64,000 bases of DNA, taken from NCBI GenBank assembly GCA_015143295.1, contig CM026554.1, forward strand, positions 31,261,531-31,325,530. The letters are read 5' to 3'. The DNA is from Tetracentron sinense (lineage: Eukaryota; Streptophyta; Magnoliopsida; Trochodendrales; Trochodendraceae). The stretch's first letter is position 1. Each line of letters starts with the position of its first letter. Position numbers and translations under genes: made by a program. Below the pieces are notes generated by a model. The model saw only the letters and a list, made by a program, of their open reading frames with translations, made no database searches and was not told where the DNA came from. Shown in pieces: positions 1 through 64,000 of the stretch.

Positions 1-59
1 CACTTTACATGACTCATATGTAGAAGGCTTACAAAACACGGGTCATGGCTATGTGCCGA

Positions 60-275
60 GCACTTGACAAAATGACCGTGACACAAGCCAAGCCCGACTG
101 GAACTTGAATCAATTCAGCCCGAGCCGAGCTTCGAGCCAATCTTTATGAATTCGGGCCGAGCTTCGAGCCGATTTTCTGAGCACCATTTCAAGCCAAGCT
201 TTGAGGCTAGAGTAAACCATTTCAAGCCTAGCCGAGTATGGCCAAGCACAGCTTAGCCCAGCTCGAACACACCCC
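60..275. repeat. hAT-like MITE end, GAGCCGAGC-rich family
   Basis: A GC-rich stretch with repeated GAGCCGAGC / AAGCCAAGC words that ends in GAACACACCCCTA, which resembles the TAGGGGTGTG terminus of hAT-type MITEs. Related sequence recurs near 10250-10660, 17265-17470, 22495-22640 and 57538-58069. The left end is not resolved and may lie near the window edge. No coding potential is seen. Confidence 0.35.
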
Positions 276-699
276 TAATCTTGGCCAAACTGCTTAGCAT
301 TCCTCATAAGAACACACTTAGGGATTTTTTTAAAGGTTTTTAAAATTTAATTATTTCGCTATTAAAAATACAAAACTGTCATATTTAGATAAAAATACGA
401 GTTTTCTGCTTGATCAAATCAACTTTTTCTTTCCTTGTGAGATGAAAAAAAAAAGGATAGGAAAAGACAGTGAGTGATTTGGTGAAACAACCGCTCCAAG
501 AATTAATTAGGGAATCGGTTAGATATTGGTCCATGCTTGGTTTTGAGTCCCAAAAAAAACACGAAAAATGTGTCATGCAAGAAATGTCGTTCTCTAGGCC
601 TATTGAAATTCTCTCTCTATCTTTTTCATGCACATGTTTCAACCATATGATAAAATAAAGGAAAATAGTAAACGTATCCGGGGTTTCCATTTTATAACC
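276..699. other. gene-free AT-rich stretch
   Basis: AT-rich sequence with only two short overlapping open frames on opposite strands. Neither shows a recognisable domain. Nothing else is seen. Confidence 0.5.
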
Positions 700-890
700 G
701 AAGGGTAGGTCCTCATTGGTCCACGCCTTAATTTTAAATATTTTCCTACTATGGTTAGTATTGACTCATCCCTAGAGTTAAGCAATCCAATAAAGGTTTT
801 TTTTTAAAAAGACCAAAATCTTAGTTTTAATTTAGTTAAGGTTAACCAGGGTTAAAGGGGTGTTAAAAGACACACGGGGTAAGATATGAA
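700..890. repeat. MITE family M1, copy a
   Basis: This copy has the internal layout of a family found about eight times in the window: a left part like GATTAAGATTCACTCACCCC, a central TTTTTAGGG-type block, and a right part like GGTTAAAGGGGTGTTAAAAG. A second copy lies about 100 bp downstream. No target duplication could be fixed. Confidence 0.5.
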
Positions 891-984
891 ACGGATGGGT
901 CCACTGAGCACTGTTCTAAAATAAATTCTATAATATATTTGTATGGAAAATGCTTGCTTACTGGCGGTTGCATTTATGTAATGA

Positions 985-1160
985 CATGACCGGTCCTCAT
1001 TGGTCCATGCCCCATTTTTTAACACTCACCAATTATGGTTAAGATTTACTCACCCCTAAGGTTAAGCAATCCAACCTTAATTTTTAGGGGAACAATCTTT
1101 TTTTTTTATTAATTTTGTTAAGCTTAACCAAGGTTAAATGGGGGACACGAGGACACGACG
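985..1160. repeat. MITE family M1, copy b
   Basis: Second copy of family M1. It shares the phrase GGTCCTCATTGGTCCA with copy a, and both have the ATGGTTAAGATTTACTCACC-like left block and the AACCAAGGTTAAATGG-like right block. The remaining sequence to 1628 is gene-free and AT-rich. Confidence 0.5.
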
Positions 1161-1628
1161 GTGACTTTAATAGGGACCTACAGGTCCTCTAATCACTGCT
1201 CTTTTTGTATTTCATATATAAAGTATATAATTCATACATATAATTTAAATAATTAGGTAAACTCAATTTGTGCTTCAGGTTGAATTCGACTTGAAGGAAA
1301 GACAAATTGGCCGTGATAGCTTGAAGATCAATTAGGGATGGAACTTGAGCAAGAAACCAACTATAACCCAATTTGATCAAATGGGTGGGATTTGGTTACA
1401 AACTTATTTAGATACTGAATCAAGTTTAGCTTAGGTTCAAAAAGCTTAACCCAACCTGATGAAGGGGTTACGTTTAGGTTGAGGCCTTAACCAACTCGAG
1501 CTTAACCCAACCTGATGAAAATGTGTCATGTAAGTATTGTCGTTCTCAAGGCCTTAACCAACTTGAGGGATTGGTTGTTGTATCTTCAACATGAAAAAGG
1601 AACTGGTTTTAGCTTAATGTACAGCAAT

Positions 1629-1877
1629 TAGGGGTGTCAATATACCAGATGATCTGGTTATGTAGTTGTGCGGCCATGAGTCTAAACCCTAGGGCCCAAC
1701 GCCCATTTCACTATTCTTCAAACCGGAAGCTTGGTTACTTAAAAAGCCCTTCAATAGCTATGTTAGGTCCTACTAGGATTGAGCCCAACACGATTAATAG
1801 TAGGGTTGGGCTTGGGCTTACATCTAAAGCCCAATTAATCATCAGGCCACAAGCAGCCCAGCCCATTGACACCCTTA
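1629..1877. mobile_element. hAT-type MITE, 249 bp
   Basis: Terminal inverted repeats (TIRs) are TAGGGGTGTCAAT at the left and ATTGACACCCTTA at the right, typical of plant hAT MITEs. The flanks are an imperfect 8-bp target duplication: acagcaat at 1621-1628 and actacaat at 1878-1885, with 6 of 8 bases equal. An 85-codon open frame across it is a by-product of its GC-rich composition. Confidence 0.7.
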
Positions 1878-2738
1878 ACTACAATTATTAAGCTCTCCTG
1901 GCCAATATAGCCACCCTTATTCGATGGAAGGACAAAGTGACATCAACATGCTAGAGGCTAGAGTGCACACACTTTGGTAGGCGCGATCTCGTGTACATGG
2001 CGTCTTCATAGTGGCGTTGGCGGTCTTCTCGCTAGCACCAACTGGAGAAGATCTCAAGTCTTATAAAATTGGCAAAACCAGTCAGAAAGAGGAACTTTCT
2101 TTTGGGTAGTCAAAAGCTTCTCATAAGCAACATACAGATCTGACAAGTATAGCAGAATCCGTGTAATTACTCCACCCCCTATTCAATAGCAAAATTTTCT
2201 TTTGTATGAGCTTTTGTAGGGATTCATTCATATGGATGATCCCTATGTTGCAAACCACAAACCGTGAAGATGTCAAATAAATTCATCAAATTTCTCCAAA
2301 TCTAAATTGAAAAGTGTTTGTTGCTAGATTCCACTGTCAAATAAATGCTAGAAGGATAAAATCAATCATTGTTTTAATAGCCATGAGACTGCCTCACAAC
2401 ATATATATATATATAAAATTTTGTTTAGATTAACTTTTTGGATGATAGAAGTCGACTTCTATCATCGTAGAAGTCAAAAGTTGATGAAAAATACATTTGG
2501 TTTCCTGTTTAAGATTTGACTTCTCACCGAAGTTAAAAGTCGATGGGAGTTGACATATTGACTTTGACGAAAAGCAAGGTCTAGGTGATAACCACGGGAA
2601 GTCAATATTTCGACTTCCACAGGAAGTCGATGGAGCTTCCATCAAACAAACAAATTTTGATTTTGGGGGTATATAAATAAGAGGTAGTCTTTTGGCTTCC
2701 ATTTCCTTTCTTTGTGCTTTGTGAAAAGCACATGCACA

Positions 2739-2774
<36 letters not shown>

Positions 2775-3700
2775 CACCTTTCTTTGATTTTCTCTATTGG
2801 AGACTTAAATCATTATAATAGAGATACATTGTGTTTGGATAAATTTTTAGACTGACTTAACTTCTTTCTTTATGAAAGTTAGGAGTTATAAAATTATATT
2901 TAGTTTGTTGTTCAATTTTATTTTTTTATAGAAATCAAAAGTGCATCAAAGTCAAAATTTTAATTTTTAAGGGAAGCTGACAGGGGTGACATCCGATGAA
3001 AGGGAAGGTTTCAACTTTTTAGGAAAGTCACCACACTCTCATTAGCTCACATTTTACAAAGAATAGAGTTAAAAAGTCACTTTTCAGAGAAGTTTAACCA
3101 AACAAGACCGTACTCTCTTGTTCTCTCCCTCTCTAGTTAATTTTTCATAAGTTATTCTTGTTTGTTTGTTCTCATTGTATTGTTTCATAAATCTGTATCG
3201 ATTTTCAGAGATTTTTGTTTGACTTTTCCATTCTTTTTGGATTATGTTGATTTTAATTTTCTTTGTTTCTTCTTTACTTCTATTTGGTTAGTGATTATGT
3301 TATTTAATGATGCAATTTACTTGATTTTGTTATAGATTACCTATCTATTTATCTGGTTTCTGAAAGTATGCCTCTTTTTAATTTTAGAAAAACAGTTCTT
3401 GGGGGGCATTCATCGAATCCCAAGATCTGACTATATTTCTAATTGATTTTATTCAATGAATGATAAAATAACAATCACCTTTGCGACTATGAAATTAATA
3501 AGTTTATTCCACGATTTGAAGGATAGAATGGTGCCCGCAAAACTTCGCAAGTGAAAAGTCTCATTCACGATTCACACGAACCTTCTTTAATTCTTAAAAG
3601 CTTTTCTCTAATAGAAGTTAATGACCCTTCCAATTCAAGTTCTATGATATTTTATTTTTTTCTTGAATGTAAGATCATTTCTTGATAACAAGATATGTTT
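1878..3700. other. gene-free stretch with simple repeats and a possible MITE
   Basis: No gene is seen. The stretch holds a TA run near 2403, a perfect 26-bp palindrome at 2441-2466, and a (TC)n run at 2743-2770. A possible MITE at about 2828-3107 starts GTGTTTGGATAAA and ends TTTAACCAAACAA. The 115-codon minus-strand frame here reads through the (GA)n run and has no domain. Confidence 0.5.
2743..2770. repeat. (TC)n microsatellite
   Basis: An uninterrupted run of TC dinucleotides, about 14 units. Confidence 0.95.
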
Positions 3701-5554
3701 TGATATTATTTAAAATTCAAACTAAAACCAAGAGAATAGAATGGGAGAGATGACCGTACAACTACCAAAGGAGGGAGAGGGGGGGCGTGAGCTTTTGGAG
3801 AGACAGAGAGAAAATTGTTGGAGTGTGGAGTGATTCCAAGGGGTGGACGTCCCACCCTATTTATAGAATCTCTTGGATTGCTTATTTGCAATCCAAGACT
3901 CATTTCTCTAATTCTAATCCAATTAGAAACTTTCTCTAATTCTAATCCAATTAGAATTCTCTCATAAAGATTCATTAATGATAATTCCTAATTAATTAGG
4001 ATTTATCTAAATAAAAAAACTAATCTTATCCATTCCTATTTATTAGGAAAAACAATTAGTAACTTACTAATGCAATCCCTACTTAATAGGAAATCATTAG
4101 TAACAAACTAATCAAATCCCTACTTAATAGAGAATCATTAATTAGCAACCAAGTAATCTTATCCCTAAATATTAGGAGATAAGATCACCAACTAACTAAA
4201 AGGATAAGTTCCACGATGAAGTGGGCATCCCACCCTAGGTGGGCCTTACTATCACATGCCTCATTAAGAGTTCCAAACTCTTGTTGGTCAAGTTTTGATC
4301 TTTATCAAAATCTCATATGGGTCCTACCCATATGGTTAATCACATTTTATGTGATTTAACCTATTAGAGCTTCACTATACCATATAGTGATATACATAGA
4401 GAAATTAATTAATTTAATTCATAATTAAATTAAAAGCTTTAAGAAGGTCCTAGTGTGTGGGATCTAAAGGGATCTCTTATTTTCGGTTATGAGACTAAGT
4501 GCTTAGCCTTTTGGTTAAAACCTTGTTGCTAGGAAACACTTTCCAATAATACAATTAGGATCATAAAATTTTATCTATGTCCATAGACTTCCACTAATTA
4601 CAATAATGTCCATTAACACAATGTGACTAACCCCCAGAAATTAGAGAATTACTTGCAGGTATTATCTATTAAAAAATTTGTTTACAGATGTATCATTTCA
4701 CTTCTAATATTGTTATAAGCTTACGGGACAATATCTTATACTGTCTGTAATCCTTAGCTTATAATGAGAACCATTTCTCTTTGATACTTTTAGTTAAACT
4801 TAGACTTTCAAAGCTATTTTTGAAATTCTTTAAAAGAAATAATAATATAATTATATTCATTTTACATAGAAATAAACTTCTCGATAAAACTATATTCCAA
4901 GTTTGGTTTGACAAGTATCAATTCAATATAAATTACTCTAGAAGAATAGTGAAATCTTTGTTGAGCATACACACACTTCTTCTAGTATAGTATACATAAC
5001 CCAACGAGCTCGTATTTAGTCAGGTGTGTTGGACATTGACGATTGACTACATCAAAGCTATATAGGCAAATACTAAAGAAGATGTCGACCTCTCAAGTGA
5101 AGGATAATATGTCAAATGAACTACCCTAAATATATATAAACAGTATATTTCTAAGGGTATCTACTAAGCAATCCTATTGTAATATAAGTACTACTCATAT
5201 TCACATCTTAGTCAAGAGACCATTCTCTCAATGATTGAGATTCATCAGTCTATCATATGGAACTAACAATGTGTAAGTTAGTAGGAATACATTGTCCAGA
5301 TGTATCCTAAATAACTTAGAACAATTTTAGGTCTACAAGGAACTGGAAAACCATATCTCCTTAGCAATTAATTCAAAAACTAATTGGATGGTTTTCCTAC
5401 AATGTTACCTAAGGGACAAAGTAGTCTCATCTTATGATATATTTTTAGTATGTTACTCAATAAAGAAGACAATGTGTGAATGTAAATATGTTTTTATTAA
5501 TAAAGTAGATTAATACAATTCCGGAATGACTTTTGTGGGCATATATGTCTAACA
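3701..5554 (-). mobile_element. probable solo LTR, copia-like, minus strand
   Basis: The right edge reads GGGCATATATGTCTAACA, so on the minus strand the element would begin TGTTAGACATATATGCCC, a common form for plant copia LTRs. The left edge is placed at TGATATTATT by the TG...CA rule and is uncertain. The flanking bases share only GTTT, so the target duplication is not proven. The interior is AT-rich with short repeats of the AATCCCTACTTAATAGG type and no coding frame, as expected for an LTR without its internal region. Confidence 0.5.
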
Positions 5555-5639
5555 GTTTCATTTACTTTTTTGGCATGTGGAGAGACAGTTTCTTCTAATA
5601 CATCCGTTAATTCACATATATCTCTAGAATTTTTTTGGA

Positions 5640-6800
5640 TTAGTTTGAATACCTAGTTCACTTGGTTTGAATTCGGGTTTTCGGTTTGCAACTGGTCATT
5701 CTATAATGAACCCGGTTCGCTAGGGATAGGATTAGACAATTCGTTTCTTGGTTCGCCAAGTTTGTTAGCTTGGTTCGCTAGCTTAATTCGGTTATATATA
5801 TTTTGTTTTTTTTTTAATAGTAAGTTTTATAATAAGTTTACACTTAGAGAATATAAGCGGGAGACTTGTGTTCGGTTTCTTCTGTAATTCATATCACGGT
5901 TACCTAGTTCGCTAGGCACTAGGGCGAAAAGCGAACTAGTTCGCAGTTCGGTTCGTCCCCGTTCGTCCAATTTAGCAAATTAGTTGGATATCTCAAACAG
6001 CCGCAACAGTTTAGGTTTGAGTCTTTTGAGTTTTGACCGATAGGTACTGAGTACCTGATAGTGGGTAGGTATGTGGGACCATGAAAATACATCAAAGGGG
6101 CTTAAAGTCAAAGAGGACGACACATCATTACATTCCAAAGGAAACACATCAAAGGGATAAATGACACTGATGTAATTAGTTAAAACAGAAATGACATTTT
6201 CATAAAATCAATTAAAGACAACATTTCCAAGTATACCTTATTCCTTTTATCAATTACCAAGAATATATTTGATTTCATAGAGTTCACGCATGACTCCTAT
6301 AATTCCCAATATATATATAAGCGAATTAAGATAGCGAGCCAAAGTGAACCAAGCTAACGAACTTAGTGAATTGAAAAACGAATTGTCTAATCCTACCCCT
6401 AGTGAATCGGGTTCGTCACAGAGTGGCGAACTACGAACCGTAAACCCGAATTCGAACAAAGTGAACGACAAACTAGGTAACATTGATTCATATTCTAAGA
6501 CAAGACAATTCACTGACATGCTTACATCATCATTCATTTCACATATAGACTATTGTTTAATAGATTTTAAACATCGCATGTACCATTGGTTAATAACATC
6601 AAACATTATCTCATGTACCATTGGGTTTTTATTTTGCTAAAACCATTGGTTAATAACATCAAACAAACATCGCATGTATCATTAGTTTATAAAAATCTCA
6701 CGGTACATTCCTTTGACCCAACCATGTAATTCGCTCAAAACGACGAATCGCGAACCAGTTCACGGTTCGTCCTAGTGCCCAATGAACTAGGTCACCCTGG
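5640..6800. repeat. long inverted-repeat (foldback) element
   Basis: Sequence around 5650-5795 pairs with the reverse complement of 6314-6475; both contain GGATTAGACAATTCG and AGCTTGGTTC. A second pair, 5890-5985 with 6720-6800, shares CCTAGTTCGCTAGGCACTAGG-like sequence. The arms are rich in GAAC/GTTC words. The layout suggests one foldback element, or two related elements overlapping. No ORF of note. Confidence 0.6.
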
Positions 6801-8394
6801 TTTGAACTACATTTTTTTTTTCTTTTTGGTCAAGGATTTCTCATTATCATTGCTTTTGGTGGGATTGAATGGTTTGTTTATTTTATTAGGATTTTAGGTT
6901 GCATTTTCACTTATTGGCTCACGAGATGTGGAATATTTAGTATATTGGTTGAAGGCTAAACATTGAATCTATTATTTGGTGTTTGGTAGCTGGTGCAATA
7001 TATGTTTGTTTTAGAGTTATTTTGGATGGTGTGGTTTTTTAGGGGTTCAGGATTTGGCTTATGTATTAGGGTTTTGATTCGCATGTTTGTGTTTAAATGT
7101 ATTTTTGCTTTGTAAATACAAAAAGAATTTTAATACTGTCTAAATATAAGCATTGTTAAATCAAACATAAAGTATTGAAATCTTCTATTTATATTTTTTT
7201 CATAAGGTATTGAAATCATTTAACTACATAAAATTTGCATAGCTAATCAAATTTCTTGCTTCCCCCTCTAGCTCCAGCGGTGGGGGGTATGGCCTCTCTC
7301 TTGAGAGATGTCTGAGGATCTATCCCCCGGGTGATGAGTCGCAAGAGCTCCACTTTCCCATGACTAATCATTGATATTAACCGTATATAAATGATAACTC
7401 CATAAAAAAAATGTGGAAAATTTTATTTCTGGCATAAATGTAGCGGATAAGTTTCATGGTTCCCACCTAATTATTCTATGTTTTCTTCTCAGTCTTGTGC
7501 TTTGCATGGGGGGGTATATTTGCTAGTTTGTGAGGGTAAAAAAGAATGATATTCAATATTCACTAAAAGCAATAGTTTGGCTATATATAAAGCTAAAATA
7601 AAAGGTCAATGTAACTTTACATGGGCCTAAACTCAATACGTTAATGGCTCATTTTGATTGCAGTAATTGAGGGGTGTAGATTGGAATTAGATGATGAGAA
7701 ATCTAATTTCAGTGTTAGGATGCTCTCACTTCCTGAATTCCAATCCACGTAACATTTAAAGCATGTCAATTCCTATATTTTGTGAAAATTGCATTATCCA
7801 TTTAGAAGATGAATATTGCAATTAACGTGTACACGAGAAATTGCTAGAAATCTTCTACAATTTCACTGTTACCACCTTCTTATTAATTTTTTTTATATTA
7901 TTTCATATTTACATAATTTTAAAAAAATTATTTTTATTTTTTAATTTATATTGAATTAAATAAATTTATTTATATTTAATTATTTTTAATTAACTAAATT
8001 TATTTATATTTGATTAGATTGAAATAAAATTTCAAAAATAAGTGAAAGCATGATTTTAAATATTCAGTACTTATTTATTTGAACATAAGTTGTTAGAAAA
8101 ATTATTTAAAATATTTAATAGTTATATATATATATTCCAATAATTAATTATCACAATAATGATATTACATATCTTTTAAATATAAAAATGCCTTTATAAT
8201 GTTTTATATAAGTTGACTCTATAATATTATAAGAATGCATTTAGTTGTACGAAGAAGTATCACTCTACTATAGATTTGTATTAAGTATGATGACGTATCT
8301 GGCCCAATTCATTTGTGTAATTATCTAAAAAAGATAATTGTTTATCTCACATATGTAAACAAGAATTGGGATCCTGAGTTCAATGGCACACACA
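6801..8394. other. gene-free AT-rich stretch
   Basis: Very AT-rich sequence without a plausible ORF. A short GC-richer patch at 7260-7360 (GGTGGGGGGTATGG and flanks) resembles no family I recognise. Confidence 0.5.
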
Positions 8395-8560
8395 AGTCAA
8401 CACGTGTCGCTTTTAAAATCCATTAATTGTCGTTAAGATACACTAACCCTTATGGTTTAACAATCTAACCGTAGTTCTTAGAAAAGTATAACCCTAGGAG
8501 TTAAAAAATCTTAATCAAAGTTAAAATAATAGTTAAAGGGGCTCTATGAGTGCGATTGAA
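8395..8560. repeat. MITE family M1, copy c
   Basis: Begins CACGTGTCGCTTTTAAAATCC-like and contains GTTAAGATACACTAACCC, then ends with a TTAAAGGGG-type right block. The same order of motifs is seen in the other M1 copies. The outer sequence GTTCAATCGCTATTGG matches the outer sequence of copy e near 17930. Confidence 0.55.
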
Positions 8561-8719
8561 TGCTCTCTCGAGTTCAATCGCTATTGGACAAGATCCAAAT
8601 TTGTACACAAACATATCAATTATCAAGTGAATTTTAAGCACCCAAATAGTGAACTTGAAATTCATAACATATTTCCAACAAATTCTAATGTTTCAGCCAA
8701 ATTGTGACTTGATTATCGA

Positions 8720-9240
8720 ATGAAATGTTTTTTTTTTTTATTTGTTTAATGGGTACAATGCATCATTTATTTACTATTAGTAGTTAAGAGTCATTTAGCA
8801 TATGGTGAGTCAACCAATTGATTGTCACATCCCAGAGGATAGCTTTCCCCGTACTTGATCTCAAAAATACTCTCATACTAATCAAAACTAGTGCCCACTG
8901 TTCAGATATTAGTGCATATTCTACTTATCTGATCTAAATTGACCCCAAGATTATTGAATGACAACTTTTTTTTTCTTTAAAATTTTAAATGGTTGCATCA
9001 TTTATTTACTGTGAGTAGTTTTTTTTGAAGAGAAGATATCATTTAACAAAACAAAGAACTACAAAGTTAGACTTAGTCATTTACTGTGAGTAGTTAGACT
9101 TTGTGAGTAGTTAGACTTAGTCATTTAGCATATGATGAGTGGACCACTTGATTGTCACATTACAGAGTCACATTACAGAGGAAAGCTTTCTCGAGACTTG
9201 ATCTCAGAACTAGTGCCCATTCTTCTTCTGTTGCTCAACG
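8720..9240. repeat. diverged direct duplication, about 240 bp
   Basis: Two successive segments (about 8723-8900 and 8965-9225) share, in order, GCATCATTTATTTACT, TCATTTAGCATATG, TTGATTGTCACAT and ACTAGTGCCCA. The second copy carries small internal repeats such as TCACATTACAGAG twice. This looks like a local tandem duplication of non-coding sequence. Confidence 0.6.
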
Positions 9241-9461
9241 CCCTATGCTAAGGAACGTTATTAGCGGGGCACTACTAGTAAGTACTCATTTGTCAAACTC
9301 GACATCAATGAGGTGGTTCTTTGAGTCCTTGACATTGGATCATTGAGTAATAGTGCGACAATGAGAGTTGTTGCTTAACCTTTGTAAGCAACCTTTGTCA
9401 TCTAATCTGCTTTCTTGTAGAACCTATAAAAATTTCTTTTTATCAAGAATCATGCCATAAC

Positions 9462-9911
9462 TAGGGCTATAAACGGATGCAGATATTATCTGTATTCAAT
9501 TAGTATTTAAATCCGTTTAGTCAGATAATTATCCGAATAGGTATCTAGCAGAGCAAATTCAGATAGTAATTTTATTACTCGTTTATAATTGGATACGAAT
9601 TCAGAAACGAATTCGGATACTGGTATATCCAATCCGATAAATATCCGACCGATTATATATATATATAGTATATTTTAAATTTAAAAAACTAATATAACCT
9701 TTAAAATATATTTTTAAAAAAATTTCTTTTAAAAAAAATTTCTTTTAAAGTAATCGGATAATTCGGATACTATCTGAATTTAAATATTTTAATCGGAGTT
9801 GGATATCATATTTCACTATCCATTGAATGTTTATTCGGATTTGAATATATAATCGGATACTAATTCAGATATACTCCTATCCGCTCTGAATCTGCTCTGT
9901 GTACAGCCCTA
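9462..9911. mobile_element. hAT-like non-autonomous element, 450 bp
   Basis: The left end TAGGGCTATAAACGGATGC and the right end CTCTGTGTACAGCCCTA form imperfect TIRs. The interior is full of repeated ATCCGAAT/ATTCGGAT words. The 8-bp flanks gccataac and acagtaac match at 5 of 8 positions, consistent with an old target duplication. Confidence 0.6.
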
Positions 9912-10409
9912 ACAGTAACAAGGCTTAATAGGTGGGATCTCGCATTTAAAGATAGGGGAAAATAGCACTAATGGTGTCAACCCTTAGTTTCCCTAAAGGA
10001 CAAAGTTAAATAACTTTTAGATATATCCCACATACAAAAGTGGTTTGACTTTGTCTTTTCTCCTTAAAGCTAGTCCTAATATTCTCCTTAAAGTGAGTCG
10101 GTCCAGTACTCTCCGAACTAGACATAAGGAGAAGTCTATGGGAGGGTAGTTCAAAAATATATAAGCTAATAATAATAAATAAATAAAAGGTATATGCAAA
10201 ATTATACAATAATAACGCCTACCAAGCTCTTTAGTTTCCCAAAATGCTAGCACTAGGGGGTCAATGCATTGGCCTGGCCTGACCCAAAAAATTGGCCCAA
10301 ATTTTAAGCCCTAAGAAGTAGGGCCGGGCTCAATAAGTGGAAGCCTACATCAATTAAGATGAAGCTAGGGCTTAGTTGATTGAAGCCTGGGGGTTGGCCT
10401 AGCCTGATT

Positions 10410-10655
10410 CAGGGGTGTCAATGAGCCGAGCCAGCTCGGCTCAACTCTAAATAAACCGAGCTTGAGCTTTTACTTTGGGCAAACCGAGCCTTAAAAGTGA
10501 GCTCAAGAAATAAACGTGCCGAGTCCGAACCTGGCCTGTGTTAGGGCCAGGCTACGGCAAACCCTACAATGCTTGGACTTGGACTTAGCTCAAAACTTTC
10601 CAATTAGGGTTAGGCCGACAGCCCCTAGCACGGGCCAAGCCCGGCCCATTGACAG
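10410..10655. mobile_element. hAT-type MITE in the eL42 promoter
   Basis: Starts CAGGGGTGTCAATG and ends CCATTGACAGCCC, an imperfect TIR pair of the same type as the element at 1629-1877. The sequence from 10250 to 10409 belongs to a related family. The target duplication is unclear. The right end supplies the GGCCCA word of the eL42 upstream region. Confidence 0.5.
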
Positions 10656-10802
10656 CCCGCCTTACGCTTTTCAACCCGTCCAATGCTATAAAAGTGAAAT
10701 GACGGGATAAGCCTTTCGTTCTCCTCGTTAGGGTTTTTGAAAAGAAACAGAGGTCTCAGAAAACCCTAACTTTCACACCCTTCTCAGTCAGTTGAAGCCA
10801 TC
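10632..10802 (+). promoter_or_regulatory. eL42 promoter and 5' leader
   Basis: Seen in order: GGGCC and GGCCCA words at 10632-10648 (reverse form of the site II motif TGGGCY), a TATA-like TATAAAA at 10687-10693, an inverted telobox TTAGGGTTT at 10728-10736, and a direct telobox AAACCCTAA at 10761-10769. A pyrimidine-rich leader follows. Site II plus telobox plus TATA is the known layout of plant ribosomal protein promoters. The transcription start itself is inferred, somewhere around 10715-10740. Confidence 0.7.
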
Positions 10803-16630
<5,828 letters not shown>

Positions 16631-17171
16631 ATGTGGCTTTTTAATTCATTGCATTTTTGGTCTTTATTCTGTGATGTGTTACCCAACATTCCTACACTTT
16701 TTTGAGTTGAAACTCAGTTTAGAATCTGTTCAGTCCATATATTTTCCATATATTTTGTAGCGCTTATGTTTATATGCAAGACTTGGATTTTTAGGCAAAT
16801 TACTATTATGTGCTATAAGTTGACTTTTAAGGTTTGGAGACAGGGCCTATTTGCAGGAAGAGCTGCTGCTTAACACAGTTTCATTTGCATACCTAGCAGT
16901 ACTACTTTACTGAATTGGTGAGTATATCTACAGTGAGTTTTTTTTTTTTTTTAAAGAAAAAAAAGGGTGCAATGGACCCAACCTAGAAGATCCTGACACT
17001 GTTTTGGATAAAAGGGCTGTGATGGTAAAATTATAACCATGATACCTGCGGTAGTTAATCAGGTAACAAGAATATTCAGGTCAGATCAAATTCCATAGGT
17101 GGGTGCTTGAATCAGATTTTGGTGTGTGACCTGTTGCTACCTATTCCATTTTGTCCAAAGCTTGATAAAGT

Positions 17172-17202
<31 letters not shown>

Positions 17203-17264
17203 TATTATTTATATATATAATAATGATATATAAATATGTTTTTTTTTATTTTTTTAATAGTATT
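16631..17264 (+). other. eL42 3' region, then gene-free sequence
   Basis: The first few hundred bases should be the eL42 3' untranslated region. There is no AATAAA signal that I can single out. A poly(T) tract lies at 16937-16953 and a (TAA)n run near 17177. Confidence 0.5.
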
Positions 17265-17470
17265 CGAGCCGAGCCGAGCTTGGGCCCAATCGAGCCAAGC
17301 TTCGGGCCGATCAAACAAGGTGTTTAGCCCGAGCTCGGCTTGATTGACTTTCCAAGTTTTTTTTAGGCTTGGCTCAGCCTGATCAAGCCTAAAAGTCGGG
17401 CTTAAGCCAGGCTTGCTCGGGCTGAGCCGAGCCGAACATTCGGGCTAGCTTGGCTTGTGTGGAGCCCTAG
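17265..17470. repeat. hAT-like MITE remnant, GAGCCGAGC-rich
   Basis: GC-rich GAGCCGAGCCGAGC words, ending GTGTGGAGCCCTAG. The right terminus resembles the CAGCCCTA ends of related elements. The left end is not found. Confidence 0.4.
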
Positions 17471-17784
17471 GAAATACCATGTGAGCCTTATGAGGAGTTG
17501 TCAATCAATTGATGAACATGCACAATCGGCATTCTCTTACAGTAACAATTGGACGAATGTTCGTCTATAAATATACAGATCGAAACATAAGAGAGCCACT
17601 TCTTGTTGGGATAAATATGAGCCCTTACTTTTTACTTATTCTAATTGAAGCTTCAGAGTATTTTTGCAGGTTAGAGGAACGCATTCCAACAACTCCAACT
17701 TTTTTCTCCAACTAATTAACTCAGAAGCATTTGGTTTACAGCTAAGACGAGGTATTTCCCCCCACAATTTGAAAAAAAAAATTA

Positions 17785-17900
17785 ACCCTAGGGTTAAAAT
17801 TTCTTAATCTTATATTTAAAATTTTAAAAGTATTTTTTCTAAAAGAGAATCTTAACCATAGTTAATAAGGATTAAAAGGTACATGTGTTGACTTGTGGGT
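17785..17900. repeat. MITE family M1, copy e (partial)
   Basis: Holds TTAACCCTAGGGTTAAAAT and AATCTTAACCATAGTTAA, the typical M1 blocks. The bases from 17880 to 17935 (ACATGTGTTGACTTGTGGG and on) match the outer part of copy c near 8395. Confidence 0.5.
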
Positions 17901-18170
17901 ACAATTGAACTCTCATTGAGTTCAATTGTTATTGGCTGTGATTCAATCTCTAAATAGATAGATGAGTAAGGGTATTTTGGGAATCAAACAAAAGATTCAA
18001 TCAAATATTTTGTCTTATATATACGATGATAAGGGCAGATTTGGAATTTTTTTAAAATCAGCCTACGTTTTAACTCCCCCATTTTCATTATATTAGTAAT
18101 AGATATAAGATTTACATATGTCCTATGTTAGTATAGCATCAAAATTAAATATACTGAAAAAGCATATAAC

Positions 18171-21100
18171 CCTATCGCCTTGTGGTGTAGTTGAGTTAAC
18201 AAAAAAAAACTTACCTTAGTCCCACAACGGCAGTGTAGCCGAGCTTGCCTCCCTCATAAGTGTCATTACGCCTCAAACGGTTGGTACCCGTTTTGAGGAG
18301 TGTTTGGGTGATGCTTATGTTGGGTTGTGTCGCGACCCAAAATACCCCCTAAGAGTTTTGGATACTTTAGCTCACGAACTCATTACGAACCATCCTGTCA
18401 AACATATAAGATATGCTATGGTGGAAGCGTAACTGAAAAGTTCTATACATATCATAATTCCAAGTTTATACATAAACAAAAGTAAAGAGTGATCAACATC
18501 ACTCAAAAAAATACATGTACAAGTCTCTCCCTCTCATCACTCATGATGGGGCCACCTAACAAAGGCCCTCTACTCCTCCTGAGCCCTCTGCTCTTGAAGA
18601 CTACACCAAGTCTCTTTCTCCTCAACGTACTCTTCTTTAACCTAAGGCTCCTGAGGACACTCGTCACAGATGTCGAAAGAACCTGTCGAGGTTATAGTTC
18701 AATTGATTATGAAATACTCCGCAGATACAAACTATTAGATAATAATATCATAAACATGAACACAATATATATATCGCAGTTTAAATCATTTCACATGCAT
18801 TACTTTAATCAGAGCGCGAAAAACGTAATTTAAAAACAATCATGTGCATATACCTCGGAAAAACATCTTCTTTTGTTTTACCATCTTTACTTTACGTTTC
18901 TCTATATATTTGCATTACGGGTATTATAAAATACCTTAGTTTCTATTACTTTCCATCACAGGTATTTAAAATACCTTAGATCCACCTAAGGAATCGGACA
19001 ACTAGTACCCATGTACCCACATAAATTAGGGGGCCTACTATTGTCCTCACCTTCGGCTACCTTCGGAGTAGACGTCCAGTATCCAACTCCCTCCCGGGCG
19101 GCCTGCTATTGTCGGAGTCCGACGACCAGTATCCAATTCTCTTCCAGGCGGCCTGCTATCATGCCTCCCCGATCGGTATAACTTAGTTGATTAGTACCCA
19201 TGAACCCATAGTAGATGGGCGAGCCTTCTATCAACCTAAGATAGATGACTAGCATCATCCTGTACCATTACTTTCCCTTATCTCTTTACTTTCCATTTAC
19301 CTCTTTACTTCCTCTATTACTCCCTTTACATCTCTTCTTTATCTTCTTTGGATACCCATAATTTAGAAAATCTCGATCATGCAAACATATGTGTCTGTGT
19401 AGCAATTGTGAATACATGGTAGACAATGAGAAATATACCTTAAGAACACTTACCATATAACCAAAAATCATATATTTCATTCATAGCCATAGCCCATATA
19501 CACAAACATCCAATGTCATCGAAATTTAAGGTTTTCTCATTTGGTTTTCCCCAAAACTTAAGTCCTTTAACATGTTCTTCACAATTAAGTCATAACCTAT
19601 ACTTTTCAATATTTGGTTTTAAGCATAGAAACATCACAAGTTAACTAGTAGGATTTCCTATTAATTCATAGCACCAATCAAAGGTTTTGATCTTGGTTTC
19701 ACAATATTGTTTATGACATTAAAAGCTAGTAGAGTGTATCTATCTTTGTCAATCAAAATTCCTTTGGTTTCGCACTTTGGAAACACCAAGGAAGCAAGAT
19801 CCGAACTTCAAAAGCTCAAACAAGGCTTCACCTTCAACCTAGGTTCAAAACCCTAGATTCTCTTTCTTCTCTCTCTCTAAAACTCTTCTTAGGGTATGTA
19901 AACCCTTACCCACGAGTGTGGGGCCTTATATAGGCAAAAGGGTTGGTAAAAGACCCTTAAACCCTTCCAAAATATCTCCCCAAGGTCGGTTTAGCATAAA
20001 ATGGAAGGAGGGTCGACTGGAGGTGTCCATCAGTTGACTGGTTGATTTAGGGGGAACTGGAAAAAACTCCCATACAAAAAGTACGAGCACCGGTCGACCG
20101 CTGGTGAGGACTGGTCGACCGGTAGTGGACGGGTCGACTGGTGTTGTGACCAGTCGACCGGTCATTCCCTGTTTTTTTCGTCTCTCTGGTGTTTCGGCCA
20201 TAACTTTTGACTGACTTATCGAATTTAAGACGATTCAACTTGAGTTGGACTCTTCATTCAAAGGGGAACATATTTGTGTCTAATGGGCTAATCCTAATTA
20301 TGCTTTATTTATGGTATAAACTAGCATTAAAGTTGACTGGTCCAAAGTTGCTTCAGGGATTTCAGCAAACTAGTTTTTGGAAAACCTACTTTTGTCTTAA
20401 CTTTGACTTGTAATATGAAAAATTGTTCAACATAAACATTGAAAAGGGTTGCAATATCTTTCTAATGACTTAAGAATCACTCGATTCCGATGAACGGTGA
20501 TGAAAATAGAGTTCCCACAAGTTGATGGAATGTCAAGACATCCCTCTTTGACACCTAGAACATTTAGAGTGCTTTCACACTCTCTTACCTTTGGTCCAAC
20601 ACCCTAATCACACCTCATGACTCATTCCCCCATAGGTTTGTAACCCACATAGGTGATCATTAAACCCACACCAACATGCATGAAAGGCTTCGGCCTCTTT
20701 ATGCCTCGTGCAGTAGCACTATTCACCCCACTATTTACTTACGACCTGTTAAGCACTTAGGGTATTTTATACCCTTGATTTTACCCACTTAGAGTATCTT
20801 TATATTATTTTTTTGAGACGCAATACATGCACCTAAAACCCTCACTTGACTCACCATAATACCAATAACACAATGGAAGGCTTTAGGCCTTTACACACAC
20901 CATATAAGGACATTATTCACTAACACTGTTCATAGCATAGTGAACTCGGATTCTGGGATTCTACAAGTCGCAAGTGTGGTTGTGTGTGTGGTGTGTGTGT
21001 GAGTGCATGGGGTGTGTGTGCTTCCTTTGTCTTGCCTTCAGCTATCGCCTTGTGGTGTAGTTGAGTTAATCAAAAAAACTTTCTTTTGGGTGTTTAGTCT

Positions 21101-21545
21101 CACATTGGCTATGTAGCCGAGGTTACCTCCTTCATAAGTGTTATCACGCTTCAAACGGTTGGTACCAATTTTGAGGAGTGTTTAGGTGATGCTTATGTTG
21201 GGTTGCAAGTGTGGTTGTGTGTGTGGTGTGTCTGAGAGTGCATGGGGTATGTGTGTTTCCTTTGTCTTGCCTTCGCTATCGCCTTGTGGTGTAGTTGAGT
21301 TAACCAAAAAAACTTACCTTCGAGTGTTTAGTCCCACATCGGCTATGTAGCTGAGCTTACCTCCATCATAAGTGCCATCACACCTCAAACGGTTAGTACC
21401 AGTTTTGATGAGTGTTTAGGTGATGCTTATGATGGGTTGCAAGTATGGTTGTGTGTGTGTGAGTGCATGGGGTGTGTGTGTTTCCTTTGTCTTGCTTTCA
21501 GGGTATCGCTTTGTCGTGTAGTTGAGTTGACCAAAAAAAAAAAAA
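18171..21545 (+). mobile_element. SINE-like tandem multimer with poly(A) tail and target duplication
   Basis: Repeat units start at TATCGCCTTGTGGTGTAG at 18173, 21043, 21277 and (as TATCGCTTTGTCGTGTAG) 21504, giving periods of 234 and 227 bp. The first unit is split by the solo LTR at 18328-20965. The array ends in a run of 13 or more A's. The flanks agcatataac (18161-18170) and gcatataac (21546-21554) look like a target duplication. The start word TGGTGTAGTTGAGTTAAC resembles a tRNA D-arm/A box. A B box was not found. Each end of the array carries the same short head followed by A's, so the unit boundaries are ambiguous. Confidence 0.6.
18328..20965. mobile_element. solo LTR, 2.6 kb, gypsy-like
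   Basis: Starts TGTCGCGACCCAAAAT and ends GGATTCTACA, obeying the TG...CA rule. TGTCGCG/TGTAATG-type starts are known for large LTRs of plant gypsy elements. It interrupts the tandem array exactly between ...GGGTTG and CAAGTGTGG, which are adjacent in the intact units. The flanks ggttg and agtcg agree at 3 of 5 positions. No internal retroelement genes are present, hence solo. A second family member is at 27137-29486. Confidence 0.7.
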
Positions 21546-21866
21546 GCATATAACTACAACACAACAAAATATGGAGTATATTACTTTTTATTTTATTTTA
21601 AAGAATAGTAAACACAATATATTATTTTTAACTTAATCAAAATATTATACTCTGCCATTGAGTAAATTAATGAAAAATAATAACTTTATCGTTATTCTCT
21701 TTGCATTGCCTTGCCTGTCCCAAGACTGGATAAAGGACTATCCAATGATAGTGTATGATTTTTTTATTTTAACTATTCTCTCATGCCCTAGCCTTTCCTC
21801 TGGCCCTAGCCTTGGCCCTTGAGGGTATGGCTTGGGCCTAGGCAATGAAAGTCCTTTTGAGGGCTA

Positions 21867-21897
<31 letters not shown>

Positions 21898-22668
21898 ACC
21901 CTTGTTGATGAGGGTCGGGTCCTATAAGACCTAGGCCTTGACATTCCCTTTGGTAGCCATAGTGGGGAGTGGTTAGAGGTGGAGGTGGCAAGGAGTTGGG
22001 AGTGGTGGTGGTGATGGTAGTGGGGACAGTGAGGGGGCGAGGTGGTGGTGTTCAGGCAGACCTGTAGGTACCAGTGGTAGCTGGGGTTGTGTTTTCACTA
22101 TGTATTTGTTCCATAGAGTATTTTGAAGAGTAATGACTTATGAGTAAACGGGAAAGAGTAAAGAATAAAAACTTTTGGGGTGCATTTAGATTTTTGGAAT
22201 TGGTGGACGGAATTGCTAATTCAATTCTCGAATTCCAATGATATATCATTTGTGGTTTATTATAAAAATGTAGAAATTAAAATTTTACAATTTCACATAG
22301 AATTGAAACAGTGATTTCATATGTAAAATGAGTAGAAATCAAATCTTTACTAAGGGATATTATTTGATAATTTCGCATTGTTGTGAAATTGGATTCAAAC
22401 CTAATGAAAATATCTCTCAGTGCTTCAACCTTGTCTCCCCGAACTTCTCGTTGTCATTGCTATTGGATGTCAACAGATGATGGTAATTAGGAGTCTTAGC
22501 GGGCCTGGTTTGAGCCAACATAGCCCGATCCCAATGAGATCCAATTATTAATTTGGTTCTCAGGCTCTAAGGAACTTGGCCAAGCCCACCCAACTAATAA
22601 TTGGGACATGATAGGTCAAGGCTTCCAAAAGCCCGATTTGCTCGCCTAGGGTGATAAATGCATTTATA
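21546..22668. other. gene-free stretch
   Basis: AT-rich sequence, then a GC-richer patch with a (GGGCAT)n minisatellite at about 21865-21897 and a remnant of GAGCC/AGCCC-rich repeat at 22495-22640. No supported gene. Confidence 0.5.
21865..21897. repeat. (GGGCAT)n minisatellite
   Basis: About five tandem copies of GGGCAT. Confidence 0.85.
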
Positions 22669-23372
22669 CAGTAGGCCCTCTTATAATTAATATTTTATAA
22701 CTTAATAATCTCTAATAATTAATAAATTTATAAGGAACCAACTTGGTTCCATAGTGTATAATTAATAATCTCTTATACTTGCTATTTAATAATTTTTTAA
22801 GAAAGTTCTAGTATATTATTAATTATAAGAGAGGTTTTTATACTATATTAATACATAGTTATATGGATCTTATAAACACTTTATGATGGTTTAGGTATTA
22901 GGAAGAGAAATTGATAAAATTATTTTAGATATTCTGCCTATGTATAATAAATTATCATATATATAGTATAAATTCTAGATATTTTAGAAAGAAAAAACTA
23001 AGAAAATCATTTCATGAGGGCTTTAAAATAATTAACAAAGGTTAAAGGGATAATCCCACGACATAATTCAAAATGATTTTTTCTCTTACCAAAATAAATG
23101 ATATTTTTTCTTCTCTTTCAAAAAAGGGTTACATTTACCAAATATATATATATATATATATTGTAATAAACTTTACCAAACTTAAATTACCATATACTAG
23201 CCTTATACATTTGTATCTTCATAAAGCTTATATGGAAAATATAATACATTCAAAAGAAATTATGAAAAGAAAATTTTTGATGGACCAATATAGTGATTCT
23301 TATATATAATATTCTCTTATAATTAATATAATTTCTTTCTACCAAGGTTATTAATTACAAGAGAGTCTACTG
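22669..23372. mobile_element. Emigrant/Lemi-like (pogo-type mariner) element, 704 bp
   Basis: Starts CAGTAGGCCCTCTTATAAT and ends ATTACAAGAGAGTCTACTG, flanked on both sides by TA (22667-22668 and 23373-23374). The known Emigrant/Lemi1 terminus is CAGTARRCCTCTWTAAATTAATA-like with a TA target, which fits. The interior is AT-rich with no transposase, so it is non-autonomous. A 78-codon open frame inside it has no domain. Confidence 0.75.
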
Positions 23373-23690
23373 TAAACCCTAAATTCGTTTATATAGTGAA
23401 TCTACACTAGCAAAACCCTTAGACCTAGTACCTAGACCTATTCATGAGCAAAAAAAAAAAAACAGAAAAAGAAAGCCCTAAGCCTATTCCAAGAGCAAAA
23501 CTTAACAATTTTTAAACGGGTGTAAAAAAGGAATTTGACGCAATTATCACCCTAACATCAACTATCGGCCTCCGTTGCAATGTCCGCGTAAATTCAATTT
23601 ATTAATATAAATTAATTCAAATTCATAAAAGCTTTTAATTTTGACCGGTGATTCTCTCAAGTTGTAACTCGGTTAAGAAAAAAACTTTAA

Positions 23691-23932
23691 GGTGGCATTT
23701 GGATTGAATTTTTGTGGCCAAAAATCAATTATGATAAAATTGATTGTATAGAAATTCATGATCAAATAATCATTTTTTCAAATAATAGTGTTCGGAGAAT
23801 ACGAAGTTGAGAGACTCACCTACGTATTCTCCTCCGAACACTATTATTTGAAAAAATGATTATTTGACTATTAATTTATACATAATCAATTTTACTAGAA
23901 TTGATTTTTGGCTAAAATCTAATCCAAATGCC
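23691..23932. mobile_element. foldback MITE, about 242 bp
   Basis: An almost perfect inverted repeat: the left arm from GGTGGCATTTGGATT to GAGAATACG and the right arm from CGTATTCTC to AATCCAAATGCC, with a loop of roughly 20 bases around 23820. The whole element should fold into one long hairpin. Flanking bases are TAA and TTA. Confidence 0.8.
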
Positions 23933-24105
23933 TTATAATTGTTTTTAATTTTGATTAACAATTTAAACTTTTAGAATTAATTTTTTTTTCTAAAAGACCA
24001 AGGTTAAAGGGTTGAACTCTAAGGGTTATCGAATTTTAACATCGGTTAAGGGGTATTAAAAGGGACATTTGTTGACATGTAATTGGACTCCTTTCGGTTA
24101 CACCT

Positions 24106-24892
24106 TGGGGTGTGTTCGGTTGAGGGGTAAATGGGTAGGAGAAAGTAAAGTGAAGTACAGTAAAATAAAAGAATTATATAAATTCTCTTGTGTGCTTGGT
24201 TTGAGAGAAAAGTTTAGGGGAAAGTATAAATTTTTCCAAAATTACCCTTTGCTCTCTTTAGGAATAGGGTTCAACAAAATGGTAGGTTTGGAATTGGAAG
24301 TTTTTACTTTACTTTCTTTCACAATTCCAACTTTTTGGTGAAATAAGGTTTAGGTGAAAGTGAGAGAAAGTTGTACACTATTGAGAAAGTTCAAGTTTTA
24401 CTTTACCTCAAAATCCCTTAGGATGTGTTCGGTTGAGGGGTAAATGGGTGGGAGAAAGTAAAGTGAAGTGAAGTAAAGTGAAAGAATTGTATAAATTCTC
24501 TTGTGTGTTTGGTTTGAGAGAAAAGTTTAGAAGAAAATATAATTTTTTTCAAAATTACCCTTTGCTCTCTTTAGGAATAGGGTTTTCCAAAAGAGTAGAT
24601 TTGGAATTGGAAGCTTTTATTTTACTTTCTTTCACAATTCCAGCTTTTTGGTGGAATAAGGTTTGGGTGAAAATAAGAGAAAGTTGTACACTATTGAAAA
24701 AGTTCAAGTTTTACTTTACCTCAAAATCCCTCAAACCGAATAGGGTGAAAGTGGGAGTTTATTCCACTTTCACCCACTTTCCTTCGCATTCCCCTCAACC
24801 GAACACACCCTTAAACCGAATAGGGTGAAAGTGGGAGTTTCTCTCACTTTCACCCATTTTCTTCACAATCCCCTCAACCGAACACACCCTTG
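24106..24892. mobile_element. composite MITE, GGGTGTGTTCGGTTGAGGGG termini
   Basis: Two left halves start at TGTGTTCGGTTGAGGGG (24111 and 24424, period 313). Two right halves end in CCCCTCAACCGAACACACCC (near 24811 and 24891). The order left-left-right-right suggests that one copy inserted in another, or an internal duplication. TTG flanks both outer ends. Two frames of 90 and 116 codons here are products of the duplicated MITE, not genes. Confidence 0.75.
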
Positions 24893-24933
24893 AGAGAATT
24901 TCAAGTCTTTCATTTCACCTATCATATCTAGAC

Positions 24934-25250
24934 TCGTGATTCTCTAGTTGTAACCGGACTTAGGGGAGTACCTTTACGTCACTACGCTTCCATGTGTCTT
25001 TTTTAATACCTTTTAACTATGGTTAATATCCACCCACCCCTAGGGTTCGCCCACCTAATCTTGGATTTAAAAAAAATATATATTTTAAAAAAAGTTTAAT
25101 CCTAGTTAAATTTCACTCACTCTTAAAGTTAATTTTTCTAAAAACCAGGGATAGGTGAATCTTAACCATAGTTAAGAGGTGTCAAAAAGGACACGTGGCA
25201 GCATCAGTGGTGTAACCGGACTCCGGTTACAACCGGAGAGAATCACGAAT
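24934..25250. mobile_element. MITE family M1, copy g, abutting CLPP2
   Basis: Outer inverted ends CGTGATTCTCTAGTTGTAAC and the reverse of GGAGAGAATCACG at 25235-25247 define a full-length copy of about 316 bp. Inside are the standard M1 blocks, with CATGTGTC at 24991 and its inverted partner GACACGTGG at 25190-25198. It ends about 138 bp before the CLPP2 start codon. Confidence 0.7.
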
Positions 25251-25387
25251 CCCATTGCTATGCTCTGAAAACCCAAAATTTCAACACATTAGTTCCCGGA
25301 AAGCCCTAGTTCTCCATCTCTCAGAAACCGCAATTCTTTAGAACAAATTATTCTAAACCCTAAGTTTCGGAAATCTTGGGGATAGCC
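25190..25387 (+). promoter_or_regulatory. CLPP2 proximal promoter and 5' leader
   Basis: ACACGTGGC at 25191-25199 is a G-box/ABRE-like word and lies inside the MITE copy g, 189 bp before the ATG. A telobox (AAACCCTAA, 25355-25363) lies in the presumed leader. No clear TATA box is seen between the MITE and the ATG. Whether the G-box works is not shown by sequence alone. Confidence 0.5.
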
Positions 25388-26110
25388 ATGTGGAGTCGGA
25401 TAGCGAACCGGAAACCAGCATTCTCTGCAATTTCCAAGCTCTCTTCAATGCCATCAATGTCGACGAGGTCATTCGGTCTGATTCCCATGGTGATTGAGCA
25501 CACCTCAAGAGGCGAACGCGCCTACGACATCTTCTCTCGCCTATTGAAAGAGCGTATTGTCTGTATCAATGGTGCGGTCTCCGACGAAATGGCCTCCGTC
25601 GTGGTTGCTCAGCTTCTCTTTCTCGAGTCCGAGAACCCATCGAAGCCCATCAACGTGTATATCAATTCTCCAGGTGGGGTTGTCACTGCTGGCCTTGCAA
25701 TCTATGATACAATGCAGTACATTCGATCACCGGTTAGTACTCTGTGTATTGGCCAAGCAGCTTCAATGGGGTCTCTTCTATTGACGGCGGGCTCCAAAGG
25801 GGAGAGACGGGCACTCCCGAATGCTAGGGTTATGATCCACCAGCCATCTGGGGGTATGCACGGGCCAGCTGCTGATATGGAAATTCAATTCAAGGAGATA
25901 GCTAACCTGAGGGACAAGCTGAATTTGTTGTATACGAAGCACACAGGTCAGAAGATTGAGAGAATCAAGCAGTGTATGGATAGGGATATGTTTATGTCAC
26001 CGGAGGAGGCGAAGGAGTTTGGGTTAATTGATGAGGTCATTGAGCATAGGCCAATGGCTCTTGTGACTGATGCAGTTGCTAAGGATGGAAAAGAAGAGAA
26101 TTCGAAGTAG
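25388..26110 (+). CDS. CLPP2: mitochondrial ATP-dependent Clp protease proteolytic subunit 2
   Basis: A serine protease (family S14) that forms the ClpP barrel in the mitochondrial matrix and degrades proteins fed by ClpX. The product is 240 residues from one exon. The catalytic triad is S126 (in GQAASMGS), H151 (in MIHQPSGG) and D200 (in MDRDMFMS); spacings of 25 and 74 match E. coli ClpP exactly. YINSPGG at 91-97 and the domain up to about residue 222 are complete. Residues 1-30 are rich in R, K, S and A with no acidic residue, fitting a mitochondrial presequence. The ATG at 25388 is the first in-frame ATG; the frame is open upstream only from a TTG. The similarity to plant CLPP2 and the presequence, rather than plastid features, support the mitochondrial call. 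The upstream region is almost wholly MITE-derived. Confidence 0.93.
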
Positions 26111-27069
26111 GATTTGGCAGGAAAATTGGTATGAATTTTTGTTTCATTTTTTTTCCCGGTTTTGTTTTGTTAGCTATGTTAATTGGTAGTGAATTTCGAA
26201 TTGGTTGAAACCGATGGTCCATTTGGTCTAAACCGATTTGGTTGATTTTAATGTTTCTGGGTTTAGTATTTGGTTGTTTGGTGGTTTTAGAACTTCGATA
26301 GATTTCTTTGTGGAATGAGCCTTGTGTTGAATCTACTCACGCATGTATTCATATGTCTGCTATCTCGGATTTAGTTTGTAAAGGACTAGATGGGGTAGGC
26401 TCCATTGTTACTTGGGCCTTATTTGGATAAACTTCTCTGAGATGAGGTCATTTGAGTGTATTGGTACCAGTATGAGTATCAGTACTGATATGAGTATTGG
26501 TGAGATCTTTTTGAGTGTTGTCTTCATGTTGAAGTCATTTGGACTGCCACCCAAATTCAGATAATTATCATCTTTGCCAAATTAAATAACCAAGGATGAA
26601 ATGAGCACTTCAAAAAGGATTAGTAAACATATTACCTAGGTCAAGAATCCATAAAAAATCTATTGAAAAAAAAACCCCATTCCCTTGCTAAACCAATGTG
26701 ATACCTTGAAATCCTCAAAACAAATGCCAATAGTAGTAGCAATATTCCCTCAATCGAGATCCTATAGAGGAGTAACGCCAAACTAGAATAATTAATGATG
26801 CATTAATACCATCAAAATAGAGATACCATGCCTCTATAGTAAACATGTAATTTACATTGTATCAATCCATCTAACCTACTATAATATTGGTAGTATATCA
26901 GCATATAGGTGAGTTGGGTAGCAGCCCTGCCATTCTCTTATTACAATGAAATTCCAAAGTAATACTCTTCTAATAAATGGAGCTTCCAATTCCTAATCCT
27001 CTAATTCCTAACCCATCTAGTTCTTGTGAAGCTTTGGTGTGGAAGAGGGCAGCTTGTGGAGATCCTTAA
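26111..27069 (+). other. CLPP2 3' region, then gene-free sequence
   Basis: The 3' untranslated region is not delimited; no AATAAA is obvious. The rest has no supported ORF or repeat family that I recognise. Confidence 0.5.
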
Positions 27070-27136
27070 GGCTCAGTTTTTTTTGTGGAACTTTTAAAAG
27101 TCCGGAACAGAAATGTTTTGGAACAAGAGGCAAGAG

Positions 27137-29486
27137 TGTCGCGCCCCAAAACCTCACCTAGGAGAATGTGAGATCTTGACATGTGACTTACTTAACAAAT
27201 CATTCTGTTAAATGCATTTAAGGCATATTAAAACCCCGAACCTAAAAATTTCTTCAATTAAAACATCAATTTAATTCATAATCCTTGACTACAACTGAAA
27301 TGAAATAAATCTTGATCATCCATCAGGATCATAATCAAACTGAACTAAACATGAATATCCATAAAAGTCAATTAAAGTCTCCTTGAAATTTGACTTCTAA
27401 TAAATTAAATTTAACAGTAGGGCCAACGATCAAGATCTCGTTTTTCTTCGGGATAATCATCTTTCGATTCCTCGAAGTATTCCTCTTCTTCCCATGGTCC
27501 GGGTGTGCAAATATCAAAACCTGAACCTGCTGACAACAGAAGTCATCGGCTGAGTAACGAGTTACTCCGCGTATATAACAGAACATAGTGGACAATATAA
27601 TGAATATTAAATTACATGCAGTTTACAAATTCATACATTAGTTCACGTACATTATCAGAGTGCGGAAAACAACCAAATACATTGCGTCAATTTCTTTCTT
27701 TTCTTAATTTCTTTTTTTACTTTCTTACTTTTCTTACTTTATACTTTATCGTTTCAGGAATAACTCATTCACATGCATTATTAATAACTTAAAATACCGC
27801 TTTACCGTATAAGAAAATGGGTTACTATATTTTACTTTACCGAGATACCACCATTTGTACAATACCTGGTACGGACGACTTAGTACATTTCCTGGTATGA
27901 CGGCTTACTTGCTTTGGCATTTTTCTCGCCCTTTGATGGTATCCGGTGGTGTACAACACATACATACATTATCACTTTTGTGTATTTTTCTTTCTTACTT
28001 ACTTTATCTTAGGTCTTACTTATACTTTTCTTAGTGTCTTAGATTCTTTCTTAATCATTATGCATTTTTTTCATTCGTGAGTGCTCAATGATACACCTTT
28101 TGTTTAAATTACACCTAAGAGTAACCGTCAAGGGCTATAGGACATCTCACCATAGCGTCCCATTCCACAATTTTAACTACGCCTAGGCAAGCTTGACTTT
28201 TCTCAAAGGCTCATTTACCCAAATGTATATCACGTATAAGGAACATAAAAGAAGCACACAAAATATCATATTTCCAATGATTCGACAATATAAAATTACA
28301 GTTTATATCAAAACACACATAAATCACGATCTAATGTAAATATCAAAATCTCCTTTTTGTTTAAATCAAGATCAATATCCTAACTATAACACCTTTCATC
28401 AATCAGAATTTTCATGAATTATAAATATAAAATAAAACTCACATACGGTTAGAATCCCATACTAATTTATCAATTCAATTCCATCCATTCTCCTCAATCA
28501 TCCACACACTTCAATAAAATTTCCCAATCCTTCGTTGAATCATAAATAATTTTAACATATTCTTCACATCCTATTTTTCGAATTCATAAATAATGAAACA
28601 GGAAATCAAATACTGTTATTCACATCCTATTTTAACAAATCCATAAACAATAAGATAGAAATCAAAATATGGTTCTTCACATCCTATTTTAACAAATCCA
28701 TAAATAATGAACGGTAAATCAAAATATGGTTCTTCACATCCTATTTTAACAAATCCATAAATAATAAGATAGAAATCAAAATATGGTTTTTCACATCCTA
28801 TTTTAACAAATCCATAAATAATAGAACGAAATCATTAATATTTTCATAGATCCTACCTAATTTTTACGTTCTTACTTAGGTTTATTCATTTTCATTCATC
28901 CTTTTAGATTATCATTCAAAATATGGAAGACTAGGTTTGTTATTTACCTCACTTGATCACTTCCCTACGATCTATCGCTTGCGAAATAAGGCTCTATATC
29001 GATCTCCAAGTCTCTTTTCTCATTTTTCTGTTCCAATCTATGAACTCCTTCAGTTTCCCCCTTTTGATCTCTCAGAAAGCTCTTATTTTTCTCTCTTTTA
29101 GGTTTAGAAGCATATAAAAACCATAATTCTCGAGTTGGAGGGTTATTTATAGAGTTTGGAGACCTCAGGGAGTTAAAAGGGTCGAAAAATCGCGTCAACA
29201 CGGAAAATCCCGCGTCGGTCAATCGATTGCCGCCGGCGATCGATCGACAGCGCTGATCTCCATTTATTTATTTATTTTAAAGTCTTTTGCTACTTTTTCT
29301 TCCTCTTTTAATTCATGCAATTTATTTATATAAATTCACTAAATTGAATGAATTAAATGAGTTTTCTTAATCAAGATTTTTAATACATTAATTTCTCCTA
29401 GGATTGATGTATAATTTAAACACATTTATCTAGGGAATTAACTCATAAAATCATGAAAACAAGTAAATTTAATACGGGTCATTACA
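27137..29486. mobile_element. solo LTR, 2.35 kb, with perfect 5-bp target duplication
   Basis: Starts TGTCGCGCCCCAAAAC and ends GGGTCATTACA, flanked by AAGAG at 27132-27136 and 29487-29491. It shares its start and general composition with the solo LTR at 18328-20965. No gag or pol is inside. Minus-strand frames of 75-85 codons within it carry no domains. Sits inside the Tourist-like MITE. Confidence 0.85.
28559..28830. repeat. tandem repeat of about 58 bp inside the solo LTR
   Basis: Five near-identical units, each containing TTCACATCCTATTTT and AAATCCATAAATAAT-like sequence, start at about 28562, 28619, 28676, 28734 and 28791. Confidence 0.85.
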
Positions 29487-29745
29487 AAGAGTCTAGGAAG
29501 AGAGGGAAGAGAGTTTCTAACCCTTCTACTCGATGTTATCTCAGATTTATCGAGTTCAATTTAATTAGAAGTTCCACATCTATGGAACTTAAAAACTCCA
29601 AAATTTTTGGTGGAACTTGAAAGTTCCATATTTGCAAAACTTTTACACTCTATGGAATAATATAGTTATAGATATTAAGTAAAATTAGGCATGAAACAAT
29701 GAAAGTTCTAGACTTTAAAAGTTCCATCAAAAGAACGGAGCCTAA

Positions 29746-30038
29746 AAGTTGGCAAACATGAGAGGGATAGTGGAAGTTGGTGCATTCGCGAAGCATCAAG
29801 TACCTATGGGGTAAGTGTATGCAAATGATTTCTCAATGTGCAAAAGGATTTTTGAAAATATGGGTTTTAAAGTCAGTTGAGGGACAAGGTTTACTTCTAG
29901 GAGGATTTATGGTGTGTGAGTTATCTCTTGCAACATATTTATTGAATTTGTATGTCATGATCTCTCATTGGAGCACAAGAGAGCCATATGGGCCCAGAGA
30001 TAGATATAAGGCCAATGATTAGGAGGTAGAATCATTAG
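29746..30038. other. unassigned stretch
   Basis: An 81-codon plus-strand frame (29777-30022) has no domain I recognise. It might be a decayed part of the old LINE-A downstream, but I cannot show this. Confidence 0.3.
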
Positions 30039-30885
30039 CATGATTCAAAATATCGGTATCGGGTGCCATATCGATAAATCCAAAATGAGATACGTATCGG
30101 ACCGAATCGGATGGATACGGCGAAAAAAATTAGGATACGCCAAGAAATACTGAGATACGCAAGGAAAAACTTGAATACCTTGCATCAAACTTCTTTTAAT
30201 TCAAATAGAAGCTAAAAAAAAACTAAATGAAGGTCTCCAACTATGTTTATAACTATGCATATAAGAGTTAACAATTTTATAAGTTAAAAAAGACGTGCAT
30301 GTAAGGTATGAAAATACAAAATATAGTCATTTAGTTAAGTATAAGAAAAACAATTTAGATTTTAAAACCTTAAATAAGAATGTATTGAATTACAACCCTA
30401 AATTTGAAGCTTAATATAAGTCTTTTTTTGCTAAATAGTTACACACTTACACTATTAGTTGACTTTTGACTGTATAGATGAAAATAGTTTAAATTCTGAC
30501 CCAATCCCTAAAAGAACGCTAAAAAGAAGGTTTTGTTCTTGAACTGGAAAATTGACTTTTTATTCTTCAGGAATTTGTATTCAGGATAAATTTATGAAAT
30601 TCAAATAGGGGAATAACCTTATTTACATATTAATATCTAAAGTAAATGAAAGTAAAATCATTTACTTAAATAATATTTTATGTAAATAAGTTGTGTGTAT
30701 CGGGTCTGTATTGTAGATCCTAGTATAAATGGAAGGAGAAAAAAAATTAACTGAAAAATCCCGTATCGAGCATATCAGGTCTGTATCAGCCGGATATAAT
30801 GAATTTTTTTCCCAGCGTACCAGTGTAACAGGTAGCTCCAAATAGGATATGTATCGGCCTGTATCGGTCGATATTTTAAACCATG
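30039..30885. mobile_element. hAT-like element, 847 bp, perfect 8-bp target duplication
   Basis: The left end CATGATTCAAAATATCGGT and the right end CGATATTTTAAACCATG form the TIRs. The flanks ATCATTAG at 30031-30038 and 30886-30893 are identical. ATACG/TATCG words recur near both ends. No transposase frame is present. Confidence 0.88.
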
Positions 30886-30893
30886 ATCATTAG

Positions 30894-31049
30894 CCGGTCG
30901 TTTTGTTAGACTGGAACAAGTTCATATTGATGTAGAGGCTTTTGCTTCACAAGTACAGAGAGGATACAATTGGAGTTTTTTTTAAAAATAAAACCATTCA
31001 TGGAAAATATGTTGCTTCAGAACACGGATGTATATATCCAGCAAGAAGA
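30894..31049 (+). pseudogene. LINE-A remnant, part 1
   Basis: A frame reading KNKTIHGKYVASEHGCIY and ARRLWTSF runs into LINE-A part 2 (KVAFFFWIATLDKLL) when the LINE-B insertion is ignored. This corresponds to the region just before the zf-RVT domain at the C-terminus of plant L1-type ORF2. The start is undefined and the match at this end is weak. Confidence 0.5.
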
Positions 31050-31376
31050 TTGTGGACATCTTTTTTTTTTTTTTTTTTGATCAATAGCACAATTTATTGA
31101 AACCGAGCTAAAACAAAACAACAAAACAAGACACAACCGAACAAACTCAGAGTGAAGTAAACTCTCCAACAACCTACTACAACCCTACCAAACCCGAATT
31201 CCTCAAGGTTGCCAAAAATTAGAATACAAAATTCAGAATATCCTCCCTAGAGCATATTATGCCCACTAACTCCAAGACCGTCATCCGAATGCGAGCACAC
31301 AAACGAGGCATTGAGGTCCCCCCATCTTCAAATACTCTCCCGTTCCTCTCTTTCCACACAAGCTAAGAAATTGCTC

Positions 31377-33856
31377 CTAGAAGAACACCCCAAACCACCT
31401 CCCTAACCCTTCCTCCCCCTTTCTAGGGCCAACTCTCCAATAATTCCACATTGTCATAGGAAACACCCAAGGCACCTCCAACCGAGATAAGAAATAGTTC
31501 CACACCTCCCTTGCTACTGGACAATGTAATAAGAGATGGTCCACCGTCTCCTCCTCCTGGAAGCACATATAGCACCTATTTGGCAAACTCCAACCCCGCT
31601 TCTTCAACAGATCTTGAGTGAGAATTCTATCCAACACTGCAGCCCATAACAAAAAAGAGACCTTAGCAGGGACTCCTGCACACCAAACAACCCTATGAGG
31701 AAATCCCCCTATCCGGCATACTCATTGATCGATAGAGGATCCTAACCGAAAATCTCCCATGCTCCTCTTTGCTCCACAACCGACAGTCACGAACCTCTGG
31801 ATAAATGGCTATCACTGAGATAAGCTCCAAAAGCCTAACTAAATCTCTCATCTCCCAATCATGAAGGTCTCTCCTCAACCTAGGACACCAGACCACCCCC
31901 AAAGCACTACTCTCATATGAATCCACCACTAGAGCGTCCTTGTCTATTGTTAACCTGAAGATGTTGCCAAAATCTTCCACAAGCCTCGACAAATCCGACC
32001 AAACATCCTTCCAGAACCGAATTTCCGACCCTCTCCCAACTCGGTAGCGAAAGAAAGGTACAACCAAACCTGCCGTAGCCATAATGCCTTTTCACAGACC
32101 CAAGCCATGCGATCCCCTAACGTCCTTAGGAACCCAACACGAGTTCTCCCTATACTTTCGACCCTCTCCCAACTCGGTAGCGAAAGAAAGGTACAACCAA
32201 CCTGCCGTAGCCATAATGCCTTTCCACAGACCCAAGCCATGCGATCCCCTAACGTCCTTAGGAACCCAACACGAGTTCTCCCCATACTTGGCAACTATTA
32301 CTGCACGCCAAAGACTACTCATTTCCTCTCCAAATCTCCACACCTAATTTCCTGACAAAGTTTTGTTCATACGAATAATCGACTTCAAGCTCAACCCTCC
32401 CTCCTCCTTAGGACGACACATTTGGGACCAAGCCACCAAGTGATACTTAGCTTTGCTCCCTATCATTCTAGAGAAACTCCCGCTGCCGCCTTTCAATTAT
32501 GTCTGCAATAGAACGAGGAATAGTAAGAGTAGACAACAAATAAGCAGGTAAACTCTGAAGCGTGCTTCGTATCAAAGTCTCAATTTCCCCCATTTGGATA
32601 GATAAGACAACCTCCACCCAGATAACCTTTTCTCAACCCGATCTAAAACTGGATTCCACACTAATTTCAACTTGTAGCTAGCTCCAAGAGGCATCCCAAG
32701 GTAAATTGAAAGAAGAGAACCTACTCGACAACCTAGACAGATCGCCAGATGATCCATTATAGAAACCTCCCCCACATTAAGAATTTCAGACTTAGCCAAA
32801 TTTATGTGAAGACCCGACACTACCTTAAAGCAACGAAGAATGCACCTGACATTGAGAAGATCCCTTCTCGAAGCCCGACTGAAGATAAAAGTATCATCCG
32901 CAAATTGGAGATGAGAAATCCTCTAGGCCCTGGTTACCAATGTGGAATCCTTCAAATAGTGACCCCTCAGCTCTAACCACCATCCTACTTAACGCTTCCG
33001 TAACAATCACAAAAAGGAAAGGAGAAAGTGGATCTCCCTACCTCAGCCCCCTAAAGTTAGCGAAGAACCCCACCGAGCTCCCATTCACCAAAATGGAGAA
33101 AGAAACTGAAGCTATGCACGACCTTATCCATCTCCGCCACTTCACTCCAAACCCCATCCTTCTAAGGACATAGAGCAGGAACTCCCAATTGACATGATCA
33201 TACGCCTTCTCCATATCAATTTTACACAAGATGCCCGGATACCTGCCCCTCACCCTTGAATCGATACACTCATTTGCAACCAGAATCCCATCTCCTATTT
33301 GGCGCCCCCCAACAAATGCACTCTGCCCTAACGAGATAATAGAAGACATCACAATTTTAAGACTAGATGCTAACACCTTTGATAGGATCTTGTACGGGCT
33401 ACTCACAAGACTTATAGGCCTAAAGTCTTTGAGATCCACAGCCCCTTCCTACTTGGGAATTAATGAGATAAATGAACAACTCATCACTCTATCGAAACTC
33501 CCAGAAACAAATAATTCCTGCATCACTGCCATAAAATCCCTCCCCACAATGTCCCAACATCCCCTAAAAAATTCAATAGTAAAGCCATCTGGGTCGAGAG
33601 CCCTATCTCCTTCCATGCCTCTAATCACTCCTAAAACCTCTTCCTCCTCAAACTGAGCATCCAAGAGAGTCCGCTGGTCTTGAGTCAACCCATCAAAGTG
33701 AAGCCCATCTAGCTTTGGCCGCCACCGCTTCCTTTCCCTATACAACTCCTTGTAAAAAGAAATTATACTTTCCTCCATTTCGCTCTTATCTTCTACCCAC
33801 CGCCCCTCTACCCACAATTTGGAAATGAAGTTCCTTTTGCGGTTATAGTTCGCCAT
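31377..33856 (-). pseudogene. LINE-B ORF2 (reverse transcriptase plus zf-RVT), broken
   Basis: The frame is split into at least five open pieces: 33449-33856, 33038-33439, 32572-32820, 31693-32082 and 31377-31652, in different phases. Recognisable parts are the pre-RT segment with DPDGFTIEFFRGCWD, the RT palm with [13 protein letters not shown] and FADD, a post-RT segment (GWRLSYLSKWGKLRL) and the C-terminal zf-RVT with Cys-Cys-His-Cys spacing. Its product would copy LINE RNA into DNA at the target site. The many frame breaks show that it is not functional. Confidence 0.85.
32026..32291. repeat. 133-bp direct tandem duplication inside LINE-B
   Basis: Two adjacent copies with a 133-bp period, each running from CGACCCTCTCCCAACTCGG to GAGTTCTCCC and TATACTT/CATACTT. 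They differ at only a few bases, so the duplication is young relative to the other damage in the element. Confidence 0.9.
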
Positions 33857-33922
33857 TTGATGAAAATACTTTGTATTACCATCTCCCTCTTTGAGCCAGC
33901 GAGCCCGAGCTTAGGATTAGGT

Positions 33923-34011
33923 TTGTGGACATCCTTCATCCTATCAAAAGTGGCATTCTTTTTTTGGATTGCTACTTTGGACAAGCTCCTAAAAGTGGAC
34001 CACCTTATAGT
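33923..34011 (+). pseudogene. LINE-A remnant, part 2
   Basis: Reads LWTSFILSKVAFFFWIATLD then KLLKVDHLIV, the KVAFF-W...L block before zf-RVT. It is cut on the left by LINE-B (with its TTGTGGACATC duplication) and on the right by the copia element starting at 34012. Confidence 0.7.
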
Positions 34012-34253
34012 TGAACTCCTAAGGATTAGGTTTTAGGGTTTGTATCTAGGGTTTGAACTTTGAAGGAGGAGGAAGAAGAAGTAAAAGAGGAGAAAATTTA
34101 ATGTTTTTCTCGCTCTCATTTTATTTATAAGTAGGGTTTTTCCTAATTACAAGTATGCCATAATAGGCTATCAAAGACAAATATATTCCTATGCTAAAGT
34201 GTAACAAGTTGTAGCATATGATTACACAGACGAAAGATAATATTCTAAACTCT
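34012..34253 (-). repeat. copia-1 3' LTR
   Basis: Starts TGAACTCCTAAGGATTAGG on the plus strand and matches the right LTR over its length with several small indels. The outer end is set by the TG/CA rule and the adjoining purine tract. Confidence 0.8.
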
Positions 34254-34356
34254 CCCTCAAGCTGGTATGTAGATATTACAAATACCAAACTTGCCAATGA
34301 TTTTAGTGAACTGTGTACTGTTAAGACCCTTGATTAAAATATCAGCAAGCTGATCA

Positions 34357-34955
34357 CTAGTCTTCACAAATGATGTGTTTGGTTCTATCGTGTTGAACCA
34401 AATTGTGAGCAATGCTAATTGCCGCCTTGTCACAATGCAACTTCATAGGCTCTTGAATAGGGAGCTTCAGGTCGGTCAAAAGAATTCGAAGCCACATAAT
34501 CTCACACAATCCATGAGCCATAGACCCAAAATCTGCTTTTTCACTAGATCTGACAACTACAAACTGTTTCGTACATCTCCATGTGACGAGATTACCACAA
34601 ACAAACATACAGTAACCAGAAGTGGAGTACCTATCTGATACGGATCCAACCCAGTCTGCATTAGTGAAAGCCTCAATCTATAGATTACTAGTACGAGCAT
34701 ACAATAGACCTTGTCATGGAGCCGACTTGTGAAATTTAGAATCTTGTAAACCATATCCAAGTGTGCGGAGGTAGGCGCATGCATGAACTGGCTCACAACG
34801 CTGATCGCATACGCAATATTAGGACGCATGATTGAGAGATATATCATTCTTCCTACAAGTCTCTGATATCTCTCTGCTTCTACAAGCTTCTCACCGGTGG
34901 CTTCACCAAGCTTTTGGTTTGGGTCAATGGGAGTATCACAAGGCTTATAAACCAA
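34357..34955 (-). pseudogene. copia-1 RNase H and end of RT
   Basis: The minus frame 34955-34557 reads KPCDTPIDPNQKLGEATGE and then RYQRLVGRMIYLS, typical of the copia RT/RNase H connection. The frame 34608-34357 reads VTWRCTKQFVVVRSSEKADF and MAHGLCEIMWLRILL, the end of RNase H. A frameshift and a stop separate them, so it is non-functional. Confidence 0.85.
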
Positions 34956-34966
34956 TCATACCAATC

Positions 34967-35545
34967 TCATGTAGAAGGTCGAGGACATATTTGCGCTACG
35001 ATATAAAGATACCTTTCATGGACTTTAATACCCAAGAAATACTTCAACTGTCCTAGATCCTTGATTTCAAATTCCTTTGCAAGTAGGCCCTTCAACTTTT
35101 GCATTTCCTCCCGATCGTCTCCAGTTAACACAATGTCATCTACATAAACAATGAGGTCAGTCACCTTCTTGCCATTGTGCTTGACAAACAAAGGTATGGT
35201 CAACTTGGCTTTGTTTGTAGCTATTTTTAATCATGGCGTGACGAAACCTTTCAAAAAAAGCCCTAGGAGATTGCTTAAGCCCATACAAGGCTTTCTTCAG
35301 TCTGCATAGCTTCCCTTTAACTACAGGGCGCTTGAGCCTAGGAGGAGGTTTAAACTTTCATGTACACTTCTTCTTTCAAGTCACCATGGAAAAAAAATAT
35401 TTTTCTCATCAAACTGCATAAGTGGCCAATCTAGGTTGGATGCAAGAGATAAGAGAATCCTTATTGAGTTCATCTTTGCTACTGTTGCAAAAGTTTACTG
35501 GTAGTCTATGTCATATGTTTGTGTGTACCCTTTTGCAATGAGTCT
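34967..35545 (-). pseudogene. copia-1 reverse transcriptase core
   Basis: The minus strand reads YKARLIAKGYTQTYDIDYQ (35550-35480) and then DLIVYVDDIVLTGDD, with the catalytic YVDD at 35135-35146 and KDLGQLKYFLGIKV after it. Stops follow DIDYQ and occur in the middle. The upstream join to KWVFTVK is broken by the F-box insert. Confidence 0.85.
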
Positions 35546-37610
35546 GGCTTTGTACCTCCTGAGCGACCTGTACATATTGGAACCTTCCGACGTCGTAACA
35601 GCCTTGTGTACGCAACTGAACTGCCTAGACCTCGGATTCGGAATCGTCGGTTCTTGTAATGGCATACTTTGCTTGCATGAACCGGTAAGCTATGATCCTG
35701 TTTACTAGTGTAATCCTGTTCTGGGAGAGTATATGACTCTTCCCAAAATAAAGAATGAACGTGCGCTGGATGTGGTGTCTGGTTTTGGCTTTGATCCATG
35801 GAAGAATGAATATAAGGTGGTTCGTATGTATTATCTGGAGGATGAAAGAAAGAGTACTAGATGGGGGCTTAATCAGGATATATTAGTGGGTGAGATATAC
35901 ACTATTGGCTCCGGAGAGTGGCGAACAATTGGAGAAATCCCTTGCAAGCTCTTAGTTAGATCACCTCTGCAGTTTCTCTAACATATGTTAATAATAAACA
36001 AGCCCGTCAAAATTAAAGACTTTAAGAGGGCGGGATCAATATTTTTATTCTCGGACAAGTAGAAATTCAACATGCATAAAATAAGAAATTAAACGTAATT
36101 GGGACATAAGAGGAGGAAGTCTTTAAAAAAAAACATAAATCATTAAACATCCAAGTGATATGTGACTGATTCCAAAACAAAAGGATCAAAGTGATGGGTA
36201 TTTTTTGCTCAAAACAGTAAGAATGGAGACTGAGCAGCCAGATAAGCTAGAAGATGGTGACCACGCTCTCTAAGTATACTATGGACAACCACAATTTAAA
36301 AAGGAAGAAAAAGCTATATTTTCATAGTGCCAAACCATTCCTCATCTTGGTTTCCATCATATTCCCTTAAATTCAATATAAACTAAAAACTAATTTCGTT
36401 GTCTAACCATTAACGAATTTTTTTTATACCATAAAATCAAGTGCTCATGTGTGATGCTTTATCATTGCATGGAAATGAAAAAAAAAAAAAGGAAATAGGT
36501 TTTAGTGGTTCAGGCATAATATTCCCTCAAGCAACAGTAAGAAAAACGATCGACACAATTTTTTTTTCAAGATCAATAAAGCACAAAATGGCATTATGTC
36601 AAAAATAATTGGAAAACAAGGAGTTAAGTGCCTATTTACCTCATCCCAGTTTCAATTTCCCTCAGTGAAACCGGACTCGCCGCATGAGTAATTGCTTCGT
36701 AGAACTTGGATGGAAAGCCAGGAATATCGGAGCCCGTGAATTTTGTCTTTGGCTTGTAAGACATGAGACCATCATCTCCCTTATAAGAAAAACCAATCAC
36801 CAAGATTTCGCCATTTGTCATAATATCTATTGGGCGAATAACAACCTTCTCAATGCAATCCTTCGACCATGGCCAGTCGATGACAAACTCCTTAGTACAA
36901 GACCCCCTATCCGCATACTTCTTCATCACCCACATCTACACCTGTTCGCCAAATATCAAAAATGCAGAGTTGCTCCCTCAAAACCCCTAGGTCCATTTTG
37001 TATCATGTTAGAGAGCTTCTCACATCCAGATCAAAGTCATAGGGTGATAGGTCAGTGTAGAAGTCCTCGGCCCTCATATCATAAGAAACAATAAACTCAT
37101 TTGCCTCCATAAAAGAAAAACCACCTTCTTTGTCGTTTAGAAAATGAAGAGCTCCAGCAAGAAACGACACAGGTGATCTAACTCGGAGCTTGTAAGGGAT
37201 TTCTCCAATTGTTCACCAACTCTTGAGCCAATAGTGTATATCTCACCCGCTAATATATCCTGATTAAGCCCCCATCTAGTACTCTTTCGTTCATCCTCCA
37301 GATAATACATACGAACCACCTTATATTCATTCTTCCATGGATCAAAGCCAAAACCAGACACCACATCCAGCGCACGTTCATTCTTTATTTTGGGAAGAGT
37401 CATATACTCTCCCAGAACAGGATTACCTAGGTAAACAGGATCATAGCTTATTGGTTCATGCAAGCAAAGTATGCCGTTACAGGAACCGACGATTCCGAAT
37501 TTGAGGTCCAGGCGGTTTAGTTGCGTACTCAAGGCTGTTACGACGTCAGGAGGTTCCAACATGTACAGGTCGCTCAGGAGGTACAAAGCAAAGTATGTCA
37601 TCTTTGCTTC
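35545..37610. other. F-box gene fragments in inverted-repeat arrangement inside copia-1
   Basis: The left arm 35545-35979 (plus) and the right arm 37163-37610 (minus) are near-identical and inverted, separated by about 1.2 kb. Both encode GIVGSCNGILCLHEP, YMTLPKIKNERALDVVSGFG and DPWKNEYKVVRMYYLED, an F-box-associated (FBA) domain signature. The insert sits where copia-1 should read directly from KWVFTVK to RYKARL. A transcript across it should fold into a long hairpin. Confidence 0.8.
36636..37605 (-). pseudogene. F-box-associated (FBA) domain gene fragment
   Basis: The minus strand reads from YFALYLLSDLYMLEPPDVV through the FBA repeats to VWVMKKYADRGSCTKEFVID, NGEILVIGFSYKGD and SYKPKTKFTGSDIPGF, ending VSLREIETGMR with a stop at about 36636. 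That is most of an FBA domain including its natural C-terminus. The N-terminal F-box motif is not seen. Frame changes near 37137 and 36935 and a stop near 37010 break it. F-box/FBA proteins are substrate adaptors of SCF ubiquitin ligases; this copy is a captured, non-functional piece. Confidence 0.75.
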
Positions 37611-37659
37611 ACAGTGAACACCCATTTGCATTCCAAAGGAACTTTCCTTCTTGGTAAAT

Positions 37660-38581
37660 CAACCATGCCCCATTTCTTTCTTTTTTTTCCAAAGCTTACA
37701 TCTCTGCTTCCATTGCTTCTTTCCATTCTAACTTAGAAAGAACATTTGCAACACTGCGAGGAATAGGCACAGAAGACAGGGCCATGACAAAGATACTATA
37801 CGAAGAAGACAATGAACCATATAACACAAAATTAGAAATAGAGTGTTGTGTGGAAGAGCGATCACCTTTCCTATGACTAATATGAATATTAGAATCAAAA
37901 AGAGAGGTATGGATATCACCTGGATTTGAGGAGGATTCATGACAGGGCATATAAGAGTCTTCCTCATATGTACCTTTCATCCAAATTTTACAACTTGGTT
38001 CCACTCAAAAGCCTGCACCTCCCTTTGTTCCCCTCCATTTCCATTTCCATTTCCATTTCCATTACTTTTTCACTTCTATTTTCATTTTTTCTTTTTACTA
38101 GTTAGAGGGAAGTCCAGAGGATCAATTTGGACTAGTAAAGAAAAAGGAGACATTTCTTCAACACCAACGGTCTCTCCCAAAAGAGAAGTCTCCATTGCAG
38201 AATAAAAGGGGATAGATTCAAAGAAAGTTACATCCATAGAAATGAGGTACCTCCTGGAAGAGGGATGATAACACTTATACCCTTTATGGCTAGGAGCACA
38301 ACCCAAAAATAAGCACTTGATTGCCTTGAGATCAAGTTTGGTATGCTCTGATTTGTAAACATGAACAAAACATGTACAACCAAAGACCTTAAGAGGAAGA
38401 GGAAACAAACCAAAAACTTTTAGGAACATGCATACCAAACAAAATAGCACGAGTGATTTCAAACAGATGACGGTTCTTCCTCTTAGCAACACCATTTTAC
38501 TGGGGAGTACCAACATACGTAGTTTGGTCACTGGTGGATAATCCCGTGATCACTGAAGTAGGAGGAGAGAGTAGTAGACAG
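37660..38581 (-). pseudogene. copia-1 integrase C-terminal part and start of RT
   Basis: The minus frame 38531-38082 reads KVFGCTCFVHVYKSEHTKLD and KCLFLGCAPSHKGYKCYHP, the hallmark end of copia integrase. The frame 38004-37696 reads ALSSVPIPRSVANVLSKLEW and KEAMEAEM, and further down KWVFTVK, the beginning of the RT region. Frameshifts lie between them, and a (CATTTC)n-type run at 38036-38062 has expanded within the coding sequence. Confidence 0.8.
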
Positions 38582-38994
38582 ATACTCTCCACCATTATCA
38601 GAACGAAATATTTTTAACTTACCATCAAACTGGGTGGTAATCATTTTATGAAAAGACTGAAAAATAGAGCAAACATCACTCTTGTGCTTTAACAAGTAAA
38701 TCTACGTTACTCTAGAGAAATCATCAACAGATGTGACAAAGTAACGAAAACCACGAAAGGAAATAATAAGGGCAGGGCCCCACACATCAGAATGAACAAT
38801 GGAAAGAGGTGAATTGGCCCACACATCATAAAGCGTTTGAATGCCTCCATCTCATCACGGGAGAAGCTAAGGCTGTTAGAAGAGGATGGTGCCCCAGATG
38901 TAAGAGCTGGGGCTGGATCAGAGGCAACTGAGTAAGCGCTATAGCTAGGTCCACCACGACCACCACCGCGGCCACTACAACCTTCACCTCTCTG

Positions 38995-39995
38995 CAAGGT
39001 TTGAAATTTTGACGAAATTTCGTATATTTCGATGATATTTTTCGATTTCGACTAGTTCCGAAACATCTGAACCATGTATTTTGATTTTTACAAAATTTCG
39101 CAAATTTCGACGAAATTTCGTATATTTTCGATCGAAATATTTTCTACTAGTTTTTAAAAAAATATTTTCTCATAGTTTTTATAAAATTTCGCAAATTTCG
39201 ATCGAAATTTTGTATATTTCGACCAAATTTCGTATATTTCGGTCGAAATATTTTATACTGTTTTTTTTTATAATATTTTGTTGTTTACTTATTTATACTT
39301 AAGTTCTAATGGTCATTTACAAAATAGAACTTATGTTATAAAATAATAATTTTAAATTATAAATTAATTTCATTCTTATCTATATTTCAAAACCCTCCCT
39401 TAGATTATACTAATTACAATAAAGATTTCTTAAAAATTACATAAATGACCATATTACCCCTGTATTGCAAGTATTAACCTAATTATATTCTATAAATTAA
39501 ATATTATTTAACTATTCTTAGCATTGATTTTTATTATACACACAATAAAAAATTCAATAAAATCTTATTACAACGTTTTTAATTTTAACTATTCTTAGTA
39601 TTGATTTAACTATTCTTAGTATTGATTTTGATTGTATTTGAGTTAATTGTTATACTTGATTGAGAAATGAATGCAACTTTTTATGTAAGTTACATCAATA
39701 TTAGTGAATTTTACATTGTCGTCAGTATCAGCGCACGTCTTTAGCTCCCTTCTCATTGCATCTCTTATATACATTATTGTTTTTTTAATTTTTTCATTCT
39801 CAGATGTGTATTAACATCTATTTTAACATTTCCTGAAGTTTCATTGAAAAATTATATGTTTTTCACTATTTTTTTCGATTTTTTCCTCCACGTGTGATAT
39901 TATTCTCGCGATATCGATATATCTTGCGAAATATCCTCGATATATCTTTTTTCCATGGCTCGAAATGATACGCGATATCGATATTCAAAACCTTG
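38995..39995. mobile_element. hAT-like element, 1001 bp, perfect 8-bp target duplication
   Basis: The left end CAAGGTTTGAAATTTTG and the right end CGATATTCAAAACCTTG give short TIRs. The flanks CCTCTCTG at 38987-38994 and 39996-40003 are identical. The subterminal regions are full of AAATTTCG words on the left and CGATAT words on the right. No transposase. It interrupts copia-1 gag. Confidence 0.88.
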
Positions 39996-40637
39996 CCTCT
40001 CTGTTGTGGGTGGCCATAGAGGTCCCAACAAGTCTCTCTTGTGTGTTGAGTGCGACTACAGTGATCACACTTCAGCTTGTCTCTTTCATCATCGGTGGCT
40101 GCTAACCTACCACCTCCTTGGCTACCCTTATCACTATCTCAACCTCTGTGTTGTGACCATTAAGAAAAAACAGACTGCTCTAGAGAAGAGGGCTGCATAC
40201 TACACTGGCGACATTACTCCCTATGGAGAATAGAATAGGCCTCAGTGAGGGAAGAGAATGTCTCATTTCCCAAAATATGGATCTTGATTTGCTTATACTC
40301 AGGGTTGAGGCCAGCCAATAACTCAGACTCGGTGGTCTTCAACATACTTATACTTTACAACATCCTCACTATACTGAGTCCTATACAGATGAAATATATC
40401 AAACTCTTCCCACAAACAATGGAGAGTAGAGTAATACGTGGCCAGAGAAGCATCACCCTGTCTCAGTTGTCCAATACACTGTCTCAACTCATAAGCTCTA
40501 GCATGTGTGCCCCCCTCGAAGTAAGTCTGCATCACGACGTCCTATATCTCCTTGGCTGTGGAGAGAAGGATATACCCGTTGCTAAGATCTGGAAGCATGG
40601 AGTGGAGAAGCCATCTCGGTTTGCCATTTCCTAAAAG

Positions 40638-41205
40638 CATAGTCACAAAAAATTGCGTTTATTTAATTAAAAAAACCCGTTTAAAATACGCATTAATACT
40701 CTATTGTAGAAAACGGCGTTTTAAACCCATTTTTTTTTTAAAAAAAACACGTATTATAGTTTAAAATGCGTTTAAAACGAATAATACGAAAAAAAAACCC
40801 GATTAAAACAAATAATATGAAAAAAAAAAGGGATAATCTTGGAAATTTTTTGTAAATGAAGATTATGCAGATATTGATGACTTTGATGATGCTTTTGAGT
40901 GATTGATGAGTAGGAACTATTAAGTTTAAATGTGTATTATAGTTTTGTTTTTAATCTTGATAATTGATATTTTAATGAATTTTGATGCATTGATGGAATG
41001 AATTAGATGTTAAAATGATGTTTTGAACTTATTATTGTTGATTATAGTTACTCTTTTTGTATATTATCTCGCCAAATTGTTAGAAATATTAATTTGCATA
41101 GTTTATAATTAATAATTTTTTTCTCAAAGTTTTCTCGTATTTTTCCAAAATTTTCAATACTTAACCCTTGCCGAATTATTCTAGAACCCTGACTTTGTGA
41201 CTATG
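40638..41205. mobile_element. hAT-like element, 568 bp
   Basis: The left end CATAGTCACAAA and the right end TTTGTGACTATG are perfect 12-bp inverted repeats. The flanks cctaaaag (40630-40637) and cctgaaag (41206-41213) match at 7 of 8. Internal AAAACG/CGTTTT words are frequent. It interrupts copia-1 gag. Confidence 0.82.
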
Positions 41206-41345
41206 CCTGAAAGTAGGGTTAGTAGTGCTTTGGACTCTCACTTGTCAGGTACTCCATCTTATCCTTCTCTGTTATAAACAACATGACTGACTGTGACCAT
41301 GCAAGGTAATTGTTATCCTTCAACTTCATGGTAGTGAATTGAAGG

Positions 41346-42147
41346 CTAGGGGAGTCTCCATGCCCCAAAGGCAAGTAACTATCGGCTGAAATTGGACCCT
41401 AGGAGTTGCCATGCCCCACATTCAAGGAATATCATCGATTAGGGCTCATTAATTTCCGAATCGCCCATACTTCAACTAAGGACTGATTTTCCCAAATCAA
41501 GCCCCTTAACAACCTAATATCATTGTTCACGAGGGTTCTACAACCCAATTAGCAGTCACCAATGGCCCAACGACCAAACAATACCCCAAAACATGACAAC
41601 ACCTCCTCAAACACTTTGAGGGCACCTGAAAAGCTTCACAACTCATTCACAAACATCCCAAACATCATCCATAACAATTATGATGCAAAAGATAGAGAAA
41701 AACGACCACAAACATCACCTTGCCGAAAAAAGTCGGTCGAATAAAATGTTGCCGGAGCTTTGACGAGATTCTGCTCGTCGTGAAACTTGTACCAAAAGGT
41801 TTGGAATTTTGAGGGGGACCAACCCTTACCAACTTGTCCAAATACAATTCCCCAATAGAGAGTATTTTTAACTGGTTTTTAAATGGATTTTTTCAAAATT
41901 TTCCACTTAAAATTCTTAAAAAACACACTTACGATCTTAAATAAATTCCAGAAAAACACCATAATTCTTCTAAATAGCAAATCTACCAGATCCAAGTGGA
42001 AAAAACATAGGAAAATTTTACCCTTTTTGACGTCATGCTGATGTCATCATGATGTCAGGTAGTACGGCTGCTGACGTCAGCAATTGCCAGTGGGTTGGCT
42101 CTTCTTCTCGTGCTTCTTTTGTGCTTTAGATCGCTTTGATACCAAGT
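41346..42147 (-). other. copia-1 5' region and primer binding site
   Basis: Between the gag remnant and the 5' LTR. The primer site (TTGGTATCAAAGC on the minus strand) is at about 42132-42145. The short frames in this leader carry no domain. Confidence 0.6.
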
Positions 42148-42395
42148 TGAACTCCTTAGGGTTAGGTTTTAGGGTTTGTATCTAGGGTTTGAAGGAGAAG
42201 GAAGAAGAAGAGAGAGGAAAAGAGGACAAAACTCATTGTTTCTCTCTCATTTCATTTATTGGTAGGGTTTCCACTTTCCCCTAATTACAAGTACGCCATA
42301 ATAGGCTACCAGAGACAGATATATCCCTATGCTATAGTGTGTGTAACAAGGTGTAGCATGGGATTACAGATACGAAAGATAATATTATACACTCA
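42148..42395 (-). repeat. copia-1 5' LTR
   Basis: Plus-strand start TGAACTCCTTAGGGTTAGG, matching the left LTR at 34012. The inner border is set by the adjoining primer site. Confidence 0.8.
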
Positions 42396-42654
42396 TTAGC
42401 ACGAAAATGATCTTTTCAAATATTTGCAGAAGGAAAGGGGAATCACTTAACCACTTACTTTTTCATTGTGAGTTTGCCTTGATGATGTGGTATCATTACT
42501 TAATATGATTGGAGTTGCATGGATACTATGAAGAACCATTTTGGATCATATTTCAGTTTTCTTGTATGAAGAGTTCAGTAAATATGATAAAATTGTTGGA
42601 GGATGTTCCCAACAACTATATGTCATTTTGTCTAGAAAGTGTCCATATTTTTAT
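42396..42654 (+). pseudogene. LINE-A remnant, part 3 (zf-RVT end)
   Basis: Reads MIFSNICRRKGESLNHLLFH then CEFALMMWYHYL, the C-terminal zinc-ribbon of plant LINE ORF2. It then reads KLLEDVPNNYMSFCLESVHI after a frameshift, which lines up with the conserved tail of that domain. With parts 1 and 2 it makes one domain split by LINE-B and copia-1. Confidence 0.75.
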
Positions 42655-42669
42655 TTGGGATAGTAGTCG

Positions 42670-44560
42670 GATTGATGTTTTGGAATCCGAACTGAGGGCG
42701 TATTTGATCTCTATTCTTTGTTGTTTGTCTAGTGGGGGTTCTAATTGGTTTTTCTCGAGGGCTTATGGTCCATCTGGGACTGTTGCTGATGCTGATTTCT
42801 TGCAAGAATTAGATGATGTGAGTGGGCGGTGGGATGCCCCTTGGTGTATGGGTGGTGACTTTAACTGCATCCGTTTCCCTCATGGGAGACGTGGAGCTCA
42901 AGCTAGGATGGCGAAAATGCAGAGATTTGAGCAATTCATTTCTCGCCATAGCTTACTCGATTACCCCATTAGAGGAGTCCAATTCACTTGGTCTCAGTTA
43001 TCGTCGAGCCTTCTTGCTAGTAGATTGGATCGGTTCCTTTTCTCCGTCGAGTGGGAGGACATGTTCCTTGATCTTGCTCAATCATCTTTACCTCGCCCCG
43101 TCTCTAACCATGTGCCAATCCTATTGGCTTCGGGTAGTGTCAGGGGTGGTCCATCTCCCTTCAAGTTTAAAAATATGTGGCTTCAGTCTGAAGGATTCAA
43201 AGCCTTTGTTTCCAAAGTGTGGTCAGGTCATATGGCTTGGGGGCCTCCTAGTACGAGATTTGGTCTGAAGCTGAAAGCTATCAAAGCGAGTCTTAAGACC
43301 TGGAATAAGGAGGTCTTTGGGATTGACTCGGAAAAGAAAGTTAAATTGTTACTTGACATTCAATCCCTTGACTCAGTCGAGAGTTCTCGCCCTCTTTCTG
43401 CAGAAGAGAGTAGTGCTAGGGAGTCCTTGAAAGGGGATTATTTGTACATTGTGAGGCTTGAGGAGATCAGTTGGAAACATAAGTCTAGGGTTAGATGGTT
43501 GAAGGAGGGGACCGAAACACCAAGTTCTTTCATCGCATGGCCAACTTTCGTCGGAAATCCAATTTCATCTCTAATCTCTTATTTGACAGCGATTGGAAGA
43601 CTGATCAAAAAGGTATCGAGCATAGTGTGGTTGGGTTCTATCAGGACTTGTACTTAGAGAAAGTATCGTGGCGTCCTAAGCTTGATGGCCTTCCATTTGA
43701 CTCCATCACCCTAGCTCAAAATGAGTAGTTGGAATGGCCATTCCGCGAAGATGAGGTCTTGAACGTTATTCAATCTATGGCAAGGAACAAGGCCTTTGGT
43801 CCTAATGGCTTTTCTATTGAATTTTATAGAGAATGCTGGGACATTGCCGTTTTGCAGGAGCTTTATGAGTTAGGATCCTTTGATAGGGCGATTAATAATT
43901 CTTTTGTGATCTTGATCCCTAAGAGGGCTGGGGCTTAGGACCTGAAAGACTTCTGTCCGATTAGTTTGGTCAGCAGTGCTTATAAAATCTTAGCAAAAGT
44001 ATTGGCCATCTGTCTTAGAAGTGTCTTAGGTTCCATTATCTCCCCTAATCAAGGCACCTTTGTCAGGGGAGACAGATATTAGATGTCATTCTCATTACAA
44101 ACGAATGTGTTGACGTACGTCTGAAATCTAACTCCCCTGGCGTTGTTTGCAAGATTGACATGAAAAAGGCATATGATAATGTCAATTGGGAGTTCCTCCT
44201 CCTCTGTGTTCGGTCGAATGGGCTTTGGGTCTCGATGACGGTCGTGGATTTTGGCTTGCGTCTCCTTTGCATCCTTTTCGATCCTCCTCAATGGGAGCTC
44301 TATAGGCTTCTTTCGTAGCTCCAAGGGGTTAAGATAAGGGGACTCATTGTCCCTGACATTATTCCTTATTGTTTCGGAGGCCCTAAGTCTGATGTTGACC
44401 CGTGCAAATGGGCAGTTGTTTGAGTGATTCTCTGTCGGTCGGGAGGGGCTTAGTATTTCGCACCTACAATTCGCGGATGACACTTTAGTGTTCTGTGGTG
44501 CCTCTTGTTCTCAACTTATCAACCTTCGTTGCATCCTGAGATGTTTTGAGGCAGTGTCAG
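42670..44560 (+). pseudogene. LINE-C ORF2: endonuclease and reverse transcriptase part
   Basis: Endonuclease end: FFSRAYGPSGTVADADFL, WCMGGDFNCIRFPHGRRG, GVQFTWSQL, SRLDRFLFSVEWED and SNHVPILLASG, in one 382-codon frame (42509-43657). The RT follows in other phases: EDEVLNVIQSMARNKAFGPN, GFSIEFYRECWDI, a DMKKAYDNVNWEFLL segment near 44160, and FADD at 44470-44481. Stops at 43728 and 43938 and several frameshifts break it. Confidence 0.88.
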
Positions 44561-45229
44561 GTCTTTGAGTCAACTTGGGTAAGAGTGTAATTGTGCCTGT
44601 CGGAGATATTCCCCATCTCGATCTCCTCTTTAGCTGCCTAGGGCTTCAAAGGGTCTCTGCCCTCTTCTTACCTTGGCCTCCTACTAGGGGCTCCTTTCAA
44701 ATCCAAAGCCGTTTGGGCTCCGGCAGTGTTTTAAATAGTGCTAGAGGTGCACGCCTTGAGGCGTTCCCAAAACGCTACCAGGCGTTGAGAAAAAGCGTTT
44801 GGGATTGAAAGGCGTACGCATGTTTCGAAAAGCGTGAGAAAAGCGTACAACACCAGAGGCGTACGCCAGTAAGCGTTGTGTGACTATTATTTTACGCTAT
44901 AGGACAAAACGTGTTTAGAAGGGTTTAGAAGCTACCGTTTCTCTCTCTCTCCTTTTAGAAGCCCAATACCCTTTTGTTAACATTAAAAAGGAAATAAATC
45001 AGACATCTTCCTGAAGACGTCTTCAGTTATGCAGTTCGACCCAAAGAGAATATCTTCGGAGTTCAGACTTCAACGCCTCTCCTTCTCTCTCCCCTCCTCC
45101 TCCTCTCACTCTCTCTTTATCTTTCTTACAAAAATAGAGAGTAGAAAGCAGGAAAACAGCAGAGAAAAAGAAGACGTCTTCAGTTCGACCCAAAGAAGAA
45201 GAAGAAGAAGAAGAAGAAGGAAGTTTTCT

Positions 45230-45610
45230 GGTACGTATTCAACATCTCTCTCTCTCTCTCCTTCCTTTCCTTTTTTTTTCGGCCTTCCTGACTGCTGCGT
45301 TTTTTCTGTGCAAATTGAAGGACTGTTTCGGCCTTCCTGTCTGGTACATATTCAACCCTTCCTCTCTTTCTCTCTCTCTCCTTCCTTTTTTTTTTTGGCC
45401 TTCCTGACTGCTGTGTTTTTTCTGTGCAAATTGAAGGACTGTTTCGGCCTTCCTGTCTGGTACGTATTCGACCCTTCCTCTCTCTCTCTCTCGCTCTCTC
45501 CTTCCTTTTCCTTTTTTTTTTGGCCTTCCTGACTGCTGTGTTTTTTCTGTGCAAATTGAAGAAGGACTGTTTCGGCCTTCATATTTGGTACGTATTCAAT
45601 CCTTCCTCTC
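45230..45610. repeat. tandem repeat, units of 113-128 bp, in the hAT 5' region
   Basis: Units start at GGTACGTATTC or variants at 45230, 45343, 45459 and 45587. Each contains a CT-rich run, GGCCTTCCTGACTGCTG and GTGCAAATTGAAG. They lie upstream of the transposase ATG. The 167-codon frame through them, and the minus-strand Arg/Lys/Glu-rich frames, are low-complexity artefacts. Confidence 0.88.
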
Positions 45611-45779
45611 TCTTTCTCTCACCCTCTATTTTTTTTTGGGTATTCCATATTGTTACGACTTTACTGAGGGTATTGAAAAAAAAGCAGAGGAGGCTGGCAA
45701 GTAAGGGATAGAGGATGGATTTGTCCAGGGTGTGTGAACTTCCTTATATATTCAGCCACATGTTGCAAGCGGGTGTGAA

Positions 45780-46215
45780 AGGATTTTTTTGCCTCGGTCA
45801 TTCTTCTATGAAATATCGATTCTATCAATCATTCCATTTCAGAATTGAGTCCCCCCTGAATAAGTAACCCCCCCTGATTCCCCAAACCAGCTCCTGGCCC
45901 TACCCGGCGGAACTGGCCGGGGGTATTCGGCATGGGCGGAGAGAGCATCTGAAGGGTTGCTTCACCAAAGGTGATCACACATCGACCCGGGTAATCACTG
46001 GCTACAACGTAATGCTACAATCGATGGAATTTTGATTGATTATATTCAGGCGGCCGGCCGCCTGAAGCCCCACCCGCCTTTTCTATATAGCCGCATAACC
46101 ATAACAAGTTTTCTCTAATGCCATACCAAACCAAGACCTTTCCTACAAGGAAAGCAAGAACCTGCGGCTCCCCTTTTTGAATAAGAAAGGAGGAAGAAGA
46201 ACCAGAAATTCTGGT
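45780..46215. other. possible mitochondrial DNA insert (NUMT)
   Basis: The GC content and word use differ sharply from the surroundings (for example AACTGGCCGGGGGTATTCGG, ATCGACCCGGGTAATCAC). The style recalls plant mitochondrial intergenic DNA. It includes the perfect 18-bp palindrome CAGGCGGCCGGCCGCCTG at 46049-46066. The origin is inferred from appearance only; the borders are approximate. Confidence 0.4.
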
Positions 46216-46414
46216 TCGTCTTCAACCCCCAACCTCATTCCTCTTTTTTTTTTTTTCTTTTTTTTTTTCTGTTTTCCTCTTGGTATGTCAGTTGCTGGAT
46301 ATTGCCATTTAAAAAAAAACATAGAATAGTGCTTGACTGCTTGTGAGTTGTGAGTTGTGAATAAGTTATTTTTATATATTTTTTTTCTAATTTCAGTTTT
46401 ATTTAGGAACATCA

Positions 46415-48965
46415 ATGACTAGTCGAAGGGATTTTGCATGGGAATATGCCAAAGAAGATGAAGGAAATACTATTAAAGGGTATATGTATTGCAAATTTTG
46501 CAATAAAAAATGTACCGGCGGTATTAGTCAATTGAAAAATCATTTGGCCGGTACTCATTATGGTATGGGTGCATGTACAAAATGCCCAGAAGATGTGAAG
46601 AAAAAATGTGAGAAGGCTTTAAATGATCTTAAGATTCAGAAGCAACGAGATGCAAAACTTGTTTGTAGCATTGGGAGGGCTGGTACATGCAATATTGAAG
46701 TCCTTGGGAATAGAGTTGGGGTTGAAGGGTTTAACCAAGATACTTATGATAGTGCTATTGGAAATGTTCCCTCTAATTTACAACCACGACCAATGGGTCC
46801 CATGGATCAATTTGTCGCATTTGAAGCACGTTAGTCTACCTTAAACAAATCATGGAAGCAGGCATAAAGAAAAGATGTGTAGGTTAATAGGGAGGTGCTT
46901 TTATGGAAATGCTTTATCCTTTAATTTAGCAAATAGTCCATATTTCAAGACAATGTGTGAAGATATTGCTAACTTTGGACTAGGGTTTAAGCCCCCTTCT
47001 ATGCATGAGTTGAGGACATGGGTCTTGAAAGAGGAGGTAACACGCGTCAATATTTTAATGGAAGATTATTAGAAGTTTTGGTTGAAGTACGGGTATACAA
47101 TAATGTCAGATGGATGGACTGATGGGAAAAATAAGTTGTTGATTAATTCTTTGGTAAATGCTCTAACAGGGACAATGTTTTATAGATCAATTGATGCATC
47201 TGCATCAATTAGAGATGGAGAGTTACTCTTCAAATATTTGGATGACGTTGAAGAAATTGGAGAGGATAATGTTGTTCAGATTATCACAGATAATCACTCA
47301 AGTTATGTGTTGGCCGGAAAGAAGTTGATGGAGAAGAGGAAAAGTTTATATTGGACTCCATGCGCCGCTCATTGTATTGACTTGATGTTCGAAGATATTG
47401 GAAAGATGAAAATTTTTACTGACACGATGGATAAGGCAAAGCAAGTCACCATGTTTATTTATCAATATGGGTGGGTTTTGAGCTTAATGAGGAGCTTCAC
47501 AACAAATCATGAGCTTTTACGCCCAGTTGTGACACGCTTTGCTACTTCTTTCCTCACATTACAAAGTCTCTACAAACAAAAACAGGCCCTTCAATCAATA
47601 TTTGCATCAGAAAAATGGAATAATTGTCAATGGTCTAAGAATACTAAAGGTGTAATAGCAAAGACAACGATACTTTTTGATCCACAGTTTTGGCCCTCAA
47701 TTAGTTTCTGTGTGAAGGTGACTTTGCCGATTGTCGCGGTTCTCAGGTAAGTGGATTCTGAAGAGAGGCTATCAATGCCTTATTTGTATGAGACGATGGA
47801 TTCAGCAAAGGAAAAAATTGCATATGCATGTGGTGGTGTAAAGAAGTATGCGCCTATTTGGAAGAAGATTGATGAAAGATGGCTCCTCAACTTCATCGTC
47901 CTCTACATGCAGCTGGGTATTACTTGAACCCACAATTTCGTAACGAGGAGAACTTCTTGGGCAATCAAGAAGTGTGAGATGAGTTATATGCATGCATGAA
48001 GAGAATGATTCATAACAGGATGATCGTATAGCTGCAAATTGCCAATTAGATTTCTACAAAGAAGCAAAAGGAGACTTTGGTTCAGAAATTACAATCAACA
48101 CAAGGAAGAGACGGTCTCCAGGTAATTAATTAATTATTTTTTATTATGTTCCTTATTTAACTTAACTTAATATGTTTGCATTGTATTCAATGTTTATTGT
48201 AGCTGATTGGTGGGCTCGTTTTGGGACAAATACTCCCGAGTTAACAAAATTTGCAATTCGAGTCTTGATTTAACATGCAGTAGTTCAGGTTGTGAGCAAA
48301 ATTGGAGTACCTTTAAGCAGGTATTTTTACTTTTTTTATATTGATAATGACTTGAATTGCAAATATTATTCTCTAATTTGTACGTATAAATTATAATAGA
48401 CAAAGAGGAGAAATAGACTAGAGCAGTAAAAGTTAAATTCTCTTGTCTTTGTGATGTATAATATGAAGTTAAGGGAGAGAAGTATGAGGAGGAAAGCAAA
48501 TGAAAATGTAGATCCCATTTTGGTTGAACACACTGACTTAGACGATGAGTGGATCACCGAAAAAGAAGCACCTATTCTCCCACCTGATGCTTCATGGTTG
48601 CAGGATGATGACATGACACTCGAAATTACTGCAGTAGAGGTGATTGGAGATACAACTTTGGTGGAGCCAACAATTATTAATACTGATCATGGGAAAATAA
48701 ATAGGATGCATAGTGATAAAAGTGGGTCATCACAACAAAGTAAGCATTGCAAAGTTAAATTTAACTAAAAGAATCAATTGTTAAGCCTTTGAACTCGATT
48801 ACTAATTTTAACATTTATTTGTATGTCGGCAAAGGCAAGAGTGTACAAGTTATTTTGGTTGATGAGCTTGATGAACTTGATGACTTCGTCGGCGTGCAAG
48901 TTCAAGGGGATGTTGGCAATTATGATGAAGATACATTTGATGTGATAAATGATGATTTTGTTTGA
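46415..48965 (+). pseudogene. hAT transposase, decayed
   Basis: Order: BED-type zinc finger (residues about 1-60; CKFCNKKCTGGISQLKNHLA then GTH), then the DUF659/RNase H-like core at 46875-47750 (SDGWTDGKNK, IITDNHSSYVLAGK, CAAHCIDLM), then the hAT dimerisation domain near 48210-48420 (WWARFGTNTPELTKFAIRVL, CSSSGCEQNWSTFKQ, TKRRNRLEQ), then an acidic C-terminal tail (48451-48768, 48830-48965). Damage: TAG at 46832, a frameshift between 46834 and 46875, TAG near 47071, TAA at 47748, and a frameshift before CSSSGC. One short intron may precede TKRRNRL (GTATTT at 48320). In life it would cut and paste the element via its TIRs. Confidence 0.88.
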
Positions 48966-49251
48966 AAATATTTCACAATACTATCCTGATGTGGGAAATT
49001 AGGCTTCTTAAATATTGATATCATTCAATTTATTCTTTTGAAGTTTTAATCTTCAATTTAATGACTTATGAATTATGTATGTGATGAATGATGAATTTAT
49101 AGTGAATGATATATTTTAATTATCCTTTAATTTAATTTTTTTTTATTATTTAATTATTAAAAAAATCAAATCCCAAGAGCCTCACGCCTCACGCCTCACG
49201 CCTTAGACAGGTGGAACGCCTCACCTCACGCCTTAGCGTTTTAAAACATTG

Positions 49252-50683
49252 GGCTCCGGTGCTAGATTGGGTCTCCTTGAGGCTTGTAGGCTAGAAGTCC
49301 TCTCTTCTCTCCAAAGGTGGTAAACTAACTCTTATCAAGAGTACTCTTAGGAGTCTCCCAACGTATTATCTTTCCACCTTAGTCATCCCCTAGTCTATTG
49401 TCATGTCCCTTGAGAGACTCCAGCGCAATTTTCTTTGGCACGGGTGATGTGACAAAAGAAAATACCATCTGGTTAATTGGAACCAAATTTGTAAAAACCC
49501 CAGGTGGCAGAGGGCCTAAACATTGCTCATTTTAGTGCGGTGAATAAAGCTCTATTAGGAAAATGGGTTTGGTTGTTCGGTGAGGAGCGTGAGAGTCTCT
49601 AGTGGAAGGTGATCGTGGCCAAATACGGTCTTGACTCACCTTGGGTTTCCAGGAGGGTCAGAGGTCCCCATGGGGTGGGTCTGTGGAAAGGTATCATAGG
49701 TGTCGCTAAGTCTCTTGATCCTTTTGTTAGGTTTCATCTGGGTAATGGGATGACATCCGATTTTGGCACGATATCTGGTATGGCCAGTCGAGGTTTAAAG
49801 ATGATTTTGGTTCTATTTTTTCATCAAGGGGCTTCTATTACCGAGTGTGGAGAGATTAGGGAGCGGTATTGTCTGGTTTCCTAGGTTTAGGAGGGACCTA
49901 AATGATTGGGAAGTTGGAGATATATAGAGGCTTTTGGCTTGATTGAGTTTCTACTCTAGGCCTCAGATCAGTGATTGTCGGGTTTGGTTTTGAAGCAATA
50001 ACGGATGATTTTTAATGAGATCTCTCGTGCAGTCTTTTGATTTAGCTCCTTTGCGCTCATTTCCTTATGCGGCTGTGTGGGCTAACTAGGTTCCTACGAA
50101 GGTATCCTTCTTCCTCTGGTCCGCGATACTAAATAAGTTTCTCACTACGGATTAGTTATAGAGGCGAGGGTGGAGCTTAGCTAACCGTTGTTATCTGTGC
50201 CTGAATGCGGAAGAAAGTGTGAATCATATACTCCTGCATTGTCCGGTCATCTCTGAACTCTGGGCTTTTTTCTTGTATCGGTTGGGTGTGGAGTAGGTCT
50301 TCCCGTTCTTCTTTCTGAGTTTCTTATCTAGTTGAGATTTGACAACTTTGGTGGGTTCTAAGGAAACTATCTGGACTTTTTTGCTTAGAGCGATTTCCTG
50401 GGCTATCTGGAAAGAGATGAATGGTCGTGTTTTTGACAATTTTTCCTCATATCATTGTATCCTGTCGCGGGCACAACAGTCGATTGTGGACTGGAGTTTA
50501 CCCTTACAGTTGTGTCAAGAAGTGAGGGATATCCTTCACCTTTGAGGAGAGAGTTGGGTGCTAATGTGTTACTTTATGTTCTCCCCTCCTCTCTTTGTTT
50601 TTATTTTTCTCTTTTTGTTCTTAGTTTACATCTCTGTAAACTGTTCTCTTTTTAATAATATTTGATTTACTGATAAAAAAAAA
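49252..50683 (+). pseudogene. LINE-C ORF2 end (post-RT, zf-RVT) and 3' tail
   Basis: Reads VIVAKYGLDSPWVSRRVRGP and GVGLWKGIIGVAKSLDPFVR, then RCYLCLNAEESVNHILLHC-type zf-RVT near 50190-50240, with many frame breaks. It ends in the 3' UTR motif GTTTACATCTCTGTAAACTG and poly(A). Confidence 0.82.
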
Positions 50684-50689
50684 GTAGCA

Positions 50690-52850
50690 GATAAAATCTA
50701 AAACAAGATGCAATACAACAGTTTACAGAGATGTAAACTAAACGTAGCTATCAAGAAAGCGAAAGAAACAAAAAAGGGAAATAATAGGACGAATACAGAG
50801 GCTGAGCTGATTCCTCACACTAGTAGCATATTCCTTACTTCTTGCCCCAACCGGTGAGAGTGGAACTCCATTCCACAATCCTGCGCTGAACACGGGCTAG
50901 AACCCGTGAAGATGGAGGGAGGAATTGGCAAAGATGCGACTATTCCTCTTTCCAAATAGTCCATGAGATAGCACTAGGCAAGATGGTCCAGATTTCTTCC
51001 TCGACACCCACCAAAGTCATCAATTTCCAACCCGATATAAAGCTCAGAAATGAGGAGGGGAAGACCCACTCCACTCCACTCCACTCCACTCCTAACCGAG
51101 ACAGGAACGAAGTCAAAAACCCCCAGACAATCGGGCAGTGTAAGAACAAGTGATTCATAGAATCTTCCTCATTCAAGCACAAATAACAACAATTTGCCAT
51201 GCTCCACAGTCCACCCTCTAGTCTTTAAGTGATCAGTAGTAAGAATTTTGTTTAGAGCTACAGACCAGAGGAAAAGGATACCTTGGTTGGAACACGGATC
51301 ATGGTTAGGCCAAACAACCTTAGAAGGAAATGGGTGCCCGGATTCAAGAGCAAAGGACTATAAAAGAGATCTCACTAAAAATTGACCGAAGTTGCTTCTG
51401 GACCAAATCCTAGAATCACTAATCTGGATACTTGGGGAGGAGGAGCTTAAGCGAGCTAGCAGATGATACATATCATCGACTTCCCAATCATTTAGGTTTC
51501 TCCGCAACCTAATATACCAGACTAAGTCACGACCTACCCTCTTTTTTGAGTGCCAAGAGGAAAATAGATCCAAAATCCTCTGTAAGCCGCGACTGACCAC
51601 TCCAAACGTTTGTCTAGAATCGGATATCGGCCCCAGCGAGTTGTTGTTCGGTGGGTTGTGATCTTGGCTCTTCCGTGTCAAGAGATAAGAGCTGGCTGAA
51701 CCGGCCCATCAGGCCAGAGGATCTCCTAGGAGTACCCATGGAAGGCATATGAGATGCAGATAGGGAACTTGCAACAGGTTTCCCATGCCAAGGATCAGCA
51801 GAGAGCTCTGAATCATCAGCCACATCACTGGCCACACGAGCAGAGAGAAGGCCAAGCTTGTGCAACCTTATGATGCAATCCAGGATATTTCTCCAACCAG
51901 TGCGGATATAATCACCATATGCATTCGCTATGGTGAAGACTGTTATGGTTGCCATCCTTGCTTTTATGTCGTCACCAAAGGCTAGAACAAGTTATTCGGC
52001 AGAAGACGGATTCAAGAGGGTAGTGACTTACAAAGAGACACAACCAGATCATCCAATACATCTTCAAGATGATGGCATGTGGAAATCTTTGCGACGGCTA
52101 AGAATCCATCGACACATGTTTGGAAAACATCTTCATGCTCTGAATGATCAAATACCACCGAGATCGCAGCAATTGTGGGACCTGACATGATAGCAAACAT
52201 ACCATGGTCAAGGAAGGCTCTAGAATCACACATGATGAATGGAGCGGTCATCTTGGATTTGCGCATTAGATCAACTTGAACTGAATGAATGGATTTAACA
52301 AAGGAGCTACGCCATAATACCTTTCCAGAGGTCATATTGTGAGGACATTTCATGTTCTTTGACATCTAGGGAGAGGTTATCCCATATTTTGCGACGATCA
52401 CCTTCCTCCACAGACTCTCCCGATCTTCTCCAAACCTCCAAACCTATTTCCCCTGAAGAGCCTTATTCAGCACGGTTAGTGGGGCATAATTTAGACCTCC
52501 TGCTCTTAACGGTATGCAAATTTGATTGCACACAACCAGGTGCTATTTCCTATTCCCCCTCTCTCATTCCAAAGAAAAGTACGCTGAATACGGTCTAGGG
52601 ACAAAGCTAAAGACCTTGGGAGTTTAAAGGATGACAAATAGTAAGTTGGTAAACTCCTAATGGTACTCTTGCGGAGGGTTAACTTGCCACCTTTTGAAAG
52701 GAGGCATGACTTCCAACCTACTAATTTGGATGATAATCATTCGATTACTGGAGCACATACGGCTTTGGATTTGAAAGGAGCTCCTAGGGGGAGTTTGAGG
52801 TAAGTGGAGGGAAGTGACCCAATCTTGCAGTCGAGGCAACTAACCAAGAG
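50690..52850 (-). mobile_element. LINE-D, L1-type remnant, minus strand, tail to tail with LINE-C
   Basis: Its 3' end (left) carries the same GTTTACATCTCTGTAAACTG motif as LINE-C. Minus-strand order from the right: post-RT part (SSFQIQSRMCS equivalent to LINE-C GSFQIQSRLGSG), VIVAKYG, GVAPLLNPFIQFKL, the GNOM insert, ADIRF*TNVWSGQSRLTEDF, and zf-RVT (CYLCLNEEDSMNHLFLHC). It is 5'-truncated near 52850. A (CCACT)n run at 51069-51092 lies in the zf-RVT part. Confidence 0.8.
51634..52272 (-). pseudogene. captured fragment of a GNOM-type ARF-GEF gene
   Basis: The minus strand reads DLMRKSKMTAPFIMCDSRAF, MFAIMSGPTIAAISVVFDHS, DGFLAVAKISTCHHLEDVLD, ARMATITVFTIANAYGDYIR, GTPRRSSGLMGRFSQLLSLD and TEEPRSQPTEQQLA. 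This is the stretch just C-terminal to the Sec7 domain in plant GNOM/GBF1-class guanine-nucleotide exchange factors for ARF GTPases. The fragment is about 213 codons. It has a one-base deletion after VSLCK (near 52015) and a TAA in place of a Glu codon downstream. Both borders fuse directly to LINE-D sequence. It cannot make a working protein. Confidence 0.85.
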
Positions 52851-53482
52851 GTCCATGCTGCATCTTTTCATTCGGTGGCTATCTTTGATCATTTGTGCTC
52901 AAGGTGTTCAAAAGTCCAAGATAGTTTACTTTTATCAAGTCTGGGTTTCTTGTGATTCATTTATAATGTTTTGGTCTAAGCCTCTTCTCGGCTAGCCTTT
53001 TTTATGTAATTATGGTTCGCCACTTTTCATCGTTTTAAGTTTTAATACAGTTAACTTATAAAAATAATTTCCCGATTCATCTAAACTTGAAAGAGTTTTA
53101 GTATTCTAAATGTAAATAAGACATAAATTTCATAAATCATACCTACTAAATGAAGCCTTATTAGGAATTAAAGAACATCTTGAAATATGGAAATAGGACT
53201 CAAACTTGTAGCTCCAACATGAACATGCACCTGCCCTTGTATTTTGGCCATAACTCACTCAGCCATGTCCTAATTGCATAAAGTTGGTCTTGTGAATTGA
53301 TTAAGCTTTCTATAATTACCTATATTAATGTGCCCTGACACAAAAGAATATGACCTAAAATAATATGACAATATTGGACTGCTTTAGTAACTATTTATTT
53401 CCCCTACGTCTTCCATAAGCTTAAGCTCATCTAGTATGAAACATGTGACCTAGTGCTCCTTAAATGCATCATTAGCTGGTGC
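52851..53482. other. gene-free stretch
   Basis: No plausible ORF, no recognised repeat. Confidence 0.5.
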
Positions 53483-53914
53483 TGATGACTTTTCTAAGCC
53501 TTGCCTAATTTGGTGGGGAGTAGGAAGATGGTACTACTAACTACAAGAGGAATTTTGGTAGAGAGCAAAGAAATTAGACTAGAAGGCTGCTGCCTTTTGA
53601 AAGAAAAGAACACTCTATTGAGTATGTACTGTATTTGCAGAATGCCTTACACTAGGAATTCTTACTTCAATCCATACCCAAAATGTCCCACACAGCCCTT
53701 TTATAGATTTACAAAACATGTAAAATGTCAATAATATCCCTATTCTAGTTCGGTTCTTCAAGACACAAGTGCAATACCCTTTCATATTCCAAGAGCTTTG
53801 TACGTTTCCAAGAATTCCAGTTTCTAGAAAATTTCTGCATGATCTCCATCTCATGGTTAAGGCTTTCCAATACGTCTAGATCCTTCAAGAGTCTTGAGGT
53901 TTGCATTTCCAACA
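53483..53914 (-). repeat. copia-2 3' LTR
   Basis: 432 bp; matches the right LTR throughout with scattered substitutions and small indels. Confidence 0.9.
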
Positions 53915-54269
53915 CCCCCCTTCAAACCGGAAGCTTTCTCATGCCAAATAATTCTCTTAGTCTCATGAATACATTAGTTAGCAATGCCGTAGTAAAGATG
54001 TCTGCCACTTGTTCTATGTTGTTACAATACTCTAGCTTTACCCTTTTTTACTTCACATGGTCTCTTAGAAAATAGAATCTGGTGTCAATATGTTTGCTTC
54101 TTGCACCAGATTCTTGGCAAATGCAATAGCCAACTTGTTGTCCACATATATGATTGTTGATTCTTCCTGTAAATGATTCAATTCTTTTAAGAGATTCCTT
54201 AACCATATTGTTTCACAAACAATGGATGTTGCTGCCACATACTCAGCTTCATATCATATATGGATGAAG

Positions 54270-55506
54270 CTACAACATTCTGCTTCTTTGAGCTCCATGT
54301 AAAAGCTGTGGATCCAAGATAAAAGACATACCTGTGGTGCTTTTCCGTTCATCCTGGTCACCTCCCCAATCAATGTCTGAGTATCCATACAATTTTGCAT
54401 CTTCATTGTAGGAGTAGAAAAGTCTAAATTCTATAGTTTCATTAATGTACCTTAGGATTTCTTTGCGACAAGCCAATGAGATTCCTTTGGAGTTTCCATG
54501 TATCTACTCAAAAGTCCAACACCATAAACAATGTCTGGCCTTATGATTGTGAGATACCTTAAGCTTCCAATTAAACTCTTGAATAGAGTTCATTCCAGTC
54601 TTTCCTTCTCCTTTTATCAACTTTAAACCCCCATTGCTACAAAAGTGCTTACATTGTTGTAGCCATCCATTCCGAATTTCTTAAGAAGTTCCTTCGTATA
54701 CCTTTTCTGGGATATGAAAATACCATCAGCTTACTGCCCTCACCTCTATACCAAGGAAGTAAGACATAAGTCTACAATCTTTCATTTCGAATGCTTTGAA
54801 CATCGCATGCTTGAATTCACTAAACATTTGCTGATTGTTCCTGGTGAAATATAAGTCATCAACGTAAAGGCATGCTATAAGCAATTCTCTATGGCTGTTC
54901 CTTTTCATGTAGAGTGCATACTCATATGGACATTTAGACATTTAGTAAAGCCATTTTCTTGAAGATACTTGTCAATGCTGCATTCTAAGCTCGAGGGGCT
55001 TGCTTTAATCCATTTAGAGCTTTCTTTAGGCGATATACTTTGTCCTCTTCTCCTTCTACTATGAAGCCATTGGGTTGTTCCACATGAACTTCTTAATCAA
55101 GTATTCCATAGTGGAAAGCTGATTTTACATCCAGTTGGTAAACTTTCTAACTGTGATGGGTGGCAAGAGAGATTAGCATGCTAACTATATCAAGTTGGGC
55201 AACTGGTGTAAAACATTCTTCATAGTCCATGCCATGTTTTTCTTTGTAGCCTTTAGCTACAAGCCTTGCCTTGTAACGATCAATCTTTCCATCAGTCACG
55301 TGCTTGATCTTATACACCTGCTTAACACCAATTGTTTTCAGGCCTTGTGGAAGTGTAGTTAACTCCCATGTTTTGTTCTTTTGAATTACGTAAATTTCCT
55401 CTTCAGCCTCTTGAAACGTTAGTGGCTCATGATCAACATATTGGGAGAGAAGATTTATTTCTTCCTTGTTTTCAGTTTGCTCACAAAATTCTCGTAAGCT
55501 CCTCAT
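54270..55506 (-). pseudogene. copia-2 reverse transcriptase and RNase H
   Basis: The RT begins with KNKTWELTTLPQGLKTIGVK, YKARLVAKGYKEKHGMDYEE and CFTPVAQLD (55506-55147). The catalytic YVDD is at 54855-54866 in CLYVDDLYFT. RNase H reads KLYGYSDIDWGGDQDERKST (54476-54270). Open pieces are separated by stops and frameshifts, so the polyprotein is broken. Confidence 0.87.
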
Positions 55507-56827
55507 TTTGATTGGACTTATAGATGATGCGGACTAATTGAGTTTTAAGTCGATGAAGTATCTTCTGGAGTTGTGAGCCGTGTTTTAGAACTTCTCCAAA
55601 CTATAGATGGTGCTGCAGGTGGAGTTGATGTTGAGATAATTTGTTGCAAATTTTCTTGATTTTGATGTACGTGCTCTGTTTCTTACTCGTCTATCTCAAT
55701 CTGATTCTCTTTGATTGTTTCTTCTATATTCCAATCTCATACTTTTTCACTGAAGATTACGTCTCTACTCACCACCACTTTATTAATAAGTGGATTGTAG
55801 AGTTTGTAAGCTTTTGACTCCTTCACTATATCCAATGAAAATGCATATCTCTCCATGATATCCAACTTTTTCCTTTTTTCCTCTTATACTTGAGCATAAG
55901 CAATGCATCCAAAAATCTTTAGATGTGTCACACTAGGCTTATAGCCCCTCCACGCCTCCTGGGGTGTCATGTTCTTAATGCTTTTTCTTAGGGCACCTAT
56001 TGAGAAGATAGGTTGTACATGCAATTGCTTTGGCCTAGAAATGCTTTGGCAATCCTTTTTCTTTAAGTTTGGTCATTGTCATATCAAGGATGGTGCAATT
56101 CTTTCTTTCCGCAATCTCATTCTGTTATAGTGTATAAGCTGCTGTAAATTAGTGCTTGATGCCTTGTTGTCTGCATTCTGCAATATTCTTACAATGCATT
56201 TGAGGTATTCTCACATCCTCCATCAAATCTGTCTTAATTCTACAATTACTCTCTACTTCAACACAAGCTTTAAATTTTTTAAAGATAGTAAAAGCAGTAG
56301 ATTTTTCTTTAATAAAATATACTCAGAGTTTTCTACTGAAATCATCAATGAAGGTAATAAAGTACTTACTACCTTTGAGAGAAATTGGCTCCAACGGTCC
56401 ACAAATATCCATGTGAATCAACTATAATGGTTCTGTTGTTCTCCACGATCCGACGATCTACCACTCTAAAAAGGAATTCGTTGCTTTTTACCAAGTGTGC
56501 ATGTCTCACACACATGATTAACTTGTTCAATGATTGGCAAGCCAGATACCATGCCTACTGTGGATAATAGCCCAAGACCATTGAAATTGAGATGCCCAAA
56601 TCGAATGTGTCACTTCCATGACTCATTCTTAACGGCTCACGTGTCTAAGGAAGCACATTTCTAATTTTGTGTTGAGATAAAGTGGGAAAATACGAGTTTT
56701 CATCATCTGAACTTGTGGAACAAATCTTCTGCGTGTATCTCTCGTAGTAAGAGAGTGATTCTCCATACACATACCCCTTTTCAAGGAGCTGTCCACTACT
56801 GAGTATATTGTTTTTCATGTTGGGCAT
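55507..56827 (-). pseudogene. copia-2 integrase region
   Basis: The pre-integrase segment KNNILSSGQLLEKGYVYGES lies at 56827-56760. The rest of the integrase (to about 55560) is recognisable only in pieces, with many stops. Confidence 0.7.
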
Positions 56828-58571
56828 ATAATAGGCATTGGAGATTTATTCTGGTACACCATTCTTCTGATAAATTTTAACTTACTTTTTCCTTTTGTGG
56901 AGACTTTGGATGAGTTTCCTAAGCTCACATTACCGTGAATGTCTTCCAACATTTTTACAAAAGTTCCTTCTTCCCACTCATGGTTGTTAGCTCCTGAGTC
57001 AAAATACCACACATCTTGTTGATTGGACACTTCTTCTCGTGCAAGGAGTGTGGAGTCTTCTCCTTCACAATTTGATGCTTCGGCAAGGTTGGATTGTTCA
57101 TCTTGATCAATGGGTTTGCTTCGACAATTTGAGGCATAATGCCCATACTTGTTGCAATTGTAGCTTTGAATGCTTCTTGCATTGCCATTACTATATGTGG
57201 ATCTACCTCTACCATGACTACTGCTGAAATTCTATTCCTTTTGTCCACGGCTTTGATAATTTTCTCGCCTTCTTCCTCTTTCGTGATTACCATTGTTATG
57301 TCAATTTTAATTAAAGGGACTAAAAAAGTTGTCGCCACCACGTTGTGAATTTTCACGACTGCACTTTTGTTTTCTTATAATCAATTTTGACTCTAATACT
57401 TGTTCCATGGCCATGGAACTAGAGTTCTTTTGCATGTGTTCATGAACTTGAAGTGGTCCCATTAATTACTTGATCGAGAGTGTTTCCAAATCTTTTGATT
57501 CTTCAATAGCCACAATCGCATGTTCGAACATGGTTGCGAGGGATCGTTCTGAGCCAAGCCTGGCCAAGTTTGAGCTTGGCTTAAACAAGCTTGATCAAGC
57601 TCAAGCTCCGTTCAAGCTCGAACGTTATTCAAGTTGAGCCAAGCTCGGGTTGGCTCAAGCTTGATTCACAAAATTATTTTGTTTAATTTTACATAGGTTT
57701 AATAAAAGTGTTTATTAATAAATTATAATACAATATACTACAAATATTAATACATTCATATACGAAAATAAGATTTGAGAGTAGTCCTTTCGTCCAAAGA
57801 GTAGAGAGTTAGATTTTTTTGTATACATATATATATTTCGAGCCGAGTCAAGCTCAAGCTAAACCGAGCCCTAAACGAACCGAGCTTCGAGTTGAGCCAA
57901 ATCAAACACGGTTTAGCTTGAGCTTGGCTTGTTTAAACATTCAAGCTCAAATAAAAGCTTTTGTCTTGATTTGCTCGAGCCTAAAATGCTAGCTTGAGCT
58001 TGGCTCAAGCAAGCTAAGTTGAGTCGAGGAGTCAAGTCGTCGAGCTAGCTTGGCTTGAGCGCAGCCCTAATCGTACCACCTTCTTTATGACCCGGAGGTC
58101 TTCTATCTTTCACCAGTTCTCTTGAATTGATTCACAATTACAAGCAACCGTGAAAATTAATTAGAAATGCTCTCACCTTCCTTCATGTGAGCTGTCTCGA
58201 ACTCGACTCTTAGAGCTTGTATGCGAATTCTCTTAACACGATCGAACTCTTTTGAAAATAGTGTCTAGGATCTCCTAGGCCTTTTTGCTTGATGTCATTT
58301 CAGTAATTTTCTCAAAAGATGATTTGTCCAACGCTTGTTAGAGTAGGAATAGTAACAATGCCTATTTATCCTTCTTTTTATGATCTTTTAGAGTGTTCTT
58401 CTGCTCCACGATATACACAGCTTCTTGCTCTGAAGTGGGTTCTACGTACCCATCGTTGATGGTCTCCTTTAGATCTTGCGATCCAAATAGTGCCTTAATT
58501 TGTATACACTAATTCTCAAAGTTGTCTTTTGTCAACTTTGGAATTTGAGGTTGAACCAAGTTGGAGGCCAT
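56815..58571 (-). pseudogene. copia-2 gag and protease
   Basis: The gag ATG is at 58571 and reads MASNLVQPQIPKLTKDNFEN, GSQDLKETINDGYVEPTSEQ. After the insert at 57538-58069 it resumes at IVAIEESKDLETL. The zinc knuckle is CNKYGHYASNC-type (near 57140-57170). The protease active site motif is WYFDSGANNH (about 57010-56985). Frame breaks are present in each part. Confidence 0.82.
57538..58069. mobile_element. hAT-like MITE inserted in copia-2 gag
   Basis: AAGCTCGAGC/GAGCCAAGC-rich, with weak TIRs (GAGGGATCGTTCTGAGCC at the left, GGCTTGAGCGCAGCCCTA at the right). The flanks atggttgc and atcgtacc are 5 of 8 equal. It interrupts the gag frame, which supports an insertion at these borders. Confidence 0.6.
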
Positions 58572-58629
58572 CTTCACGATTCAATGGAAGGAACAAAATG
58601 ACTTTAACACCTTGGCTTTGATACCACTT

Positions 58630-59052
58630 TGATGACTTTTCTAAGCCTTGCCCAATTTGATGGAGAGTAGGAAGATGGGTGCTACTAACTACAAGATGAA
58701 CTTTGGTAGAGAACAAAAGAAACTAGACTAGAAGACTGCTGTCTTTTAAAAGAAAAGAACTCTCTGTATATTATTTGCAGCATACCTTACACTAGGAATT
58801 CTTACTTCACTCCATACCAAAATGTAAAACACACACCCCTTTATAGATTTACAAAGGAAGTAAAATGTCAATAATATCCCTATCCTAGTAAGTTCTTCAA
58901 GACACGAGGACAATGCCCTTTCATCTTCTAAGAGTTTTGTAAGCTTCCAAGACTTCAGTTTCTAGAAAATTTCTGCTTGATCTCCATCTTATGGATGAAG
59001 CCTTCCAATACATCTAGATGCTTCAAGAATCTTCAGGTTTGCATTTCCAACA
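58630..59052 (-). repeat. copia-2 5' LTR
   Basis: 423 bp; on the plus strand it starts TGATGACTTTTCTAAGCC right after the primer site and ends TTTCCAACA. Confidence 0.9.
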
Positions 59053-60229
59053 GGGTGCTTTGTCATGTACTCGCGGATGCATTGCTTCTAGTTTGATTTC
59101 TTTTTTTGTTAGGGTTAAGCTAAAAGAATATTAGCCTAATGATTTTGTATTAATTTAAGATTGCTTTTAGGTGGAATTTCAATTTAACTTTAGTCTTATG
59201 TTTTTTTTGTGGAAGTTTGAATAACTTTCAACTAGCAAATTTTAAGTCATGATCGGTTTGGCGAAATTCTGCATTTCAAAGCAAAAAGTAAGTACAAGTT
59301 TTAAAAAGTGTTTGGTTTTGGAAAGAAGTTTGTTTTTGTATGTTTAAATAGAAAATGCTAAGGGTGGTTATCTTATCTATGTATAGTACTCATTTTATTG
59401 CTAAAATGGAGTTGAGTTTTCTTTAATGAGCGATTCTTTACTTATTAAGTGATCTCCTGTAGATTGGGTGTGATGCTCGATCTTTTTTGTAATGCCACGC
59501 TTGTTTGAAGTTTAACACTTTGTACTTGATTAAGTGTGATGCTAGTTAGCTCCTTCAATAAAATTTTGTTTTTATTTGTTTTGTTTTTTTGTAATTCCCT
59601 TTTTATTCAATCCTCCATTCATTTTACATTCACAATAAACTTCTCTAGTTTTGATATGAAATTTCAGGTGAATTAACTGAAGTGCGACGAGATGATATAT
59701 CGAGCTCTTACTATAGTAAGTAGTCTTGGGATGAGTTTTTGGAAAAGGATTGAACAAATGCAAATTGTCACCCTAGAGCATCATTAGGTATTACTATCAA
59801 GCTCCCTCGCAAATCACAATAGAACAAGGACCCTTTGGTTTGAGGGTGGGGAACCTGTGAGTTTATATCTGATGTTAAAGGAAATGTCAAAACCTTAAAT
59901 TCAAGTTAGTATTGAGTGTTTGATGGTAGATTAATTTAAAATTAGTGTAGTCAAAGTCTGAAGGCGACGCCCAGTAGATATTGGTTCCCTAGGTGATTAC
60001 AATTTGTTTATTTTCATAGGTAAAAATTACAGAAAATTTTGATATGCCTAGGAAGACTAAATATATTCATATTTAACGATTAAAAGAGGATTACCAGGTG
60101 CATGATTAAGTTCTAAGATTTCATCCTCAGGAATGAGCTGTTGACCCTTCAAAGAAGGGAGCTTAATTTTCTTGGTCGTATAACATAGCTCAGCGCCTCA
60201 ACCAACTCTTTCTCGCTTAGACTGCTTGA
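59053..60229. other. gene-free stretch
   Basis: AT-rich, no supported ORF. One end of the TAGTCAAAA hAT-like family lies at about 59948-60000 (GTGTAGTCAAAGTCTG and GGCGACGCC). Confidence 0.5.
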
Positions 60230-60670
60230 TTTTTGGTGGAATGGGATGTGGTGTACTGGTGTTCCCAGATACGATTCAGGAAGTTATGCTGAACTTGCTA
60301 TTAGATCATAGGCCAATCTTGCTAAGGAGCTTAGCTAGACCACTGACTCCTTTAATGTTCGAAAATGTGATTGGAGTTTTCAGATTTCAATGACTTGGTT
60401 CACTCTTGGGGGGCAAAATGTTCTTTTGAGGGAGGATTGGTTATACGTTTGGGTGCAAGCTGGAATCTCTCAAAGCCAAAATCAAGGTCTAGAACTCCAA
60501 AACTTTGGGGCGTTTAGGGAAGAGGAAGGTGATCTATTAAAAGATTGATCAGTTGGATAGTAATGAAGAGAGTTCTCTTAGCAGAAAGGAGGCAGAATAG
60601 GGAAGCGCTGAAGAAGGAGCTCTCCAAAATTATTCCCAAAGAAGAGAGTAGCTAGAAACTGAAATAAAGG
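60230..60670 (+). pseudogene. LINE-E, decayed endonuclease-RT linker of an L1-type LINE
   Basis: In shifting frames it reads LLDHRPILL, LTPLMFENV, and LESLKAKIKVWN followed by KIDQLDSNEESSLSRKEAE. These line up with SNHVPILL, FKFKNMWL and LKAIKASLKTWN...LDSVESSRPLSAEES of LINE-C. Many stops. Confidence 0.65.
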
Positions 60671-60937
60671 ATCTTGGTGAGTAGTGAAGAAAAAAATTAA
60701 TGGGTTTTGTGGAGGATGATCAGGCATGCACAAAATATTATGAGGCTTGTGGGAATGGGTCCATCGTGGTCACAAAATTCGTTGATGTTGCCGGCTAATA
60801 AAGGTCCGGTGTACAAGAAAAACAAGGGCTCTCTCGTTTGGGAAAGCAATTATATACATAAAATTAACTATATTTTTTTTTAATTTTAGGGTGTCATTCT
60901 TTATGTGTGCAAGCGGAACACGGATAACTCAGCTCAC

Positions 60938-61125
60938 CACATGCCCCTTTTAATCCCTTTGATTGTGGTTAAGATTCACTAACCCAAAGGTTAAATTTTT
61001 TCCTTATAAAAACCAAGGCACAGGTTAAATTTTTTCCTTATAAAAACCAAGGTTAGATTTATTAACTTAAAGGATTAGTGAATCTTAATCATGGTTAAAG
61101 GAAGTCAAAAGGGACACATGGCGAG
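60938..61125. mobile_element. MITE family M1, copy h, foldback form
   Basis: The left arm CACATGCCCCTTTTAATCCC and GGTTAAGATTCACTAACCC is mirrored by the right arm GGATTAGTGAATCTTAATCA and CAAAAGGGACACATGG. This is the clearest copy of the family as an inverted repeat. It also has a short internal direct repeat around AGGTTAAATTTTTTCC. Confidence 0.7.
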
Positions 61126-61772
61126 TTGGGACGACGATGGCACGCATAAACAATCTTTTCCCTTTATTATATTGTACATAAAAAAAAATTATAAAATTTT
61201 GAGGGGCGAAACTTCCTACATAGTGAACAATTACAATCTACAATTGAATAAGAAGTCAATAAGAAGAAAAGTTTCAAATTTTGGATGGGCCATGTCCCTT
61301 CCCCACCCCTGGCTCCGCTCCTATGGTCAAGGCCTTGTCGACTATGCTCAAAGTGGTATTAGGGAAGTTAGTAGAAGCTCACCATGGGGTTGAGCAAAGG
61401 TAGGCCAGCTGGAAGAAATGCTTGTTGTCCCTAGGTGGGCAAATTAAAGGAGTTAGGTTAAACCTAGCACTGCATGCAGCTTTTGAGCTTTGTTGGATTG
61501 AACAAATGCAAGGTGGGCAAATTAAAGGAGTTAGGTTCCAGCCTTGTTTGGCCTTAAGCTTGTATTATGTATCATGGTTGTTTAGGAGTGATGCGAAGTA
61601 TGTTGGGATACTCAGTCATGGACCGAGGATCGTGTTGTGGGTGCTACGCCCTCAATGCTCGGTGAACGGGGCAGTGATGCTCCTAAGCTATTCGTGATGA
61701 GTGGGATGACCAATAGCTGTGTTGGAGATTACCGGATTGTGTTGGATGTTCAGCTTGATCGGGGAACCTTAG
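61126..61772. other. unassigned stretch with a 78-bp-spaced direct repeat
   Basis: Two open frames of 91-100 codons lack recognisable domains. A 26-bp word (GGTGGGCAAATTAAAGGAGT and on) occurs at 61434 and 61512. Confidence 0.4.
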
Positions 61773-62688
61773 TGTCATGCAAGATGTGCAAGATAGAACC
61801 TCGGTAAAGCAGGAACCTTATATATGTTGGACGAGTGTCAGGCACGACACAATGAAGAAACACATAAGCTGTGAGCATGGCTTAGTGGATGAGACTTGGT
61901 AGCGGGTTGTACCTTGTCATATCATCATAGCACGAGGCGTTGGGTCGGTTCAATGTATGGATAATGTAAATCTGGTCTTGATCATGGAATGATCAAGGCG
62001 CTGCATGCATGATTGCTCGCAAAATTGAAAAATTAACTGTGACACCTATAAAGGCACTATATTGAGAGCGCATTAGCCCAAGGGCGCTAGGCTAATGATC
62101 CAATATGCCAACAGGTTCCAAGGGCGTGAAGGAAGGCGGTGTGCCAAGATGCAATAGTGCCAAGACGCAATTGTCTTCCAAGGTATTATGTCGAGGGTAC
62201 CTATTGTCGTGGTTATTTCATCTAGTGCGTTGCACATGGCCATGACAAGTGACTTTGTAAATCATGCACATATGAGTCATGTAAACTGTCTGTGATGTGT
62301 CTGTAATACTATTTGTGGTTAAGGTACACAAATTTTAGTGGCAAGGTCATAAATACCTAGTATGACTCCACCACTAGGGAAGGGTGTTTCTTCCTTGGAA
62401 ATGGGTAAACAACTTGTTTCTTACCTTGAGGAGAGGTGAGCAATGTGAATCCTTGTACGTATCCCTAGCAAAGTGTTGCTACTGTTGCCTTAAGGATCAA
62501 TAAAGCTTCATGTGTCTCAAAAGTGTTTTAAGTTTTGTTACTTATTGCTTTACTTTGCCCTTTTGCTATCTTAGTGTGCTTGTCACTTGAGGAACACTCC
62601 TCAGGTGTGTACATTGTATTTGTATGACTCGTAGGTGTAGTCGAGTCTCACACGATTGTTGTGCTTAACAAAGTGTTGGCCCATGACA
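61773..62688 (+). mobile_element. Ty3/gypsy LTR (5')
   Basis: Starts TGTCATGC and ends GCCCATGACA, so TGTCATG/CATGACA are inverted ends. Two bases later is a primer site TGGTATCAAAGTGG, resembling initiator Met-tRNA complement. GATCAATAAAGC near 62490 could be its polyadenylation signal. No matching 3' LTR is in the window. Confidence 0.65.
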
Positions 62689-62733
62689 ATTGGTATCAAA
62701 GTGGTCATAGTGATCCTCTAGAAAGTTAAAATC

Positions 62734-63605
62734 ATGCCCTCCAAAACAAGAACGAATAAACAAGGAACAGATTGAGGACATCGAGTCGCAAATGTCCCAA
62801 CACAGGGATCTTACAGACGGACTTGCATAACTTGCCGAGTGTGTTGATAAGATCAAGATGGATCACAAAGGAATGTTGCTATCACAACATAGGAATTTGG
62901 AGAGGACCTTAGGATTACTTTTGGAGCCCTACAAGCCCAACTTGGCGATCTTGCAGCAAAGGTGAACATTCTCATGAGAGTAATGATATCGGCTAGCCCA
63001 ACTGTGGGCGGAACTTCTAGGATTCCAGTTTCAAAACCAAGGGCTTATGGTGGTGCTCGTGATGTGAAGGACCTCGATAAATTTTTGTTTGATATAGAGC
63101 AATACTTTAGGGATGTTAAGCCCGACTCTAAAGAAACCAAAGTAACAATGGCCACTATGTATTTGGTGGGTGATGCTAAATTGTGGTGGTGAACCAAGTA
63201 CAATAATGTAGTCAGTGGTTGTTGTACAGTTGACTCTTTGACTCTTGAGAAGATTTAAAAAGGGAATTGAGGCCCAGTTCTTCCCTAAGAACGTCAAGTA
63301 TATGGGTCGACGAAAGTTAAAGACAACTTCTACATACCAGCACGATCTGTGAAGTTCTTGACATTGATGATAGATATTTAAGACATGTCCAAGAAAGACA
63401 TCCTATTTTATTTCCTTGAAGGCCTGAAATATTGGACTGAAGCTGAATTGTAAAGACAAAGGATGTAAGACCTTGCGTTAATACAGTTTGCAGCTGAGCA
63501 CCTAACCGACTACACACCTGAGGATGGTGCCAAGAAGAAAGCAACCAACTCGGGGAACTCGGGTGCGAAGTCGGGGAAACCTAACAAACCCAAGAGTGAG
63601 GATGT
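62734..63605 (+). pseudogene. Ty3/gypsy gag, broken
   Basis: ATG at 62734, with breaks from the start. The core reads KPRAYGGARDVKDLDKFLFD, IEQYFRDVKPDSKETKVTMA and TMYLVGDAKLWW, then after a stop CTVDSLTLEKI and QFFPKNVKYMGRRKLK. Further on it reads LQFAAEHLTDYTPEDGAKKK. This is a plant gypsy capsid domain (Retrotrans_gag). Stops follow WW, LEKI and HDL. The zinc knuckle and pol are absent; the match stops near 63605. Confidence 0.75.
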
Positions 63606-64000
63606 AGAGACTTGTATTTTAATCCCTAATATTCGTAATTTGCAGTAAAAAAAATATCGAATTTTGAGATAATTTTTTTTTTCAGAAATAGATGTTTATG
63701 TATTAAATGGACATATGTGATTTTATGAGATTTTATTATTATGTATAGAGTGGTTTATTCGATTATCAAAATTTTGACAACGGTTAGAATTTTTATTTTT
63801 GGCTAAAAATTCGAAAATGAGATTTTGATTTATTAAGAATTAGATTTTTTTAAAAAGTTTTTATTGAATCCAAATGGGGAGTGTAAGCACCCAATTCTTA
63901 CACCCCTGCCTTAACCATGGTTAGAACTCTCCCTAGTTAAACCATAGGTGAACCCTAGTGGCCCTAGGTACGTAATCCCTGAACCCTAAACCCTAGTCAG
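63606..64000. other. gene-free end of window
   Basis: AT-rich sequence that replaces the expected gag continuation, then from 63885 a GC-richer M1-like stretch (TTAACCATGGTTAGAACTC). The final bases include CCCTAAACCCTAG, a short telomere-like word. What truncates gag is not identified. Confidence 0.45.

Follow-up and report, generated by a model that had tools for sequence, protein, structure and literature searches.

A GNOM-type gene fragment in a decayed LINE of Tetracentron sinense as probable filler DNA from double-strand-break repair

How does a piece of an ARF-GEF gene come to lie inside a LINE, and did the LINE itself put it there? The window analysed here is a stretch of 64,000 nucleotides (G000:C4:31261531-31325530) from an assembly of 1.16 Gb in 1479 contigs, all of which was searched. 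Within a decayed LINE copy it holds a 641-bp stretch of coding sequence for a GNOM-type ARF-GEF. Read on the minus strand, the LINE block GVAPLLNPFIQFK passes directly into GNOM-type sequence, which passes directly into the LINE block GADIRF (Table 1). An earlier note on this DNA had recognised a GNOM fragment captured inside a LINE and sharing its orientation, and had suggested either template switching during reverse transcription or a later repair event. The fragment and its orientation are confirmed, with borders at 51634-52274 in place of the 51634-52272 originally given. We conclude that the insert is very probably filler DNA, copied or captured during the repair of a double-strand break in a LINE that was already long dead.

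Table 1. Positions of the captured fragment, its borders and the two parts of the host LINE (window coordinates).
Feature	Position	Strand	Remark
5'-ward LINE part (ORF2 region)	52275..52855	minus	closest copies 82-83% (best 40 of 700 candidates)
LINE-to-GNOM junction (5' side, sense direction)	52274..52275	minus	0 bp microhomology
Captured GNOM (ARF-GEF) coding fragment	51634..52274	minus	98.75% to L002 (C4 parent)
Single-base deletion in fragment vs parent and paralog	between 52026 and 52027	minus	
Premature stop in fragment	51992-51994	minus	parent codon GAA -> TAA in insert
GNOM-to-LINE junction	51633..51634	minus	2 bp (TG) possible microhomology
3'-ward LINE part (end of ORF2 and 3' UTR)	50684..51633	minus	contiguous with upper part in sister loci

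A genome-wide search with the fragment found four places: the fragment itself, C4:50537230 (99%), C10:35301090 (92%) and C1:18984252 (75%). The donor is the GNOM gene at C4:50537230, on the same contig as the insert and 19.2 Mb distant. The two are 98.75% identical across 642 columns, and such a likeness is therefore, judged by sequence, not a chance match. The earlier note had proposed a search for the parental gene, and had considered that the fragment might itself be the functional GNOM locus. This is not the case, as an apparently intact GNOM gene lies elsewhere, with an uninterrupted frame of 1265 codons (the 3' exon) and a 270-codon frame upstream of it. Its predicted protein contains HUS (PF12783), Sec7 (PF01369; residues 360-543 of the 1265-codon frame) and GBF1-like TPR (PF23325) domains (L005:3259-7056, Pfam), a combination in one protein which by domain prediction makes the donor a GNOM/GBF-type ARF-GEF. 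The name GNOM is a putative assignment from the look of the sequence.

The insert corresponds to approximately codons 563-776 of the 1265-codon frame, just downstream of Sec7. It lies wholly within one long donor exon, and the parental intron count, proposed as a check, gives none in the donor stretch. Since the source is a single exon, the absence of introns cannot separate a DNA from an RNA template, and the count is uninformative on this point. Searches with the fragment alone were of no use: in Pfam, one of three pieces gave three matches, all below the cut-off (E 0.11-0.14), and a structure search of the PDB with the first 83 residues gave zero matches. Its identity rests on the parent gene, and no function is indicated for it; that a transcript of the LINE might give rise to small RNAs directed at GNOM is a conjecture. 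The C10 gene is a paralog of the donor (88.7% across 5.3 kb), and C1 is a more distant relative (75-77%). When the 5.2-kb C4 gene region was used as the query, two weak stretches on C8 (71-73%) were found additionally, and no further recent fragment was seen among the candidates (6/6 scored).

Eight changes, seven substitutions and a single-base deletion, separate the insert from the C4 parent. At each of these eight places the C10 paralog has the parental state, and the changes therefore arose on the insert's own branch. The one deletion and one stop already pointed out in the fragment are both real in the alignment to parent and paralog. The divergence, which the earlier note had asked to have computed, is 7 substitutions in 641 bp. 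One is synonymous, five are missense and one is nonsense, where neutral change would be expected to give 1.64, 5.16 and 0.20, respectively. These changes are neutral-looking, and the sequence is under no visible selection. The parent and the C10 paralog differ at 43/642 positions in the same region, approximately 31 synonymous and 12 nonsynonymous.

The host element was examined by a Pfam scan of four LINE pieces, with stops read as X. zf-RVT (PF13966) was above the cut-off in the piece 50940-51299 (31.2 vs 27.5 bits, E 3.6e-7), and the other three pieces had no Pfam match. The zf-RVT match supports a host element related to reverse transcriptases, and a reverse-transcriptase-like reading was recognised by eye at 52530-52859. 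Homology of the 5'-ward part to sister copies stops near 52855. For the 3'-ward part, the closest full-length copy outside the window is 78% identical and the best partial match 83% over 392 bp (both from the best 40 of 1600 candidates).

Several features of the LINE copy may be recorded here. A second copy (49286-50683, plus strand) lies tail to tail with the one at 50684-52855 (minus strand), and its A-run abuts the end of the minus copy. The two belong to one wider family and are about 65-68% alike. Both carry a hairpin near the 3' end, at 50720-50739 (minus) and 50623-50642 (plus), with an 8-bp stem (AGTTTACA/TGTAAACT) and a 4-base loop. It is found with at most two mismatches in 22/29 sister loci, with exact stems in nine, despite the sister copies elsewhere being just 70-83% alike among the matches listed. 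Conserved 3' hairpins are known from plant L1-type LINEs. A run of 5.4 copies of the pentamer CCACT lies within the LINE at 51066-51092, and at 51092 the window copy has a private 15-bp insertion that L009 and L011 lack, so that the pentamer array may have lengthened since the LINE copy landed.

The state of the site before the insertion can be read from sister copies. Six of the 29 sister loci reach both borders, and in all six the LINE blocks that flank the insert are adjacent, as had been stated; the gap between the flank ends is 10 bp in L009, L011, L012, L013 and L022, and 9 bp in L010, these being paralogous LINE copies and not an orthologous locus. The six best matches to the upper flank outside the window (L009-L014) all begin at the junction base (best 40 of 700 candidates). 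L009 reads TTCAAG-CTTGGAAATG-GGGCCGAT; in the window, TTCAAG is followed by the insert, which ends in CGCTG, and then by GGGCCGAT. Two of the ten native bases (TG) are possibly common to the insert's end, and therefore 8-10 bp of native LINE sequence was replaced. When 20 bases on each side were compared, no target-site duplication was found at the borders, and the longest words in common were of four bases, away from the junctions. Neither border has poly(A). The borders had been described as direct fusions without target duplication; the lack of a duplication holds, but the join is accompanied by the loss of 8-10 bp of LINE. Microhomology was considered as a marker of mechanism and dropped, the 0 and 2 bp seen here being at chance level: in a simple simulation, at least two shared bases are expected at about 17% of junctions. 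A processed pseudogene, made from mRNA mobilised by a LINE, would be expected to have a poly(A) tail and a target-site duplication, and neither was found.

The decisive comparison is between the decay of the insert and that of the LINE around it. Private changes in the LINE copy were counted only at gap-free positions with the same base in L009 and L011 (1243 of 1536 columns), and amount to 131/1243 (10.5%), against 7/641 (1.1%) in the insert (Fisher p=5e-17). When agreement of L010 was also demanded the LINE figure was 64/867 (7.4%, p=9e-10), noting that L010 has a long branch (0.377) and a lower flank that aligns only in part; with other reference copies it was 7.9-11.2%. C>T and G>A changes are common in methylated transposons, and when they were left out the counts were 66/1243 for the LINE and 4/641 for the insert (p=2e-8). 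Within 100 bp of the junctions the LINE has 24/157 private changes. Compared with L009 and L011, and with the junction and the 3' end set aside, 11 indels are private to the LINE in 1536 bp; the insert has one in 641 bp.

The private changes in the LINE could in principle have accumulated in a working source element. They are, however, about equally frequent at the three codon positions (40/335, 29/326 and 33/319, or 11.9, 8.9 and 10.3%), in a frame map read by eye that leaves 263/1243 columns unassigned. This points to changes that arose mostly after the copy had died. A tree was made from the window copy with its 29 sister loci, leaving out the further loci from the lower-flank search (78% full-length and 83% partial at best). 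In it, the terminal branches are 0.097 for the window copy, 0.085 for L009 and 0.094 for L011. Short branches connect these three, and the tree is locally nearly star-like, as might be expected after a burst of copying. As the insert shows about one tenth of the change seen in the LINE, the LINE had mostly decayed by the time of the capture. If rates were equal, the capture would fall within approximately the last tenth of the life of the LINE copy.

A young patch in a dead element, with an intact distant donor, 8-10 bp replaced and neither duplication nor poly(A), fits repair with filler DNA. The insert copies an identifiable distant donor that is still in the genome; the target loss is small. 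We therefore favour the following sequence of events. A double-strand break would have struck the ORF2 remnant of a long-dead LINE copy. In the course of repair, 8-10 bp of LINE would have been lost and the gap filled with 641 bp copied from the GNOM 3' exon on the same contig, through either synthesis-dependent strand annealing or end joining that took in a captured or templated piece, and the patch would since have drifted neutrally as a pseudogene fragment. The template was presumably DNA rather than cDNA, which is mildly favoured by a donor on the same contig, since this contig holds 5.0% of the assembly. That the insert has the same orientation as the LINE is, under repair, a coin toss. 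Of the two explanations first suggested, the later repair event is thus the one supported by the insert's much lower level of change.

The patching of gaps in plant genomes, with filler DNA at repaired breaks, was reportedly described by Wicker and colleagues in Genome Research in 2010. The present case illustrates this familiar plant process clearly but is otherwise ordinary, and leaves the view of plant LINEs and of GNOM unchanged. Its value is as a single well-resolved case, in which the donor, the borders, the lost bases and the relative ages can all be read. It also illustrates that a comparison of decay across the border separates gene capture by a LINE from a patch in a dead one.

In the parts of PMC4423477 used here, foreign filler DNA in plants is attributed to synthesis-dependent strand annealing, and the segments in rice are 1-123 bp long and lie at transposon excision sites. 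Plant filler of this kind resembles our case in the distant genomic copy, the small loss, the short or absent microhomology, the lack of duplication and the intact donor. It differs in that our insert is 641 bp long, and in that there is no sign here that transposon excision made the break. For Arabidopsis, the portions consulted of PMC10923293 report that classical end joining gives mostly 1-5 bp deletions with 0-1 bp microhomology, that theta-mediated joining gives larger deletions with microhomology, and that other donor molecules (T-DNA) are inserted at Cas9 breaks. Polymerase-theta insertions and T-DNA capture, so far as described there, resemble our case in that a break takes up sequence from a second molecule and loses some bases, but the deletions there are larger and the junctions have microhomology, compared with 8-10 bp lost and 0 and 2 bp shared here. 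These last figures do not pin down a repair pathway.

The alternative that fares best is a variant of repair in which the patch was derived from GNOM RNA, either captured as cDNA or templated directly by the RNA. We consider it unlikely. The fragment is wholly coding and the absence of introns permits an RNA origin, but over the fragment the parent exon is an unbroken part of the 1265-codon frame, with no intron to lose, so that there is no positive sign of RNA. Both borders also lack poly(A), and the shared contig again leans mildly towards DNA, as it would be met by chance in 5.0% of cases. A patch made from mRNA would, if true, show a plant drawing on information from RNA at a chromosomal break under natural conditions.

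Gene conversion offers a way for an insert as old as the LINE to look young, namely if the GNOM gene on C4 had later overwritten it. In principle, ectopic conversion could do this. However, the eight changes are scattered along the insert (positions 24 to 601 of 642 in the parent fragment) with no older segments at its ends, and conversion would have had to reach both borders. We regard it as quite improbable.

Template switching, in which the LINE reverse transcriptase would have moved to GNOM mRNA and back while the copy was being made, is in our view highly improbable. The sense orientation does match the chimeras of PMC13174262, where, in the parts drawn on, transcribed-strand gene sequence and the LINE joined to it run in one sense, and the insert is purely exonic. 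Those L1 chimeras, as presented there, form during retrotransposition as fusions of RNA with LINE-1 and are not internal inserts, whereas ours lies inside its LINE and is far younger than it. The reverse transcriptase would have had to switch twice, presumably returning no more than 10 bp from the point of exit. Above all, switching predicts equal decay of insert and LINE, and the observed decay is unequal by about tenfold, also without C>T and G>A. The template switching suggested in the earlier note is therefore refuted for the window LINE copy, barring a refresh by gene conversion. For plant transposons more generally, template switching is discussed for LTR retrotransposons in the consulted portion of a review of gene capture (PMC13317346). 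The least credible explanation, and a very unlikely one, is that the assembly joined a GNOM locus into the LINE: two joins, close together in one LINE copy, would be required, and the insert's own stop, deletion and substitutions are absent from both the C4 parent and the C10 paralog.

If the chimera itself had been mobilised, several LINEs with the same fusion might be expected, as the earlier note had pointed out. No second copy was found. Nothing within 1.5 kb of the other three matches to the insert is similar to the window's LINEs, and no LINE flank match elsewhere in the genome falls on one of the insert matches (best 40 of 700 candidates for the upper flank; 45 matches from the best 40 of 1600 for the lower). 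This absence rests mainly on the two insert searches, in which all candidates were scored (4/4 and 6/6). Nor did any LINE among the scored matches carry such sequence as a native part, a further possibility that had been raised.

The surroundings contain other repeats. Inverted repeats of about 430 bp lie at 35547-35977 and 37160-37589, and are 93.5% identical. Tandem or near-tandem duplications occur at 24103-24731, 32023-32289 and 20967-21539, with offsets of 313, 133 and 235 bp, respectively, and identities of 88-97%. Direct repeats at 53483-53914 and 58630-59052 are 85.7% alike and about 5 kb apart, and the decayed sequence between them looks like a copia-type pol on the minus strand; the two repeats are probably LTRs left by an old LTR retrotransposon.
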